Part shown: positions 1 through 64,000 of the stretch, piece after piece
Numbering within the stretch: the stretch's first letter is position 1
Layout of the letters: every line of letters begins with the position of its first letter
Program-made: the position numbers and the translations under genes
NCBI RefSeq assembly: GCF_010093535.1
Contig: NW_022985187.1
Location: 810,241 to 874,240 of the forward strand
Source of the DNA: Lindgomyces ingoldianus
Taxonomy: Eukaryota > Ascomycota > Dothideomycetes > Pleosporales > Lindgomycetaceae
Length of the DNA stretch: 64,000 bases
Direction of reading: 5' to 3'
Notes under the pieces: generated by a model
What the model was told of the DNA's origin: nothing
The model's input: only the letters and a program-made list of their open reading frames with translations
The model's database searches: none

Positions 1-2
1 CG

Positions 3-197
3 ACTACTACGACCGACACGGTACTCACACCAGAACAACAACAATTGGTGTTGTATGTCTCTAAAGAAACCAACATGACTCTTGACTACTCGAAGTTGTG
101 CTTGGAGTCCGCCAATTGGGATCTTCAGCAAGCTGCAGAACTCTTCACCGCCCAACGAGGCAGCCTTCCAGCTGAAGCCTTCATCACCACCATATAA
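3..197 (+). CDS. mex67: mRNA export factor Mex67, C-terminal end (partial)
   Basis: The window opens inside a gene; the open frame from base 3 to the TAA at 195-197 encodes the last 64 residues. They read as the TAP-C (UBA-like) domain of Mex67/NXF1: a helix starting QQQLVLYVSKETNM, then the C-L-E-S-A-N-W-D-L-Q-Q-A-A element, and the ending SLPAEAF. In the family this domain binds FG-nucleoporins so that the Mex67-Mtr2 heterodimer carries mRNP through the nuclear pore. No intron lies in the visible part. Identification rests only on this short domain, but the spacing of the hydrophobic, Cys-Leu-Glu and Trp positions and the final L-P-x-E-A-F are characteristic. The rest of the gene lies to the left. 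Confidence 0.8.
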   Translation, partial: TTTTDTVLTPEQQQLVLYVSKETNMTLDYSKLCLESANWDLQQAAELFTAQRGSLPAEAFITTI

Positions 198-793
198 ATA
201 GCGAGACTATCCCTGGCCTTCCACAATATGTGCGAGCAGTCTTTCTTCCACTAGAACCTCTTTTCAGCGCCGAGCGGGTAGGAGGAAGGCGCTATCTCAA
301 AAAAATTTCTACGAGCAAAAACTTGCTTCGTTCACAACTTCTTTACACTAGATACGAACTTAGTTCGGTTACAACTGCTCTACACTGGATACAAGCTTAC
401 TCCAATCGAAACTTCTTTACAACGGGTACAAAAACGGGTTTTGCATTAATGGGGTCTATGGGCCTTCGGGTTACATTGCATGGGTGGAAGCAATCAAATC
501 GGCATTTTCAAGGTGTTGGGAAAACATTCTGGCAGATAGGAAGATACCCAGCTCAAGTCCTCCAAAAAAGAGGCGGCCTCCATGAAGAGGTATTTCATAG
601 CTACAAGTCTAACACCTCTTCTGCATGCTTGTTGAATGTTCGTGATGTGTTTGACGGCAAAGTCGAATAGCCAGTAGTTTTTGCCTCGGTCAATGACAAC
701 AACCCCTCCGACTTACAAACGTCCATGTCTCGAAGCCACTCGGCCCTCTGCCCCCAGCATGGCTATCGACTATGAAAGAGTCGCATTTTCACC
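198..793. other. intergenic, no gene seen
   Basis: This 596-base spacer lies between the Mex67 stop and the next gene on the same strand. An open frame exists but has no recognisable family, no good start context and no splice signals that extend it. It most likely holds the Mex67 3' UTR and the promoter of the Nudix gene. Confidence 0.5.
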
Positions 794-1922
794 ATGCTTT
801 CCCCGTCTTCCACTGTAATTCTCCTGCCTTCTGCTTGTGATATTGTCGTAGAAGTGGCTTATTAGAATGTAGCAAGCTCTCGCCCGTCTGCGCGCATACA
901 GCCCACCTCCGACAAATTGGTATAATTGTCCAGTAACACGACGCGCGGCCGTCTTGATACTTCTTTTCCCGGATCGGTATGGAGAACTCAAGGTCGTGCT
1001 CACGATGCGCGCAAGCACGTTGAGGAGTTATGCGGGGCAGGTTGCACTGCCTGGTGGTAAGACAGCCATCCAGCACAATTGATGAAGGGTATTACTGAGG
1101 AGCGGAACAGGCAAGGCAGACAGTTTGTCTGAAACCCCGTTCGATACTGCAAGAAGAGAAGCATATGAAGAAATTGGCCTGCCGACAACGAATACAAAAC
1201 TCCCGCCCGGCTTCAAGGTTGAACATCTCTGCGAATTGCCTGCGAATCTTGCGAAGACAGAACTCGGTGTAAGGCCTTGTGTGGCCTTTTTGTGTCCTTC
1301 TTCCCCGCCTTCATCTTCCGCTTCATCCGGGTCCGGGTTTTCATCTGCAGCCCCATCCTCAAGCCCCGTAGAAGAAAAAATGATTCCACGTCTCGACCCC
1401 AAGGAAGTCGCCGCCGTCTTCACCGCCCCCTTCCATAACTTCCTCCGAAAGACATGGGCGGCCGAAGCTCCCGGGCCCCTGCAGAAAAATGGGAAACCCG
1501 AGAAATGGTATAGGGGCAGTTGGACGGATTGGCATGAATCTAGGTGGAGGATGCATAATTTCTACATACCGAAACCGTCGCAGAGCCCGAGCCAGATGAG
1601 GGAGAAATCGCCATTGCCTGATTCGCAAGCGGAGGGTGACGCTGCGAGATATAATCTAAGGACGCGGAAAAAGGTGGGTAAGGCGGAGGAACCGAATCCG
1701 CTGGACGATCTTGCGACGTTTCGGGTTTTTGGTATGACGGCGAGGATCCTGGTGGATGCGGCGAGAGTAGCTTATGGCGAGGAGCCGGAGTTTGAACATA
1801 ACAGTCATTTTGGAGACGAGGATATGATTGGGAGGTTGTTGAAGATTGGGCGGTTAAGTGAGATTAGGAAGAAGGGGGAGGAATTGACGAGGGAGGTTAT
1901 TAGGGAGGCTAGCAAGATCTAG
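794..1922 (+). CDS. pcd1: Nudix hydrolase, peroxisomal CoA diphosphatase-like (Pcd1)
   Basis: Three exons (794-814, 873-1056, 1111-1922) give 338 residues; the introns of 58 and 54 nt have GT/AG ends. The start is an ATG in good context (CACCATG). The joined protein has the CoA-Nudix signature around residues 50-70 (LTMRASTLRSYAGQVALPGG) followed by the Nudix box with REAYEEIG at residues 84-91. Family members hydrolyse CoA and oxidised CoA to 3',5'-ADP and phosphopantetheine. The second intron interrupts the LPGGK motif, which is restored exactly by splicing. The C-terminal part has a low-complexity insert rich in Ser and Pro (about residues 125-150). The stop codon runs straight into a very long purine tract. 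Confidence 0.9.
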
Positions 1923-1931
1923 AAAAAGGAA

Positions 1932-1989
<58 letters not shown>

Positions 1990-2079
1990 GAGAGAGAAGG
2001 GGAGGGGAGGGGGGGGGGGGAGGGAGGAGGGGGGGGGGAGGGGGGGGAGGAAAAAGAGGGGGGGGGGGGGGGGGGGGGA
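1921..2079 (+). repeat. 159-base homopurine tract with a run of 57 G
   Basis: From the last two bases of the Nudix stop codon to base 2079 every base is A or G. Bases 1932-1988 are an unbroken run of 57 G, followed by several further G blocks of 4-19 separated by single or few A. The tract lies in the presumed 3' UTR on the coding strand. Its complement would read as polyproline in some frames, which is an artefact of composition. The exact number of G could be affected by sequencing or assembly. Confidence 0.9.
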
Positions 2080-2554
2080 TGGTGGGACTGCGAGGGATAG
2101 ATCGGTGTAGAGGCGGACGACTTAGGCATAGATGGCTAGATGGGTTGATATTTGGATTCGCAATTAGATATTCCTTTCATTGTTAAATATACCGCCCTCG
2201 GCAGCTCATGAGAGGATATTGGTTAGTCTCCACGTTGTCATTCCATTCTCACAGTCAACAAGTCAATCGCATCGAATGTTTCCTCACCATATGTTGCACT
2301 CTAGGGTCAAAGGTCAGTGGTATGGGGTTAGCATTACTACATGTTTCCTTGCGTTTGAGCAAATGTGTAGTAGTGCTAGGTTTGTTAGATACGTCTTGTT
2401 CACGACTAGAATACTTTATAGACGGCAGGTGAGTGTGGAGAATGCCTGTGGGATGTGTGTAGACCACTCAAGCGACATGTAGGGGTCTCCCGATACCCAG
2501 ACCACAGATTTCCGAATATATAGCTCTTTAGATGCGACGCGAGCATCCACCATA

Positions 2555-4395
2555 TCAAGGCACCTCAGCATCATCATCATTCTGTCCAAATCCAAAGCTG
2601 AATCCACCACCCTCTTCCTCCCCTTCATGCTTTGTGAGCTCCTCCCACTTGCCTCTCCCTTTCTTTTGCTTCCTCTCTAGTTCCTTCAACCCTTCCTCCA
2701 GAATCTCCGGATGTTTCTCTCCGAGCTTTTCCACGAACAGCTCATATGCCTGATCCGCTATCTCTTCCTTAAACCCACTGACTTGATTACGTTGATCTCG
2801 CAGGAAGCTTAATATATCCGCGAGCCTTTTCTGTGGCACAAAATTCTGCGTCAAAGCGAGGCTGTCTTCCAGATTAAGCACAAGGTGAAACCACCCTGAC
2901 GGGACGTGGAGCACTTCACCGGCATAGCAAATTCCTTCGCGGCAACCGGGTGTGCGGCGAGCTAGGGAGTGGAAGGTGAGAAGGTACTCGGCGATGGAGA
3001 GGGGGGATGTGATTTCTGATTGGTCACCGGAGAGAATGACACCAGGTGGTGGAGCGATGGATGGGGAGGAGGGAAACATGAGCCAATATTTAGACCCTGT
3101 GAGGATGGCGTTCCACGCGCTAGTAGCATTAGGGTCCTTGTGGAAAGTACTTCCACTGCGCTTTGGGCCCATAATCATCCATCTGCAATCCGGACGTTGC
3201 TCGCCTAAGACGCTGAAGAGGTCTTCACCAAAGCAGTCGGGCGGCCAGTACGCTGCATCAGATGCATCGCGCCCAGTAGCTATCCCGGTCCTCTCGACGA
3301 AGGCACGGTCGAAGAGATACAAGGGGCTCTCATCGCTACTATTGGCCATATAGCTCATGTACTTGCTCATTGGCCAGTCGACAGCTTCGGCTCGAAATTT
3401 AACATCCGGATACTTCTTCAGGAGCGTTTCTGGTGTCCATGTTCCACATATTGGCCATTCCTTTACAGGAGAAGTGAGAATGAAGGGAACGTCGGTCCAC
3501 TTTTCAGAGAACTCCTCACGTGTGAGGTCTGGAAACCGGGAGATAGCATTTTGTGAGGGAATTCTCGAGGTAAAGGCCTCTAACGAGATGTTTGCACATT
3601 GGAATGGTCGATGGAGCACGTCTGAGAAAAGATTCTTGCAAGAGATTGAGGTGACATGTTCCTGAGGGATCCCAAGAAAAGTTGACCGCCAAGTACCATG
3701 CCATACGAAGTCTTTAGGCGGTGACCTGTTTGCCTGTTAGTCGGGTTGTAGGATCCTGGATTGTGAGGGCTGGGAGTAAAGGAGTCACGGAGTGGATTGT
3801 CGAATCTAAATGCAAGACTCATCCAGTGTGCATGGTATATACGATTTCATGACATTCTACAAGCGGCGTGGCCCCTATGCGAGGATCAAAGTATGTCACG
3901 ACCCGTACCTTTCTTCACGGGGGCTGGAAATGACAAGGAGAGAGCTGGGGTGTTTAGAATTGAGAAAAACATCACCACCTACTCTATGAACAAGGCTCTC
4001 CACAGCTCATCAAACCGAGTAAAGGCATACAAAGCTCTGCACGTGCTTCCCAACCGGACAAGAGCGTCAGCATCGAATGACTCAAGAATGAGGTTCAAGA
4101 GCTCATCAGGCAGCCTTCTGAATGCGCCACATCGTGATTTGATGTTCTCCGAGGCAGTGTAGGCATTGCCAGAGGGTCTAATGCCTAGTGGGTGAGTTGG
4201 AACAGCCGCCGCCACGTTTTCGGCATCTTCGGTGAAGGCATTCGCCGCTGGCGATAATTTGATCTTTTTCAAGGGCCGTGATTCGGCGCTGTCAAAGTGT
4301 GGTTCGAGAAGCGTTCCCGGGGCCATATCAAGGGCAACACAGGAACAATGGTAGCTTGCCGGGAAAGACGTTGGGAGTTTCGTCAGCAGGGGCAA
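2555..4395 (-). CDS. F-box and JmjC-domain protein
   Basis: The first exon (3983-4395) holds an N-terminal acidic/basic stretch and an F-box (RLPDELLNLILESFDADALV, about residues 93-112). The last exon (2555-3725) starts SPPKDFVWHGTWRSTFLG and carries a JmjC (cupin) domain with the iron ligands H-K-D (FHKDPNATSAWN) and the distal His in LHVPSGWFHLVLNL. F-box plus JmjC proteins of this type are presumed Fe(II)/2-oxoglutarate oxygenases linked to SCF complexes; the substrate is unknown. The exons join in frame either directly across a 257-nt intron or through a 15-nt microexon (3909-3923). An inner ATG (4326) is an alternative start. The protein is about 527-532 residues. Confidence 0.8.
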
Positions 4396-4771
4396 ATGAA
4401 GGATTGCAAAGAGTCACCAATATGGTCGGGCAGTGAAGGAAGTGTGGGAGGTTTGGCTCATCTTTGTCGATGTGTGGCGCTAGTGAGAAAATTAGCGCCG
4501 CTTCGCTACGAAAAAAATCTCATAAGAAGGTCAGACCTCCCCTCCACCCTCTCCATCAACCAACATCAACAACATAACAAGTCCAGAGAAACCTCCAACC
4601 CTAGATACCCCTTCGATTCTCGCTAAAGAGGATCTGGTATCTAGCTTTTCACGACTACTTTCCACACCAGCGGCGGTATCCAGAGGATCACCACCGCTAT
4701 CAGCCCCGCCACGAGCTTTTCGTTCGACTACAGAGCAGCGCCTGTAGTCGCCCGTTTCCATCAGCACAATC

Positions 4772-6182
4772 ATGGCTGAAAAGGGACTTGAGGATGTGCC
4801 AGAGGGTGAGCATTCTTCCATCCAAAATATTCTGATTATTTTGCGGCCGGAGCGTTTATCCGGGCCGCAAGCCTCACTTGCGAAAATTCCCGAACCGTGA
4901 CTGACGAATTCCCGTGCTGCAGGCCAGATCGAGTCCAACTATGACGAGACTATCGACTCCTTCGACTCCATGGCCCTGAAGCCAGAACTCCTTCGTGGAG
5001 TGTACGCCTACGGCTTCGAGCGCCCCTCGGCCATCCAGCAGCGCGCCATCATGCCCGTTATTAAGGGTAGGTTGCCCCGTCTCTGTTGAGGCTGCAATTG
5101 ATTGACCCAGTTATCAGGCCACGATGTCATCGCGCAAGCTCAGTCAGGTACCGGTAAAACGGCTACCTTCTCTATCTCGGTCCTCCAGAAGCTGGATCCC
5201 AACATCAAGGCCTGCCAGGCGCTCATTCTCGCCCCTACCCGAGAGCTCGCCCAGCAGATCCAGAAGGTTGTTGTCGCCATCGGTGACTTCATGAACGTTG
5301 AGTGCCACGCCTGCATTGGCGGAACTAGCGTCCGTGATGACATGAAAGCTCTGCAGGAGGGCCCCCAGGTCGTCGTCGGAACCCCGGGACGTGTCCAGGA
5401 CATGATCCAGCGCCGTGTTCTCAAGACCGACCACATGAAGATGTTCGTCCTCGACGAGGCCGACGAGATGTTGTCCCGTGGATTCACTGAGCAGATCTAC
5501 GACATCTTCCAGCTGCTGCCCCAGTCCACCCAGGTCGTCCTCCTATCCGCCACCATGCCTCAGGACGTCCTCGAGGTCACGACTAAGTTCATGCGCGACC
5601 CCGTCCGTATTCTGGTCAAGAAGGACGAGCTCACCCTCGAGGGTATTAAGCAGTTCTACATTGCGGTCGAGAAGGAGGATTGGAAGCTTGACACCCTTTC
5701 TGATCTGTACGAGACTGTTACCATCACCCAGGCCGTCATCTTCTGCAACACCCGAAGGAAGGTCGACTGGCTTACCGACAAGCTCACCGCCCGTGACTTC
5801 ACCGTCTCCGCCATGCATGGTGACATGGACCAGGCCCAGCGTGATATCATCATGAAGGAGTTCCGTTCCGGCTCGTCCCGTGTCCTCATCGCCACGGATC
5901 TTCTTGCCCGTGGTATCGATGTCCAGCAGGTCTCCTTAGTCATCAACTACGATCTCCCTGCCAACCGCGAGAACTATATCCATCGTATTGGTCGTGGTGG
6001 ACGTTTCGGACGAAAGGGTGTCGCCATCAACTTCGTCACTGCTGATGATGTCCGCATGATGCGCGAGATTGAGCAATTCTACAGCACCCAGATTGAGGAA
6101 ATGCCCATGAACGTGGCCGGTGAGTTGTAGATTCCTCTTAGAAGTTGGACCACATGCTAATCAAGCTTTAGACCTCATCTAG
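4772..6182 (+). CDS. tif1: ATP-dependent RNA helicase eIF4A
   Basis: Four exons (4772-4805, 4923-5066, 5118-6119, 6172-6182) give 396 residues, the normal eIF4A length. Motifs are complete: Q motif region [12 protein letters not shown], Walker A AQSGTGKT (67-74), [18 protein letters not shown] (172-175), SAT (203-205), and in the C-terminal RecA domain ARGIDVQQ and [13 protein letters not shown]. It is the DEAD-box helicase of the cap-binding complex that unwinds mRNA 5' leaders. The last exon has only 11 coding bases (ending in Asp-Leu-Ile), a placement common in fungal eIF4A genes. Codons are strongly biased to C in third positions, as expected for a highly expressed gene. A 117-nt first intron follows the eleventh codon. 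Confidence 0.97.
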
Positions 6183-7373
6183 ACGACCAATCTATTCCGC
6201 GACACGAGTCCCTAATACCCCCTCCCCGCCGAAATTTTTGGTGGTGTCCTGGCTTAGGGTTATCCGTTCTATTTATTGAGTCTGTCTGCCTGGTCAGATG
6301 GCGCTCACAACTTTTTTTTTTCGTGAACCAAAAGCAACCTGAGGTGAGACGTGGTGGTCATACACATTCGTGGCATCTCGGCGTTTGTCGATTTTTTTCT
6401 TTCCGTGTGCAAAGTGGTTTCTGTCTGTCAGTCAATAAGAAGATTACGCGGATAGAAATTGCGGTGGATTCCTAGCAGTGTGGCTGGTATTTCCTCTTTA
6501 CCTTACAAATGCGCGTTCTCCTCTTTTCTCTCTCAAATCATCGGCTATCCCTGTACGTGTGCTACGGGTTTTCGTCTTGGTTATCATGGCACTGGCACTG
6601 TCGTGGGAGGATACTCGTCCCTTTCCATGGCTAGGCTATGCGTGTCACGAACAGATAACGCTAATGATTTCCTTTTCTAGCTATAGAGATGGTTTCGAAT
6701 GCATTTTAATAGTCTTGCATCTTCGTCTATAGGTGTATGTGGTGCCGAGGCTGTTATGTTTCCTCATTTGATGACATGGTATGGCAATGCCGATCATTGG
6801 TCCCACTTAGAACGAAAAGCGTTGTCTAGCAGGAGAATGACCATATCGTACTCCAGACATTTCTTGTTGGTCTGACGTCATCTGGTTTGTTCTTAATGGC
6901 GGTGAAGGATGAATCGAATCGTACAGCCTGCTCGTTACAGGCCAATACGCCTTGCATGGCGTTCACCGGGGTAATACGCGAGTAGGGCGGATACGCTAGT
7001 AAGGTGAGAAAGTAAGTAGATGCATAGTATCCACCGCAATTTGATCTCCCGGTTAAAGTATATGTATCAACGATTACGATTAAGATGGTGTGGGATGACG
7101 GGAACGGAAGTGTTAGAGATAAATCTTCGAAGCCATTTGGAATTTGTGGGCTGGACTAATTCGGTGGCTGACGAGGATTAATAGATTTAGGAAAGCATTT
7201 GTATTAGATCTAAAGCCTAATAGCTCAATGATTTAGATTCCACTATGAATACACCTTGACATAGACCTCCCTTGGCTAATCATCCTGTTTAGCCCGCCTG
7301 CAAAACGCCGCGACCAAGGGACACGAATGAACACACCAAAACCCTATATTTGATGCTCGGGGGTAGGCCCCTA
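6183..7373. other. convergent 3' spacer, no gene seen
   Basis: This stretch of 1.2 kb lies between the eIF4A stop and the Snx4 stop, which converge. It contains short open frames without recognisable families. The first few hundred bases, with a T-rich stretch near 6311-6320, are probably the eIF4A 3' UTR. Confidence 0.5.
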
Positions 7374-8957
7374 CTATGCGGCCTCGGCAGCGGCCGCCCT
7401 ATCATCCTCCTCCTTCCTCATATCTTCCAGAAATTTCTCCCATGTCTCGATCGTCCCCTGGAAGAACTCAATGTGCGCATCTGCCATATCCCCCAGCGTA
7501 TCCTTGAATTCGACGGCCTTGATCCTCTCGAAATCAGCGACTTCCTTGACCGTGTGCTCGTCAAAGGCCTCGGTTGCTTTCTTCGAGTTCTCAACTTCTC
7601 CAGTGAGACGTTCAATGTCGACTTCGAGTTTACGAACACGTTGCCGCCGAGCTTGTTCGTGGTCAATGCCGCGCAAATCTTCCACCTTGGACCGCAGGAA
7701 ACCGGAGGCGCCGAGGCCAGAGGATCCGTGTTGGGAAGCGAGCTGGTCTCGATCAGCGGCGGATTTGGCGAGGTAGTCGGTCAGGGCTTCGAAGTCGAGC
7801 TGCTTGTTTTCCCGCGTCCGGAGGAGGGTTTTTAGGGCTTGGATGTAGGCATCCATATCCCGGAGGCTGGTGAGGTAGTTTTGGTCTGTGTGCTCTTTGA
7901 GTGTTTTAAAGCCTTGCGAGGTGGTTGCAACGGAGGATGCGAAGGAGGTCAAGGGCCCTTCCACGCCGGGTTCTAGCGTAATGAGCTTCTGACACTGGGT
8001 TGCGAGGTCGGCGTAATCAGCCTCGAGATCGGCCTGCCGTCTTGCGACTCGTACCGTCACCTTTTCCACGTTGGAGAGGTCTTCAGTGAGTTTGGTTGCG
8101 CGCTCGCTGACTTCGATGAAGCGCTTATCTGGCTTGTGGACCTTGCTAAAGGTATTGAGGAGGCTTTCCGCAATCGAGTCGACTATGCCTGTCCCGCCGG
8201 ACGGCTCAGACATGGATGTCCCTCTTGACTGTCGGCCTTTCATGTGCTGGTTCCAATCGGGAGACTCGAGGAAAGTGATGAAGAGAACAGCTCGCCGTAG
8301 CACAGGATGCAGCGTCACACGTTTAAGAAATCGATGCAATGAATGTGCCCGCCGTTGGGTGAAGTCAGGCCCAAAGCGATCCCCACGCACATATTCCATC
8401 TTGTGTTTGTCCGGTAATGGCGGGACGGCGCATTGCGGATATTCCTTGGACAGTGTTTTCCATAGGAAGACGAAGTCTGTGAAGCGGCGGCGGACGGAGA
8501 ACTCGGGGCGCTGGAAGGATTGGAAGTCGGACTGCACACAACGTTAATTTTCGATCTCCAATGAGCCCACGCTAGGTTCAAGGGCGAGATACTTAACTTA
8601 GTTGTGACTTGATAGGACACATAGGCATCTTTGGTGCCTGGCAGCTCCTTAATCGGCTTTCCGACGGAGCACTCCAGGCGGCCTTCGCTGAAGTCGGCGG
8701 CCATGGCTGGGCGCGGGGGACTTGATACAGCAACTTCGCTAGCAAGACTACCAAAGTAGTCAGAGATATCGAAATCGTCGAAATCGTGTGTGTTGGTGAA
8801 TGTAGGAGGCAGTGTTGAGGCGGGAGTGTAGGTTAGGGTGACGTCGGAGTCGGAGCTCGCTGGTTTGGCATCTGGAGGGGTCGCGCAAGACGCTCGGACG
8901 CTCTCCCAGATTTTGTGCAATATCCTCGAAGTCAACCGCGTTATTATCGGTGTTCAT
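7374..8957 (-). CDS. snx4: sorting nexin Snx4 (Atg24), PX-BAR protein
   Basis: The large 3' exon (7374 to about 8533) encodes the end of a PX domain (SVRRRFTDFVFLW; PPLPDKHKMEYVRGDRFGPDF; RRAHSLHRFLKRVTLHPVLR) and a long BAR-type coiled coil to the C-terminus. The upstream exon encodes the start of the PX domain (RLECSVGKPIKELPGTKDAY) preceded by an Asp/Phe-rich leader. Snx4 binds PI3P on endosomes and acts in recycling and selective autophagy. Two joins are abnormal. The PX halves connect in frame only if the intron starts TTAAGT or ends CA, not GT...AG. The first ATG (8957) is in another frame from the leader and needs a very short (about 40 nt) intron near 8880. Function is clear; the exact gene model is not. 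Confidence 0.85.
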
Positions 8958-9151
8958 GGGCACGCGTTTTCTGGCAAAAGCAATGGCATGCAATTATATC
9001 GTTCTACGGAGAAAAAGTGTTGCGCTGGCTGCTATATAACCCAGGCCAGCGCGCTGTACAAACAGTGAACGCAAAATGTGAAGCCACACCACGCACACCG
9101 TGTTTGGGGCGCTTTCACCCTCTACCACCGATGAGCAATGACGTTGAACGC

Positions 9152-9999
9152 TCAGTTGTTGTCCACACCGAAAACCTTCCCAAATTCTTCAAACAGTTGT
9201 GGGGTAATCTCATCGCTACTATTCCCATTCAAAGTCCGCAAAACGCCCAGCTTGTCGTAATGTTCAAGCAAAGGGAGACTGGTCTCCCTGAAACTCTTCA
9301 ACCGCGCCTTCCACACTTCAGGGTCGTCGTCCTCGCGGCGTGTAAGGCTTTCTCCGGTCACATCATCTTTTCCCGGCACCTTGGGTGGGTTGAAAGTCGT
9401 GTTGTACACCCGGCCCGATGGTGCGTGGACCCACCGACCAGAGATGCGATCGATGATGATGTCACTGGGAGTGTTGAGATTTACCACCATGTTTATAGGA
9501 ATAAGTTCATCCAGCTGTGCGGCCTGCGCTGCTGTCCGCGGAAAGCCATCCAGAATGAAAGAGGCCGATGGATGGTCCGAGTAGTTGTACTTAGACATCC
9601 GGAGCCCGGAAGGAATGAAGACGGAATCCACGGTGTCGTCCATATCCATGCCCATTGAGCTGGAGTAGACTGTGTAAGGCCTGACGGTGCTATCCGTCAG
9701 CCATCCGCGAGTGGTGAGCTCGTTGACGATGAGTCGTAGAATCATCGCGTCGGGGACTAGTGCACCAGTCTTCATCCTGTGCTCAGCCTGGATACCTGTT
9801 CAAGATTAGAGGAGGTCTCTGTTTAGGAACGAACAAGCGTACCGAGAGGTGTTCTTTCTCTAACATTCTTTCTTAGCAGGTCGCCCGAACTTATCGAGGA
9901 CAGATCCGGGAAGCGCTTCATCAAGCGCTCTGTTTGTGTCCCCTTCCCCACACCTGGTGCGCCAACCAGTATAATTCTTGCTGCTCTAGAAAGGGCCAT
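9152..9999 (-). CDS. adk2: mitochondrial GTP:AMP phosphotransferase (adenylate kinase 3 type)
   Basis: Two exons (9843-9999 and 9152-9795, intron 47 nt) give 266 residues. The P-loop [11 protein letters not shown] is near the N-terminus, followed by the AMP-binding SSGDLLRKN, the FILDGFPRT motif and a LID region [13 protein letters not shown]...[15 protein letters not shown]. The LID lacks the zinc-binding cysteines, as in eukaryotic long-form enzymes. The enzyme makes ADP from AMP and a nucleoside triphosphate. The GTP:AMP, mitochondrial-matrix assignment is by resemblance to Adk2/AK3; the basic hydrophobic N-terminus ([13 protein letters not shown]) fits a non-cleaved import signal. The general adenylate kinase assignment is certain and the paralogue less so. 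Confidence 0.88.
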
Positions 10000-10804
10000 T
10001 CTAGGTAATATAAACCTGATATTTGGTGACAAGTGACGAGTGAGGAGGTGGGAGATTTGTATATATGCCGGGGCAGTGGAATGGAAGCCAGAGGGCTTCT
10101 TCTGAAGTCCAAACGTACTAAAGTAAATCCATGCTGGCAGGTTCGAAGGGGATAGAGATAGGGATTGTATAGCACAAAGTCGGGCAGAGGGAGTGACAAA
10201 AGAGGGGCAAGGCAGACGCGACAGAGTGCCAGGTCAGAGAGGATATTTCAGTCAAGGGTGCAGGGAAGGATAGGGTGGAGTGGGAGTCTGCGTTGGGTGA
10301 GGGGCCGGCTGTCGCACAACAATTGCGACAGTCGGGGACCGGGGGGTTCTCCAGACAAAAGCCGAGCACAAACCGCTGACCCCGAAGGCAACGCGCTCTC
10401 ACGACGGCCGTGGTCGAGGAACCTTTGGCGCTTGCCGGATTATAGGCGCTGAAATGGAGTTTTCTCGCATGTAAGATCTTTGAGTCCTGATTATTTTCAA
10501 GTCGAGCACCAGAGGCAATTGCGTGGCCAGCCTGGGGGCACGTGCATGGGCCGGACAGATGCGGAAGCTATGCCAAGCTTTTTTCGATCGTCGTTCGTCG
10601 GGCCAGGACAGGCTCTGAACCCAGTCAGCACACTTTCACTTTGCGCTCGCTGTCCAACGACTCTCCTTCCCATCACTACCACTTACCACTTCTTTGCAGT
10701 CTCTGTCTGCGCCCGTGTATTAACATAACCTACCTTTGCGTCACTCCCCTCTTGGCCAGAATCTGACCAGCCGCCGCTCCTTAGTTCTTTCCTGTTCCGG
10801 CGCA
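10000..10804. promoter_or_regulatory. divergent promoter region between adk2 and mdm38
   Basis: These 805 bases separate two divergently transcribed genes for mitochondrial proteins. Open frames here are short and unrecognised. The pyrimidine-rich stretch just before the mdm38 start (about 10640-10800) resembles a fungal core promoter and leader. No specific factor site is claimed. Confidence 0.4.
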
Positions 10805-12592
10805 ATGTACGTCAGTCGAACTGCCTCTCGGGCTGCGCCTGCTCTGCTCAGAGGAGGCATCAGGACCGCCGGCCGGCCCCATCGCCCCCTACCTCGAAAT
10901 ATGCCCGCCATTGCCATTTTGCTTCCCCGCCGGGCACTGTCTACAGAAACTTCAACCGCTGGTCCCGGCGGGAGTTATCCCCCCCCCGGTTTCAACGCAG
11001 AGAAGGCAAAGAAGCCTCTTCCTAAGGAGGGCCAGCACAAGCCCAAGGAGAAGTCAGCAGCCCCAGAAATACCCGACGTCGCAATCCCCAAGGGCGTCCC
11101 AACCACCCACCCCAACACCAAGCCCCAGGAGCCGCAAACTCTAAAAGAGTTGGCCGCGGAGAAGGCTGCTGCGGAGAACCTGGATGAGAAGAAGCTGGTC
11201 GCGAAGGAGGAAGTGGAGAAGAAACTCACAATTTGGCAGAAGGTGAAGAGGGAGGCAAATCATTACTGGGACGGCACAAAGCTGCTTGTTGTCGAGGTTA
11301 GGATCAGTTCGAAGCTGGCCCTGAAGATGGCAGCAGGTTACGAGCTCACGCGAAGAGAGCATCGACAGGTACAAATGAATTAACAATAAGGCCGGTCGCA
11401 TTGGCTAATGTTGGGTACAGTTGACCCGAACAGTGCAAGATCTCGGCCGCCTAATTCCATTCTCGGTCTTTGTTCTCGTCCCCTTCGCTGAGTTGCTCCT
11501 TCCAATCGCTCTCAAGCTCTTCCCGAACCTTCTTCCCAGCACCTATGAGGGGCAGACAGCCAAGGACTCCAAGGCCAAGAGCCTTCGTTCAACTCGGAAA
11601 GAAGTCAGCAACTTCCTTCGGCAGACCCTGAAAGAGACTGGATTGCCAGTTTCTGTAGAGAGCGCGCAAAGGGAGGAATTTGCAGAATTCTTCCGCAAGG
11701 TTTGTAATACCCCATCTTTCCTCTCTTGAACTTGTCGTTGTCACATGATCCTGACGTGCTCTCACAGGTCCGAACCACCGGAGAGTCTCCCTCCCAGGAG
11801 GATGTCATCAGGGTCTGCAAGATCTTCAAGGATGATTTGACTCTCGACAACCTCTCGCGACCACAGCTTGTTGCCATTTGCCGATACATGAACATGACCT
11901 CTTTCGGCACAGACAATTTCTTCCGGTACCAGATTCGCCACCGTATGCGACAGATCAAGCGTGACGACCGTGCCATATCTTTCGAAGGCGTCGACTCTTT
12001 GTCTGTTCCGGAACTCCAGACTGCATGCGCGAGCCGAGGCCTAAGGACCCACGGTGTGTCTCCTGCCCGATTACGTGAAGATCTCCAGATGTGGCTAGAT
12101 CTCCGACTCAAGCATGGCATTCCGTCTACCCTCCTAGTGCTGTCTAATGCCTTTGTGTATGCCCAAGGCAAGGAGTCAGAGATGACCTCCCAGATTGATG
12201 CTCTGCAAGCTGTCCTATCTAGCATCCCCGAGGAGCTCTACCATGAGATGGAGCTCGAAGTCCACACTCTCGAGGGTGCAGCAACCAACAAGCAGCGTCT
12301 CGAGGTCCTCAAGGAACAACAGGAACTAATCGAGGAAGAAAATGAGCAGAGCCAAAGCCACGAGAACAAAGCCACAGCCTCACCTAAAGACATAGAAAAC
12401 ATCGACGAAGAGGATAAGCCGAAGCGGAAACAAGGAGATGGGGACAAAGAAGCCAGTTCCGCTGATAACAGTTCTGGCCCAGGCAGTGCAGAAATGGCAG
12501 AGCAGGATAGACGGGCGGCTGTTGACGCAGGGACAGCGACAGAGACTGCTTCACCGAAAGAGGAGAAAGCCACAGACCCCAAAAAGGATTAG
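10805..12592 (+). CDS. mdm38: LETM1-family mitochondrial inner-membrane protein Mdm38
   Basis: Exons 10805-11368, 11421-11699 and 11768-12592 give 555 residues; both introns (52 and 68 nt) are phase 0. The N-terminus is Arg/Ala/Ser-rich without acids (MYVSRTASRAAPALLRGG), a mitochondrial presequence. The LETM1 core follows: IWQKVKREANHYWDGTKLL, the membrane segment FSVFVLVPFAELLLPIALKLFP, and the ribosome-binding-like domain (LDNLSRPQLVAICRYMNM; LSVPELQTACASRGLRTHG). A charged, Lys/Glu-rich coiled-coil tail ends the protein. The family mediates K+/H+ exchange across the inner membrane and binds mitochondrial ribosomes. The start was chosen because it opens the presequence; upstream in-frame codons lack an ATG. 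Confidence 0.95.
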
Positions 12593-12955
12593 GCTTGCTT
12601 GACAGGACTTTTTTTTCTTTTGTTTCTCCACTTTGTGTAATTAGATAGATGGACGAATGCCTCCGGTCAGTAGGAGTTGGGTTCTGGAAACCGCCGGCCG
12701 TTACTGCTGTAAGGCGGACGGGGGTTATTAAAACGATATAGAAAATACCCAGATTTCTCGAGGTATGAGAATAGACATGTTACAGTAGCACATCAAAATA
12801 TTCGTATAATGAATACTTCCATTGAATTCGCCGAGGCCCATTTGCGTGCAAATGGCTACATGAATCTATCTCTCCGGACGGATACTTTCTAATATTCGCC
12901 CATCGACATGCATCCGCGTCCCTGTCACACTCATTCCACCAACTCTTCCCTCGAT

Positions 12956-15466
12956 CTACCTCCCCATCTTTCTCTTCCTCCGCTCCCTCTCATAATCGTT
13001 CTTCTCTCTCCCTTCTTCCTCCTGTATACTCGCCACCAACTTCCGATACTTCTCAGCATACGCACGATCCTTCTCCTTCTTCTCCCGCAACTTCTCCCTT
13101 GCAATGAAATTTGCATCCTTCCGCAGCTCTCGCAGCGCACCTTTCCTTTCCCTCTTGTACTCCTTCTGAAGTCGCTTGGATTCTGCACGCTCGCGGTCTG
13201 GGTCGTAGTGTTTGTTCGGGTCGAAAGATTCTTCGAATTTGGGGATTGAGGATTTTATCGGGAGCGGGCGGTGGAAATGTAGGGTTTGTGGTCGGCGGTG
13301 GAGACGAGATTGCCGTAGGAGGATGGTGAGGCGCTGTATAGCGTGCGTTTGCCCAGAGAGGGCGGTCAGAATGGGGAGAGTTGGCGAAAATATTTCGGTG
13401 AAGGATGGGAACGGCGTCCAGAGGTCGGCTAAGGAAAGGATATTCTTGGTGAGGGCGGTTGTGAGGGTGGGGGTTAGGTGGGGGGATTTCAGGCAGAGGA
13501 GGGTATAGCGCATGAGTTCGGGGATGTAGCGTTTGGAGAGTCGGATGTAGTGGATGCATAGAGCGCCTATGTAGGCTCCTGTGGCGATGTCTTTGGTGGA
13601 TGAGGGTGTTGTGAGGCCTAGCCAACGTGCCATGAGTGTAATGGCGGGTGTAGCGACTTGGTGGAAGTGATCTGAGGTAGGATAGATAGATCCAATTGCG
13701 GTGAGAATTGTGAGATCTCCTGGTGTCGGGTCATTGGAGGTTTGGAGTTGCTTGAGATGATGTCGGAATCGAGTGGCGATCTGCACTGGATACGATCGAG
13801 AGAGGGAATGGATGTGGCGAATGAGTGTCTCAATGACAGGGAGAGGCGCGGAAGGTGTCTGGCAGGATAAATAGGAGACGTGGTCGACGAGCGCGCAAGC
13901 AAAGTCTGCGAGTTTAGTCTTGTTGTCGGCGTGCAAACCCGCGTGATATAGGGCACGAATTCTCTGAACGACAGTTGGAATATCGCCGTGTGAAATATCC
14001 TTGAATACTTGCAAGAGTTCTTCGTGTGACTGGGGGCATGGGTATGTGTACGCCAGCTTAGAAGACTTGGGTTCCGTTGTGATACTGAGGATGCCATTCG
14101 TAGGTTTTCCAGATTCGGTCTTTGCTGGGAGGATGTCCCTCAAGAATTCATCGTCCTCATCTACACCCATAGTGTTATCCTGGTTAGATTCTTCGTCCGA
14201 TGCCTCAGAAATATCGGCCTCAGAGTCGCTAGCAATGAGATCATCATCAACCATAAAGTCGTCCTCATCATCTACTCCGTCAGGACGGCTCCCCTGAACC
14301 AGCACAGTTGAAAGACCGAATTCTGCCGCATCATCTGTAACAACCTCCTCTTCGCTCTCCGCATCACCCCTCGGCTTTTGCTCGTCCTCTGATTCGCTAT
14401 CAGGCTCTCCCTTCATTCTGCGCATCCGTTTCTCCTCCAATTCTTTCAGACGATCAGCTTCCTCTTTAGCCTTTTCTTCCTCAGTCTTAGTTCGTTCTGT
14501 CGGCTTGGACCGCTGATCGTAGAGCATCTGGCGAACTCTAGCATCGTATTCCTTGTCAGCCGCGTCTCTATCTTTCCCAGCAAGTAGCGCAGCACGATCA
14601 GGGTTCATCGAGAAGTCGTTGTTTGAGTGGTCTTTTGGTGGTTCGGGGGTTGGTGCAGTCTTGTTGAGATGACTACGCAACGCGACGAGAACATCTGGTA
14701 GGTCCTTGTCGAGCTCCTCTCGCAACTCATCGTCGTCTTCTTTCAGTTGTTGCCGTTCGTATTTGTGAAGTTTCGACTTGGCAATGACCTCCTTCATGAC
14801 CTCTGCCTTGCTCTTTTTCCGCTCAGGCTGTTCTTCTTCAGGCTCTCCAACCCGTTCAATCTCTCCATCAGAGTCTCTCCGTCTCTTTCGCTGCAGAAAG
14901 CTACTCGCCTCCCCATCACTAGATACTTCCACGCTTGCAGCATCATAATCCTCTCCATCCTCATCGAAGTTCAGCGATCTCCCACCATGCGTTAGCTCGA
15001 CTTCATCATCTGCCTCTTCAAGATCAAAAACATTAGCACCCTTTCTGCTCTGCTGCTCCCTCTCAAACCTAGCCATCATCCTATCATCCAAGCTCATACT
15101 CGGATCATTCTCGCCAATCCTTCTGTCCAAAATCCCTCCCACTTTATTCCTCCTATTCATCTCAGGTAACAGTGTCTTCCTCCTCGTCTCCTCACCCTGA
15201 CTCTTTGTGACCCCCGGTCTTCCCAGCACCTTTTTCGCATCCTGGGGTTTGTTTGTTGTATATTCGAATTTCTTGGGACGGGAGAGGGTTTTGTATTCGA
15301 ATGGATTGAAGGATTCACGAATGCCAGCTAGAACGGCGGCTCTTTGAGCTCGCGCGTCTGAATTGTCGTTTTGGCGGGCTTTCTTCTGCTTTTTAGATTT
15401 TTGCGGCCCCGTTATGCCTTGTTCGCGGAGGGAGGCTTTAAGCCGTTTTAGCTGAGAAGGGGGCAT
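12956..15466 (-). CDS. nop14: ribosome biogenesis protein Nop14
   Basis: A single 2.5-kb exon encodes 836 residues starting MPPSQLKRLKASLREQG. The N-terminal Nop14 features are clear: FNPFEYKTLSRPKKFEY, LPEMNRRNKVGGILDRRIGE and DDRMMARFEREQQ. Long acidic Asp/Glu stretches follow, then a helical C-terminal half and a very basic end (RERRKRKMGR). Nop14 is part of the 90S/small-subunit processome with Noc4, Emg1 and U3 snoRNP, required for 18S rRNA maturation in the nucleolus. In-frame codons upstream of the chosen ATG contain no ATG. The gene converges with mdm38 and diverges from the next gene, with 339 bases between start codons. Confidence 0.95.
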   Translation of the reverse strand: MPPSQLKRLKASLREQGITGPQKSKKQKKARQNDNSDARAQRAAVLAGIRESFNPFEYKTLSRPKKFEYTTNKPQDAKKVLGRPGVTKSQGEETRRKTLLPEMNRRNKVGGILDRRIGENDPSMSLDDRMMARFEREQQSRKGANVFDLEEADDEVELTHGGRSLNFDEDGEDYDAASVEVSSDGEASSFLQRKRRRDSDGEIERVGEPEEEQPERKKSKAEVMKEVIAKSKLHKYERQQLKEDDDELREELDKDLPDVLVALRSHLNKTAPTPEPPKDHSNNDFSMNPDRAALLAGKDRDAADKEYDARVRQMLYDQRSKPTERTKTEEEKAKEEADRLKELEEKRMRRMKGEPDSESEDEQKPRGDAESEEEVVTDDAAEFGLSTVLVQGSRPDGVDDEDDFMVDDDLIASDSEADISEASDEESNQDNTMGVDEDDEFLRDILPAKTESGKPTNGILSITTEPKSSKLAYTYPCPQSHEELLQVFKDISHGDIPTVVQRIRALYHAGLHADNKTKLADFACALVDHVSYLSCQTPSAPLPVIETLIRHIHSLSRSYPVQIATRFRHHLKQLQTSNDPTPGDLTILTAIGSIYPTSDHFHQVATPAITLMARWLGLTTPSSTKDIATGAYIGALCIHYIRLSKRYIPELMRYTLLCLKSPHLTPTLTTALTKNILSLADLWTPFPSFTEIFSPTLPILTALSGQTHAIQRLTILLRQSRLHRRPQTLHFHRPLPIKSSIPKFEESFDPNKHYDPDRERAESKRLQKEYKRERKGALRELRKDANFIAREKLREKKEKDRAYAEKYRKLVASIQEEEGREKNDYERERRKRKMGR

Positions 15467-15805
15467 CTTCGGCACAGAGGAGGGCTTCAAGTGGCTTCAC
15501 TATGTGAATCAAAAACCGGGCCGGTGAGAAGAGAATCGGCGAAAGCAAGGTAGCATGAAAAGAGAGTGTCGTCGGAATTTTAGAGAGAGTGCCAAGATTT
15601 CGAATTTCTCGGTCTGAGCTCGGGTTCACCGCCTTCCATACTAGAATTAGTCCGAAAGCACCCCCTGCTCTCGTATGTGGTTTCCATCATCGCCTGCAGG
15701 CATTCACAGTCGCCACTAGTGTGCTTCATTCATTCCTCCCCCAAACTTCCCAAAGTCTGCATAGCCTTAAGAGACCATGCAGTTCTCGCGCATGCACACT
15801 CAACA

Positions 15806-16609
15806 ATGGCGCCCAGAATAGACGACCGCTGGCTTTGGCTCGGCCTTGGTATGCAATCCCCACAATCTGCAACTCCACTTCCAGCCTTACTAACCAAGCT
15901 TCAACTCACAGGCGTATTCACTTTCATCGCTATAAAAGGCGTAGCCCACGGTCTTCGCACCATCGTGCACCTAACCGAAGTTCACACCAAGCCGCCACAA
16001 CCCTCAAACCCCCTCCCCGCGCGCGGCAAAGAAGACGCCATAAAAACCGCCTCGCTCGAAATCCTCGCCACATGTGACAATGTCGAGATCCGCAAAGCCG
16101 CGACCAAGATCCTGTGCGAGCGGTTCTTTGCGCACGGGCCCTCGCGCACTAGACTGCTAAGAGAGCTTAGCAGTCCAAATGCTACGGTGCAGCGTAGAGC
16201 GAGACTTGCGTTTAATCTGCTTTGTGATTATGGCGTCGTACAAGAGGTTGTTTTGCCGCCTACGCCGCGCACCCTGAGAGCTGAGAGACGTCCGGATCCG
16301 AATGCCACGTTGACATGGTTGGATGGGCGGACGAATCGGCCGAGGAATCATGAAGGAAGTAGTGCTGAGGAGAGGGATTTGCGAAGGAGGAGGCGAGAGG
16401 CTATGGTGATAAACGAAGGGGATAGGCCAGTTAGTCAAGAGGATGTTTGGATGAGAGATGGAACTGGCAGAATGAGTTCGGAGGAGACTAGGGATCCTAG
16501 GGAGTTGTACGCCGATTTGAGGAGATTGGCGGATGCCCTGGCAAGTGCGGATCAGACGGCTGAGGGGCTGAGGGTGAGGCTGGAACATTTGGGTTTCGAT
16601 ACGGAGTGA
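15806..16609 (+). CDS. conserved fungal protein of unknown function
   Basis: Two exons (15806-15848 and 15912-16609) give 246 residues beginning MAPRIDDRWLWLGLG|VFTF. The 63-nt intron has GT/AG ends and a CTAAC branch site; it is a multiple of three without a stop, so retention would insert 21 residues. The N-terminus has a short hydrophobic segment (VFTFIAIKGVAHG), then helical repeats resembling ARM/HEAT pairs (EIRKAATKILCERFF; SPNATVQRRARLAFNLL), a charged Arg-rich region and a C-terminal helix. I recognise no named family. It shares a divergent promoter with nop14. Confidence 0.8.
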   Translation: MAPRIDDRWLWLGLGMQSPQSATPLPALLTKLQLTGVFTFIAIKGVAHGLRTIVHLTEVHTKPPQPSNPLPARGKEDAIKTASLEILATCDNVEIRKAATKILCERFFAHGPSRTRLLRELSSPNATVQRRARLAFNLLCDYGVVQEVVLPPTPRTLRAERRPDPNATLTWLDGRTNRPRNHEGSSAEERDLRRRRREAMVINEGDRPVSQEDVWMRDGTGRMSSEETRDPRELYADLRRLADALASADQTAEGLRVRLEHLGFDTE

Positions 16610-17983
16610 ACTGGAGGGACCGGGAATCGTGGGGATTCATTTGCATTTGATACCCTAGGCGTTGGTGCTTTGATTTTGCAGTAGAAAGAGTTTTCCATGT
16701 ATGCACATGAACTTATTGTTTGCTGTCTTCCAATTTACCGTACATGAGTTGCGAGAAGCGTCATTCCAACTTAGTCTCCAAACCTCCAAAAACCAAGACA
16801 TATATATATATATATACAAGTGTACCCACAAACCAGTCTAAGCATCACCAAATTCCTTTTCCGTTTCCAGACCTGAATACGTGCCAGTTTAGCCTAATCC
16901 ATTAGTAGGAACTCTGAGCTTGGCTGTGCAAGCCTGTGCTCAGCATGAGCAGCAGTGAGCAGGGCCCGAGTACTCCCGTGCTCAGGTAGATTGAGAACCA
17001 CGCGAATTTAGCATATGTAAAAATGGACAGAATTCTTGGCGCTCTGCGAGATTTTCGTTTCCCCTACCGCATTTTCTTTCATATCTCAGCAACGAAAATA
17101 TATTTCTTAATAAAAATAATACCCTTGGCTCTATAAACTATTCTCTATATAATATTAACGTCTATATTCTGTATTAGAAAGACATGCTTTGGTACTGGAA
17201 CTGCGCCATCGATACTAGCTCATCGACCTCCAGCAACGGCTTGACAGCACGTGGAATGACCCTGCAGATGTAAACGTGATTACATTTAGACTCATCTTAA
17301 GTGATCCGACATCTCCTTCTTTGAGGGGCTCGGAGACGCTAGCTGGGCAGGATAATCACCTAGTAAAAGCTAGAGTTTTTGTTGTAGAATTAGAAACACG
17401 GTGCGCATTGCAATTTCACGCTTAAATTGGTGACCACTTCTAGGTCTCATGGTCCTTAGTTGCCAGATGTACGAAGTAATATCTGGCTCTGTCTTTGAAA
17501 ATTTCACAACTTTACACCTGCTCCTGCACGCCTACACACCTAACGTTGGCTAATAAGGCTTACCTTTTTCTTTTACTAAGCCTTCGTTTTCTTGAAAATA
17601 AGTCTATATAGCTATAATTAATCTATTTGCCCTGGTTTTATAGATATTCTGCGGTTGCTTAACCTTCTTCTTGCTCACTATCTTACGAAGCAGATGCATG
17701 CGCTATGCAGTCTACTGTGCACTTCCCTCCTAGCGCTAGCCACTAGGCTTCGACCTTTAGGTTTTGTCTCTGTACCCTGTTTCTAACCCTAATAATCTAG
17801 TTGCCGGGCTCCACCCTTAAGCCGTCTTAACTTATTCAAGAATTCATTAAGAGCTATCCAATGCAACCACTTTGCTATCAAATCAGTACCAAAATAAAGG
17901 ATGGCTTTGGGGCTTGGGTTGTTTAAATATCCGTATTTGAAGTGCCACAGCTCGTTCCGCGAGAGACTGAAAGCAGATCTATG
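16610..17983. other. AT-rich intergenic region, no gene seen
   Basis: About 1.4 kb without a supported gene. It holds a TA dinucleotide run at about 16800-16815 and becomes AT-rich from about 17040 to 17900, where many TA-rich words suggest old RIP-type mutation. It marks the change from the housekeeping block to a looser region. Confidence 0.5.
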
Positions 17984-20159
17984 CTATGAATCGTGTGATA
18001 GGAGCCTTGGCCGTTTGCGGCGTCGTTCATGACTCCCCCATTCGTGGCGGACAGACGACGAATCTGAATCGCTCAAATTCCTCTCTTCCTGAAACGTCAC
18101 CATCGCTTTGATCGTGGTCCGCAGATGGTCCGCAGTAAGGCTTGATCCCTTACTAAGTGCAATGGCATACGCAGTGCGAACAACATTCCGCATCTGGCGA
18201 CCATTGAGGTCATGCGACGCCAGTTCATCCAGGAGACGGTCATCGAAGTGGTTGAGGTTACTGCCCGAAGATCCTGTTTGCAAGAAATCGTGCCATAACG
18301 CTCGTCTGGATGCCTCCGACAATCGGCTATACTTCAGGGTCAAGTGGATTCTAGACTTGACAGCAAGGTCGAATTGCTCAACGCGATTCGTTGTCAAAAA
18401 CATGATGCCTTCATAGTACTCAAGGACACGTAAGAATACTGTAGAATTATTAGCTCGCCGTTGTCAAATGTAGATGCTCTCCCTAGTACCGGAAACAAGA
18501 CTATTCCGCTGGAGCTCGTTGGGCTGCCGTTGTTCGAGGTACACATCCGCCTCGTCTATGAGGATGATTGCATTCCATTTCGCAGCCATTTCGAAAGCTT
18601 CATTTAGGCACTTTTCAAGAGACGAAGCCTCAACGCCCAAGTCTCCGCTACGAATTGGGAACAATGGCTTCTTAGTATAGTCTGCAATGCTTTCTGCCGA
18701 AGATATGTCAGGATGGTCTAACGAAAGTGCTTCAGAACATCAGATACCTGCAGTAAGCGTCTTGCCAATACCGGGTTCTCCGTGCAGCAAAACTATCATG
18801 CCTCTCCCTTTCCCTTTGATGAAATCGTCGAACTGGAAATCGTCCTTTGTATGGATCTTGGCCAAGGCTAGAAGTGTATCTTTCTGTTCCTGGGGTAGAC
18901 GCAGATTGTCAAATGCTTTGCCGTCGTAGTCAATAGGCTTGATATTGTCTACCTCAAAAACACACCATCGTTTGTCCGTAAGCGAGAACCCGTGCACTTG
19001 GTGGCTGTATATCAGTTTCTGTTCGCCGGAAAGGGAGTCGGGTGCAATCTGAGCAATCTTGCTCTTTTCGTATGAACTAAAGTACGCATCTGCATGGTCT
19101 GGACGAGCTTCACAAAAACCAGCTGCGTCGATCATGACTCGGCTTGTTACCTGCACGTTCGAGGATCAGCCTCTAGATTTCTCAAATTATCATTGCGCAT
19201 CCAAATACCTTGAATTTCTCAAAATGGAAATCCCAGTCGTCATCCTCGTCATTCTTCCGATCTGAAGCCCATTGTGCGGGACCACAATAAAAACGTTGAT
19301 GGACACCCTTTAGGCCAAGGAACTTCTCTCCTCTATCCATCATTTTCCTCGTAATGGCCTGACGTTCGGGATGATATCTCAGTGGGAAGACATCCAGGTC
19401 CTTGAATTGTTTGAAACCATCATACGTAGGGATCTGCACATCCTCAGTCCAATAGCGGAGCACTGAACCTTGGTAGATGATTGTCTCAAGTTCCACATCC
19501 CAATGTTTCCAAATGAAGCCAGCAGCTGTCATACGAACGAGCCTTCCAATCCACTCCACACCATTAGACTTGACGAAGATAAGGTCTCCAGGACGATATT
19601 CCATCCACAGTCGCTCGAAGTCCAGTCCAGGGGAATCGCCATGCTTCGCTATGCAATTATTGTAATGCGATATGTCCTCCGCCAAATTGGTTTGCATGTA
19701 GTTTAATGCAAATGCTAGATGCTCTGCAGCATCTCTGTCCCTAAGCTGTCGCCCGTAAGCTCTGAGCTCTTTTCGGAAATGAAAGAGGCATCGCGGCGGA
19801 CCGATAATGGTGATCTTTTCGTCACCCAAATTCATCTCGGGGTACTTCTTTATGACAGATGCCATGGCGGCTTTGATATGCGGCGACCTTATGACGAGTT
19901 CAACTTGCTTCAAAGTCTGATTGCTGTAATACGATTTCGTCACTACCATGGCAGAGTTGCGATCTTTGTCCACCTGAGCCCGGAATTTCGTTGTTTTCCC
20001 AGTCTCAAGGGGAACTTTGTCTCCTTTCGAGGTTTCCCGGACATCGTAGGTCCTTAACTCCAGCTTCAAACCCGGCTCTGGAGCTGATTGATTTTCAGGC
20101 TGGTCCAGCTCATCCCAGTCGAAAAGCTGGAACGGATCCGACATATTTGCGGTAGCCAT
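17984..20159 (-). CDS. AAA+ ATPase with N-terminal DUF7025-type domain
   Basis: Four exons (19209-20159, 18748-19150, 18490-18693, 17984-18438) give 670 residues; introns are 58, 54 and 51 nt. The first about 400 residues match the fungal architecture placed before such ATPases (WMEYRPGDLIFVKSNGVEWI, then a segment rich in aromatic residues). The AAA core has Walker A HGEPGIGKT, Walker B IILIDEAD, a sensor-1 region FLTTNRVEQFD and an Arg-finger region (SRIHLTLKY). A basic tail (ERRRKRPRLL) may be nuclear. This family is expanded in Pezizomycotina and its substrate is unknown. The second intron splits Walker A from the following helix (LTAESIADY). Confidence 0.87.
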
Positions 20160-20700
20160 CGGCGATATGTCTATAATTTCTCAGTGTTGCTGACTCTCGC
20201 TCGTCGTCGCCTTTTCAATAAGCACATACCATTGGGCAGTCCCCAAGATCGAGAGGCGTAAGACTGTTCAAAGCAAGGCTTCGAAACGCGGAGGAAGCGC
20301 TAATGAATATCCGATAGTACGTAGAAAAAGTAGTATGAATTCTCGAGATGATTGAAATTGATCAGAGTCGATGTGAGGACTGGAAATTCGAATTTCATTA
20401 TGTATCCGCTCATCTTGATTGCGAGCAACGCATTTATATGTGATTGCGGCTGCGGGCAGTGGTGGAGAGGAGGCATTGCAGGTGCACGCTTGGACCTCCT
20501 TGGCGGTTGCCTTCCAGGGTATGCCACCCACGGCCGCAGTTGTATCTTACACATAGCACGTAATGTATCATGTTTCATTGTGGGTTTACAAACGTGCTTA
20601 TCGCAACGCCGTTTATTGTAGTGAGTCTGTTTGACCTGCTCCACCATGATCTCTTTCCTCCTCCCACTCAATTGCAAGCTGGTGAGCTTAGCCAAATTTC
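20160..20700. other. intergenic, nothing recognised
   Basis: These 541 bases lie upstream of the AAA ATPase start and downstream of the next minus-strand gene. Open frames on both strands are short and show no family features. Confidence 0.4.
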
Positions 20701-21181
20701 TTAGTCGCTGCTTTCCTTCTTCTCTTCGGTACCAGCCGACTTAGAGCCTGGCTTCAATTCTCGCGCAATCCGACTGGAAGACTTAACGGCGCCAACATTG
20801 TGAAACGGCCCATCTTGGAAAGATTCTTCCAGCCAATGAGTCATCATCGTTCCAGCTATTACCATACTACCGCTGAATTGCTTCAACCTCTCACCCGTCA
20901 ATTCCGCTAGCACAGCAGGCCTATTTTCTGAAGTGCCTGAACGGGTGATCTTGGTGCGCTTTCGAGATATTTCAGTATAGCTAGCAGTAGCGGAAGAATC
21001 CGAATTTGGCTATAGGATGACAATCATATAAGTCAGTTGATAAATCATTGATAAATCCTGTCAAAGTCACCTTTAGAAGCGACAGTTGCCCGCCAACTTT
21101 TGCGTTGCTTCGCTGGGACTCACTACCAAGAGTGTCCGGATCCGCAAAATTCATCGTTTTAGGAGATGAGTGGGCCGCCAT
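20701..21181 (-). CDS. small unknown protein (139 aa)
   Basis: Two exons (21071-21181, 20701-21009) join in phase 0 across a 61-nt intron with GT and TAG ends. The protein starts MAAHSSPKTMNFADPDTLG and ends EEKKESSD. The middle contains a basic cluster (SRKRTKITRSG), which could be a nuclear signal, followed by a helix-like segment (AVLAELTGERLKQFSGSMV) and a hydrophobic patch ending MTHWLEESF. I recognise no family. Support comes from the clean splice, the coherent frame and composition over 420 coding bases. Confidence 0.6.
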
Positions 21182-22475
21182 TTGACCGTGCAAACCGATA
21201 CAAGAGGTGCGTATCGCAAGTATATCTGTCTGAGCTTTGAAATAATAGTCGGGGAAGCAGTGAAGTAGGGAGTAAGTGAATGAGGAGAGAAGACTTGAAG
21301 GCTACAGAGAAGAGGCAGTTGAAGGGAGCGAGAAGATATTCTTTATATCTAAGGGCAATGGAAGAAGGCAAAAGAACCAAGCGCCATGCAAGAGACTCAC
21401 TGACCACAAAGGACAGCGTTCGAACAGGCTAACCCGGAACTTTGAGGGTACTTTGAGGAACTTTCCTCTGGGACGTACAACCGATGCAATTGAGATGCAG
21501 GATTGCCTAACGGGAGGAGGATACAAACTCATAGGCCGACAAGGGTCTATGGGCACAGAAGTCCCCAAAAAGTACGGCCAAAGTTCGACCAAAGTTCGAA
21601 ACGAGCGTTAGTCTCGACGATTGGTGGGGGCGTACAGTCATGTGTCCTAAGGCAGCATCACTGCTATTCCGTGATAGACATTCTCACGGTAGCTACGGGC
21701 TGGTGATGCATATTTGGTCGTAAGAGGTTGAAAGAAAAAGGCGAATGTGCATGTAGGATTTCGGAACACGAGAGGGGACCGTATTATAACATTCGTTGCG
21801 TAACGGATGACTAATTACGTTAGCAGACGTCTAACAACCTTGAGACTTGCACTTTTTCTCTCGAAAGCAATTGAACTCCAATAGAGACTTTTGGAAAAAT
21901 CAATACATCCTCAGGTGGCTTACATGATTCACTGTCATCGTGTTGGTATGTAGACATTTTGTCTGCGATTTAATATTACCTAGTGATTTTCGGACACTGG
22001 CGCCCGCTGGATCAGAAAAGTTCTGGAGATCAAGCGAAGCAGCCGGCGGCTGAGGCGAGGGACGTTCGGTGTGCTGCAAGGTCCATTCGAAAGGCACCCA
22101 ACCAGGGAGCGAGAAAAAGTCCTGCTGAAGTTCTGCGGAAAGTACTGCGTCTCCCCGAACAGACCAATGCAGGGATATAGTGGGTCTCTCTGCCTTGCGC
22201 TTAACTTTGGACAACACATTTGATGGCCCAACGGTGGGGGAGTCAGCCGAGTACTTTCAGCCGTCCTTTCGAAGGTACTTTCTGCAAGCCAATCAAGACG
22301 GACACCGCCGCACGGTTCCCGATTCCGAGGAAACTTTGCCGCCTCAGTGAACGCGGCCTGGCGATGTCCCGTCCCGTCTTTACCCCAAACTGGGGACTCC
22401 GACGGTGCCATTTCGAAAGTGAGTAATTCCGGTTACAATTTCTACCAACACCGAAATATTGAAGACGGAAGAACA
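21182..22475. other. intergenic, nothing recognised
   Basis: This 1.3-kb region separates two divergently oriented genes. Several open frames of 60-140 codons exist on both strands but overlap one another, have no family features and no supporting splice signals. It probably holds two promoters. Confidence 0.4.
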
Positions 22476-24514
22476 ATGGACCCACCGCGCAACCACTGGG
22501 ACGCAACTGGACGCACATCTCTGGGTGCTCCTTCAACATGGCATTCAAATGGTGCTCTCCCTCAAACTACTCCTGCCTTCGGCTCATTCCCCAGCACAGA
22601 ATATCAAACACTTGTTCCTGATGCTTCACTTCCGACGGTCCCCCTATCCTTCCCACCGTATGGGGACGGTGTGACAGCCTGGTCGCAAGAAGCAGAGCTG
22701 GCACCCCATTTCAGACATAGCCAACCTTTCCAGGAACCTCGCCATGAAACTATTCCACTCCCAATTACGCAAACAAAGGGCAAATCTAAGCGGCCCAACA
22801 GGCGTGATCTACCATGGGATAATCATAAGCAAACGATGTACGATCAATATATGAAAGGGAATAAAAAGCTCAAGGAGTTGCAAAGATATATGATCGAAAC
22901 GCACAAGTTTGATGCAACGTTGGTGATCTAATACTTCCCTCTCCCGGTATGTAAGGGCGCTAAGTTTTTCAGGGAGAAGCAATACAAGGATCAGTTTAAC
23001 GACTGGGGATGGTCGAAAAATCTTGGGAAACGAGAGCGTCAAATAATGAAGACCAAGGCAGGCAAGAGAAGAAGAGAGAACCCGCCAAGAGATACAGAGT
23101 TCCAGTGGGGTGGTCAAGTGTGGACCGTTGATCGTATAATGAAGACTCGTGGCAATGAAAATGGAAACGAGGAAGAAGATGCTCACCTTGGTCAGCTTAA
23201 TTGCATGTTTCGTCCCTCTACGCTTTCGATTGACTTCTTTCAGATGAACCAACTCCACTCGGTATGACCTATTACACACCCCAAAACCACACCGTTCCCG
23301 GTGTAGTGGCCACGCCAAACATTTCTCCTCAGCGGGCGCGAAACCACGTTGGATCCTCTGGTGGTATGGCATCCCAATATTGTGGAATCCGACTGAGGTG
23401 GAACGGGCACACAGTAGCAGATATATCTACCGTGAAAGGCCAAGCGCTTGACCTAGAGCGGCTCAATGATTTCGATGGTGCAGATGAGAAATTCACTGAG
23501 GCCTTGGAGGCTTGTCGAAATCTACTCCCTCCCGCTGACGAGCTCAGGGCCAACATCACATACCAGGTAGCCCGCTTCTACGGGCGACGCAATCACATGA
23601 CGAGAGCCGACAGTGTGCTCGATGAACTGACGGATCAATTTGTACATCGGTGGGGTCAAGGTCATGAAAAGACGTTGAATCATTATGGAACAGTCGGTTT
23701 ACTCCTGCAAGCATGGGACCGACACGAGGATTCCCTTAACCTCATGAGACGGTTGACAGATGACTTGAAATCAACGTCCTTATATTCTAATACTAAGGGA
23801 AAAGAGGCACAATCAGCAATCAACGTCGACCTACCATCGTTATATACCTCCACTATGCTCTCAGGAACATCCGGCGATGAGAGAAATCCAGCATCTTCTC
23901 AGCTGGTCCTTCAACTAGAGATAGAAAATGCGGCTGTAACTAATTTAGAGAGCATAGATCGGCCAGAACAAAGACTGCTCAACTTACTTAACCAACTAAT
24001 GAAGAATCCGGAACGCAACTTAATAGATATCGTTCGGATTAGACGTCTACTAGTGAATCTCTACAGCAAATCCCTTATGTCCGACGAAGCGGGCGAGGCT
24101 TTTGCACAAGCCAAAATTTCCATAACGTCGCTCTGTAGTCTTGACTGCAGCAAAACAAACGACTTCTTCAGAGCTGCTGTTGACCTGGCTGAATATGGCC
24201 TGGAAGAGGGGTTTACAGCCGACGCCTACGAGATTCTTGAAGTTGTGGAATCAGAGGTTGTTGCAGAAAATGGGCCTGATCATCCTAACACCATTTCCTT
24301 GCTAATGAAGATCGGCAAGATGGTCCAAGAGATGGCTTCCTGGGAGGAGGCCGAACCGCGTTTTCAACAAGCATATGCAGCTTGCATTACCGCATTTGGT
24401 TACAAGTCTATTGTCACACAAAAGCTTGAAAAGTCCCTTGAAAAAGGTAGTTATTTGGGCGACTTGGAGGATGATGTCTCTGATAAAGGGTTGTTCCAAT
24501 TTATTACTCTGTAA
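22476..24514 (+). CDS. Clr5-domain protein with TPR-like C-terminus
   Basis: Exons 22476-22918, 22973-23190 and 23244-24514 give 643 residues; introns are 54 and 53 nt. After a Pro/Ser-rich leader comes the Clr5 domain (LPWDNHKQTMYDQYMKGN ... EKQYKDQFNDWGWSKN, about residues 110-170); the first intron lies inside it and removing it restores the conserved K-Q-Y-K. A basic stretch (KAGKRRREN) follows. The C-terminal half has helical TPR-like repeats (QALDLERLNDFDGADEKF; NITYQVARFYGRRNHMTRAD). Clr5 was named for a fission yeast silencing factor; in filamentous fungi the domain occurs in a large, variable family of mostly unknown function. The second intron donor (GTCAGC) is weak. Confidence 0.8.
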
Positions 24515-24960
24515 AGGGTTGCCTATCATTCGAAAGATACTGAAGAACCTAGTGTTCATGTGCGGTTAGAACGTGGGTTTCTTTTCTTCAAATTCGTTGC
24601 TACGTAGGATTGAGATGCAAACCCAAAGATACCTCTCTATTTCCAAGCACAATAACCTCTTACCTCACCGTGCTGGATTGGTTTAGAGGCTTCGTATCTA
24701 ACGGGTGTTTCCTCCGAAAATCCGCTACAAAGAAAGTTGGTTGCGCATTTATCGTAAGGGCAGGCTGGTTTTCGTAGAACACTGTAATACAACCCCATCA
24801 TTGGATATCTTGCACTCTATCTTTCCACGGGTATTCTACCGTCAACTCTCGGCAATCCCAGTGATGTCGGTAGATTGGTTACGGTAACTTAGGTTTGTGT
24901 TTGGATTGGAGACTAGAGAACCAGCTTGTTGATCGTCCCAAATTCTCACCTGGGTTCTCT

Positions 24961-25724
24961 CACCGGCGGGATGACCATCTGTTACATCGAGCAAGACTTT
25001 AACTCAAGTGGTAAGACAAAGGTAACGTCCTTCGAGCTAGTAGGTTTGCAATTCACAAAAGTTACTCTGCGAGACTAGCGATACTCTAGAGCCTCCGAAT
25101 GACGGTCGGCAGCCCGATCACCACCAAGGGCTCAAACCCAGGCCTTAGCTACACATGCTTTTGAAATGTGAGCACGCGAGGCAGTGAGGCTAACGAGTTC
25201 CCCAAAGAACCCTGTCCAGCGGGTATCATAGCCATTCACCGCTTCCCCTCGTGCTAGGACGGGAAGAACCTCGACAGCCCCAACCAACAAGACCACATGG
25301 ACAACACAGTGAAAGGAGGGTTTATGAATGCTGGGCCGTGCCCGTCCTCGCATCCCATCCGCATGCTTCAGGTTGCCTACAAGGCCATGTAGAACCCGAC
25401 CTAGTTTAACAATAAGTCGTTGCGGCTTGCGGACGGCTCGCGACTCTTCGTCTGGGGCTTCGAAGATAGCAAGGTAGCAAGGAATACGGTACCCACGGCG
25501 ATTATATCTTCGGCTGGAAGGGGGACGCGCTTCAAGCGCGCTATGGACTCCGCCAGCCTAGTTAGTAATAACCTTAACACTTAGTCTGTGGCCGAGGTGA
25601 ATAAGTGCGCCATCAAGAATAGCGTTAGTGAGTCTACCGACGGATGTAAGTTGTTCCGTATACCAGAAAAGTCCCAAAGCTAATGACTTGATTCGCAGGG
25701 CTTGACAAGCTCCCCAGAATGTAA
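24961..25724 (+). pseudogene. decayed DUF1996 secreted-protein gene
   Basis: No long open frame remains, but reading across stops and frame changes recovers most of a DUF1996 domain in order: GGMTICYIEQ, LRMTVGSP, RFPSC(stop)DGKNLDSP, QQDHMDNTVKGGFMNAGPC, SSHPIRMLQVAYKAM, then, in another frame, GDYIFGWKGDALQ followed by KRAMDSAS. The last intron (25646-25698) still has GTAAGT and CAG ends and leads to WLDKLPRM and a TAA, the usual family ending. At least four internal stops are explained by single C-to-T or G-to-A changes (for example TGC-TAG where the family has Cys-Trp). DUF1996 proteins are secreted fungal proteins of unknown function. The 5' end is approximate. Confidence 0.75.
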
Positions 25725-26374
25725 TTTTTCATCTAGGTTAATTGAGTAGTAACACGTGTGCAAGGGTTTAGAAGACAGTTTTCTTAGGAAATTGAAATTG
25801 TGCAGTATTTTTTGCAAACTGATGGAACTATTCGGGGTTTTTCAAACTGTGTAGTCTACAGTCTGTCGTTGCAAGCGCCTTGTATGCAAGGTATTTGGAG
25901 TGGCATTGGCTTCCTCTTTCTTTTCGCTTTTCCCTCCCCTCCCCTTTCTAGTATGTAGCAAATACTTGCCTAACGTATCTGTCTTTTGAAGATTTCTAAC
26001 ACATCCTACATTTATACACTAAATCGGCGTGTTGGCCTTATGGCAATTATCATTCCTGGCTTAATTCGCCCTCCTGTTGCATGTAGTGGCCTGGAAATAG
26101 CCGACCTCGGGGAGAGAGAAACATCTTAACCTGGCCAACGCCAAATACGCAAGAATAGACACTTTATGGTCGAAGAGTTCAATGTTGCCTGCGTTATGTT
26201 GATGAGTTACCTTCTGTTGCTGAGGACATCGTACACAACCACCTTGGGTTTAGAAACAAATTTAGCGTTATTATCATAGAAAGGTAACAGACAATTATGC
26301 TCCTACTGTCCCTCCTGTTCCTTAGCATCTTGGCCACCATGATAAATCCTCCAAGTGCAGCAGACGTAGAAGCG

Positions 26375-26687
26375 TTAAGAAGTTTCAGCAGCCTTCAAAT
26401 CAACTAATTCCTCCTCCGCCTTCCTGATCTGACTAGGCCTTGATGGAAGTGGAGGCGGCGCTTCTTCCTTGTCACCCTCATCTACATCCTCTCCTAGCAA
26501 TCGATCATCCTCGGCAATGACCTGATCGTCCTCTCGTGCGGATTACAATAACACAGAACAGCCTGACAATCCCCATAATCACTATAGCCACTCTAAAGAG
26601 AATACAAAAAGAAATCACCATCGCCGGGGGAAGTGTGATGAAGGTGAGGAGGGTGCTGGGAATTGGCAGGCGGTGCCTGCTTATCAT
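26375..26687 (-). other. possible 3' exon(s) of an unassigned membrane protein
   Basis: Bases 26505-26687 encode a hydrophobic segment (VISFCILFRVAIVIMGIV, then RLFCVIVIR). In the next frame bases 26375-26541 encode an acidic tail ending in TAA (QVIAEDDRLLGEDVDEG, then APPPLPSRPSQIRKAEEELV). Together they resemble the end of a membrane protein with a cytosolic tail, but the frames connect only through an intron or frameshift I cannot place, and no upstream exons were found. It may be a relic. The family is not recognised. Confidence 0.25.
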
Positions 26688-27141
26688 GCCTTTCTGGTTT
26701 GATTTGTCATCTCAGATGTTGTGTCGGTTCATCGTGGCCGTGGAGATTTGAGAGATGCGGAAGTGGGACTGAAATTTTTTGGTAGCCGTGTGCTGCGAAG
26801 TCCAGATGATAGGATTGCATTCTTTGATTGTTGTAGAGGCAAGTCTGACCAAGGTCTTACCACTATCGCTTTTCTGTCCTTACACAATGTTATACAATTT
26901 TACCGCCAAGAAGCTTTACCCTTTGCTAGAATTAAGCCAATCACAATAGTCGCTAAAATGAAGACTATAATACTGAAGGGGACAGAGTGACGGAGAAACG
27001 TACCAATTTAGGAGAACTAAGACGTATGCCGTACAGATATAATACAGCGAAACGAAGCAAAACGAATACTTATCCCTCATAGTTTTCATGAATCTTTACA
27101 TCTAAATCAGCTTTCCTCGCTCCTCGCCCCTCTAACTCCTC

Positions 27142-28830
27142 CTACTCCGCTGCCTCCTCCATCACCAGTGTCTTCATTTTACCCGCAGCTTTCACTAACG
27201 CGCCCAAACTCTTTTCCATAATTCTCCTCCCATCATACGTGTCCCAAACCTGATGCGGTGCCTGATTCACTACATCCCAACTGACCAGATTGTCTGTCAA
27301 CTTAGTCAAATCATGTTGCTTCCTCTCCCACTCACTATCCGTCCTACACCTAATTCCACTGCTTACGATCACCACCGGAGTATCCGCACTCTGGATATTG
27401 CGGGCCGAGGCAACTTCGTTCTTGGACAGAGAGTCGGCGATTAGGTTCTCTTGAAGCTGCGCTTTAATGTATTTGCCGGATTGATAGGCGTTCCGACCGT
27501 AGACGCGGTCTTCCCGTGTCCGGCCTTTGAAGAGAGCACCACTGAGTCGCTCCAGGCCCAGCGGCGAAATGATGCCGTAGGCCCAGAGAATAAAACCGCG
27601 CCCAGGGCTCGATAATCGGTGAAGTAGGTCTTCGTGTAAAGGGTCTACGAGCATGATGCCGGTGACTTGCTTGAGGTGTCGGGAGCTGAAGATTCGAGAC
27701 GTGATGCTGCCGATTCCTGCGGAGACTAGAATCCATGGGCCTTCCTCGCCAGTCTTCGCGAGAGCTTCAGAAAGGGCGTCCGCCGACATACCGGCGGAGT
27801 GTGGAGAGGGAGCATTGTCTGACCAGGCGTATCCTGGGCGGTCCCAGTAGCAGTAACGCGAGATGGTGCCGTTTTGATAGGCGCCATAGGCCCAGTGTTC
27901 AAAGTCATATTCCAAGGGCGTCTCACCGGCTTCGAGAAGGATGGTGGCATCTTTCTGTCCTTTTGTATATGTCACGTTTCCTATGCAGGCGAGATGGACT
28001 TGATACTTGTCTCCGTCGACAAAGATTCGGTCGCCATACATTCCTAGCGTTGCATCTCGAGCCCGAATCCCAAGGGTTCCGGTCATCAAGACGGTGATGA
28101 GGATGAAGACTATCGTGAAGATTGTTGCCAATAGAACCGCGAACCATTCCTTCAGCGTTCGTCTGGTTTCCGGTCGGCCTGTTAGCCGCTCTTCCTCCTC
28201 CCGCTTACCCCAGTCAACGACACGGTCTGTAATGATACACCATAGAGCGATAAAGACAGCCCACACAACCGACGCAATCCCGACCCAGCCTTCTTCAATT
28301 CGAATTCGAGGAACAGCGAGGATTATAATCATATCAACTAGTAGTAGCGCGGCTATGATGGCGGTGGTGATACGCATCGCCTTTGCGGGGGCGACAAAGA
28401 AGATCACAGCAACGAGGAGATTACCAATGGTAAGGCACGCGTAGGCGAAGTCAAAGAAGCCGGAACCGCGGGAGTGCATTCCTGGAGGGGAGACGAAGAT
28501 AGAGACGAGAAGGAGCACCCACCAGATGAAGGATATCATCAGGAAGAGCACGGTAAAGTATCGAAGGAACCGGACGGACCAAAGATTGTATGGGGAAACC
28601 TTCTTATGTTAGCGCCATGCACATATATGTAAATGATGGGGGCTTGTTAGGCTTACTGCCGGATCGTCTGGATCCAAATAACCGTCGGAAGCGGGAGGCC
28701 GATTGTGAAGAAGTCTTGTTCGTTCGTCTGGTTCTCTTCGTTCGAGGCTCCTTCTCGTAGATGAGCGATCATCTTGCGGACCTTGAGAGTCATTGCCATT
28801 CTCCGGGTGGTCCTTCTTTGACCCCCACAT
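27142..28830 (-). CDS. DUF2417 membrane protein with alpha/beta-hydrolase fold
   Basis: Exons 28657-28830 and 27142-28602 give 544 residues. A soluble acidic/basic leader of 58 residues is followed by SPYNLWSVRFLRYFTVLFL and four or five membrane segments (WWVLLLVSIFVSPPG; NLLVAVIFFVAP; IIAALLLVDMIIILAV; IASVVWAVFIALWCI; LATIFTIVFILITVLM). The C-terminal half is an alpha/beta-hydrolase-like domain (HLACIGN; WILVSAGIGS; MLVDPLHEDLL; VVIVSSGIR; APHQVWDTYDG) whose nucleophile elbow is atypical (SAGIGS rather than GxSxG). This layout is the fungal DUF2417 family, of unknown substrate. The acceptor is a tandem AAGAAG, so Lys59 may be included or skipped. Confidence 0.85.
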
Positions 28831-29433
28831 CGAGAGTGAGTGGAGTGAATGGAGCTCGGGTGACGGTGAAAGCCAGTATCAGAGCTACACAAGCCCTAGT
28901 AAGCCACCGAGTGCTTGGGACTCGACTGAAACGAATTAGAGTGAAAAGCTTTGAGATTAGAGGAAGAGCGAAAGAGGGGAGCTCGATGGACAACTCTTTG
29001 ATTTTATGGTAGTGGTGTTGAGAGGCGAGAACTTATTGATGGTCCAGAGCGCCTTCGATAGGGATCTACGTCATGTTGTTTCTGTTGAGCAGCTATCCCG
29101 GCTTGTCAATCCTCACAACGCGCCAGGGAATGCACCATGCGACTTTGATTGGAGAGTATTGCATAGAGAGTGAACTCGTGCAAAATATTGTTTGACCTTC
29201 CCCCTCCCTTTGACCTTTCGCACTCACTGACCAAACATTGAACGCCGGCACGAGGCAGTGATTACATCATAGCCACGCTCGCCACGCCAAGCTCAAGAGT
29301 ACTCAAGCTAACATACCCCTGCTGCATTTTAACTGCACCTCCACCATCAAATCGCCCTATTATCGGATTCCCACACCCACAAGCTCGAAATCCCATAGAT
29401 CTGCACTCAGCCTAGTTCTTGCCACTAAGTACC

Positions 29434-30618
29434 ATGTCCAGTCTCGCCAAGACCTTCGCAAAGACGAAGCTCGGGCCGCTACCGCCAGAACCGCCTGTCT
29501 ATGAAGATGTCGAGCACGAAGATGATTCCTCCTCCGCTTCCTCTATGTCGAGCACCGGCACTGTAATCCCTACGTCTTCACAGCGGCCTGCACCATCCGT
29601 TCGTTGGTCTGATTATTTCTCTCAGGAGTTCTATCTCGAGCGTCTGTCGCCGGATTCGAGCCATGCAAAGTTCCACGTATACTTGACCCCTCCGAATTCC
29701 GCTAAGGCTCCATTACTGGTGTTGCATCATGGTGCCGGAAGCTCTGCACTGAGCTTCGCTCTGTTTGCCAAGGAGCTTCAGAAACAGCTTCCAGATGCGG
29801 GGATACTGGCTGTGGAGGCAAGGGATCATGGGAGTGTGGTTTGGGGCCCAGAGGGGCATGTTGATAACGATTTGTCGATTGATCTTTTGAGTCAGGATAT
29901 GGTGGATATGATGCACCTCACACAGGCAAGGATGGGCTGGAAAGAGTTACCCACCGTCGTTTTGATAGGACACAGCTTGGGTGGTGCTGTGGTCACGAAT
30001 GCTGCAAAGCAAGGGCTCCTGGGGAACAAGTTGCTTGGGTACGCTGTTTTGGATGTGGTAGAAGGTTCAGCTATGGAGGCATTGAAACATATGCAAGCGT
30101 ATCTCGCCAATAGACCGAAAATGTTCCCTACGCTGGACGCCGCAATTGACTGGCATATTCGATCTCGGACGTTGCGAAACCCAAAATCTGCAAGAGCCAG
30201 TGTTCCGAGTCTGTTACTACAGACATCCGAAGGTCGATGGGCATGGAGAACCGATCTTTCTACAACGGAAGCATACTGGGAGAACTGGTTTTCCGGTATG
30301 AGTTCCAAATTTCTGGGCGGGAAGGGTGCAAAACTGCTCATGCTCGCTGGTACTGATCGGCTGGACAAAGAATTGATGATCGGGCAGATGCAAGGTGGGT
30401 ATCAAAGCTATTCTACATTTCATCTGTCAATATCGCTAAATGATATTCCAGGGAAATTCCAGCTCCAAGTCTTCCCCTCCGCCGGCCATTTCCTTCAAGA
30501 AGACCAGCCGGAGAGGACTGCAGAGGTCGTTGTGGAGTTCGTGAAACGCAACGACCGCAGCGCATTGGTTCTCCCCCCGAAAGTATCAGATCTTCTAGCG
30601 CAAGGCAAAAAGGTCTGA
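29434..30618 (+). CDS. ppe1: protein phosphatase methylesterase 1
   Basis: Two exons (29434-30394, 30452-30618) give 375 residues. After a Ser/Glu-rich leader come the family features: VRWSDYFSQE, LLVLHHGAGSSALSFA, the nucleophile motif GHSLGGA and the catalytic His in FPSAGHFLQED. The enzyme removes the methyl ester from the C-terminal Leu of PP2A catalytic subunits and so controls holoenzyme assembly. The 57-nt intron is a multiple of three and lacks a stop, so it is easily missed as coding. It is placed because it has GT and CAG ends with a CTAAA branch-like site, and its removal joins MQG to KFQLQVF as in the family. Confidence 0.93.
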   Translation: MSSLAKTFAKTKLGPLPPEPPVYEDVEHEDDSSSASSMSSTGTVIPTSSQRPAPSVRWSDYFSQEFYLERLSPDSSHAKFHVYLTPPNSAKAPLLVLHHGAGSSALSFALFAKELQKQLPDAGILAVEARDHGSVVWGPEGHVDNDLSIDLLSQDMVDMMHLTQARMGWKELPTVVLIGHSLGGAVVTNAAKQGLLGNKLLGYAVLDVVEGSAMEALKHMQAYLANRPKMFPTLDAAIDWHIRSRTLRNPKSARASVPSLLLQTSEGRWAWRTDLSTTEAYWENWFSGMSSKFLGGKGAKLLMLAGTDRLDKELMIGQMQGGYQSYSTFHLSISLNDIPGKFQLQVFPSAGHFLQEDQPERTAEVVVEFVKRNDRSALVLPPKVSDLLAQGKKV

Positions 30619-30812
30619 TGTTCGAGGTGCCTCCTGCCTCAAATCTCCTCTCATGTTCATGAGAGATTAATAGGAGCAATCTGGAGATGATACAATCTGG
30701 ACCGCTATATCAGCATACCGACGTGCAAGGCGATACACTCAAGACCCGGAGCGAGAGCGCTCAGACGGCCGTCCAGCGAAGTGGAGCTTTGACGTGGATT
30801 GAACGGGGTCCC

Positions 30813-31795
30813 TCATGGTGTATTCGACTCGACTTCAGCTTTCATCTGACTGCTGGCTCCACTATCACTTTTTGGCTTGTGTTTCCGTTGCCTCTTCCTC
30901 TTGGCCGACTCTTCGCCTTCTTGAATCGGCGTTTCAGGCTCCACGCCCTGCTGCCGGCGCGCCTCCGGCTCGGCTTTCTTTGGCTTGACAGGAACGTTGC
31001 TGTGAGGCTCGACTGGCGGATGAACTCTCTTCTTCGGCTTCTTCACACTAAGCGGATTCGGGCCTTTTGGTCCCCTTGTGCGCTTCTTCTTCTGAGGCCC
31101 ATCGTCTCCTGTAGATCGCTCCATAATAGAACTGCCGTGTTGCTCTTGAGTGCTGTCCTCCTCGGCTTCGTCTCGTTTCCTCTTTTGGCCCGGATTTACT
31201 CCTCTCCGGCCCTTGAGCCCCGCCTTGAACTTCGCCTTCTCGCCTTGTTCGCGATGGTTGTGAGTGCTTGCCGCCATGGGTTCCAGAATCACGACGCTCT
31301 TATTTATGTAGATCAGCGGCACGCCGGGTATGGCCCGCATGTGTGCCCTCACTTTGGGGTCCTGGGATGCCACGACATAGCGGTTTTTGTTGGTCAGACT
31401 GTTTTTTGGGTCGACGACGGAGGAGAGGCATTCGAGGGTCGAAAGCGGGTCCTCGAGCTCGTGGTGGTTGCAGCGGCGCCGTTCATACTCCTTCGCCTTG
31501 AGGATCAGAGCTTGATCCTTCGGTTCGGCGTTGTAGAGGTGCCGCATGTCGCACTGCGTGATCATGGGCTTGACCTTGCCCTGGAGAGTCCTCTCCAACA
31601 GGCCGACAAGGTCCATCTTGAAGCGCGCCGCATCTTGAAGAATCTGCGAATCCACTGCGAGATTGTCAGCCGCAACGGGCGCAAACGCCAATCAGCCAGC
31701 CACTTACGAAGGACCTGATAGGGCTCCCGGAAGTTAAAGGTAACTTGATACTGGTGGATCAGCTTGCGATAGGCCTTTGCACGCTTCACCCGCAT
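30813..31795 (-). CDS. utp23: small-subunit processome protein Utp23
   Basis: Exons 31708-31795 and 30813-31654 (intron 53 nt) give 309 residues. The start MRVKRAKAYRKLIHQYQ and FREPYQVLLDSQILQDAA lead into a PIN-like domain. The zinc-binding part is visible (ITQCDMRHLY; YERRRCNHHELEDPLS), as is VVASQDPKVRAHMRAIPGVPLIYI. A long Lys/Arg-rich tail with low complexity follows, typical of nucleolar proteins. Utp23 acts in early 18S rRNA processing, including snR30 release, and is thought not to be catalytic because its PIN acidic residues are incomplete. It lies head-to-head with the DUF726 gene. Confidence 0.93.
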
Positions 31796-32095
31796 TGTGA
31801 CGATTCACGTTTGAGGATGCTGCGGGGTGTGCGAAGGAATGCAAAGGTCGACCACAAGTTCGGAAATTTAAATTCGGTCGGTCTCGGGAGTGGCCCAAGC
31901 GTCAGACGGCTGCGGAGGTGGACCCTCGAATTCGCACGCCAGAAAGCTAAGCCTTTGTCTCCCGCGACCACTGAGAGCATCTGGCTGATATCTGTACATA
32001 ATCGCTGACTCTGAGCTCTCCTGCGCAGACTCCTCTTTATATTCGTTCATATTTCCTTTGGCTCGTCCCTCGATGCATGCGAACTAGCCCAAAAC

Positions 32096-35000
32096 ATGTC
32101 GAACGAGCTCACTCCAGGGCCCCCTATCAAAATAACAGAGAAGGCCGAACCGAGGGACAAGACCACGGCCGACATCGAGTATGACGACTTTGGCTTGCCT
32201 ATAAGAAAACGGCGGCCTAGGACCCCAGTGGACGACAGCTCGGACTCGGACTCAGATGTGTTTAAAAGTGCGCCAGCAACAGCGTCAGCCAGCCGACAGG
32301 ATATTGCGCTGCCAGAAGAGAGTACTGCAAAAGTAGAACAAGTCACGGGGAAGCTAAATGAACCCCACACTGTCAACTCGCCGGTCAACGGTCTTGTTCA
32401 CGACAAGGAGAAGCAGGAGAAGCAGGAGAAGCCGGAGAAGCCGGACCACGGGGTCCAGGTGAAGGACGAGAAGTCCTCAGAACCCACATCGCCAAAAGAG
32501 TTTCCCGAGACTGCCCCGCCGGCAGCCACGACCCGCAATCGCAGCATATCGATACCCACAAATGTCGAAGGACATCATGCCTTCGCCATATCCGAGTACT
32601 CTCATCAGCAGCTCGCCCCTCAAACTCACAAAGAGCAGGAAGCGCATCAGGAGGTCGAGGAATGGCAGGAAATGCCGGCCTATGCCCATTTTGACATGTA
32701 CAACGACGATAACAAGCTCGTTGCCCGGGAAAACCAAGAGGAACTCGAGGACATGAACGGTTATGGAAACCTCGGAGGTGCTGCAAAAGGCTACACGAGA
32801 GTCACGATGGATGATGACGTAGAGTCCGTAACTAGCATGGACGACAATACTGCGTATCTCTTCAAGGAGAAAGGTACCACCTTGTTGGACGAAGACGAAG
32901 GCGCCCGGGATCCGCTCGCACAGATGCAGACCACCAAAGGACTTCTCACCGAAGGTCAGCGCATAGCCTACGTTGGCCTTGTGCGGCTGGCCATGGTGCA
33001 AATGGCGAAACAACCCGCTGGTCTGGACCGTACGAAAGGCACTAAAAAACTGCTGGATCTGTGTGAGGCGGCTTTGAAGATGTGGTCCCAGAAGATGATG
33101 GTTCGCCTTTACACACATATGGATATCGATTCCTCGGAGCAAATTATGATTGAACAACTTGCCGAGCATGGGGTAGAACCGCCAGATTTAGTCCCTGCCT
33201 TAATGCAGAATGCTCGGGTAAAGAACCCTGTTACCGAGGAAACAGATTCACCAAGACTGTCAGTCTCCTCACCGCGCCCCAACTCACATTCCGAAAAGTC
33301 CATGTCTTCGTCTGCCGTCAACCTCTACGATGCTGCTGAGAGCCCTCCACCTCCACCCTACAATGAGCATGAAGGCGAAGAGCTTCCAGAAGTCCGCACT
33401 CCGTCCCAGCTCCCCCAGACTAAGAATCTTGACATCGACCTCCGGTGGACCATTCTCTGCGACTTGTTTCTAGTTCTTATCGCAGACTCTGTCTACGATT
33501 CGCGGTCGAGACAGCTTTTAGAGCATGTTGGCAGCTATCTTAGCGTGGATTGGCTCGAGATCTGTAAATTTGAGAAGCGAGTAACAGACGCCCTGGAAAT
33601 GCAAGAGGAAGCCAACAAGGAGAACTGGAATGAAGACGACCATATGGAAAATAGACGAAAGAGGGCTTACAAGAAACGTCTTGCCTTTATGGGGCTTGCC
33701 ACGGTCGGAGGTGGTTTAGTCATTGGACTGTCTGCCGGTCTTCTTGCTCCTGTCATCGGTGCTGGTCTCGCCGCGGGCTTCACCACGATTGGCGTCGCAG
33801 GGACGGGTACATTTCTTGCTGGTGCTGGAGGTGCTGCTATCATCACTACAACAGGTGTCCTGAGTGGCGGTACGATTGCCGTAAGAGCAGCAGACAGACG
33901 CACGGGTGCGGTTAAAACTTTTGAATATCGCCCTCTTCACAACAACAAAAGAGTCAATCTCATCGTCACAATATCCGGGTGGATGATTGGCAAGGTCGAT
34001 GACGTTCGGCTGCCATACAGCACAGTAGATCCAGTTATGGGCGACATCTACTCCGTCCTCTGGGAGCCGGAAATGCTCCGAAGTATGGGTGACACTATCA
34101 ACATTCTTGCGACAGAGGTAAGTCTTCCCATGGTATGATGAAAGGGGGTACCAACGATTCTCCAGGCTCTCACGCAAGGCCTCCAACAAGTGTTGGGTAG
34201 CACCATCCTCGTCGCCCTTATGGCGGCTCTGCAGTTGCCCATTGTGCTCACAAAGCTATCATATCTAATCGACAACCCTTGGACGGTTTCACAGGCAAGA
34301 GCAGATATGGCTGGGCTTATTCTTGCCGACTCGCTTATTGACCGTAACCTTGGGACACGGCCGATTACTCTTGTTGGGTTCTCTCTAGGGTCTAGAGTCA
34401 TCTTCGCCTGCCTTAAGGAGCTCGCAAACCGTGGAGCCTTCGGTATCGTCCAGAATGTGTACATGTTCGGCACGCCGGTCGTAGCAAAAAAGGACGAATA
34501 CATCAAAGCACGAGCAATTGTCCCTGGGCGATTTGTAAATGGATATGCAACAAATGATTGGATCTTAGGTAGGTATGTCCAATTTCTCCCGTAGCTGACT
34601 CTAATAAGCTGTTTAGGATATCTCTTCCGAGCAACCAGTGGAGGTATTATGCGCGTAGCAGGTCTAGCGCCTGTTGAAGTGCCAGGGATCGAAAATCATA
34701 ATGTCACTGAACTTGTCCCAGGACATATGGCTTACAGAGCAGCAATGCCAAAGCTTCTCAGAGAGGTTGGCTGGAGCGTAGAAAGCGACGAATTCACGGA
34801 AATCGAGGACCCCGACCCAGAAAACCATGATAAGAGACAGCGAGAGCTCATCAACGAGATCGAAGAGGCCAGAAAAGAATTAGAAAAGAAACCGGAAAAG
34901 AAGGGCTTCAGCTTTTGGCGGAAGAAGAAAGTGGAGAAGAAAGAGTGGGAGGTGTATGATGAACATTCAAAGGCACCAGTGGGTAAAGAAGGAGATGCCG

Positions 35001-35578
35001 CTCCTGAAGGACCAGTCCTGTTTGATATCGACGCAATCAGAGCGGAGGTTGCAGCACTTGCTGTCGATTCTGGAGAAACCATTGAGATCAAGGAGATCAA
35101 GTCCACATTGCCGCCAATGAAGATTGATATGGGAGCAATTTCGCCCAATCCGTACTCAACACTCCGCGAAACCAAGAGTTACAATGATAGCCTTGGACCT
35201 GATCCTTCAGATCTCAACGCGAGTTCCAGCAATCTTTCCACCCGCTCCAACGGAAACTATTCAGTCAACTCCCATCACTCAGACCATGAGCTCCCAAAAA
35301 AGAGGTTTGAAGAGTACGATGAACACGAAGATGGCGGTATGACAATGACATTCGAGTCATCTTTCAAAGATCCCCCTTCAATACCACCTTCGAAGTCCCC
35401 TGTTCCTTCCCACGAACCCCCGGAAATGCCGACGTGGAATGCAGCTGCAGAGCAACCGCCAATGAAATCAGCTCTAACGGACTCTAATGCAAATTTTACG
35501 CCGGGGTATAATGCCTGGGCCGACGAATACGATGACGAGTTTGGGAAAGAGAAAGAAATGAAGATGACCTTCGAGTAG
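32096..35578 (+). CDS. DUF726/TMCO4-family protein (Mil1-like putative lipase)
   Basis: Exons 32096-34117, 34166-34568 and 34617-35578 give 1128 residues; both introns are 48 nt. A long disordered acidic N-terminus with Lys-Glu-Gln repeats precedes the DUF726 region: the glycine-rich hydrophobic stretch LVIGLSAGLLAPVIGAGLAA, LIVTISGWMIGKVDD, YSVLWEPEMLRSMG, ILVALMAALQLPIVLTKLSY and the lipase-like nucleophile motif L-V-G-F-S-L-G-S-R. The tail is charged and Ser/Pro-rich, ending DDEFGKEKEMKMTFE. Yeast Mil1 of this family interacts with adaptin; lipase activity is inferred from the fold. The boundaries are well supported because each intron restores conserved sequence. Confidence 0.9.
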
Positions 35579-36374
35579 ATATATCTGGTTTTCGGTATTG
35601 GCGTGACATTTGGATGTGGAGCGGCGCCCGTTTTGCATATGGCTTTCTTTTCCAACTGGCATGTTCTAGCTTGCCCTAGCGTGCATGCATTAGCGGTGTT
35701 GTGGACTCCTGGCGTTTCGCAGGGCATAAGGCTTCCTTGATGTAACTAGTCTGTAATATGCCAGCGTTGTATACGTGGTGGACATTTGGGTAGTGTTAAC
35801 TCATTCATCATCACCGCGAGGAGGGTTTTTTGATTAGATACATCGTCATTGCTCGATAGAGAATCTAAGACGTTCATATTGCTATCTAGCCAATACGGAG
35901 TATCTTGGCATAATGAATAAAGTGAATTAAATCTAAACCTCTAATTTAACCTCCTAAATGATTAGGTAGTGGATTCTCTCCATTCTCGCCGCTCGTTTTA
36001 CCTCTCCACACAGAAATGCTGACAGATCATGCTCAGCGACTTGTGAATACGAAGAGCGGACATCCTAGAATAGAATAGGCTGTTGGCTGTCTGCCGTGGC
36101 TGCTCACAGCCACATCCTTGGCATCTGTGAACGAACCACATCGTCAACTTTCCCGAAACTGTTAACTGTGCAAGCCCATCTCACCTAAAACAAATCGCTT
36201 TTCCACTACTATTCTTCATCCACTCACCACTCACTCTCCTTCCGAAATCTTACCACATTGCTTGCACAACCAACCCGACATTTATTTTGCTACTCAGCCC
36301 TCGCATTGCGCTGCGTAGCTCTGGAAGCTCCCCACACCTGCCCCAACCCTTCGCCAACGTTCAAGAGTAGTTTG
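35579..36374. other. intergenic, nothing recognised
   Basis: These 796 bases between two same-strand genes hold the DUF726 3' UTR and a pyrimidine-rich promoter (about 36150-36260). No other gene, RNA or repeat was recognised. Confidence 0.45.
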
Positions 36375-37777
36375 ATGAACATGGCAGCGTTAGGCTCATA
36401 TTTCCTCGACCTGGTGTATTCGTTTACGAATTGCATGGTCTGCTTTCCCTCGTCTCCGCAGCTTAAAATCAACAGTCGGAGTTTCAAGATACTGCGACTA
36501 CTTGGAGAGGTAAGCTCCCCTTCCCATCCTATCCCGCACAAACAATAGCAGATAGGACATGGCATATGAATAACAATTTCCTTTATTGAATAGGGCGGCT
36601 TCTCATACGTCTACCTCGTTCAAGACACGTCGAACCAACAGCTCTTCGCGCTAAAGAAGATTCGTTGTCCCTTCGGCCAGGAAAGCGTGGCCCTGGCCCT
36701 CAAAGAAGTCGAAGCCTACACGCTCTTCTCGCCCCACCCGAATATCATCCATTCCATCGACTATTCTGTCGCGAGCGATAAATCGGATCCGCAGGCAAAG
36801 ACAGTCTACATCCTGCTGCCGTACTACCGGAGGGGGAATCTGCAGGATATGATTAATGCGAATTTGGTCAACCATACAAAGTTTCCGGAGAGGAGACTAA
36901 TGGTACTTTTCTTGGGAGTATGTAGAGCGCTGAAGGCTATGCATCAGTATAAGGTGAAGGGCCCGCCTGGTGGAGCCGGAAGTCAGAATAAGGCGAAGAA
37001 GGTTAGGAAGGAGGCGGCGAGGGGGGATGCAGACGCTGCGGAGGCGATGGAAATGAGGGCGAGTAGACGACATAGGGAGGGCGATGATGAGGAGGAGATG
37101 GAGGCCGAACCGTTGATGGAAGCAGAGGTTACCATGTCACAGGAGGGGATCGCGCCGGGTGGGGAGAGGGCGTATGCGCATAGGGATATCAAGCCTGGTA
37201 CGTCCTTCCAGCGCCCTCTTCATCTGCACCCGTATCTGCGGTTGTCACTTGATACTAATATAGAGCAGGAAACGTAATGATAGCCGATGACGGCAAAACC
37301 CCCATCCTCATGGACCTAGGCTCCCTCGCCCCATCCCCAACCCCTATAACCTCTCGCTCTCTCGCCCTCCAAGTCCAGGACACCGCCGCGGAACACTCCA
37401 CAATGCCCTACCGCGCCCCAGAACTCTTCGACGTAAAGACCGGCTCTATCATCGATACTAAAGTCGACATTTGGTCGCTCGGCTGCACGCTCTACGCATG
37501 TCTTGTCGGCAAGAGCCCATTCGAAGCGAGGAGTGAGGAGACAGGTGGTAGTCTGAGCATATGTGTGCTGGGAGGAGATTGGAGATTTCCAGATGAAGGG
37601 CCACAAAGGGGAAAGCAGAAGGCGAATGCCGAGGATGCAATTACTGACACAGTGAAAGAGGTCGTGAGGAAGTGTTTGAAGGTGGAGCCAAGCGAGAGGC
37701 CAGACGTCGATGACCTGATAAGCATCGTTGAGGATGTTATTGCGGGCCTGCCGGAAGATGGATCAGAGGATTCGTGA
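36375..37777 (+). CDS. env7: NAK-family Ser/Thr kinase, STK16/Env7 type
   Basis: Exons 36375-36509, 36594-37197 and 37269-37777 give 415 residues. The N-terminus has Cys residues suitable for lipidation (FTNCMVCF), as in STK16/Env7, which are palmitoylated. Kinase motifs: GEGGFSYVYLV, FALKKI, HRDIKPGNVMI, the DLG variant in MDLGSLA (normal for this family), YRAPELFDV and DIWSLGCTLYA. A low-complexity insert of about 70 residues, rich in Lys, Ala, Glu and Met, sits just before the catalytic loop. Env7 acts at the vacuole membrane in fusion control. Introns of 84 and 71 nt restore the Gly-rich loop and catalytic loop exactly. Confidence 0.9.
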
Positions 37778-38112
37778 ATGATTCGGTTGAGGGAACGGCG
37801 TTCTTGGGTGCTTTGGAAGACTGTTTTCTTTGTACGACTACTGTTCCTCACATCCAGACTGCTAACAGCAGCGCGGATTCTAGAAGTTGGGGCCGAAGGA
37901 ACATGGTTGTGGTCTGCTTCATTATGCAGGGGATGCTCCCAGGGACCTTTCATAATATACCCTTTATCAAAGCGGCAACAGTCACGTCCCAAGACATTGA
38001 TGAGTGAGCGTTGCATACCTCTATTGAAGTTGAAAAGAAATCACTTCTCGATCCTTGTGACAAAACAAAACTCGAATCCTTTTTTCTGCCCAAACGACAT
38101 ATCCTGACTCTT

Positions 38113-40512
38113 CTATTCCTTTTGCTGGACTGTAACCTTCCACTCCTTCGTCTTCCTACTTTCCGAATACAGCGGCAACCCCACCCTCGGGTTAATCCAA
38201 TCCAATACCGTCTCATGCCACAACAAACTATTCTCCGGCTTCACCACCCAATGATTCTCATCCGGGAACGTCAAAAACTGACTCTCAACGCCTCTACTCT
38301 GAAGCGTATGAAACGCGGCCAACCCTTCGCTAATCGTCAACCTATAATCCAGCTCATTGTGGATGATGAGATGCGGAGTGGCCCAGTTTTCTGTGAATGC
38401 GGACGGATCCCATTTTGCCCAGGACTCACGGTTTTTCCAGAGCGGGCCTTTCAGGTCATGGAAGGGGAAGTAGAGTTCTTCTGACGCGAGTTGGCCCGTC
38501 ATGCTGAAGACGCCGTCGTGGGTGACGAGGGCTAAGAATTTGCGGCCGAGGGGGTGACCTTGAATCCAGTTCACTGGGCGAAATCAATATCAGCATTTCG
38601 GAAGCAGGAGGGGAGGAGGTGGTGGGAGTGGGAGCGGGACTTACTCATATAACCACCGTATGAAGCGCCCAGCGCAACGGCGCGTTTAGTGTCGACGTAG
38701 TGGAGATTCTTCTCGATCCAGGAGAATCCCTTAACAAGATCTTCGTATGGAAGACCACCCCATTCGCCGCCAATCGCATCTGTAAAAGCTTGCCCGTATC
38801 CGGTGCTACCAGTCGGGTTCGGACAAATCACCACATAGCCCTGTTCAGCAAAGACGGCGGGATTCCAACGCGTGCTCCACCCATCTTCCCATGCGCCTTG
38901 TGGGCCACCGTGAATGAGATACGCAAGAGGGTACTTCTCCTTCGAGTTGAAATGGCTCGGTTTTATTACCCACGCGTGGACCGACGTATTCTTGGCTGCG
39001 CCTGGCCAGTGGATTTCGTCGATCTGTTTCCGCGAGAGCCCGAACATGGCGCCATTCTTGGATTGGGAGGATATGTATTTTGTGCTTGTAGCGTTAGATG
39101 AGAAGTAGTCGTCGGGGAGGGAGTAAACAATTTCTTGCTTTCGGCTTTGAAGAGGGAGGATAGAGTAGAGACTGTTGTCGATCAGGCTCGTGGAAGAGAA
39201 GAATAGATCTCCACTCCCCAAGGCTTGGACATCTATTATGGAACCTCCTTTTACGATCATTTCAGGATCAGCTAGTCCACCATGGGCCTTAAAGTCTGCC
39301 GCAAAGAGACAAACTCGCCCATGGTCTTCGGCAAGAAGGTAGAGAGGTGATTCTCTATCAGGGCTCCAGATGATCGATGAAGGACTGCGATCCCAGCTTC
39401 CCTTCCCGTCTTCGGATGCAAGGGCGTGAACTACCCACGAAGGTCTAGAGATGTCCGGAATGATGAAGATATGGTTTTTATCGGACTCGTAGCCGTCTTT
39501 CTTCATGGATAAGAAAGCCGCCTTCTTCCCATCCGGCGAGAATACTGGGCTTGTACTTGCACCCTCGAAGCCGTAGATGTCAACCTTTATGGGTGAGGGA
39601 CTGTCGTTAGTAAATATATTATTCCAGAAAGAGGGAGCCGTGACGAGGTAGATGTTTGTCTTTGTGTGCAAGGCTGGGTTAAGACCCGGGTCTTTTGCGG
39701 TGAAAATGAGGCCGGAACTGCTAATGTCGAAATGATCTGTGCCTCCGAATGGTTCAATGGGAGACTCTAGACTTGTTCCTTTCAATGCATTTTGCAGTTT
39801 GGACAGCTCAAATTTCCCATCCTTTTTCTGAAGCTTACCCAGCCAGATGTTGCTGCGGTTTTCAGTAACATAGTGATCCCAGTGACGGACGAAAAGAGTC
39901 TTGTAGAGTCTCCCACTAGTATGAGGCTTCTTGGCGGTCTCGGGATTGAAGAAGTCACCGTCTGGGGTCGCCTTTGCTGAGATTGCAAAAGCGAAGTCTC
40001 CGTTATCCAGAGCATGAACCTTAACGTTTCCTGCTGGAGCGGGAATTGTTCCAGCGACATAGCTACTGTAGTTGCGTCAGTACACCCGATTCTCAAAACA
40101 TTCCAAAGAATTTTTTCTTCCGAGAGGACCTCTTCAAAAGGGACAAGTACCTATTGCTGAAATCATCAGCCCCTCCAACACGGACACGTGTTGTGCCATC
40201 CTCTCCCGAATTCAAGAGTAAAATCGCGTCATCACCCAGCCAATGCGGATCATTAGCGGAAGATTCATCTGAAATCAGTGATGTTTGCTGGCTTTCTACG
40301 TCCAGAATCCGGATCTCGGACTTCTTGGAGTGATCGGCAAAGGAGTATGTCGACACACTATACAAGATCTTGGAGCCGGCTGAATTCGGAATGCCTGCGG
40401 ACCGACGAGGCGCACTGAGGAGAACCTCTGGGGTGAATTTGGTTGCTCGAATCGTCATAACGAGTGCGAGTGCCCGAGCAGGAAGGAGTAATAGCAAGGC
40501 CTAGGCAGCCAT
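38113..40512 (-). CDS. dpp5: dipeptidyl-peptidase 5-like serine peptidase (S9), with stop in the signal peptide region
   Basis: Exons 40151-40512, 38645-40065 and 38113-38573 encode about 747 residues. The propeller half is followed by the S9 catalytic domain: LIHGGPQGAWEDGWSTRWN, the nucleophile GASYGGYM (split by the last intron and restored as GGYMMNWIQGHPLGRKF), the Asp region IIHNELDYRL and His in FPDENHWVVKPE. Secreted DPP5 enzymes remove dipeptides such as Ala-Ala and Lys-Ala. The first ATG (40512) gives Met-Ala-Ala and then TAG (40501-40503) before a perfect signal-peptide core ALLLLLPARALA. Either the TAG is the acceptor of an upstream intron, or it is a nonsense mutation; the next ATG (40458) would start inside the mature protein. 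Confidence 0.85.
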
Positions 40513-41076
40513 TAGAAGTGGGTTATGTTAAGGTTGATATTCTTGCCGTATGGTGAGAGTTTGGGGCGACGGCAGCTCTATATGAACGAACAGTGCACCA
40601 GGGGCGCTCCTTTGCAGGTGATAGGGCGAGATGGAGCTCGAGGCTCCTTGTTCGATTCCATGCCGAGTGATCATTGGAAGGAAAGGGTAATCCTACCTCG
40701 ATTGCGGTTTGCCTAATCTTCAAAGTGGATGGTGGGATCAATAGTGTCAGAAAAGGTCTGCGATGAGCGCACAGCTTTGGGAAATGGAAAGGGATGCTGA
40801 TGATTGAGGGCTCGACGGTAGATGTCAGTTGTTCCTCGATCAGGTGCTTCGCACGTCCGATTCCCAACCCCTCATCCCAGCCACCAAACAGGCGGGGCAA
40901 AGCCCACAAATGACCCAGCTAAGAAAGAAAGTGCCGTCATCATCTACGGCTGCATTTCTGCATGATACAAGGTGCGGGTGACTCATTGTAGGAAGATGGT
41001 CTTTCGATTCCTTTAATATGTATATATAGTGTGCAGAATTTTCAAAAATGATTAAATTTCACCTCGAATGATTCTA
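40513..41076. other. upstream region of dpp5, no gene assigned
   Basis: This stretch holds the dpp5 promoter or leader. If the TAG at 40501-40503 is a splice acceptor, a first exon should lie here. The ATG-started frames I read on the minus strand do not give a signal peptide. A TA run (41029-41038) precedes the tRNA gene. Confidence 0.4.
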
Positions 41077-41234
41077 AGTCCTGTGGCGCAGTGGTAGCGC
41101 GCCGTTCTTATATGATTCGTCAGACTCATATGGCCTCGTCTGGTAATGCGGATGCCGTGGGTTCGAGTGAGTCTGGTCCCCAATGTTTGTCGTTGCGTGC
41201 AGCCTAACACATTCAACAGACCCCACCAGGACTA
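41077..41234 (+). tRNA. tRNA-Ile(UAU) with anticodon intron plus intron-like insert in the T-loop
   Basis: The cloverleaf is complete after removing two segments. The acceptor AGTCCTG (41077-41083) pairs perfectly with CAGGACT (41227-41233), with discriminator A. The D-arm is GCGC-AGTGGTA-GCGC. The anticodon stem CCGTT and loop CTTATA are followed by a 33-base intron (41113-41145) at the standard place after position 37; it can pair with the anticodon through ATATGA/TCATAT. The stem 3' side TGCGG leaves one T-T mismatch (31:39). The variable loop is ATGCC. T-stem GTGGG/CCCAC and loop TTCGA|AC are split by 53 bases (41167-41219) starting GTGAGT, containing CTAAC (41204-41208) and ending CAACAG. 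The insert interrupts the B-box. Isotype is from the anticodon only. Confidence 0.82.
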
Positions 41235-41241
41235 TTCGGTC

Positions 41242-41248
41242 TTTTTTT
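41242..41248 (+). terminator. Pol III terminator of the tRNA gene
   Basis: Seven T in a row begin eight bases after the tRNA 3' end, as expected for RNA polymerase III termination. Confidence 0.75.
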
Positions 41249-41411
41249 ACCATTATTTTTCCGTTTCTCTAACCTCCTTCCTGTGTGTTATATTATTTTA
41301 TTTTGGCACTATCTGATAACGCTGTCATTTAAACATCACAGCGCCCACAGAAAGCAACACGTAGACATCTTACAAACTGCCTTGGAAGAAACTAATGTAC
41401 TAACAATACTC

Positions 41412-41444
41412 TAACGTCCATCCATGCGTAGCGGAAAAACCACC
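41412..41444 (+). repeat. outer transposon terminal inverted repeat, left
   Basis: This 33-base segment begins TAACGTCCATCCATGCGTAG and ends in ACCACC. It recurs almost perfectly (two differences) in inverted orientation at 47482-47513, so the two mark the ends of a 6.1-kb interval. The TA at each outer edge fits Tc1/mariner/pogo target duplication. Confidence 0.7.
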
Positions 41445-42067
41445 TGTGCTGGAACAAATCCATTGTTTTGGCAACTTAATACTTCCCCCGCCGCCCTATT
41501 AAGCCCTTAGTAATATAACGTTATCATACTGTAGAGTCATTGTTGGCCGTGTCCTCATCACTTCCACGCCACCACACTGCGAGTATGGACCGAGCCAGCC
41601 AAGTCCTAGCACAAGATCTCCCTCTTAACGTACGTACAACTTACGCCACCTAGTCTGAACTAAGCAGCGTCCCTCTTACTACAGTCTAGCTTTGTGGAAA
41701 CAGACAACAATTAATAGGGTAAAAGGTAAAAGGCTAGCAGTATCTTACCCTAGAGGAAGAGAAAGCCTGTATTTTCTTTCTATTACTAATGTCTACCCTT
41801 AGGGAACCTGTTTAAGGAAAGTTTATACCTTTACTAGGTTTTATCTTTACATGCTAGTAGTTCTTTATTATAGAGCTTTCTAATTATAACCAATCTTAAG
41901 CTTTTAAGAAACACTATCCTAAAGTTAAAGTAAAAAAATTTAAAGTAATAGACTAGAAACTTTATAACATAAATACATATGTAGAGATTACACATACGTT
42001 TAAAGTAATTAAAAGAGTAATATAAGATCTAGTTATTTAACTAAAAAAAAATGTATACAACCTAGAT

Positions 42068-42192
42068 GTAAGGCCGAGATGGCGCTTACGTGCGACAGGT
42101 ATATATACTATTCTGCACCCGAAAATCAACGTTGGTTGATTATTCGTACCTTTTGGTTGTATTGGCGGAGTGGTGCGGAGCCCCGTCCTTAC
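42068..42192 (+). repeat. short TIR element, copy 1
   Basis: A 125-bp copy begins GTAAGGCCGAGATGG and ends CCCCGTCCTTAC, so its ends are inverted GTAAGG/CCTTAC. It shares with the other copies the core GCGACAGGTATATATACTAT and the distal block TTGGTTGTATTGG. It has no coding capacity, so it is MITE-like. Confidence 0.75.
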
Positions 42193-42213
42193 ACTAGATA
42201 AGATAAGTGTTAT

Positions 42214-42324
42214 GCTAAGCACGCGACAGGTATATATACTATTCTGTACGCAGAATCAATTGTTAGTTGATTATCCGCACCTTTTTAGTTGTATTGGCGC
42301 AGTGGTACAGAGCCCCATCCTTAC
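42214..42324 (+). repeat. short TIR element, copy 2 (5' truncated)
   Basis: It contains the shared core from CGCGACAGGTATATATAC to the end CCCCATCCTTAC and lacks a clear left end. Differences from copy 1 are mostly transitions. Confidence 0.65.
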
Positions 42325-42651
42325 AATATCTCTTATAAACTCTAGCTTTGTGACGTGAGACTGTTTACACCTTTGAAGAGAGCGTGTTGTAACGAGGTTA
42401 AATGTGAGAGTGTGAGAGCGCCGTGAAGCGGGAAGCATGAAGCGCAGAAAAGGGTATAGGATAGTATTGATAGACGAATCCTTGAGGAAACTCAGGGGTT
42501 CGTGAGAGGATATATATATATGTACTAGGGCACGTGACGAGGGTTCTCCGGAGAGAGTCCGAGGCAGTCCAAGTTGACCGTGACAAAGAAGTATTAAGCT
42601 AGAAGCACAAGGCACAGAGAGTAAATGTAGGATAGAGGGTGTATAGCAGAT

Positions 42652-43041
42652 GTAAGGCATATATATTGTTCTATACACAGAATTAACTGTTAGTTAATAT
42701 TTGCACCTTTTTAGTTATATTAGCAGAGTAGTACTGTAACGATTCGCTTGAATCGTTCCATTCAAAGTTACCTGACGAACCTATATCCGAAGGTTCCGCG
42801 TATCTGTCCCGACCCTGCCCTGCCCCCTGCACTACCCCTATCTCCAAGTATTTAGCTGCGCCTCTCCCCTTAGCTAGCTCAGTAGTTTTCTGATATCCTT
42901 TCGTACGAGGCCTATAGGTGTCAATATAATTCCCAGGTTTCTGAGTCACCACGCACTCCCATATGCCTCTGAGTGTATTCACACCGCATTCCGACCTATT
43001 GTCTTGCCTGCGCCGTTACAAGTACAGAGGCCTGTCCTTAC
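42652..43041 (+). repeat. short TIR element, copy 3, split by a nested solo LTR
   Basis: The left part (42652-42734) starts GTAAGGC and lacks part of the usual 5' half. The right part (43026-43041) ends CTGTCCTTAC. Between them lies a 286-bp insertion (42735-43020) with its own 5-base target duplication. Joined, the copy follows the family consensus through GTAGTACAGAGG. Confidence 0.65.
42735..43020. mobile_element. solo LTR nested in a short TIR element
   Basis: The 286-bp segment starts TGTAACG and ends CGTTACA (TG...CA with a 7-base inverted repeat). It is flanked by identical AGTAC at 42730-42734 and 43021-43025, a 5-base target duplication. It interrupts the third copy of the short TIR family, so it inserted later. 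No gag, pol or primer-binding site follows it, as expected for a solo LTR left by recombination. Confidence 0.75.
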
Positions 43042-43048
43042 AGCAGAG

Positions 43049-43174
43049 CTACAAGGGGGAGAGAGAGAGAGTAAACCTTAGGGTTAGAGGCAGAGGTACA
43101 GTGACTAAGGAGCCTATATCATGCTAAGCCCTTCGGGTGCTTAGAAGTTAGATAGCTGTAACATAACTGTGACA
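43049..43174 (-). repeat. LTR-like dispersed repeat, mutated copy
   Basis: Read on the minus strand it starts TGTCACAGTTATGTTACAGC and matches, in order, the sequence at 63864-64000 for about 110 bases. Most differences are transitions (C in the other copy, T here), the pattern of RIP. The far boundary is approximate. Confidence 0.6.
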
Positions 43175-43378
43175 TTAAACAACTCTATTAAGGAGGCTTA
43201 GATATAGTTAGTAAAGAGCATTTTATCTCTCAAAACAAACCTGCAAGACACAAGGCAATAAGTAGGAGGAACATTTTAGCTAGATAGGCTGCTACTAGTT
43301 TATTTCTGTTTAATTAAGGGAGAGTGCTTTAACATATGCCTAAGCCGCTGGGAGAACCCACAGTTTTAGAACCTAATT

Positions 43379-43531
43379 GTAAGGCCGCTAGTCCTTACAA
43401 AGGATAATGCACCTATACCGGTCCTTACGCGCGACAGGTATATATACTATTCTGTACGCAGATCAACTGTTGGTTGATTATTCCCATCTTTTTGGTTGTA
43501 TTAGCGCAGTGGTACAGAGTCCCATCCTTAC
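43379..43531 (+). repeat. short TIR element, copy 4
   Basis: A 153-bp copy from GTAAGGCCGCTAGTCC to CCCATCCTTAC has a longer left end than copy 1, including GTCCTTACAAAGGATAATGC. Confidence 0.7.
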
Positions 43532-43670
43532 ACTTATAAGGTAGTGTTTTATCCGCAAGGCTAAAGTCTGTAAACGTGTAACACACCTATAAAGCTTATA
43601 ACTATAGAGGCTTTTATGTTGTTGCATAATCTAATTAACTAAGAGCTTAATAATTTAAGTGAACACTGCT

Positions 43671-43850
43671 GTAAGGACGGAGCTCTGTACCACTGCGCCA
43701 ATACAACCAAAAGGTGCGAATAATCAACCAACATTTGATTTGCATACAGAATAGTATATATACCTGTCGCGCGTAAGGACCGTCGTACAAACCTCTTCCG
43801 GCCTTACGATGCAGTATCATCCTTTGTAAGGACTAGCCTAACGGCCTTAC
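43671..43850 (-). repeat. short TIR element, copy 5, full length, inverted
   Basis: The longest copy (180 bp), in reverse orientation, starts GTAAGGACGGAGCTCTG and ends AACGGCCTTAC on the plus strand. It shows that the full element has GTAAGG/CCTTAC ends with further imperfect inverted bases. The flanks (CACTGCT and AACTGCC) resemble but do not prove a target duplication. Confidence 0.7.
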
Positions 43851-44015
43851 AACTGCCTACAAAAGCATGTACAGAAGATTGTAAGTGCTGCTAAGATATT
43901 ATTTACTAAACAAACTCTTCTTTAGGAGTAGAGTTAATTCTTGTCTAAGAGTAATAATAAAGTTAAAGTTTACTAATTAATAAGATTAGTAGTTTAAGGA
44001 AAGGTAAAGGCAATA

Positions 44016-44267
44016 AGCTATAAGGACCTGAAGCAAGCACAAGCAAAGCGCGCTGTGAAAGATAAAGCTATTGCGGCTAAAGGCAAGGAAAAACGCGGTC
44101 GCTCGCACAAGAATCCTGCGCCAGAGGCAGCGACAGATGCGGCTCCGCTGGAGGAGGAGGTGGTGGTAGATTCATCGGCACCACTGAATAAGGTAGCGTG
44201 GCTGAGCGAGGTTGAACCAGCAAGACCTCTATTTCCATGGCAGGCTCCAGTAGCGAAAATGTATTAG
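44016..44267 (+). pseudogene. C-terminal fragment of a pogo/Fot1-like transposase
   Basis: The frame encodes KDLKQAQAKRAVKDKAIAAK, GKEKRGRSHKNPAPEA, an acidic stretch and the ending FPWQAPVAKMY followed by TAG. A basic K-G-R-x-x-K-N-P-A-P-E-A segment and the ending P-W-x-A-P-V-A-x-M-Y are how many fungal DDE transposases of the pogo/Fot1 group finish. Nothing of the helix-turn-helix or DDE catalytic domain is recognisable upstream, so the fragment is dead. It lies between the outer terminal repeats and just left of the inner pair. Confidence 0.65.
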
Positions 44268-44324
44268 GATAGTGTTATTACTTAAAGGTGCTCTTACGCT
44301 GGGAGTTGCATGGGCCAAGTTACA

Positions 44325-44350
44325 TAACGTCCGTCCACCTGTAACGGAAC
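44325..44350 (+). repeat. inner transposon terminal inverted repeat, left
   Basis: These 26 bases start TAACGTCCGTCCACCTG and end GTAACGGAAC. They match inverted 46936-46961 at 22 of 26 positions, with three of the four differences transitions. TA lies at both outer edges. Confidence 0.65.
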
Positions 44351-45019
44351 AAATTAGAGTTACTTTTACTCCAAAGCAACAGAGCTTCTCTACGGGTGTT
44401 AAATTTTACTATATCCACCTTAGTCTACATGCTGAGGCCATTTGTGAAGCGCTATAATCCTACTTATATAAAAAATACGCTTATGCAGACGCCTTGATAC
44501 ATGTTTCGCGAATAGTGTCATTTAAATAAATACAAGCCTTGTACACCAGAAGGCCGCCACTACTCTTGCATCACTGTCGCAACCCCTTACGCGTTTCTAT
44601 TAAAGCTAGAGAATTCAAGAGCCCTACTAAAAAGTAATAATTAGCAGTAGGGCTGCTAGTGGCGTATAGATTATTCAGGGTCAACACCATAGCCAGTACC
44701 TCTAATCGGAGCGATTACTAATTCTAGCTAGCAGAAAAATGTTATATAATTAATCATAACTAAGCGCGGCGTGCTTATAGCTGAGAGACCTGTGGCTGTG
44801 CAAATTCTTAGCAAGAGGGCCGACTTAAGCTTGGGCAGCGTGACACATAGGTGCTGCCAACAGCATAGTGGGTTCAAACCGCACGTGGTATGCGAGGATG
44901 CTGATCCCTACAGCACTAAGCCACCAGACTTATTCTAGAAAGAGGATTAGTCCTAGTCCTCACACCCAGGCGTAAGAGTAACCTACTAAGAGGTTAGGAC
45001 TAGGAAGCTAGGAGTCATG

Positions 45020-46791
45020 ACTATGTAAGGTCAAAAAATGTCGCCTTAAACCAAGGCTCAAAGGTTTCCAATCCCCACTCGCCTAGACGCCGGAGTACAG
45101 CGAGTATCCGATAAACTTTCACAAGCGACAAAGTATCGCCCATGCTTTCTGTAAACTGCAGGATTTCCTAGCACAGTTAGTGTCAAAGAATGACAAGCAG
45201 GCAATCGGAATGCACATACAATGTGTGAGCCCTTATCAACCGCTAAATAGAGATGTCAATAGTGGTTTAACACAATAATGACCGGCAACGTAATAACCCG
45301 GTGACCCTCATTAGCACTAAGCTGGCCAACCCGCTCATGCCACGCACTCAGCCAGATACCGATTTGGACCCGGGCCTCTTCCTCAGTCCTATTGACCTTG
45401 ACCTCGACGGATATCATAGTAGGATGTCGGCAGAGTGGGGCGTAGAGGGATTGATTAACGGTGCGAGTGGTATTAGGCTGACTTCTCAGCCATCCTGAAA
45501 GAGAGTCGTTGGAGACGGATTGCGGGATGAGGTTGATGGCGAAGTCGACGAGTTGGGATTCAGAATACCGTTCGCCGGCTTGGGGTAGACATTCTTTGAT
45601 AGGGAGGGCGTGTGATCTAGAGGTGAGAAGCTAATATTAGGTATGGAAAAAGTACATACATCTGCTTGGGCTCGATATAAGACTGGTGACGGAAAATCAT
45701 GTCCAAAATGGGCCACTGCACCGAGCAATACCACTGCGGCTCATGGGCCCCAGTGGTGGACAGCGAAACAGCCGCGGCTTGCACCCTTCTTACCATATCC
45801 AATTCGATCATGAGATCGAGCTCGTCACGACCTGTCTCGTACGTCCAGTGGGAGCGTTTCTTCGCGCCAGTGATGCGATCCTATATAGTTAGTCCAAGAT
45901 TCTTCTATGAGTCCACTATCTTACCTACATCTTTGACGGTATTATGCCCACATTTTTGCAGAGCGTCTGGAGATCCTCGATGAGCACGCGTATGTCTTCT
46001 GGCAGGTCCTCCCGCTCCGCATCCATAACGCCGTATTTGACCGGCTTGTTCAAGAGCTGCAGGTCACTGTAATTCTTGGCCGGACTCATTGCCCGCTTCG
46101 ACTTGGACTTCCTAGATTGTACGGAGGAGCTGCTTGAATTGGTGTTGGATTGGGGGAGGATAGGATGGTGAGCGAGCGCATCAGTGTACGAGCCGGAAGG
46201 GGTGATATTGTCTGGACGATGGATGGCGGAGAAAGTAGCCAGATCCAGCGGCGGCTGGGTCAGTCCACGCTGTTGACCCCGCCTGGTTGGCTTTGGCGTT
46301 GTTGCAGTGTCTCGCAAGACAGCATTCTCCTCCATGTAGCCGTCGTCCGAGAAGACATCGCGTTCCCTGCCAAGAGCTTTCCTACTTGGGGACAATTGCT
46401 CTGTGCTATCCTTCCGTCGCGGCGAGCGACGGCTTATGTTCGCATGGGTAGGCTGGAGCGGTTGGGGTCGCTTGGGTTGTGATGCCTGTGACAATGGTCT
46501 GCGGGAGCGTTTTCGGTCAGAATGAAGCAGGCGGGGCGAGACCGGCTGGTCGGCGAGCCATCCGTGGATGACGGCGGAGTTGAACGTCGGGGGAGGAGTT
46601 GGCGGGCACCAGATACTGCCGGAATCGCAGCCAGACGAGGAGCAGGCCATGCGGAGGAAGGGTGGAGAGTGGATGGATAGGTGAGGACTTGATTGTTTGT
46701 TTTTCGAGATGCTGCATCGGCGTTCTACAGATGCCGATGTAGTGGCGGATCTCATTCTGGTGCCAAGCCGGGGTTTCTGCAACCAGAACAT
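45020..46791 (-). pseudogene. PD-(D/E)XK nuclease-like domain gene, broken by stops
   Basis: The order of exons is clear: 45925-46791, 45660-45880, 45220-45616 and 45020-45155. The product would have a Ser/Arg/Pro-rich leader (WLADQPVSPRLL), then YGVMDAEREDLPEDIRVLIE, EPQWYCSVQWPILDMI, the nuclease motifs SQLVDFAINLIPQ and MISVEVKVNRTEEEARVQIG (D...E-x-K), and SMGDTLSLVKVYRILAVLRR. This is the fungal PDDEXK_12-type family. Two in-frame stops break it: TAG at 45925-45927 at the end of exon 1, and a TGA in exon 3 where the family has Trp (HY-stop-HLYLAVDKGSHI). Both fit single G-to-A or C-to-T changes. The frame near the 3' end (about 45065) is uncertain by one base. Confidence 0.75.
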
Positions 46792-46935
46792 TGGTAAAAT
46801 ATTTCACCGATATCTGATGAAGGTCGCAACTAAGTAGTAGTACGGAACACAAATGCTTAGCATAATTCTTTGACCCCAGCCTCATCTCAGCTTGGTAGCT
46901 AGTTAACAGCGATATATTTTTCCGTTACGGCAGTT

Positions 46936-46961
46936 GTTCCGTTACGGGTAGATGCACGTTA
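46936..46961 (-). repeat. inner transposon terminal inverted repeat, right
   Basis: The reverse complement reads TAACGTGCATCTACCC then GTAACGGAAC, matching 44325-44350. The pair bounds 2637 bp that contain the broken PD-(D/E)XK gene. A second GTAACGGAA word (46920-46928, inverted) lies next to it. Confidence 0.65.
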
Positions 46962-47481
46962 GAAAACTTATGTAATTCCACTCCAGGCTACTGCACAGCC
47001 ACAGCCTTAATTGCTAAAGTTGACCTATGAGACGGCTTCAATAAATTGCACAATCCTGATTACGTCTACTTGCGAGGTGGTGTCACGTTAGCTGAGGTTG
47101 GAAATTGCTTGAGTCTGAAGTCCCTACAGGGGTGGCGAGGCTGCATAGATTTGCACGCAAACATCGACACGCAGCCAATAATAACTTGTAAGCAACTTTG
47201 TGAGAGTCTTTAGTTTAGATAACACCACTTACAAGCATTATAGAGAAGCCGGAGCTTAGTGGTGACGTTATTGCGAAGGGACAATGTTTCTCCACAAAAG
47301 AAAGCTCCGAGCAAATTAGGCCAAAAGGCGATAGCGTAAATGTATTTTGAAGAACTAAAGGCCTCCCAATCTTGACAAATAGCTATATGATATTACTTAT
47401 ATATATGGTTCTTATAAAGCTTGATGTACGCGAGAGTTAAAGTTCTGTGAAATAAAATACCCCTCCAATTTTTTCGATATG
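46962..47481. other. AT-rich spacer inside the outer repeat pair
   Basis: No gene is recognised. The sequence between the inner right repeat and the outer right repeat is AT-rich with many stops in all frames. Confidence 0.4.
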
Positions 47482-47513
47482 GGTGGTTTTTCGCTACGCA
47501 TGGAGGGACGTTA
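47482..47513 (-). repeat. outer transposon terminal inverted repeat, right
   Basis: Read on the minus strand it is TAACGTCCCTCCATGCGTAG followed by CGAAAAACCACC, the partner of 41412-41444. Confidence 0.7.
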
Positions 47514-47704
47514 ATTAAGAGTGAACGAAAACGCAGAGGAAAGACTTTGATAAAGAATGGACTGTGATTACGCTTAAATGCAGATGCCGCTTGCTGACGT
47601 ATATGTACTTGTTCAAACTTCTGGCTTCCGCTGGCACCCAGGTGCCACCCAAGTTAGGTTAACTGGCCCGTCACATGATCTATTCTCTCCTTGAAAATGC
47701 TTAC

Positions 47705-48184
47705 TCATGGTATTGCTGGAGGACCCCCATACCACTTCCTTGATTGCAACCTCCCCTCTTCTTCAAGGGTTTTGTTAATATTGGCTCTCAAAAGCTCGAT
47801 CTGCCTCTCATATTCCCACTGCGGTGTTTCCGCACCCCTCATCCCAATAAAGCGTGCGAACATCCTCATCTTAATCTTCAACCTTTCGTAATCGCTTAGT
47901 CGACAACTTTCATCTTCCGTGTCTCCTGGCTTTGGTTTGCTGAGAAATGGCTTGCTCCAGTCCATATATTGGGGGTAACTGAAAGTGTGGGCGTCTGGTG
48001 CGAGTTGGGAATAGTAGCGTGCCATGGCATCAAGCTGGTCTTCGGTAAGGAGAAAGAGTCCAAGCATAGTGGATGGGAACTCCGGATGCGGCTGCCCAGT
48101 CAGGACATGGACTATCGGGGCAATGGTAAGGCGCATTTGAGAGATTTTTACAGCAAGCTCAGGGTTTCGGTTTGCCGGCGCCAT
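47705..48184 (-). CDS. unknown fungal protein (159 aa)
   Basis: The frame from the ATG at 48184 encodes MAPANRNPELAVKISQ, then VHVLTGQPHPEFPSTMLGLF, LLTEDQLDAMARYYSQLAP, YPQYMDWSKPFL, LKIKMRMFARFIGMRGAETP and EYERQIELLRANINKTLEEE. The pattern (a helix, H-P-x-F-P-x-T, L-L-T-x-x-Q-L-D, R-x-F-I-G-x-R-G) looks like a small conserved protein of Pezizomycotina, but I cannot name a function. The frame is open up to 48463; a hydrophobic stretch there (FFCVLFVRLYSFYICPWPLS) could be a membrane anchor if the upstream ATG is used. The inner ATG is preferred because the conserved-looking part starts there. Confidence 0.6.
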   Translation of the reverse strand: MAPANRNPELAVKISQMRLTIAPIVHVLTGQPHPEFPSTMLGLFLLTEDQLDAMARYYSQLAPDAHTFSYPQYMDWSKPFLSKPKPGDTEDESCRLSDYERLKIKMRMFARFIGMRGAETPQWEYERQIELLRANINKTLEEEGRLQSRKWYGGPPAIP

Positions 48185-48839
48185 TGGTATGACTAATAAA
48201 CTTGCAATCCTTTGCTCAATTCCAGAGGGTTTGCAGTGAGCGCTGTCTCGTTGTGAATGTTTGACAGGAGTGCACAAACGTGTGTCTGAATCACGCGAGG
48301 GAGTAGATGACGGTTCTGATACGGATTTAATGCGGGACGCTGCAGGTTGTGCAAGGCTCAAGGGCCATGGGCATATATAAAATGAATACAAACGGACAAA
48401 CAAAACGCAGAAGAAGCGTATTGTTCGCGCAGTCTCTTTGTTCTTTGTCATGCGCTGAAACAAATGTTCGTCATATATCGCCGCGAAGGGCGTTCTATTT
48501 TGTTTGCCAAAAGCCCATTGTCTTCTGATCCATGCTAAAATAATCTCTTCTACGTTTATTGTTGCATTGTGAAGGATTTCGGCCCGAATAGTGTCACTAT
48601 GAACTGTGAAATACCTTGGAATCGAAATACATTGTTTGTTGGTCCTTCATGTTCTCGTTGGAAACTGCTTTCACCAGAAAAGGAGGAGTAGTTTGTGGCC
48701 GTAAAAACTCCTTTCGCGAAGAAGGGCATCGGCATCTAGAACATCGGTCAGGGGTATTGACAAAGATGAAGGGTCCAGCATACCGATGAGCTCAATTCAG
48801 CATAGCGAACGCGTTGGCATCTAAAACAAGAGATCGGGA
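48185..48839. other. intergenic, nothing recognised
   Basis: These 655 bases lie between two minus-strand genes. Apart from the possible N-terminal extension of the small gene, no feature is seen. Confidence 0.4.
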
Positions 48840-50147
48840 TCATGGATTGAGGACCTCGTCCAGATCCAGATCACTCTCGATATCTTCAATAGATTCGGTA
48901 TTTGCCCAGAACTTGCTTAGGTGCCTGACGCCACTGATGACCACGTGAGATGCCATTCTAGAACAAATGGACTAGGTGTGCTTACCTATCACACAAGAGC
49001 GTGACGATACGGTGGCCCGGACCGAGTGATTTTGCGAGTTTTGTTGCAGCCACACCTTTGTATGTAAGTCCATGGTATTCATGAGTACGTGAAGTCCCAA
49101 CCTACAATTTACGGCGCTGCTGCTGCCTACAAAGATCCCATCATGTTTCACTAACCACCGGGCCATGGCTTTGGCTTGGTCATCATTCACTCGGATAGCG
49201 TCGTCTATCAGCTCCCTTCCGACCTCAAAATTGCGGGTTTGCCGATTGATTCCAATTCCTTCCACAATCGTGTCAACCTGCTGTCTTCGGCGCGTCCCTT
49301 CTCTTTCTTTACTATCAAACATGACTCCAAACTTTACACGATTGTACAAGCCACTCCCCGGAGGATCCGCAAGCACCACTTGCACATGTGGAAGTCTCTG
49401 CTTTAAGAACAATGCGACACCAGATATGGTGCCGCCCGTTCCTGCCCCACTAACAAATGCATCAAGGCAGCCGCTCGTTTGGTCATAGATCTCAGGGCCA
49501 GTTCCAGTGAAGTGAGCACGCCAGTTGGCCTCCGTTTCGAATTGGTCGGCAAAAAGCCCTCTTCCTGATTTACTAAGGTCTGCGGTGTGCTCGGCAGCTC
49601 TTGTACGGGCAAGATTGACGAACTGTTTCTGGTCCACGATCGGCGCTGGTCGTACCCGTTCCACTTCTGCACCTAGCTTCAAAAGGAGATCCGACTTTTC
49701 CACTGCCATGTCGTCCGGCATGCAAATGTGGGCCTTGTATCCTCGGGCCCTACATATGGCAGCCAGTGAGATCCCCGTGCTCCCGACAGTACCCTCGTAG
49801 ATGGTGTCTCCGGAATGAGGAGTCAAGAGCCCTTGTTCTTCTGCTGTTTCGATGATGCTCAATGCCACCCTATCCTTTGGACTATTGCCGGCGCCATTGA
49901 GAAACTCTGCTTTTGCGAGTATTTCACATCCGGTCGCTTCGGAAAGAGATTTGATCTTGATCAATGGAGTCTTCCCGATGCACCCTTCAATGCCCTCCTT
50001 AATATCGCCATTGCTGTCTAATTGCGCGAGTCGTTCCAGCTGTCGTTTTCTGATTTTTTGCTTGGAAGGCCGATTGCTCCATGCACCAGTGAGTACAACA
50101 CCCAGGAAAAAGGCTCCTATGATATAGAGCCGGGAAGGCCCGGGCAT
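48840..50147 (-). CDS. membrane-anchored cysteine synthase-like PLP enzyme (Mcy1 type)
   Basis: Exons 49106-50147, 48986-49055 and 48840-48933 give 401 residues; introns are 50 and 52 nt. The N-terminus is a membrane anchor (RLYIIGAFFLGVVLTGAW) with basic residues after it, as in yeast Mcy1 (YGR012W) of the mitochondrial outer membrane. The PLP fold follows: GCIGKTPLIKI, the PLP lysine in GNSPKDRVALSII, and the phosphate loop SGAGTGGTISG. The substrate loop, usually T-S-G-N-T-G, is TVGSTGIS here, a family-typical change. The C-terminus after the second intron is acidic (TESIEDIESDLDLDEVLNP). O-acetylserine sulfhydrylase activity is inferred from the fold; the physiological substrate is uncertain. 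Confidence 0.88.
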
Positions 50148-50209
50148 TCCTAATATATCCTGAGAAAATGTAGTTTTATGGAGAAAGGTTTGGCCGAGGA
50201 GCTTTGACG
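50148..50209. promoter_or_regulatory. 62-bp head-to-head promoter region
   Basis: The start codons of the Mcy1-like gene and the MidA/NDUFAF7-like gene face away from each other with only 62 bases between them. Both products are predicted mitochondrial. The 5' UTRs must overlap or be extremely short, so transcription of the two genes is likely coupled. Confidence 0.6.
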
Positions 50210-51923
50210 ATGTCGCATGCCTTGGCACGCAGATCTGCTCACCCACCACGTGCTTTTAAATACATTCCACAATCCGAGCCTCGAGTGGGCGCGCAGTCCC
50301 AGGTTTCAATGGATTCGCCGCTTGCCACGCAAATATTTCGCCAGCTCTTCTCCCACCGAGCCTCCCAATGCCTGGCTCGGGGAGCTCGGCCGGCTATCAC
50401 AACTGCCTATCATGCGAACATGCAGCGACGAAGCATGGCCTCACGGTTGGGTGAGGGGGAGACTGCAAGAGAAAGCAGGTGGAAGCCGAGAAGTTTTTCA
50501 TTTCCTCACGAACGGGCCGAAGAGTTCAATCGCTTCCCAATGGTTACAGCGGACATGATGCGGAACCGAAGAGAGCGACCTCGGCGGGTAAAGATGCTCC
50601 TCCGCGACTTCATTGAGGGTAATTACTCACTCAATGGTCTATCATTATGCTTTTGAGGATGAGCTGACTTCAATTAAGATAGTCTTTACAATCCGCATTA
50701 TGGCTACTTCTCCAAACAAGTTGTGATTTTCTCCCCCGGCGACCCCTTCGATTTCAACTCGATAGCTTCTGAGCATGAATTCTTCCAACAGCTGAGACAC
50801 CGCTACACGGCTTTTGAAGATGCGCTTGACGACTACGAGCCGAACGATCTCCGTCAGCTGTGGCACACGCCCACCGAGCTTTTCTCGCCATACTATGGAG
50901 AAGCCATTGCTCGGTATCTAGTCGAAGATTACAAATACAACTTTTACCCCTACCACGACCTCAACATCTACGAAATGGGCGCTGGTAACGGTACCATGAT
51001 GTTGAATATCTTAGACTACATAAGGGATATGTATCCGGAGGTATACGAGCGGACGAGATTCAAAGTCATAGAAATTTCGAGCGCGTTGGCTACGTTGCAG
51101 CAACAAGGACTGGGGCAGTCAGCATTCTCCCGCGGCCACTCCGACAAGGTTGAGATCGTCAATCGTTCAATATTCGACTGGGATGCATACGTCTCCTCTC
51201 CTTGCTATTTCCTCGCCCTCGAGGTTTTCGACAACTTCGCCCATGACGCCCTGAAATACGACATAGAGAGTGGTGAGCCCTTCCAATCACGGGTAGTAAT
51301 TGATCCCAGAGGCGAGATGTTCGAGTACTATTCCCGCGACCTAGATCCTGTAGCGCAGCAATTCTTGGAACGACGCGATGCAACCTGTACGAACTATCCC
51401 CACCCTCTACAAGGCTCCCGGATAATGTCCAATCTGCGGTCGCTTGTTCCGTTTAAAAGCTCACTGAGTACGCCTGAATATATACCCACCCGGTTGATGC
51501 AGTTCTTCTACATTCTATATGAGAAGTTCCCAAATCACAAGCTGATTACGAGTGATTTCAACAAGTTGAGTGATACGGTGGAGGGAATCAATTCGCCGGT
51601 AGTCCAGACAAGATTTAAGAGGGAGATGATACCTGTGTCTACACCTCTTGTAAGTCCACAACTCCCCTTTCACCAGGTTATGTGGTAATTTGTGCCTTAA
51701 CGCGCGATAATAGGTTCACCAAGGCTACTTTGATATTCTCTTCCCCACTGACTTCGAAGTCGTACAACTCATCTACACGGCAATTACCGGAAAATTCGCT
51801 CGTACATATTCACACCAAGATTTCATGTCTGGTCGAGCAGATATTGAAGAGACGCAGACTAAGAATGGGGAGAATCCGTTGCTGAGTTGGTATAAAAATG
51901 CGAGCGTCATGATTACTATATAG
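50210..51923 (+). CDS. MidA/NDUFAF7-like SAM methyltransferase (DUF185)
   Basis: Exons 50210-50618, 50679-51649 and 51714-51923 give 529 residues; introns are 60 and 64 nt. The N-terminus is rich in Arg, Ser and Ala with few acids up to about residue 70, consistent with a mitochondrial presequence. The catalytic part contains SLYNPHYGYFSKQVVIF, LWHTPTELFSPYYGEAIARY and the SAM-binding loop IYEMGAGNGTMMLNILDYI, followed by FKVIEISSALATLQQ and LALEVFDNFAHD. In animals NDUFAF7 methylates an Arg of a complex I subunit during assembly. The fungal protein is a divergent member, so the substrate is an inference. Confidence 0.82.
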
Positions 51924-52070
51924 AGTAGGCGAACATGGTTCTGTAAATATGTATAAACACATTATATTTGAGAGCTGAGGCCCTCAGGGCCGCGGCCCTT
52001 TGCGTGAGCAAGAAGCCACAAATTGTGAATTGCGCTATTTTCAATATTCTTTCCTCCTAGCAGCTAATGT

Positions 52071-53092
52071 TTATTCAGGTTCCTGATCCTTCCACTTTTC
52101 CTTCACGGCATTAACATCAAAATCGCACAGCTTCGCCTTCTCTATGACATCCCTTGCCTTCTTAACAACAGGAACGTCGATCATCTTCCCGTCTAGTGTC
52201 CATGCTCCTCGCCCTGCTCTATCTGCCTTCTCGTCTGCAATGGCAACTCTCACGGACCACTCGATCTCTTTCTCCCCAGGTGAGAACGACCGCTGACACA
52301 CCTCAATCTGGCTTGGGTGTATGCACTGTTTCCCATTAAAGCCCATTCGCTTGCCATTCAGACACTCCTCTTCTAGTGTCCTCTGTCCTTCTTCGCCTTT
52401 GTATGCCGTGCAGACTAGATCTATGGTAGAAGGGAGTTCAGCTGCGCGAGCGGCTGTTGCAATTGCGCCTCTTGCGTACAAGAATTCAGTCAATGACGGT
52501 GTACGGGTTAACGACATGTCTTTCGCGAAGTCCTCAGCGGCAAATACTAAGCCGCTTAGGTACGGACTGGCATTACATATCTCTTTAAGATTCTGGATGG
52601 CTTTCGCGGACTCAATGAGAGCGATTATGCATAATGGGCGTTGTTTCGCCTCTTGCCCTAGGTTTGGTGTCGAGGGATGTCTTTCTGGAAGCACATGTCT
52701 CATCACATCAGTGACGAAGTGCAAATCCGCCGCTGACTCGCACTTTGGCAGCATAATTGCGTCCAGATGATCGCCTTTCAATACTTCAGTCAAGTCATCA
52801 AGTGCTAGCCCGCTGTCTACACTGTTTATCCGAACACACATTTCACGAATGCTCCGCGGCCGAGGTTGTCGCAAAAGATCGACGAGGTTCTGTCGTGCTT
52901 CTGCTTTCTTGGCCGATGTGACGGAGTCTTCGAGATCGTAGGCTACCGTGTCGACATACAGTGATTTGGATTTCTCGAGCATGCGCTTAGAGGAGCCCGG
53001 GACTGGAGGATTGTGAGTGGTGGAGGTGGGGGCAGGTGGGGGGAGGACGAAGTACCATACATGAGTGCCCGGCGTATGATAGGGGCAGCCAT
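52071..53092 (-). CDS. citrate lyase beta-like (HpcH/HpaI aldolase family, CLYBL type)
   Basis: Exons 53056-53092 and 52071-53002 (intron 53 nt) give 322 residues starting MAAPIIRRALMY|VPGSSKRMLEKS. Removing the intron creates the family motif L-x-V-P-G-S-S-x-R-M-L-x-K-S. Other motifs: VAYDLEDSVTSAKK, AIMLPKCESAADL, CIIALIESAKAIQNL, LVFAAEDFAKDM, GFNGKQCIHPSQIE. The TIM-barrel metal site is formed by the Glu and Asp of these segments. Mammalian CLYBL is a mitochondrial citramalyl-CoA lyase and malate synthase-like enzyme; activity here is inferred. The N-terminus is short and basic. The gene shares a 269-base divergent promoter with tvp23. Confidence 0.88.
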
Positions 53093-53361
53093 ATTTCTGT
53101 TCGTATTAAGAATCCAATTGAAATCCTTCGCAGGGAAATGATTGTAAGAATAGATCTACAATTCAATTGCCTTTGCAAAGTTGAGGTATCTGAATCATGC
53201 CCGGAAGCTCGACGCGGGGAAGATTCAAGCTCAATTCCGCAAAACGCCGAACCGCCGACGCGCTTTCACGGTCCTAAGAAGCCACGTGAACGTCAGCTTC
53301 ACGGAGCTCCGCTAAGCTCCCAAGCTTGACCACCGAACTTTCCATCGCAACTATTGCAGCC

Positions 53362-54072
53362 ATGGAGACCGCGCAACAGACGCCCGCGCCGGGTACGTTG
53401 AGTTGGAAGCTCAGTAGCCATCCTATTACCCTTCTCACGTTTCTGTTCTTCAGAATTTGTAAGGACCGCGCAAACAGGCTGCCTTTCAGAAACCGATGCT
53501 GATACATGGTATAGCAAGTCTATTAGTCTACCTATTCGGCCTGCGTCTTTTCACGAGCAACTTCGTCCTCATATTCATCATCACTATCCTGCTCCTCGCA
53601 ACCGACTTCTACTACCTCAAGAATATCGCCGGTCGCCGTCTCGTGGGCCTGCGCTGGTGGAACGAAGTGGATACGGCAACGGGCGATTCGCGATGGGTGT
53701 TTGAGAGCGCGGATCCCGAGACGAGAGAGATTAATGCAACGGATAAGCGCTTTTTCTGGCTTGCGTTGTATGCGCAGCCTGTGCTGTGGATTCTGTTGGC
53801 TATTGTTGCATTGGCGAGTTTGGAGTTTATTTGGCTGACGCTTGTTGGTGAGTTATGGAAGCGTTCTTGCAGGCAGCACTTCTGGAGAGAGGAACGTGGT
53901 GTTAACGGTGTCCATAGTCATCGCGCTCATCCTCACAATTACAAACACCCTCGCCTTCTCCCGATGCGACAAGTTCAGTCAAGCTACTGGCTTCGCCTCC
54001 AGCGCCGTATACTCATCCGGGCTAGCGAGAAATCTTGCGGGTGGTATGGTGAGTAGTTGGTTCAGAAGATGA
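53362..54072 (+). CDS. tvp23: Golgi membrane protein Tvp23
   Basis: Exons 53362-53458, 53515-53847 and 53918-54072 give 194 residues; introns are 56 and 70 nt. The start [20 protein letters not shown] leads into four membrane segments: [60 protein letters not shown] and [13 protein letters not shown]. Between them lie the conserved [18 protein letters not shown] and SRWVFES. The end [17 protein letters not shown] matches the family. Tvp23 is a late-Golgi/vesicle protein acting with Yip4/Yip5. The final GTGAGT after Gly-Met is coding rather than a donor, because read-through gives the usual C-terminus. Confidence 0.94.
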
Positions 54073-56573
54073 TTTTATAGCAGGAAAGAGCGAAGATCGT
54101 GTGGGAAGGGAACTGCACCTTGTACTATCATCATTAAGGAAAAAATATGTATAACTGCATGGACAGAGTATGGAACATTAACTATTTTTTTGGTTGGAGT
54201 TGGTCGAGTAGGTATTACAGCAAAATATCCTTTCACACTCGAAATTGTAAGCGACGTCAACCATTATGTCCTCAGTCACACAGGGACGACTTCCTCATCC
54301 TCTTCCGGCACTCGCTCTTAATCGTCTTCAGATTTCGCCAAGAGATCCCATTGCTTAAGAGAAGTTCTAAGCCAACAATAAAAGAGCCTACGCCAAAACA
54401 CTTTATAATCTCTATCCATCTTTAAAAATTCACACGTGCGTCTGCTTGCCCCTCCTTGATAAATAGGAGACATCCGAAAGAAAACACTTCCAATTGTAGG
54501 AATATTGCCCAGAAGATCTTATGCGTCTTAGGCACGACCTTATCACGCCGAAGCTGTTGTTATCCTTCAATTTAACTTACTGTCAGAGTACTGTCAGTGT
54601 CACTCACTCGAACCTTTCCTACTGGAAGTAGACCACATTAAAGTCTACAATGATATGTTAAGACTCATAATGAGTCCACTCAACTATCATATCTGTTTGA
54701 ACTCTGGAAGAATTTTTCAGAGCGTTTTGGGAGATATTTAGGTATTTATAGACAACTGGGAAAGTTGTTCGAAAACCATTTGGGGAGAGGGTGAAGTAGA
54801 GACTGAAGGGTAGAAGGGGTTTCACTGCCCTCTCTGAGTCTCCTTCTCACTTCGGAGAGTGTATACTCTATGCGCAGGGCGCCTAACCTATTATTATAAG
54901 TCCCTATGCCAGTTTTCGCCTCGTTGTTTACATGATTGCCAGTACAGCACTACTTGACACTGGTTTACCAGGCATTAGCGTTACAGTATAATCCTACCAA
55001 ATCCTGTATGTTTGAAGATCCGCTTGCTTACACCGAGTCTAATTAATCGTCTGTGATTGTGCCGTGCCTCCTAAGTCTCCACTGCACCCAATTAAATTCA
55101 GATCATGAAAGCTGTCGCTCTAATTGCTCATATCGCTGGCTCCTACCCTGAGATTGAACCCAAGAATCACATCAGGAAGAATGTTCACTTTTGCTTCCAC
55201 CCTCTATATCTCCGCTTCTGCTACCAGCTGCGCTCCAATGTCACAGATGCGATCACTACAACCGGCCGGTGTATATTTGAACATGTACCCATAGTTGTAG
55301 AGCTCCAGGCAGATCCACACGGGCCCCTGTATTGTTACGATGAGGCTACTTTTGCCGTGTTGAAGCAAGAAGTATAGATTGGGTTCAACGGGTTGTTAGT
55401 GAATCTAGATAGGAATTCGAGTAGGAAGGCGAGGCTCAGTGGCTACTTAAGGGCTCGTATACACCGCTTACACTCGTGGGCCTGCTAGTTCACGATGCTC
55501 TAAACCTAAAGTCAGCATCGGATATGACGACTTGGTGAAGTAACATACCGTTTGATATGCGATTCCTCCGCTCCTCATCTCTTTTGTTCTGCCATTACCG
55601 CCGATCGCGCGTCGCTGCCCCTGCCCCATTATCTGTCATGGTGATCCAATGGGACAGAGGCTGAAGTGAAGCTGGTCCCACTGTCGCTGGCTTGGTGGTT
55701 GGAAGGGCGTGAATTCACCGCGTGAAGGCACTGTCAAGCCTAAATTGAGTTGAAGGAGAGTTTGCGAGTTGAGAGAGTGACGTAGTGCGGCGAAATAGGC
55801 CAATGTTGACCGCTAAACACGCTATCATGTGTTTGAATTTTCCTTGTACAACGAACAAAAGGGCGGGAGAACTCTGCTAATGAGGTCGTTAGTCTTCCCT
55901 TTTCAGTTCACTTTTGGCTGCTTATTCGAACCTCATCTCACCGCCAAAGCGTTTCAGCCCTGTCATATTCCATATTTCAATCTACAGCCCTCACAGTGAC
56001 GTGCTTCGCCCACGCACATGTACTATAAGTCGTAGAGGTATATCCTCATATCTTCAATCATCCGAGTTCATGATGCAGTAACGCTGAAACCACACATCAT
56101 CGGTGCTAGGAGATTGGCGCTCCTTGAATAGATGATGTCCCCTAATATTGCTGTGTGGTTAACAATAGTCGACAACAATGAAGCAGTCTTAACCCAGTGC
56201 TTTTACCCTCAGAAAATAAGGAGTAACATTGGCGAGTAGAGCAACGCTATCGTGGCTAGCTTATCCAAGGGAGCCATAATACCAAATTGTGGCTACTGAA
56301 AAAGACTCCACATGGTTTAGTGGTCGTCATCTCCAACGTTTCGTAGAAGACTAGGCGGTGAGAGGGACGTCAGGTCGGATAAGCTGTGTTTCCGCTCCTT
56401 TGGTTTCCTTGATGCTTGGGGTCGTCCGGAACCTCCGAGCATAATATATGGCCGCAGCAAGCATCAGCGCTGCATGTTCGTACGAAGCGAAACTGGTCCA
56501 TCAGAGCTGAGATGAGAAAGAGTCACGATGCCCGTTTTTGGTGGTGCGGCGATTTTCATGCCAAAGAGGCGTG
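54073..56573. other. 2.5-kb intergenic region
   Basis: No gene is securely recognised. Several word pairs near 54580-54640 form short inverted matches, but no RNA gene could be built from them. One 90-codon frame is listed separately. Confidence 0.4.
55105..55377 (+). CDS. possible small orphan protein (90 aa)
   Basis: The frame starts MKAVALIAHIAGSYPEIEP and ends DPHGPLYCYDEATFAVLKQEV. Its composition is protein-like, with an amphipathic C-terminal part, but there is no recognised family, no splice-linked second exon and the region around it is gene-poor. It may be chance. Confidence 0.2.
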   Translation: MKAVALIAHIAGSYPEIEPKNHIRKNVHFCFHPLYLRFCYQLRSNVTDAITTTGRCIFEHVPIVVELQADPHGPLYCYDEATFAVLKQEV

Positions 56574-57201
56574 TCAGGTGCACCACCCGGTGACTCCCCA
56601 TACGGCCAGGCCTAAGCCAGCCAAAAGCAACGCCGTTGAGGCGCGAATATCCGACGCACCGTGAAGGTTAGCGGCGGAGGAATACGTGGTTCCGTTTGTA
56701 GCTTCGAAGCTCTGGCAAATATTCCCGACTAGTGAAGAATATTCTGATTCAACATTTTCGTTAGCTGGGGTCCGAAATCTAGGTATTGGGATGCAGTTTG
56801 CAGGGTAGCGAATATTGTTAGGTCATGGAAATCCGGAGAATTCAACTTCGAGATTCTCACTTACGAGAGATGTCGTCTGGGGAGCACGTAGAATTGGTCT
56901 TCAGGCACGGCTCAATGGTAAATGTCAGAGCGGAACTATACGAGCATTGGCAGGAGAAATTGGTCATGTCGCAGCGAGTTTTTTCCAGGCCCATGCCCCA
57001 ACACCCATCCTGATAATCGAGTGACAGATATTAGTATCTGATCAAATGCAGAAAACGGATCCAGCTGATGAACCCTTTGTGATTGGCATGATGCTAACGT
57101 ACAGCGCAAGGGGGAAGCTGGGCGGCATAGTCCGCTGGCGTTTGAGCCAAAATAGTTCCCGCGGTGCATAGTGCACTGGGGACGATGGTGGAGAGACGCA
57201 T
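56574..57201 (-). CDS. CFEM-domain GPI-anchored protein
   Basis: Three short exons (57103-57201, 56865-57009, 56574-56764) give 144 residues. Exon 1 is a signal peptide MRLSTIVPSALCTAGTILAQ plus TPADYAAQLPPCA. Exon 2 continues DGCWGMGLEKTRCDMTNF, SCQCSYSSALTFTIEPC and LKTNSTCSPDDIS. Exon 3 gives NENVESEYSSLVGNICQSFE, then a Ser/Ala-rich segment and a hydrophobic end LLLAGLGLAVWGVTGWCT typical of a GPI signal. The mature part has eight Cys with CFEM spacing, including the F-S-C-x-C pair. CFEM proteins sit at the wall or membrane in haem/iron uptake, adhesion or host interaction. Introns are 93 and 100 nt; the second has two acceptors in the same frame (ending at 56765 or 14-15 bases further on). 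Confidence 0.8.
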
Positions 57202-58527
57202 GGCGGGGAAATGTTTCCAAACGTAACGGAATACAAGAAAGCTAGTTCCGGAGAAAAAAGATGTGAAGACTAACGACGATCTTATTCAGAGGAATTGAAC
57301 GACAGGTCAACGGAGGATTACAGAGAAGAACATTCAAGAATCCAAGGCGTGAAGGGTTTCCTAGCCCTTTAGATGAGCATATCAATGTTTCATGACGTTA
57401 TCGGACTCCGGAGTGCCAACGGACATGCTTGCCTTTGACGGACTTGTCGAGCATGAGGCCGGGGGAAGAGTTTGTCCATTGAAACAACGATGCTCGGGAT
57501 GCTCGGGATTTGTGAGATAACTGCAGTGTCCATATTTTTGAATATTGGACAAGTGCAAGGCGCGAGAAGCGGTGATGATGGCGCGAGTAGTCACTGCCTC
57601 AACATGTCAATTTCCGAGCAGGGGGGAGACGACGAAGGATGAAGGCGTCCAGTGCGGCGGATGCAGTGGTGCACGATGTGCGAACAAGTGGCACAAGACG
57701 AGGTCGGGCAAGCCACCTCCGCAAAGGCTATTCTCAGGAGAAAGCTGTGATGAAGCTGAATGGCGAACGGCAAGCATCGGCAGCAATGAGAGGTCGAGCA
57801 GTGACTGACACGACAGAAATCGAGGCTGCAGTCAGCTTGCGACGGTCGGCTGGAAGACTCACGATGGATGCGTCAAGGAAGCTCGGAGCGTCTCGCCAGC
57901 ATTTCGATGTGTCAAAAGAAGCAATCTCTTACCCTCAAACAATTCTCCTCTGGGCACCATCGCACCGTGTGATCAGGCTCGTTTTGGTGCACGTGATAAT
58001 TCATCTTCATTGAGTCGCACGTTCGCTTGGCTGCTGGGCTTGGCTGACGGCGAATTATGTCACAAAAACTAGGCCCTTCACTTGGGCACACAATTCCTCA
58101 TCCCCAACGTGCGCTCGTCCAGCTAGCTGGCTCCCGCAATTAATTGGATTCATGGTGTCATTCATCCTCGCAGCATGACTTTTCTTAGCGCTCCACTTGG
58201 CTCCACATCCCGGGTCCCTGACCGGGACGTGATGCTGTTTCCGCCATCAACTGGGGAAACTCTTGACTAACACGGTACTACGCCGAGGGATCCTTCTTTG
58301 TAGGAAAAGGGAAGATTTTGGGCGTCCGGGGAGAAATCGAAGAATATAAGGAGTCTTGTCCTCCCACTGACCTCATAGTTCACTAACCTTTAATGCGACT
58401 ATTTTCACCGGATCTAATTAGCTTACGAGCACACTTACAGTCCGCTTAGGAGTAGACAACTACGAAGCTACTCCCTGATTTGTTCTTGCAGACAAAGAAC
58501 ACCCCTACTATCGACGACTCCCCTTCA
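57202..58527. other. intergenic, nothing recognised
   Basis: A 1.3-kb divergent spacer between the CFEM gene and the F-box gene. A 124-codon frame at 57639-58013 has no family features. A CAG just before 58492 could be the acceptor of a leader intron for the F-box gene. Confidence 0.4.
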
Positions 58528-60020
58528 ATGCACATCAACGAATTCCCGTACGAAATCCTTTCGAAGATCCTCGACGAAACAACCAAGGGCAACATACGCA
58601 ATGGTCCGACGTACACCTTTGGCCTTTCCCAGGCCCCGCTGCCCCTCCAGAAGGCTTCGCTCCAGCGCTACGTGAGAGGGCCCGTCCCCCCAGAGATGTT
58701 GAAGTGGGACTCGACCTCTGCAATCCGTCTTGTTTGCTGGCAATGGCACCAGTGGGCTTTGGACTATGCTCTCAACGACGTCTACATTCGCCGCTGGAAG
58801 GGTGGGGAGGTAAGAAGCGTGTTCTCATTTGGGGGAAAAGTAAATTAACTCTGGCTTAGCGGTGGGCTGAGCTCTCAAACCGTCGCGAGAGCTACGGTCT
58901 CTATGAACTAATTGACCGACCCACGGGCACGGCTGTCTACCGTGACCCGTTTGCCTCTCTTAAGCATACCGTTCGGACGTTCGACAAGTACCCCGACGTA
59001 GCATCGAAGATCAAGCGCATGTGGTTCCACGGGTTCTACACGGCGGAGACGGATGACTTAGTATTCAAATCTCTTAGGAATTGCACGAGCTTGGTCTCCG
59101 TGTCTCTTCCGTGGACGACTACCCGCCATATGGATTCAAAGGCATGGCGACAGCTACTTCTCGGTAGTGGCAAGCCCCTCCGATCACTGGAGCTCTTGGC
59201 TACCGATCTAACCTCGCAACAGCTCGCCGACCCAGCAAACGAGGTTGATATGCAACCCTTCCAGTCGCTCAATTTCGGTATGCTCCGGCGCTTGAAGATC
59301 TTCGGAGACACGACCTTCATGCCGATCACTGACCGTGACCTGTATGCCATTGCTCGCACGGCACAGCTTGAAGAATTTCACTTGACCTGCATCTCGACCA
59401 TCACCATTGATGGTGTCATGGCTGTCGTCAAGGCGTCGCGCTCTACCCTTCGGGTTCTTGAACACAGCCCACGATCTCAGGATGGGTTCTGGCACCCTCA
59501 CCCAGGGTCACCGAGCGATTCGGAGCACCTCTGCGAGCTTCTTCGGAGCTGCCCCAAGTTAGAAACCCTGTCGATCTCCCTTCCGTCGATGTGCTCGGCA
59601 CTCTTCTCGAATGAGGATGTCAAGTGGGCGGGCGATCTGCAGGTCCGCGCCCTCCACCTCTGCGGCCATGAGCATGGGCGATCCACGGGTGAAGCGCAAG
59701 ATGCCCTCCAGAAGCTTCTTCGCCAGGCTCGTCGCCTCGTCCATCGCCGTGCTAATAGCGTCATCCCGAAGGAATTGTATATTGAATTGTTTTTTGCGGA
59801 CTGTATCTTTGAGCCATCCCTCAACGGTGTCCATGGAGATTTCTCTCTTGCGCAGCTAGCTTCTGGGGGAGCTTGGCCTGAGACGTTAAGTTCCAGTGGT
59901 AAAGGCCCTTACGGCAGCACTGGATTGTACGAGAAGGAGGAAGAAGGACCATTTCAGCGCATTGACGAGGAGGAGTTCCTAGGTGGTGTCCGGCGAAACC
60001 ACTTGTCCATCTCCACATAA
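58528..60020 (+). CDS. F-box-like protein with leucine-rich repeats
   Basis: Exons 58528-58809 and 58860-60020 (intron 50 nt) give 480 residues. The start MHINEFPYEILSKILDETTK resembles an F-box, interrupted by a spacer and completed by IRLVCWQWHQWALDYALNDV. The rest is leucine-rich, with repeat-like units (LRSLELLATDLTSQQL; LEEFHLTCISTITIDGVM; SRSTLRVLEH; CPKLETLSISLPS). Such proteins are presumed substrate receptors of SCF ubiquitin ligases; the family is large and variable in filamentous fungi. The frame is open upstream to 58492, where TTCTTGCAG suggests an untranslated first exon or a short N-terminal extension. Confidence 0.75.
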
Positions 60021-61034
60021 ACAACAAGACCAACGAGACCAACGACTGACGGCCTGACCTAAGTTTTATCCTATCCACTTTCTCCAAAGTTAAATTTTTC
60101 ATGACTCACGACCACCTGCATTAGCGACGGGAGCCTGGTGTTGGGAATACCAGGCAAGCAGCCATATTTGATTGCTGCTTCTATGAGCGTTTTGCAAGAA
60201 AAAGGGGTCCATCAAAAAGCGTTTTTCATTACAGTGATGCGGCGGATATGGGTCATCGACTGTGTTTTTGCGTCAGTAGCATCAGCCCAATAGGGAGGAC
60301 GTATGTAAAATGTGAATATTGATAGCTCATCTCTGCCCAACTCGCCTTGTACATTGCATGCACCCATTGATGCACTTGTTTTCAACAGAACATTGCAAAT
60401 CTTGAGGTGAGGTCTTTGAGGTGCAGCACAACCCAAGCCACGGGACGATCCCCCGCTCCCGTTGCTCAAGCCCGAAATGGCAAAGCTCAAGGCACAATTC
60501 CGAGTTTCTCTGCTTACCCATCGCCTGTGGGGCAAATCACGCGAGAGCAATTAAATGCCTCCTCTTTCCTAAACCTGTTGCGGGAATCAAGCCACTGGCT
60601 TATGAAATAACCTTCAAATACTAGCTAATCACCGACCCCGCGATGCTGCTGATAAACTCGGCGCGGAATAGTGGGATTTTGGCGTTCCGAGTGGGTTGTA
60701 CCCTTGCATGGCGATTTGAAGGGCATTACAAATGGTGAGCTAATCCCGCCAAGAGGACATGACGCCAACCATGTGGAGCTGCTGAGTGTGTACCCTTCCG
60801 CAAGCAGCTGGGCGGTCTTTCTGAAGCACGAACCGATTCCTGCAGGTGGGTTTCGGCTCTGTGATCGGGTCAATTGCACCATCTCAGATCTGGAATCATG
60901 GGAGGGGAATCTGGAGAGTACATAAGGCCCCATGTCCTGCATCCTCACTGCCGTTCTTCACTCTCCAATTGTGCAATTAAGCTTCAGATACCCCATCAAC
61001 TTTCGAAGTAAACAAACAACATCAAATCTTCATA
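60021..61034. other. intergenic, nothing recognised
   Basis: This 1-kb spacer lies between two same-strand genes. Overlapping frames of 60-110 codons occur on both strands without family features. The last 100 bases, with CAACATC and a pyrimidine stretch, look like the leader of the quinone reductase gene. Confidence 0.4.
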
Positions 61035-61964
61035 ATGGCTCCCAAAATTGCTATCGTCTACTACTCGATGTACGGCCACGTCAAGACCTTGGTACGTAGA
61101 GCTCCTTTCTAGCTTGCGAAGTTGCAGGCCGATGTTCAGAGCTACCTCGCGATGGGAGCACTACGAATTTTGCTGACACGCCGCCCAAATAGGCTGAAGC
61201 TGAGAAGAAAGGCATTGAGGAGGCTGGTGGCTCAGCTACCTTGTTCCAGTACGATTTCGACTTCTCTCCCCCACCCCCCCACACAGCGACGCTTTACTTC
61301 ACTATGTACCGCATGCTGACCAAACAATCTTCAGGCTCCCGGAGACCCTCTCCGACGAGGTGCTCGGAAAGATGTATGCGCCTCCAAAGCCTTCCGACAT
61401 CCAGGTCCTCAGTGACCCAGCAACCCTGGAAGACTACGACGCTTTCCTCTTCGGTATCCCAACGCGGTATGGCAACTTCCCCGCCCAATGGAAGGTTCGT
61501 AAATATTATCAGCCTCTTAGAGCTAGAAGTCGTTGGTGTAGATGAAGCTAACGAGATTTAGACTTTCTGGGATATGACTGGTAAGCAATGGCAAACCGGT
61601 GCCTTCACTGGAAAATATGCTGGTATCTTCATTTCCACCGGCACCATGGGAGGTGGACAGGAGTCCACTGCCATAGCTGCCATGTCGACTTTGACTCACC
61701 ACGGTATCATCTTCGTGCCTCTTGGGTACAAATATGCCTTTGGTTCGTGCTCATACAGGCGTCCCATTCAGCGCGTCGGATGCTAACACATTCCATTTTC
61801 CAGGTCTCCTTGCCGATTTGTCTGAAGTCCGCGGCGGCAGTCCGTGGGGAGCCGGTACGTTTTCTGCTGCCGACGGCTCTCGCCAGCCCAGCGCCAAGGA
61901 ACTAGAGCTTGCCACAACCCAAGGCAAAGCCTTCTACAACACCGTCGCCAAAGCATTCCCGTGA
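61035..61964 (+). CDS. NAD(P)H:quinone oxidoreductase, WrbA/Pst2/Ycp4 flavodoxin-like
   Basis: Five exons (61035-61091, 61193-61248, 61335-61494, 61562-61742, 61804-61964) give 204 residues. The FMN phosphate loop is in [15 protein letters not shown], followed by [60 protein letters not shown] and the end [19 protein letters not shown]. Family members reduce quinones by two electrons and protect against oxidative stress; in fungi they associate with eisosome or plasma membrane regions. All four introns (101, 86, 67 and 61 nt) have GT/AG ends and restore conserved sequence. The length is normal for the family. Confidence 0.95.
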
Positions 61965-63283
61965 CTACACGGCAGCGAGGGAAAACAAGATACACCAAAG
62001 GAAGAAATAAAGCAAACGCCATCATCAGCACAGAAAACTACAGAAAATGGATCGGCACCTAAAGCGTCAACGCAGCAAAAGAAAGAGCAAAAGGACAAAG
62101 AAGGTCCTTGTGGGTTGCCCGCAAAATGTGTTGTTTTATAGATATCCATCAATTTTTTAAACTTTCTTGAATCCTAGTTCTCTTCGGTCAATTTTGGGTT
62201 TAGAACGTCTGACTTCAGAACCTTGATACCTTTTACTAGTTTAACGTGATGATGATCCCCACCCTTAGCCATTGGCCGTCTCGACTCTTCTTAGACATTA
62301 CTCCTCTATTGATTCAAATCTTTCAAGGCCTGTTGTTGCTATCACGCGTTTTTTGTCCTTCCAGTTACTTGTGACTGCAGGGTCCAGTCACTTACCTCAG
62401 AAAGACTGTAGCGATTGGTTAGGTAGTTGTATTTTAAAGCCAATATATTCCATTCCATAAGACTTCCATGTAAGTATCTTTTACGGCTTATGATTCTAGT
62501 TTGGTGCGTCTTGACCTGGTTCCCTAGAATCTTCTGGCTGCGTTTGCACTCTTCACCTAGACCCAGGCATAAGCCAGGGCAATTCGAATTTTATGATGTT
62601 TCCACATTAAGTAAGCTGATAGTAAGGATATTCCTCTGCACTCCTTTGCCTTCTCTGAGGGTCTCCGGCCCCCTAGCATATCTTGGTCTTGTGACGTTGG
62701 TAAGGAGACAACATAGGGTACTCCAACTCAGTCAGATAAACGTGCATAAACTTTGTATGACTTGATAGTTCGGTTGTAGCGGAAGAGGTTGGAAGACAGG
62801 AGTAATGGATGCGTATTCCAGGGTTGGTAGACTTTCAGTCTGACAGCGAGTTTAGTTAATGTTTCGTAAATGCAGTCGTCTGAAAATGCAAGGCCGCGGG
62901 TCCTATGTAGTCGTGCTTCCGAAATCCTTTTGGAGAACAGGAGAGCCAAATCAACATTGAATCCAACCGGTAAACAATTTGAAGGGAGTAGATCTAAGTC
63001 CATATTCCGTGCTTACGATGCTCCTGGACACAAGAAAGTTGCTTAACATATGGTGGAGATGGCCAATTAGGCTGGAATGCCCACTTTCCACATTCATGTA
63101 CCGTGGAACAACGGCTTTGGTGCTCCAAAGCCTTCGTAAACATTTGTTTTGTAAGTGCAGTCTTATCATGAAGTCTAAGGAGACGGAGCTGCAACTCCAT
63201 GTGAATGTGTACTAGCACTTTAGAGACACGTTGGTCAGAAAGTAGAAAATTTGCACTATGTGCAAAAACTTATAAAAACATGC
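61965..63283. other. intergenic, nothing recognised
   Basis: About 1.3 kb with no supported gene. A purine-rich stretch follows the quinone reductase stop (about 61975-62100), probably its 3' UTR. Frames further on are short and overlapping. Confidence 0.4.
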
Positions 63284-63289
63284 AAAAAA
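63284..63289 (-). terminator. Pol III terminator of the 5S gene
   Basis: On the minus strand six T directly follow the 5S 3' end, the normal RNA polymerase III stop. Confidence 0.7.
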
Positions 63290-63407
63290 CATACAACAGC
63301 AGGTATTCGCTAGTGGTCACCCACCTAACTACTAATCCACCGGTACCAAGGTTGTCTATCGAAGATCGAACGGGGTTCAGACTGTTCTTGGTCCTATGGT
63401 CGTATGT
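63289..63407 (-). rRNA. 5S rRNA gene (dispersed copy)
   Basis: The minus strand begins ACATACGACCATAGGACCAA and ends ACCTGCTGTTGTATGT. The ends pair (ACATAC/GTATGT, helix I), and the internal block TAGTAGTTAGGTGGGTGACC plus TAGCGAATACC is the conserved fungal 5S 3' half containing the C-box. The arm ACCAAG/CTTGGT is complementary. At 119 bases it has the normal length. 5S genes are scattered singly in Pezizomycotina rather than in the rDNA array. Some internal bases (GTTCGATCT where GTCCG is usual) could be mutations, so a pseudogene is not excluded. Confidence 0.85.
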
Positions 63408-63863
63408 AATGGAGAATCTCGTGAGAATTGTATATACCTGAGTGTACTCTTAGAATAACACTAAGGTTAACAGTGAGAAGCTACAACAGAGCTATTTCTA
63501 GAGAGACAGGGATATAGTAGTAATTATTCTGCGTAGAATTCCTAGTTATAATCAAGTTTAAGCAGTCTAGCAGCGATAGTTAGAAAATGCAGATGATTAG
63601 AGATTGTTGTAGTTGTTGTTAGAACAAGTAAGGCAATGCAGGGTCAACTTTATTCCTCTCACACCTTCTAATAAAGTGCAATTGCTCTAGCAGTATAGTT
63701 TACACCCGCACAGATCTTAGCTAAATTTGCTACAAATATAATCCTCTCTACTTTAGCCTTAAATTCCTTCTAAACATAATAAAAAATAAGTATCTAACTT
63801 TATATTATTATCCTGCCTTAACAACAATACTACATAATCCTAGACTAAGATAAGCAGTCTAAC
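63408..63863. other. AT-rich spacer before an LTR-like repeat
   Basis: No gene is recognised. AT content rises strongly from about 63480 to 63860, with many TA and CA dinucleotides, as in RIP-affected DNA. Confidence 0.45.
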
Positions 63864-64000
63864 TGTCACGGTTATGTTACAGCTATCCAACCCCTGAGTA
63901 CCCTAGGCTTGGCACGGGGTATATAGGCTCCTCGGCCTCCGTACCTCTGCCTCCGACCCTAAGGTTTACTCTCGTTACCCCCCCTATCCTGCATTCCCTC
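63864..64000 (+). mobile_element. start of an LTR-like element, cut by the window end
   Basis: The sequence starts TGTCACGGTTATGTTACAGC and is GC-richer than its flank. About 110 bases match, in inverted orientation, the mutated copy at 43049-43174. The TG start suits an LTR, but no internal domain or second end is visible in the window. Confidence 0.5.

Follow-up and report, generated by a model that had tools for sequence, protein, structure and literature searches.

How a nuclear tRNA gene comes to carry, within its T-loop, an insert with the ends of an mRNA intron is the question raised by a tRNA-Ile(UAU) gene of Lindgomyces ingoldianus. In the textbook division of labor, mRNA introns are removed by the spliceosome and tRNA introns by a protein endonuclease. 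An earlier note on this DNA had proposed that an mRNA-type intron invaded the gene, and that maturation would need either the spliceosome or endonuclease cutting of a hairpin in the insert. The genome screened comprised 68.4 Mb in 99 contigs, and the window, i.e. the whole stretch of DNA analyzed (64,000 nt), was contig C26, positions 810241-874240. The gene was resolved as follows, in window coordinates:

41077-41234 (+): tRNA-Ile(UAU) gene, whole; cloverleaf complete after removal of both inserts
41077-41112 (+): 5' exon (acceptor 5' strand, D-arm, anticodon stem 5' strand, anticodon TAT, A37)
41113-41145 (+): ordinary 37/38 tRNA intron, 33 nt, without GT/GC-AG ends in its 3 equivalent registers
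41146-41166 (+): middle exon, position 38 to A58 (anticodon stem 3' strand, variable loop, T-stem 5' strand, TTCGA)
41167-41219 (+): spliceosomal-type intron, 53 nt, at T-loop 58/59; donor GTGAGT, branch CTAAC, acceptor CAG
41220-41234 (+): 3' exon, 15 nt (T-loop AC, T-stem 3' strand, acceptor 3' strand, discriminator A)
41242-41248 (+): T7 Pol III terminator-like run, beginning 8 nt past the discriminator

The cloverleaf was intact only with two segments taken out, the 33-nt intron and the 53-nt insert, as had been claimed, and counting of letters and pairs bore out the rest of that description. The acceptor AGTCCTG/CAGGACT formed 7/7 pairs, and without 41167-41219 the T-stem GTGGG/CCCAC formed 5/5 around the T-loop TTCGAAC; the anticodon stem formed 4/5, with one T-T mismatch, and the trailer TTCGGTC separated the discriminator from T7. 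The insert read GTGAGT...CTAAC...CAACAG, its branch A lying 12 nt before the end, and a single cut register, which is GT..AG, yielded the spliced sequence. The statement that the insert splits the B-box held in part: the last two Cs are displaced, but GGTTCGA remains whole.

ARAGORN and Rfam (at the gathering score) called no tRNA at the unspliced 41077-41234, which would suit a chance resemblance, or an assembly error, at a degenerate tRNA-like sequence. With the insert removed, ARAGORN called tRNA-Ile(UAU), and to an own-genome tRNA model the gene was the sole window match at E up to 1, with its 3' end set wrongly at 41189, within the insert. The insert was also considered as an intron of an overlapping protein gene, and this was rejected, overlapping stop-to-stop frames of at least 50 codons reaching only 51-68 codons. 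Elsewhere in the window, a second GGTTCGAGTGAGT (L029, 54602-54614, - strand) had no tRNA visible around it and is probably a chance match, and a 5S rRNA gene (63288-63407, - strand, 76.7 bits) was full length without an insert, so that this Pol III gene is uninterrupted.

Genome-wide, an insert with splice signals away from 37/38 was present in 12 of the 46 tRNA genes located; the sample is incomplete and biased, because the search tool scores best candidates only, a gene with an insert scores low, and 58/59 was the target of three patterns. The twelve interrupted loci were spread over eleven contigs, with inserts at these sites:

58/59 (five genes): Ile-UAU, Glu-UUC, Lys-CUU, Leu-CAG, Leu-AAG
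53/54 (three genes): His (two genes), Thr-UGU
25/26 (two genes): Ile-AAU (two genes)
30/31 (one gene): Phe-GAA, with GC-AG ends
variable arm (one gene): Ser-GCU

The pattern GGTTCGA+GTRNGT...YAG+ANYCC had 3 matches in the genome, all of them tRNAs (the window Ile-UAU, tRNA-Glu(UUC) and tRNA-Leu(CAG)), and the backward pattern had 0. The ungapped pattern GGTTCRAGTRNGT gave 22 matches against 35 for its backward control; 5 were tRNAs, namely the same three, Lys(CUU) and a Leu read as AAG. The sister pattern HGTTCRAGTRAGT gave 14 matches (backward control 21), none of which was judged a tRNA, a loose script flagging a few unconvincing frames. An Rfam tRNA search, blind to splice signals, returned 34 matches at E up to 0.001, and inspection by eye, script and ARAGORN found an insert away from 37/38 in 4 of them (Ser(GCU), Thr(UGU) and two His(GUG)). 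BLAST with yeast and human tRNAs as query brought up a pair of tRNA-Ile(AAU) genes separated by about 1.8 kb (L114 and L115; G000:C36, about 228100-230060), both interrupted at 25/26, with a 37/38 intron present in one and absent from the other. D-arm patterns gave 23 matches, of which ten chosen places were read, the remainder being known genes or unlikely-looking; they added three Pro genes, whose only introns were ordinary 37/38 ones, and two Phe genes, of which one was uninterrupted and the other had a GC-AG insert at 30/31. The Rfam search list omits the three Pro genes and the uninterrupted Phe gene, and an intact gene for His or Ile may likewise have escaped it. Two further loci deserve mention in their own right: L061, named Glu(UUC) by ARAGORN, was read here as Arg(UCG) having a 37/38 intron of 12 nt, and L070 (G000:C95:14176-14247, on a 26.8-kb contig, 41.6 bits) is tRNA-Lys(CUU)-like and possibly a decayed copy.

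At the junction that rebuilds the tRNA, all twelve inserts ended in AG, and 11/12 began with GT and 1/12 with GC (GCAAGT). Each had a YTRAY branch motif with its A 9-15 nt before the end; lengths were 48-58 nt in eleven and 86 nt in one, and the donor was GTRAGT or GTAGGT in ten, the other two being GTAAGA and GCAAGT. As the five 58/59 genes were found via GT-AG patterns, they give no independent support to this consensus. Seven genes (Ser, His-1, His-2, Thr, Ile-AAU-a, Ile-AAU-b and Phe) were found without a splice criterion, by tRNA search, BLAST or D-arm pattern, and their inserts were tested for GT/GC..AG in an equivalent register plus a branch motif with its A 8-16 nt from the end; the boundary of the Ser insert was set by the intact variable arm TTCCTTCGGGAGC of Ser-AGA (L056), not by pairing. 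All seven passed, and among 200,000 shuffles per insert only 117 to 380 did so (0.0006-0.0019), a combined product of about 1e-20. An eighth insert encountered without the criterion (Leu-AAG 30/31) was GG-AG and failed, giving an overall fit of 7/8. Ordinary 37/38 introns of the same genome had GT/GC..AG ends in 0/25, every equivalent register being considered.

As a yardstick for protein introns, four introns of two genes were mapped exactly with own-species proteins (48, 48, 85 and 71 nt; donors GTAAGT, GTAGGT, GTACTT and GTAAGT, respectively), two of them in a DUF726 gene:

34118-34165 (+): DUF726 gene intron, 48 nt, GTAAGT...CAG, mapped with own-species protein P0121
34569-34616 (+): DUF726 gene intron, 48 nt, GTAGGT...TAG, mapped with an own-species protein

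By length the tRNA inserts fit the mRNA introns of this organism, the yardstick being small, and these four lengths offer a loose check on the earlier remark that introns of 53 nt are common in the window's protein genes. Intron-like motifs of 40-59 nt numbered 12 in the window (the Ile-UAU insert included) against a mean of 3.1 in 20 simulated sequences. Consistent boundaries at twelve loci on eleven contigs, the shuffling control and the failure of the backward pattern (0 matches vs 3) leave chance resemblance or assembly error barely credible.

The inserts might instead be cut out by the tRNA splicing endonuclease and resealed by ligase, as happens in archaea, in nucleomorphs and in Cyanidioschyzon merolae; their GT-AG ends would then be coincidental or secondary. 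Their positions invite this reading, since the archaeal non-canonical sites 25/26, 30/31 and 53/54 given in the accessible text of a review (PMC4090602) recur here, and introns at 12/13, 37/38 and 53/54 interrupt the tRNA-Ile(UAU) of C. merolae according to the available part of PMC9602550; GTCTG/CAGAC is also able to pair within the Ile-UAU insert. The junctions themselves give the endonuclease alternative no support: under a strict definition of the bulge-helix-bulge motif (a 4-bp helix between two 3-nt bulges), none of the 12 formed the full central helix in any equivalent register or in either orientation, the best reaching 3/4 pairs, as some would by chance. Taken with the GT/GC-AG ends and branch motifs of 7/8 criterion-free inserts, set against the 0/25 for such ends in ordinary 37/38 introns, this makes removal by the endonuclease very unlikely. 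Introner-like elements were considered and rejected as well, since comparison of 66 tRNA-intron pairs without their splice signals gave a best z of 3.1 (100 shuffles each) and no family.

A further possibility is that the introns sit in redundant, dead tRNA copies and that the tRNAs come from intact genes that escaped notice. In the accessible text of the review (PMC4090602), insertions in the D- or T-arm of a eukaryotic gene are presumed to mark a pseudogene, and the incompleteness of our tRNA census leaves room for intact copies. The sequences outside the inserts nevertheless retain the marks of working genes. With inserts and 37/38 introns removed, 185/187 acceptor, anticodon and T-stem pairs formed in 11 genes (counted from ungapped sequences, D-stems being outside the count, as was Leu-AAG because of its second insert). 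The acceptor stem formed 7/7 pairs in all twelve genes, each of which was followed by a run of 5 to 16 T starting at most 11 nt past the 3' end. Between the two His genes, whose intron separates the two T-stem halves, 7 stem pairs differed on both sides with pairing kept, and between the two Ile-AAU genes 4 did; one-sided changes numbered 0 in either pair. Changes on the two sides of the intron thus preserve the stems. Decay would also not be expected to preserve GT/GC-AG ends and branch motifs in 12/12.

The introns of these paralogues are themselves dissimilar. Those of the His genes are 48 and 86 nt and are not among the six most similar of the 66 intron pairs, and the Ile-AAU intron bodies are no more similar than shuffles (199/500 reach the score), while site and signals agree; an old shared intron whose sequence has drifted would be the simplest reading. 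The Phe genes form a presence/absence pair, in which L119 reads CCAG, 58 nt, ACTGAAG and the intron-less L120 reads CCAGACTGAAG. On unspliced sequences ARAGORN called a tRNA in 4/12 genes, three of them misidentified, and after insert removal in 11/12; Thr(UGU), Ile-AAU-a and Phe were still misnamed, probably through their 37/38 introns.

Individual copies are more doubtful. Leu-AAG (L024; G000:C8, about 354020-354220) has a 37/38 intron, a 58/59 intron and a second insert of 50 nt at 30/31, which is bounded by CCAGG repeats, has GG..AG ends and contains a CTAAT motif; this second insert matches no U2 rule and resembles a spliceosomal intron whose donor has been spoiled, which suggests that this copy may be dead. 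With its 58/59 insert removed, ARAGORN made no call there, or called Asp with other flanks. Phe, Lys-CUU and Ser-GCU each also occur uninterrupted, which might make the interrupted gene dispensable. The interrupted genes for these three, like that for Leu-AAG, may be pseudogenes. As an account of the whole set, in which the His and Ile-AAU pairs show no one-sided change and the searches made found no intact His or Ile gene, dead copies are unlikely.

On this reading of the DNA, the Ile-UAU gene is very probably a functional Pol III gene whose insert is a spliceosomal intron of U2 type, and L. ingoldianus would have a set of such introns in its tRNA genes. The proposal that an mRNA-type intron entered a tRNA gene is thereby strongly supported, such inserts being present in 12 tRNA genes. 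The earlier note had named a second intact tRNA-Ile(UAU) gene as a sign of a pseudogene; none was located in two limited searches, and both Ile(AAU) genes found were interrupted too.

The eukaryotic tRNA-His anticodon arm is conserved. The arm CGTTGTGGCCG occurs at 25 genome sites, 2 of which have an A-box upstream, and both are the interrupted tRNA-His genes; no further tRNA-His with this arm was present among the 25, a search that a different stem would escape. L110, flagged under a loose script rule, was rejected (anticodon stem 2/5 pairs, no A-box). All three Ile genes found were interrupted, as was the sole Glu gene found. If no intact His, Ile or Glu copy was missed, translation here requires the spliceosome for tRNA. 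We consider it likely that the supply of several essential tRNAs (His, Ile and probably Glu) hangs on the mRNA spliceosome, that tRNA genes of at least 8 amino-acid types have been invaded at several sites, that some tRNAs pass two unrelated splicing machines, and that translation is tied to the capacity of the spliceosome.

From the arrangement of the gene we infer the following course of transcription and splicing, in which the spliceosome would act before the endonuclease. Pol III would transcribe the gene from the A-box and the remaining GGTTCGA B-box core, ending at T7. U1 would bind GTRAGT and U2 would bind CTRAY, and the spliceosome would ligate A58 to A59 and so restore the T-loop. Only after this repair could the loop be modified, the ends be trimmed and CCA be added; in the available part of PMC9602550, C. 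merolae Pus4 is inactive on a precursor with a T-arm intron. The 37/38 intron would be cut out last, by the tRNA endonuclease. Both T-arm sites (53/54 and 58/59) flank TTCRA, the B-box core: GGTTCGA is kept at the 58/59 inserts, and at 53/54 the last G of the intron replaces G53, so that GTTCRA is kept. The remaining insert sites all fall between A-box and B-box, and the promoter core is thus readable with every insert seen, which may be why these sites are tolerated.

If the genes work, the border between spliceosome and endonuclease is crossed in a plain fungus: tRNAs would be spliceosome substrates without a cap or a Pol II tail, and one precursor would use both systems. The set would be a natural experiment on the requirements of the spliceosome, on intron gain (through the presence/absence paralogue pair) and on internal-promoter tolerance. 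Standard tRNA finders missed or misread most of the 12 interrupted genes, so annotations of such genomes may fall short in tRNA genes, interrupted ones having been set aside as pseudogenes.

No report of spliceosomal introns in tRNA genes was found in the portion of the open-access literature covered, most subscription journals and preprints lying outside it, and the string 'spliceosom' is absent from the available main text of the review PMC4090602. Related systems are known. In the accessible account of Schizosaccharomyces pombe U6 (PMC10484740), a small RNA made by Pol III loses an mRNA-type intron by splicing during maturation, as is proposed here. U6 is, however, a spliceosome component, with its intron near catalytic nucleotides and thought to derive from reverse splicing, whereas the hosts here are tRNAs. 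The U6 genes of L. ingoldianus itself (L037-L044) gave eight matches above the Rfam cut-off (45-91 bits), full length and intron-less, and four more below it; the lower-scoring matches may be pseudogenes.

Ascomycete nuclear rDNA, chiefly of lichen fungi, is alike in that a structural RNA not made by Pol II carries spliceosomal introns, again short, which are absent from its mature form (PMC8527467 and PMC11889510, in the parts available). The accessible text of PMC8527467 has such introns of lichen fungi removed from Pol I transcripts, by yeast too, and that of PMC11889510 places spliceosomal introns in ascomycete 18S. The difference lies in the host, these being Pol I rRNA repeats and those of L. 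ingoldianus low-copy Pol III tRNA genes.

Archaeal non-canonical tRNA introns share the sites 25/26, 30/31 and 53/54 in the available review text, but are endonuclease substrates with bulge-helix-bulge motifs. C. merolae and nucleomorphs are similar in having extra introns in D-, anticodon and T-arms, some together with a 37/38 intron and including tRNA-Ile(UAU) at 53/54 (PMC4090602 and PMC9602550, accessible text). In the same accounts the ectopic introns of C. merolae are attributed to the tRNA endonuclease acting on bulge-helix-bulge motifs, and the tRNA introns of the Guillardia theta nucleomorph measure 3-24 nt. Those of L. ingoldianus, in contrast, measure 48-86 nt, have GT/GC-AG ends and a branch motif, and show the full central helix at 0/12 junctions.
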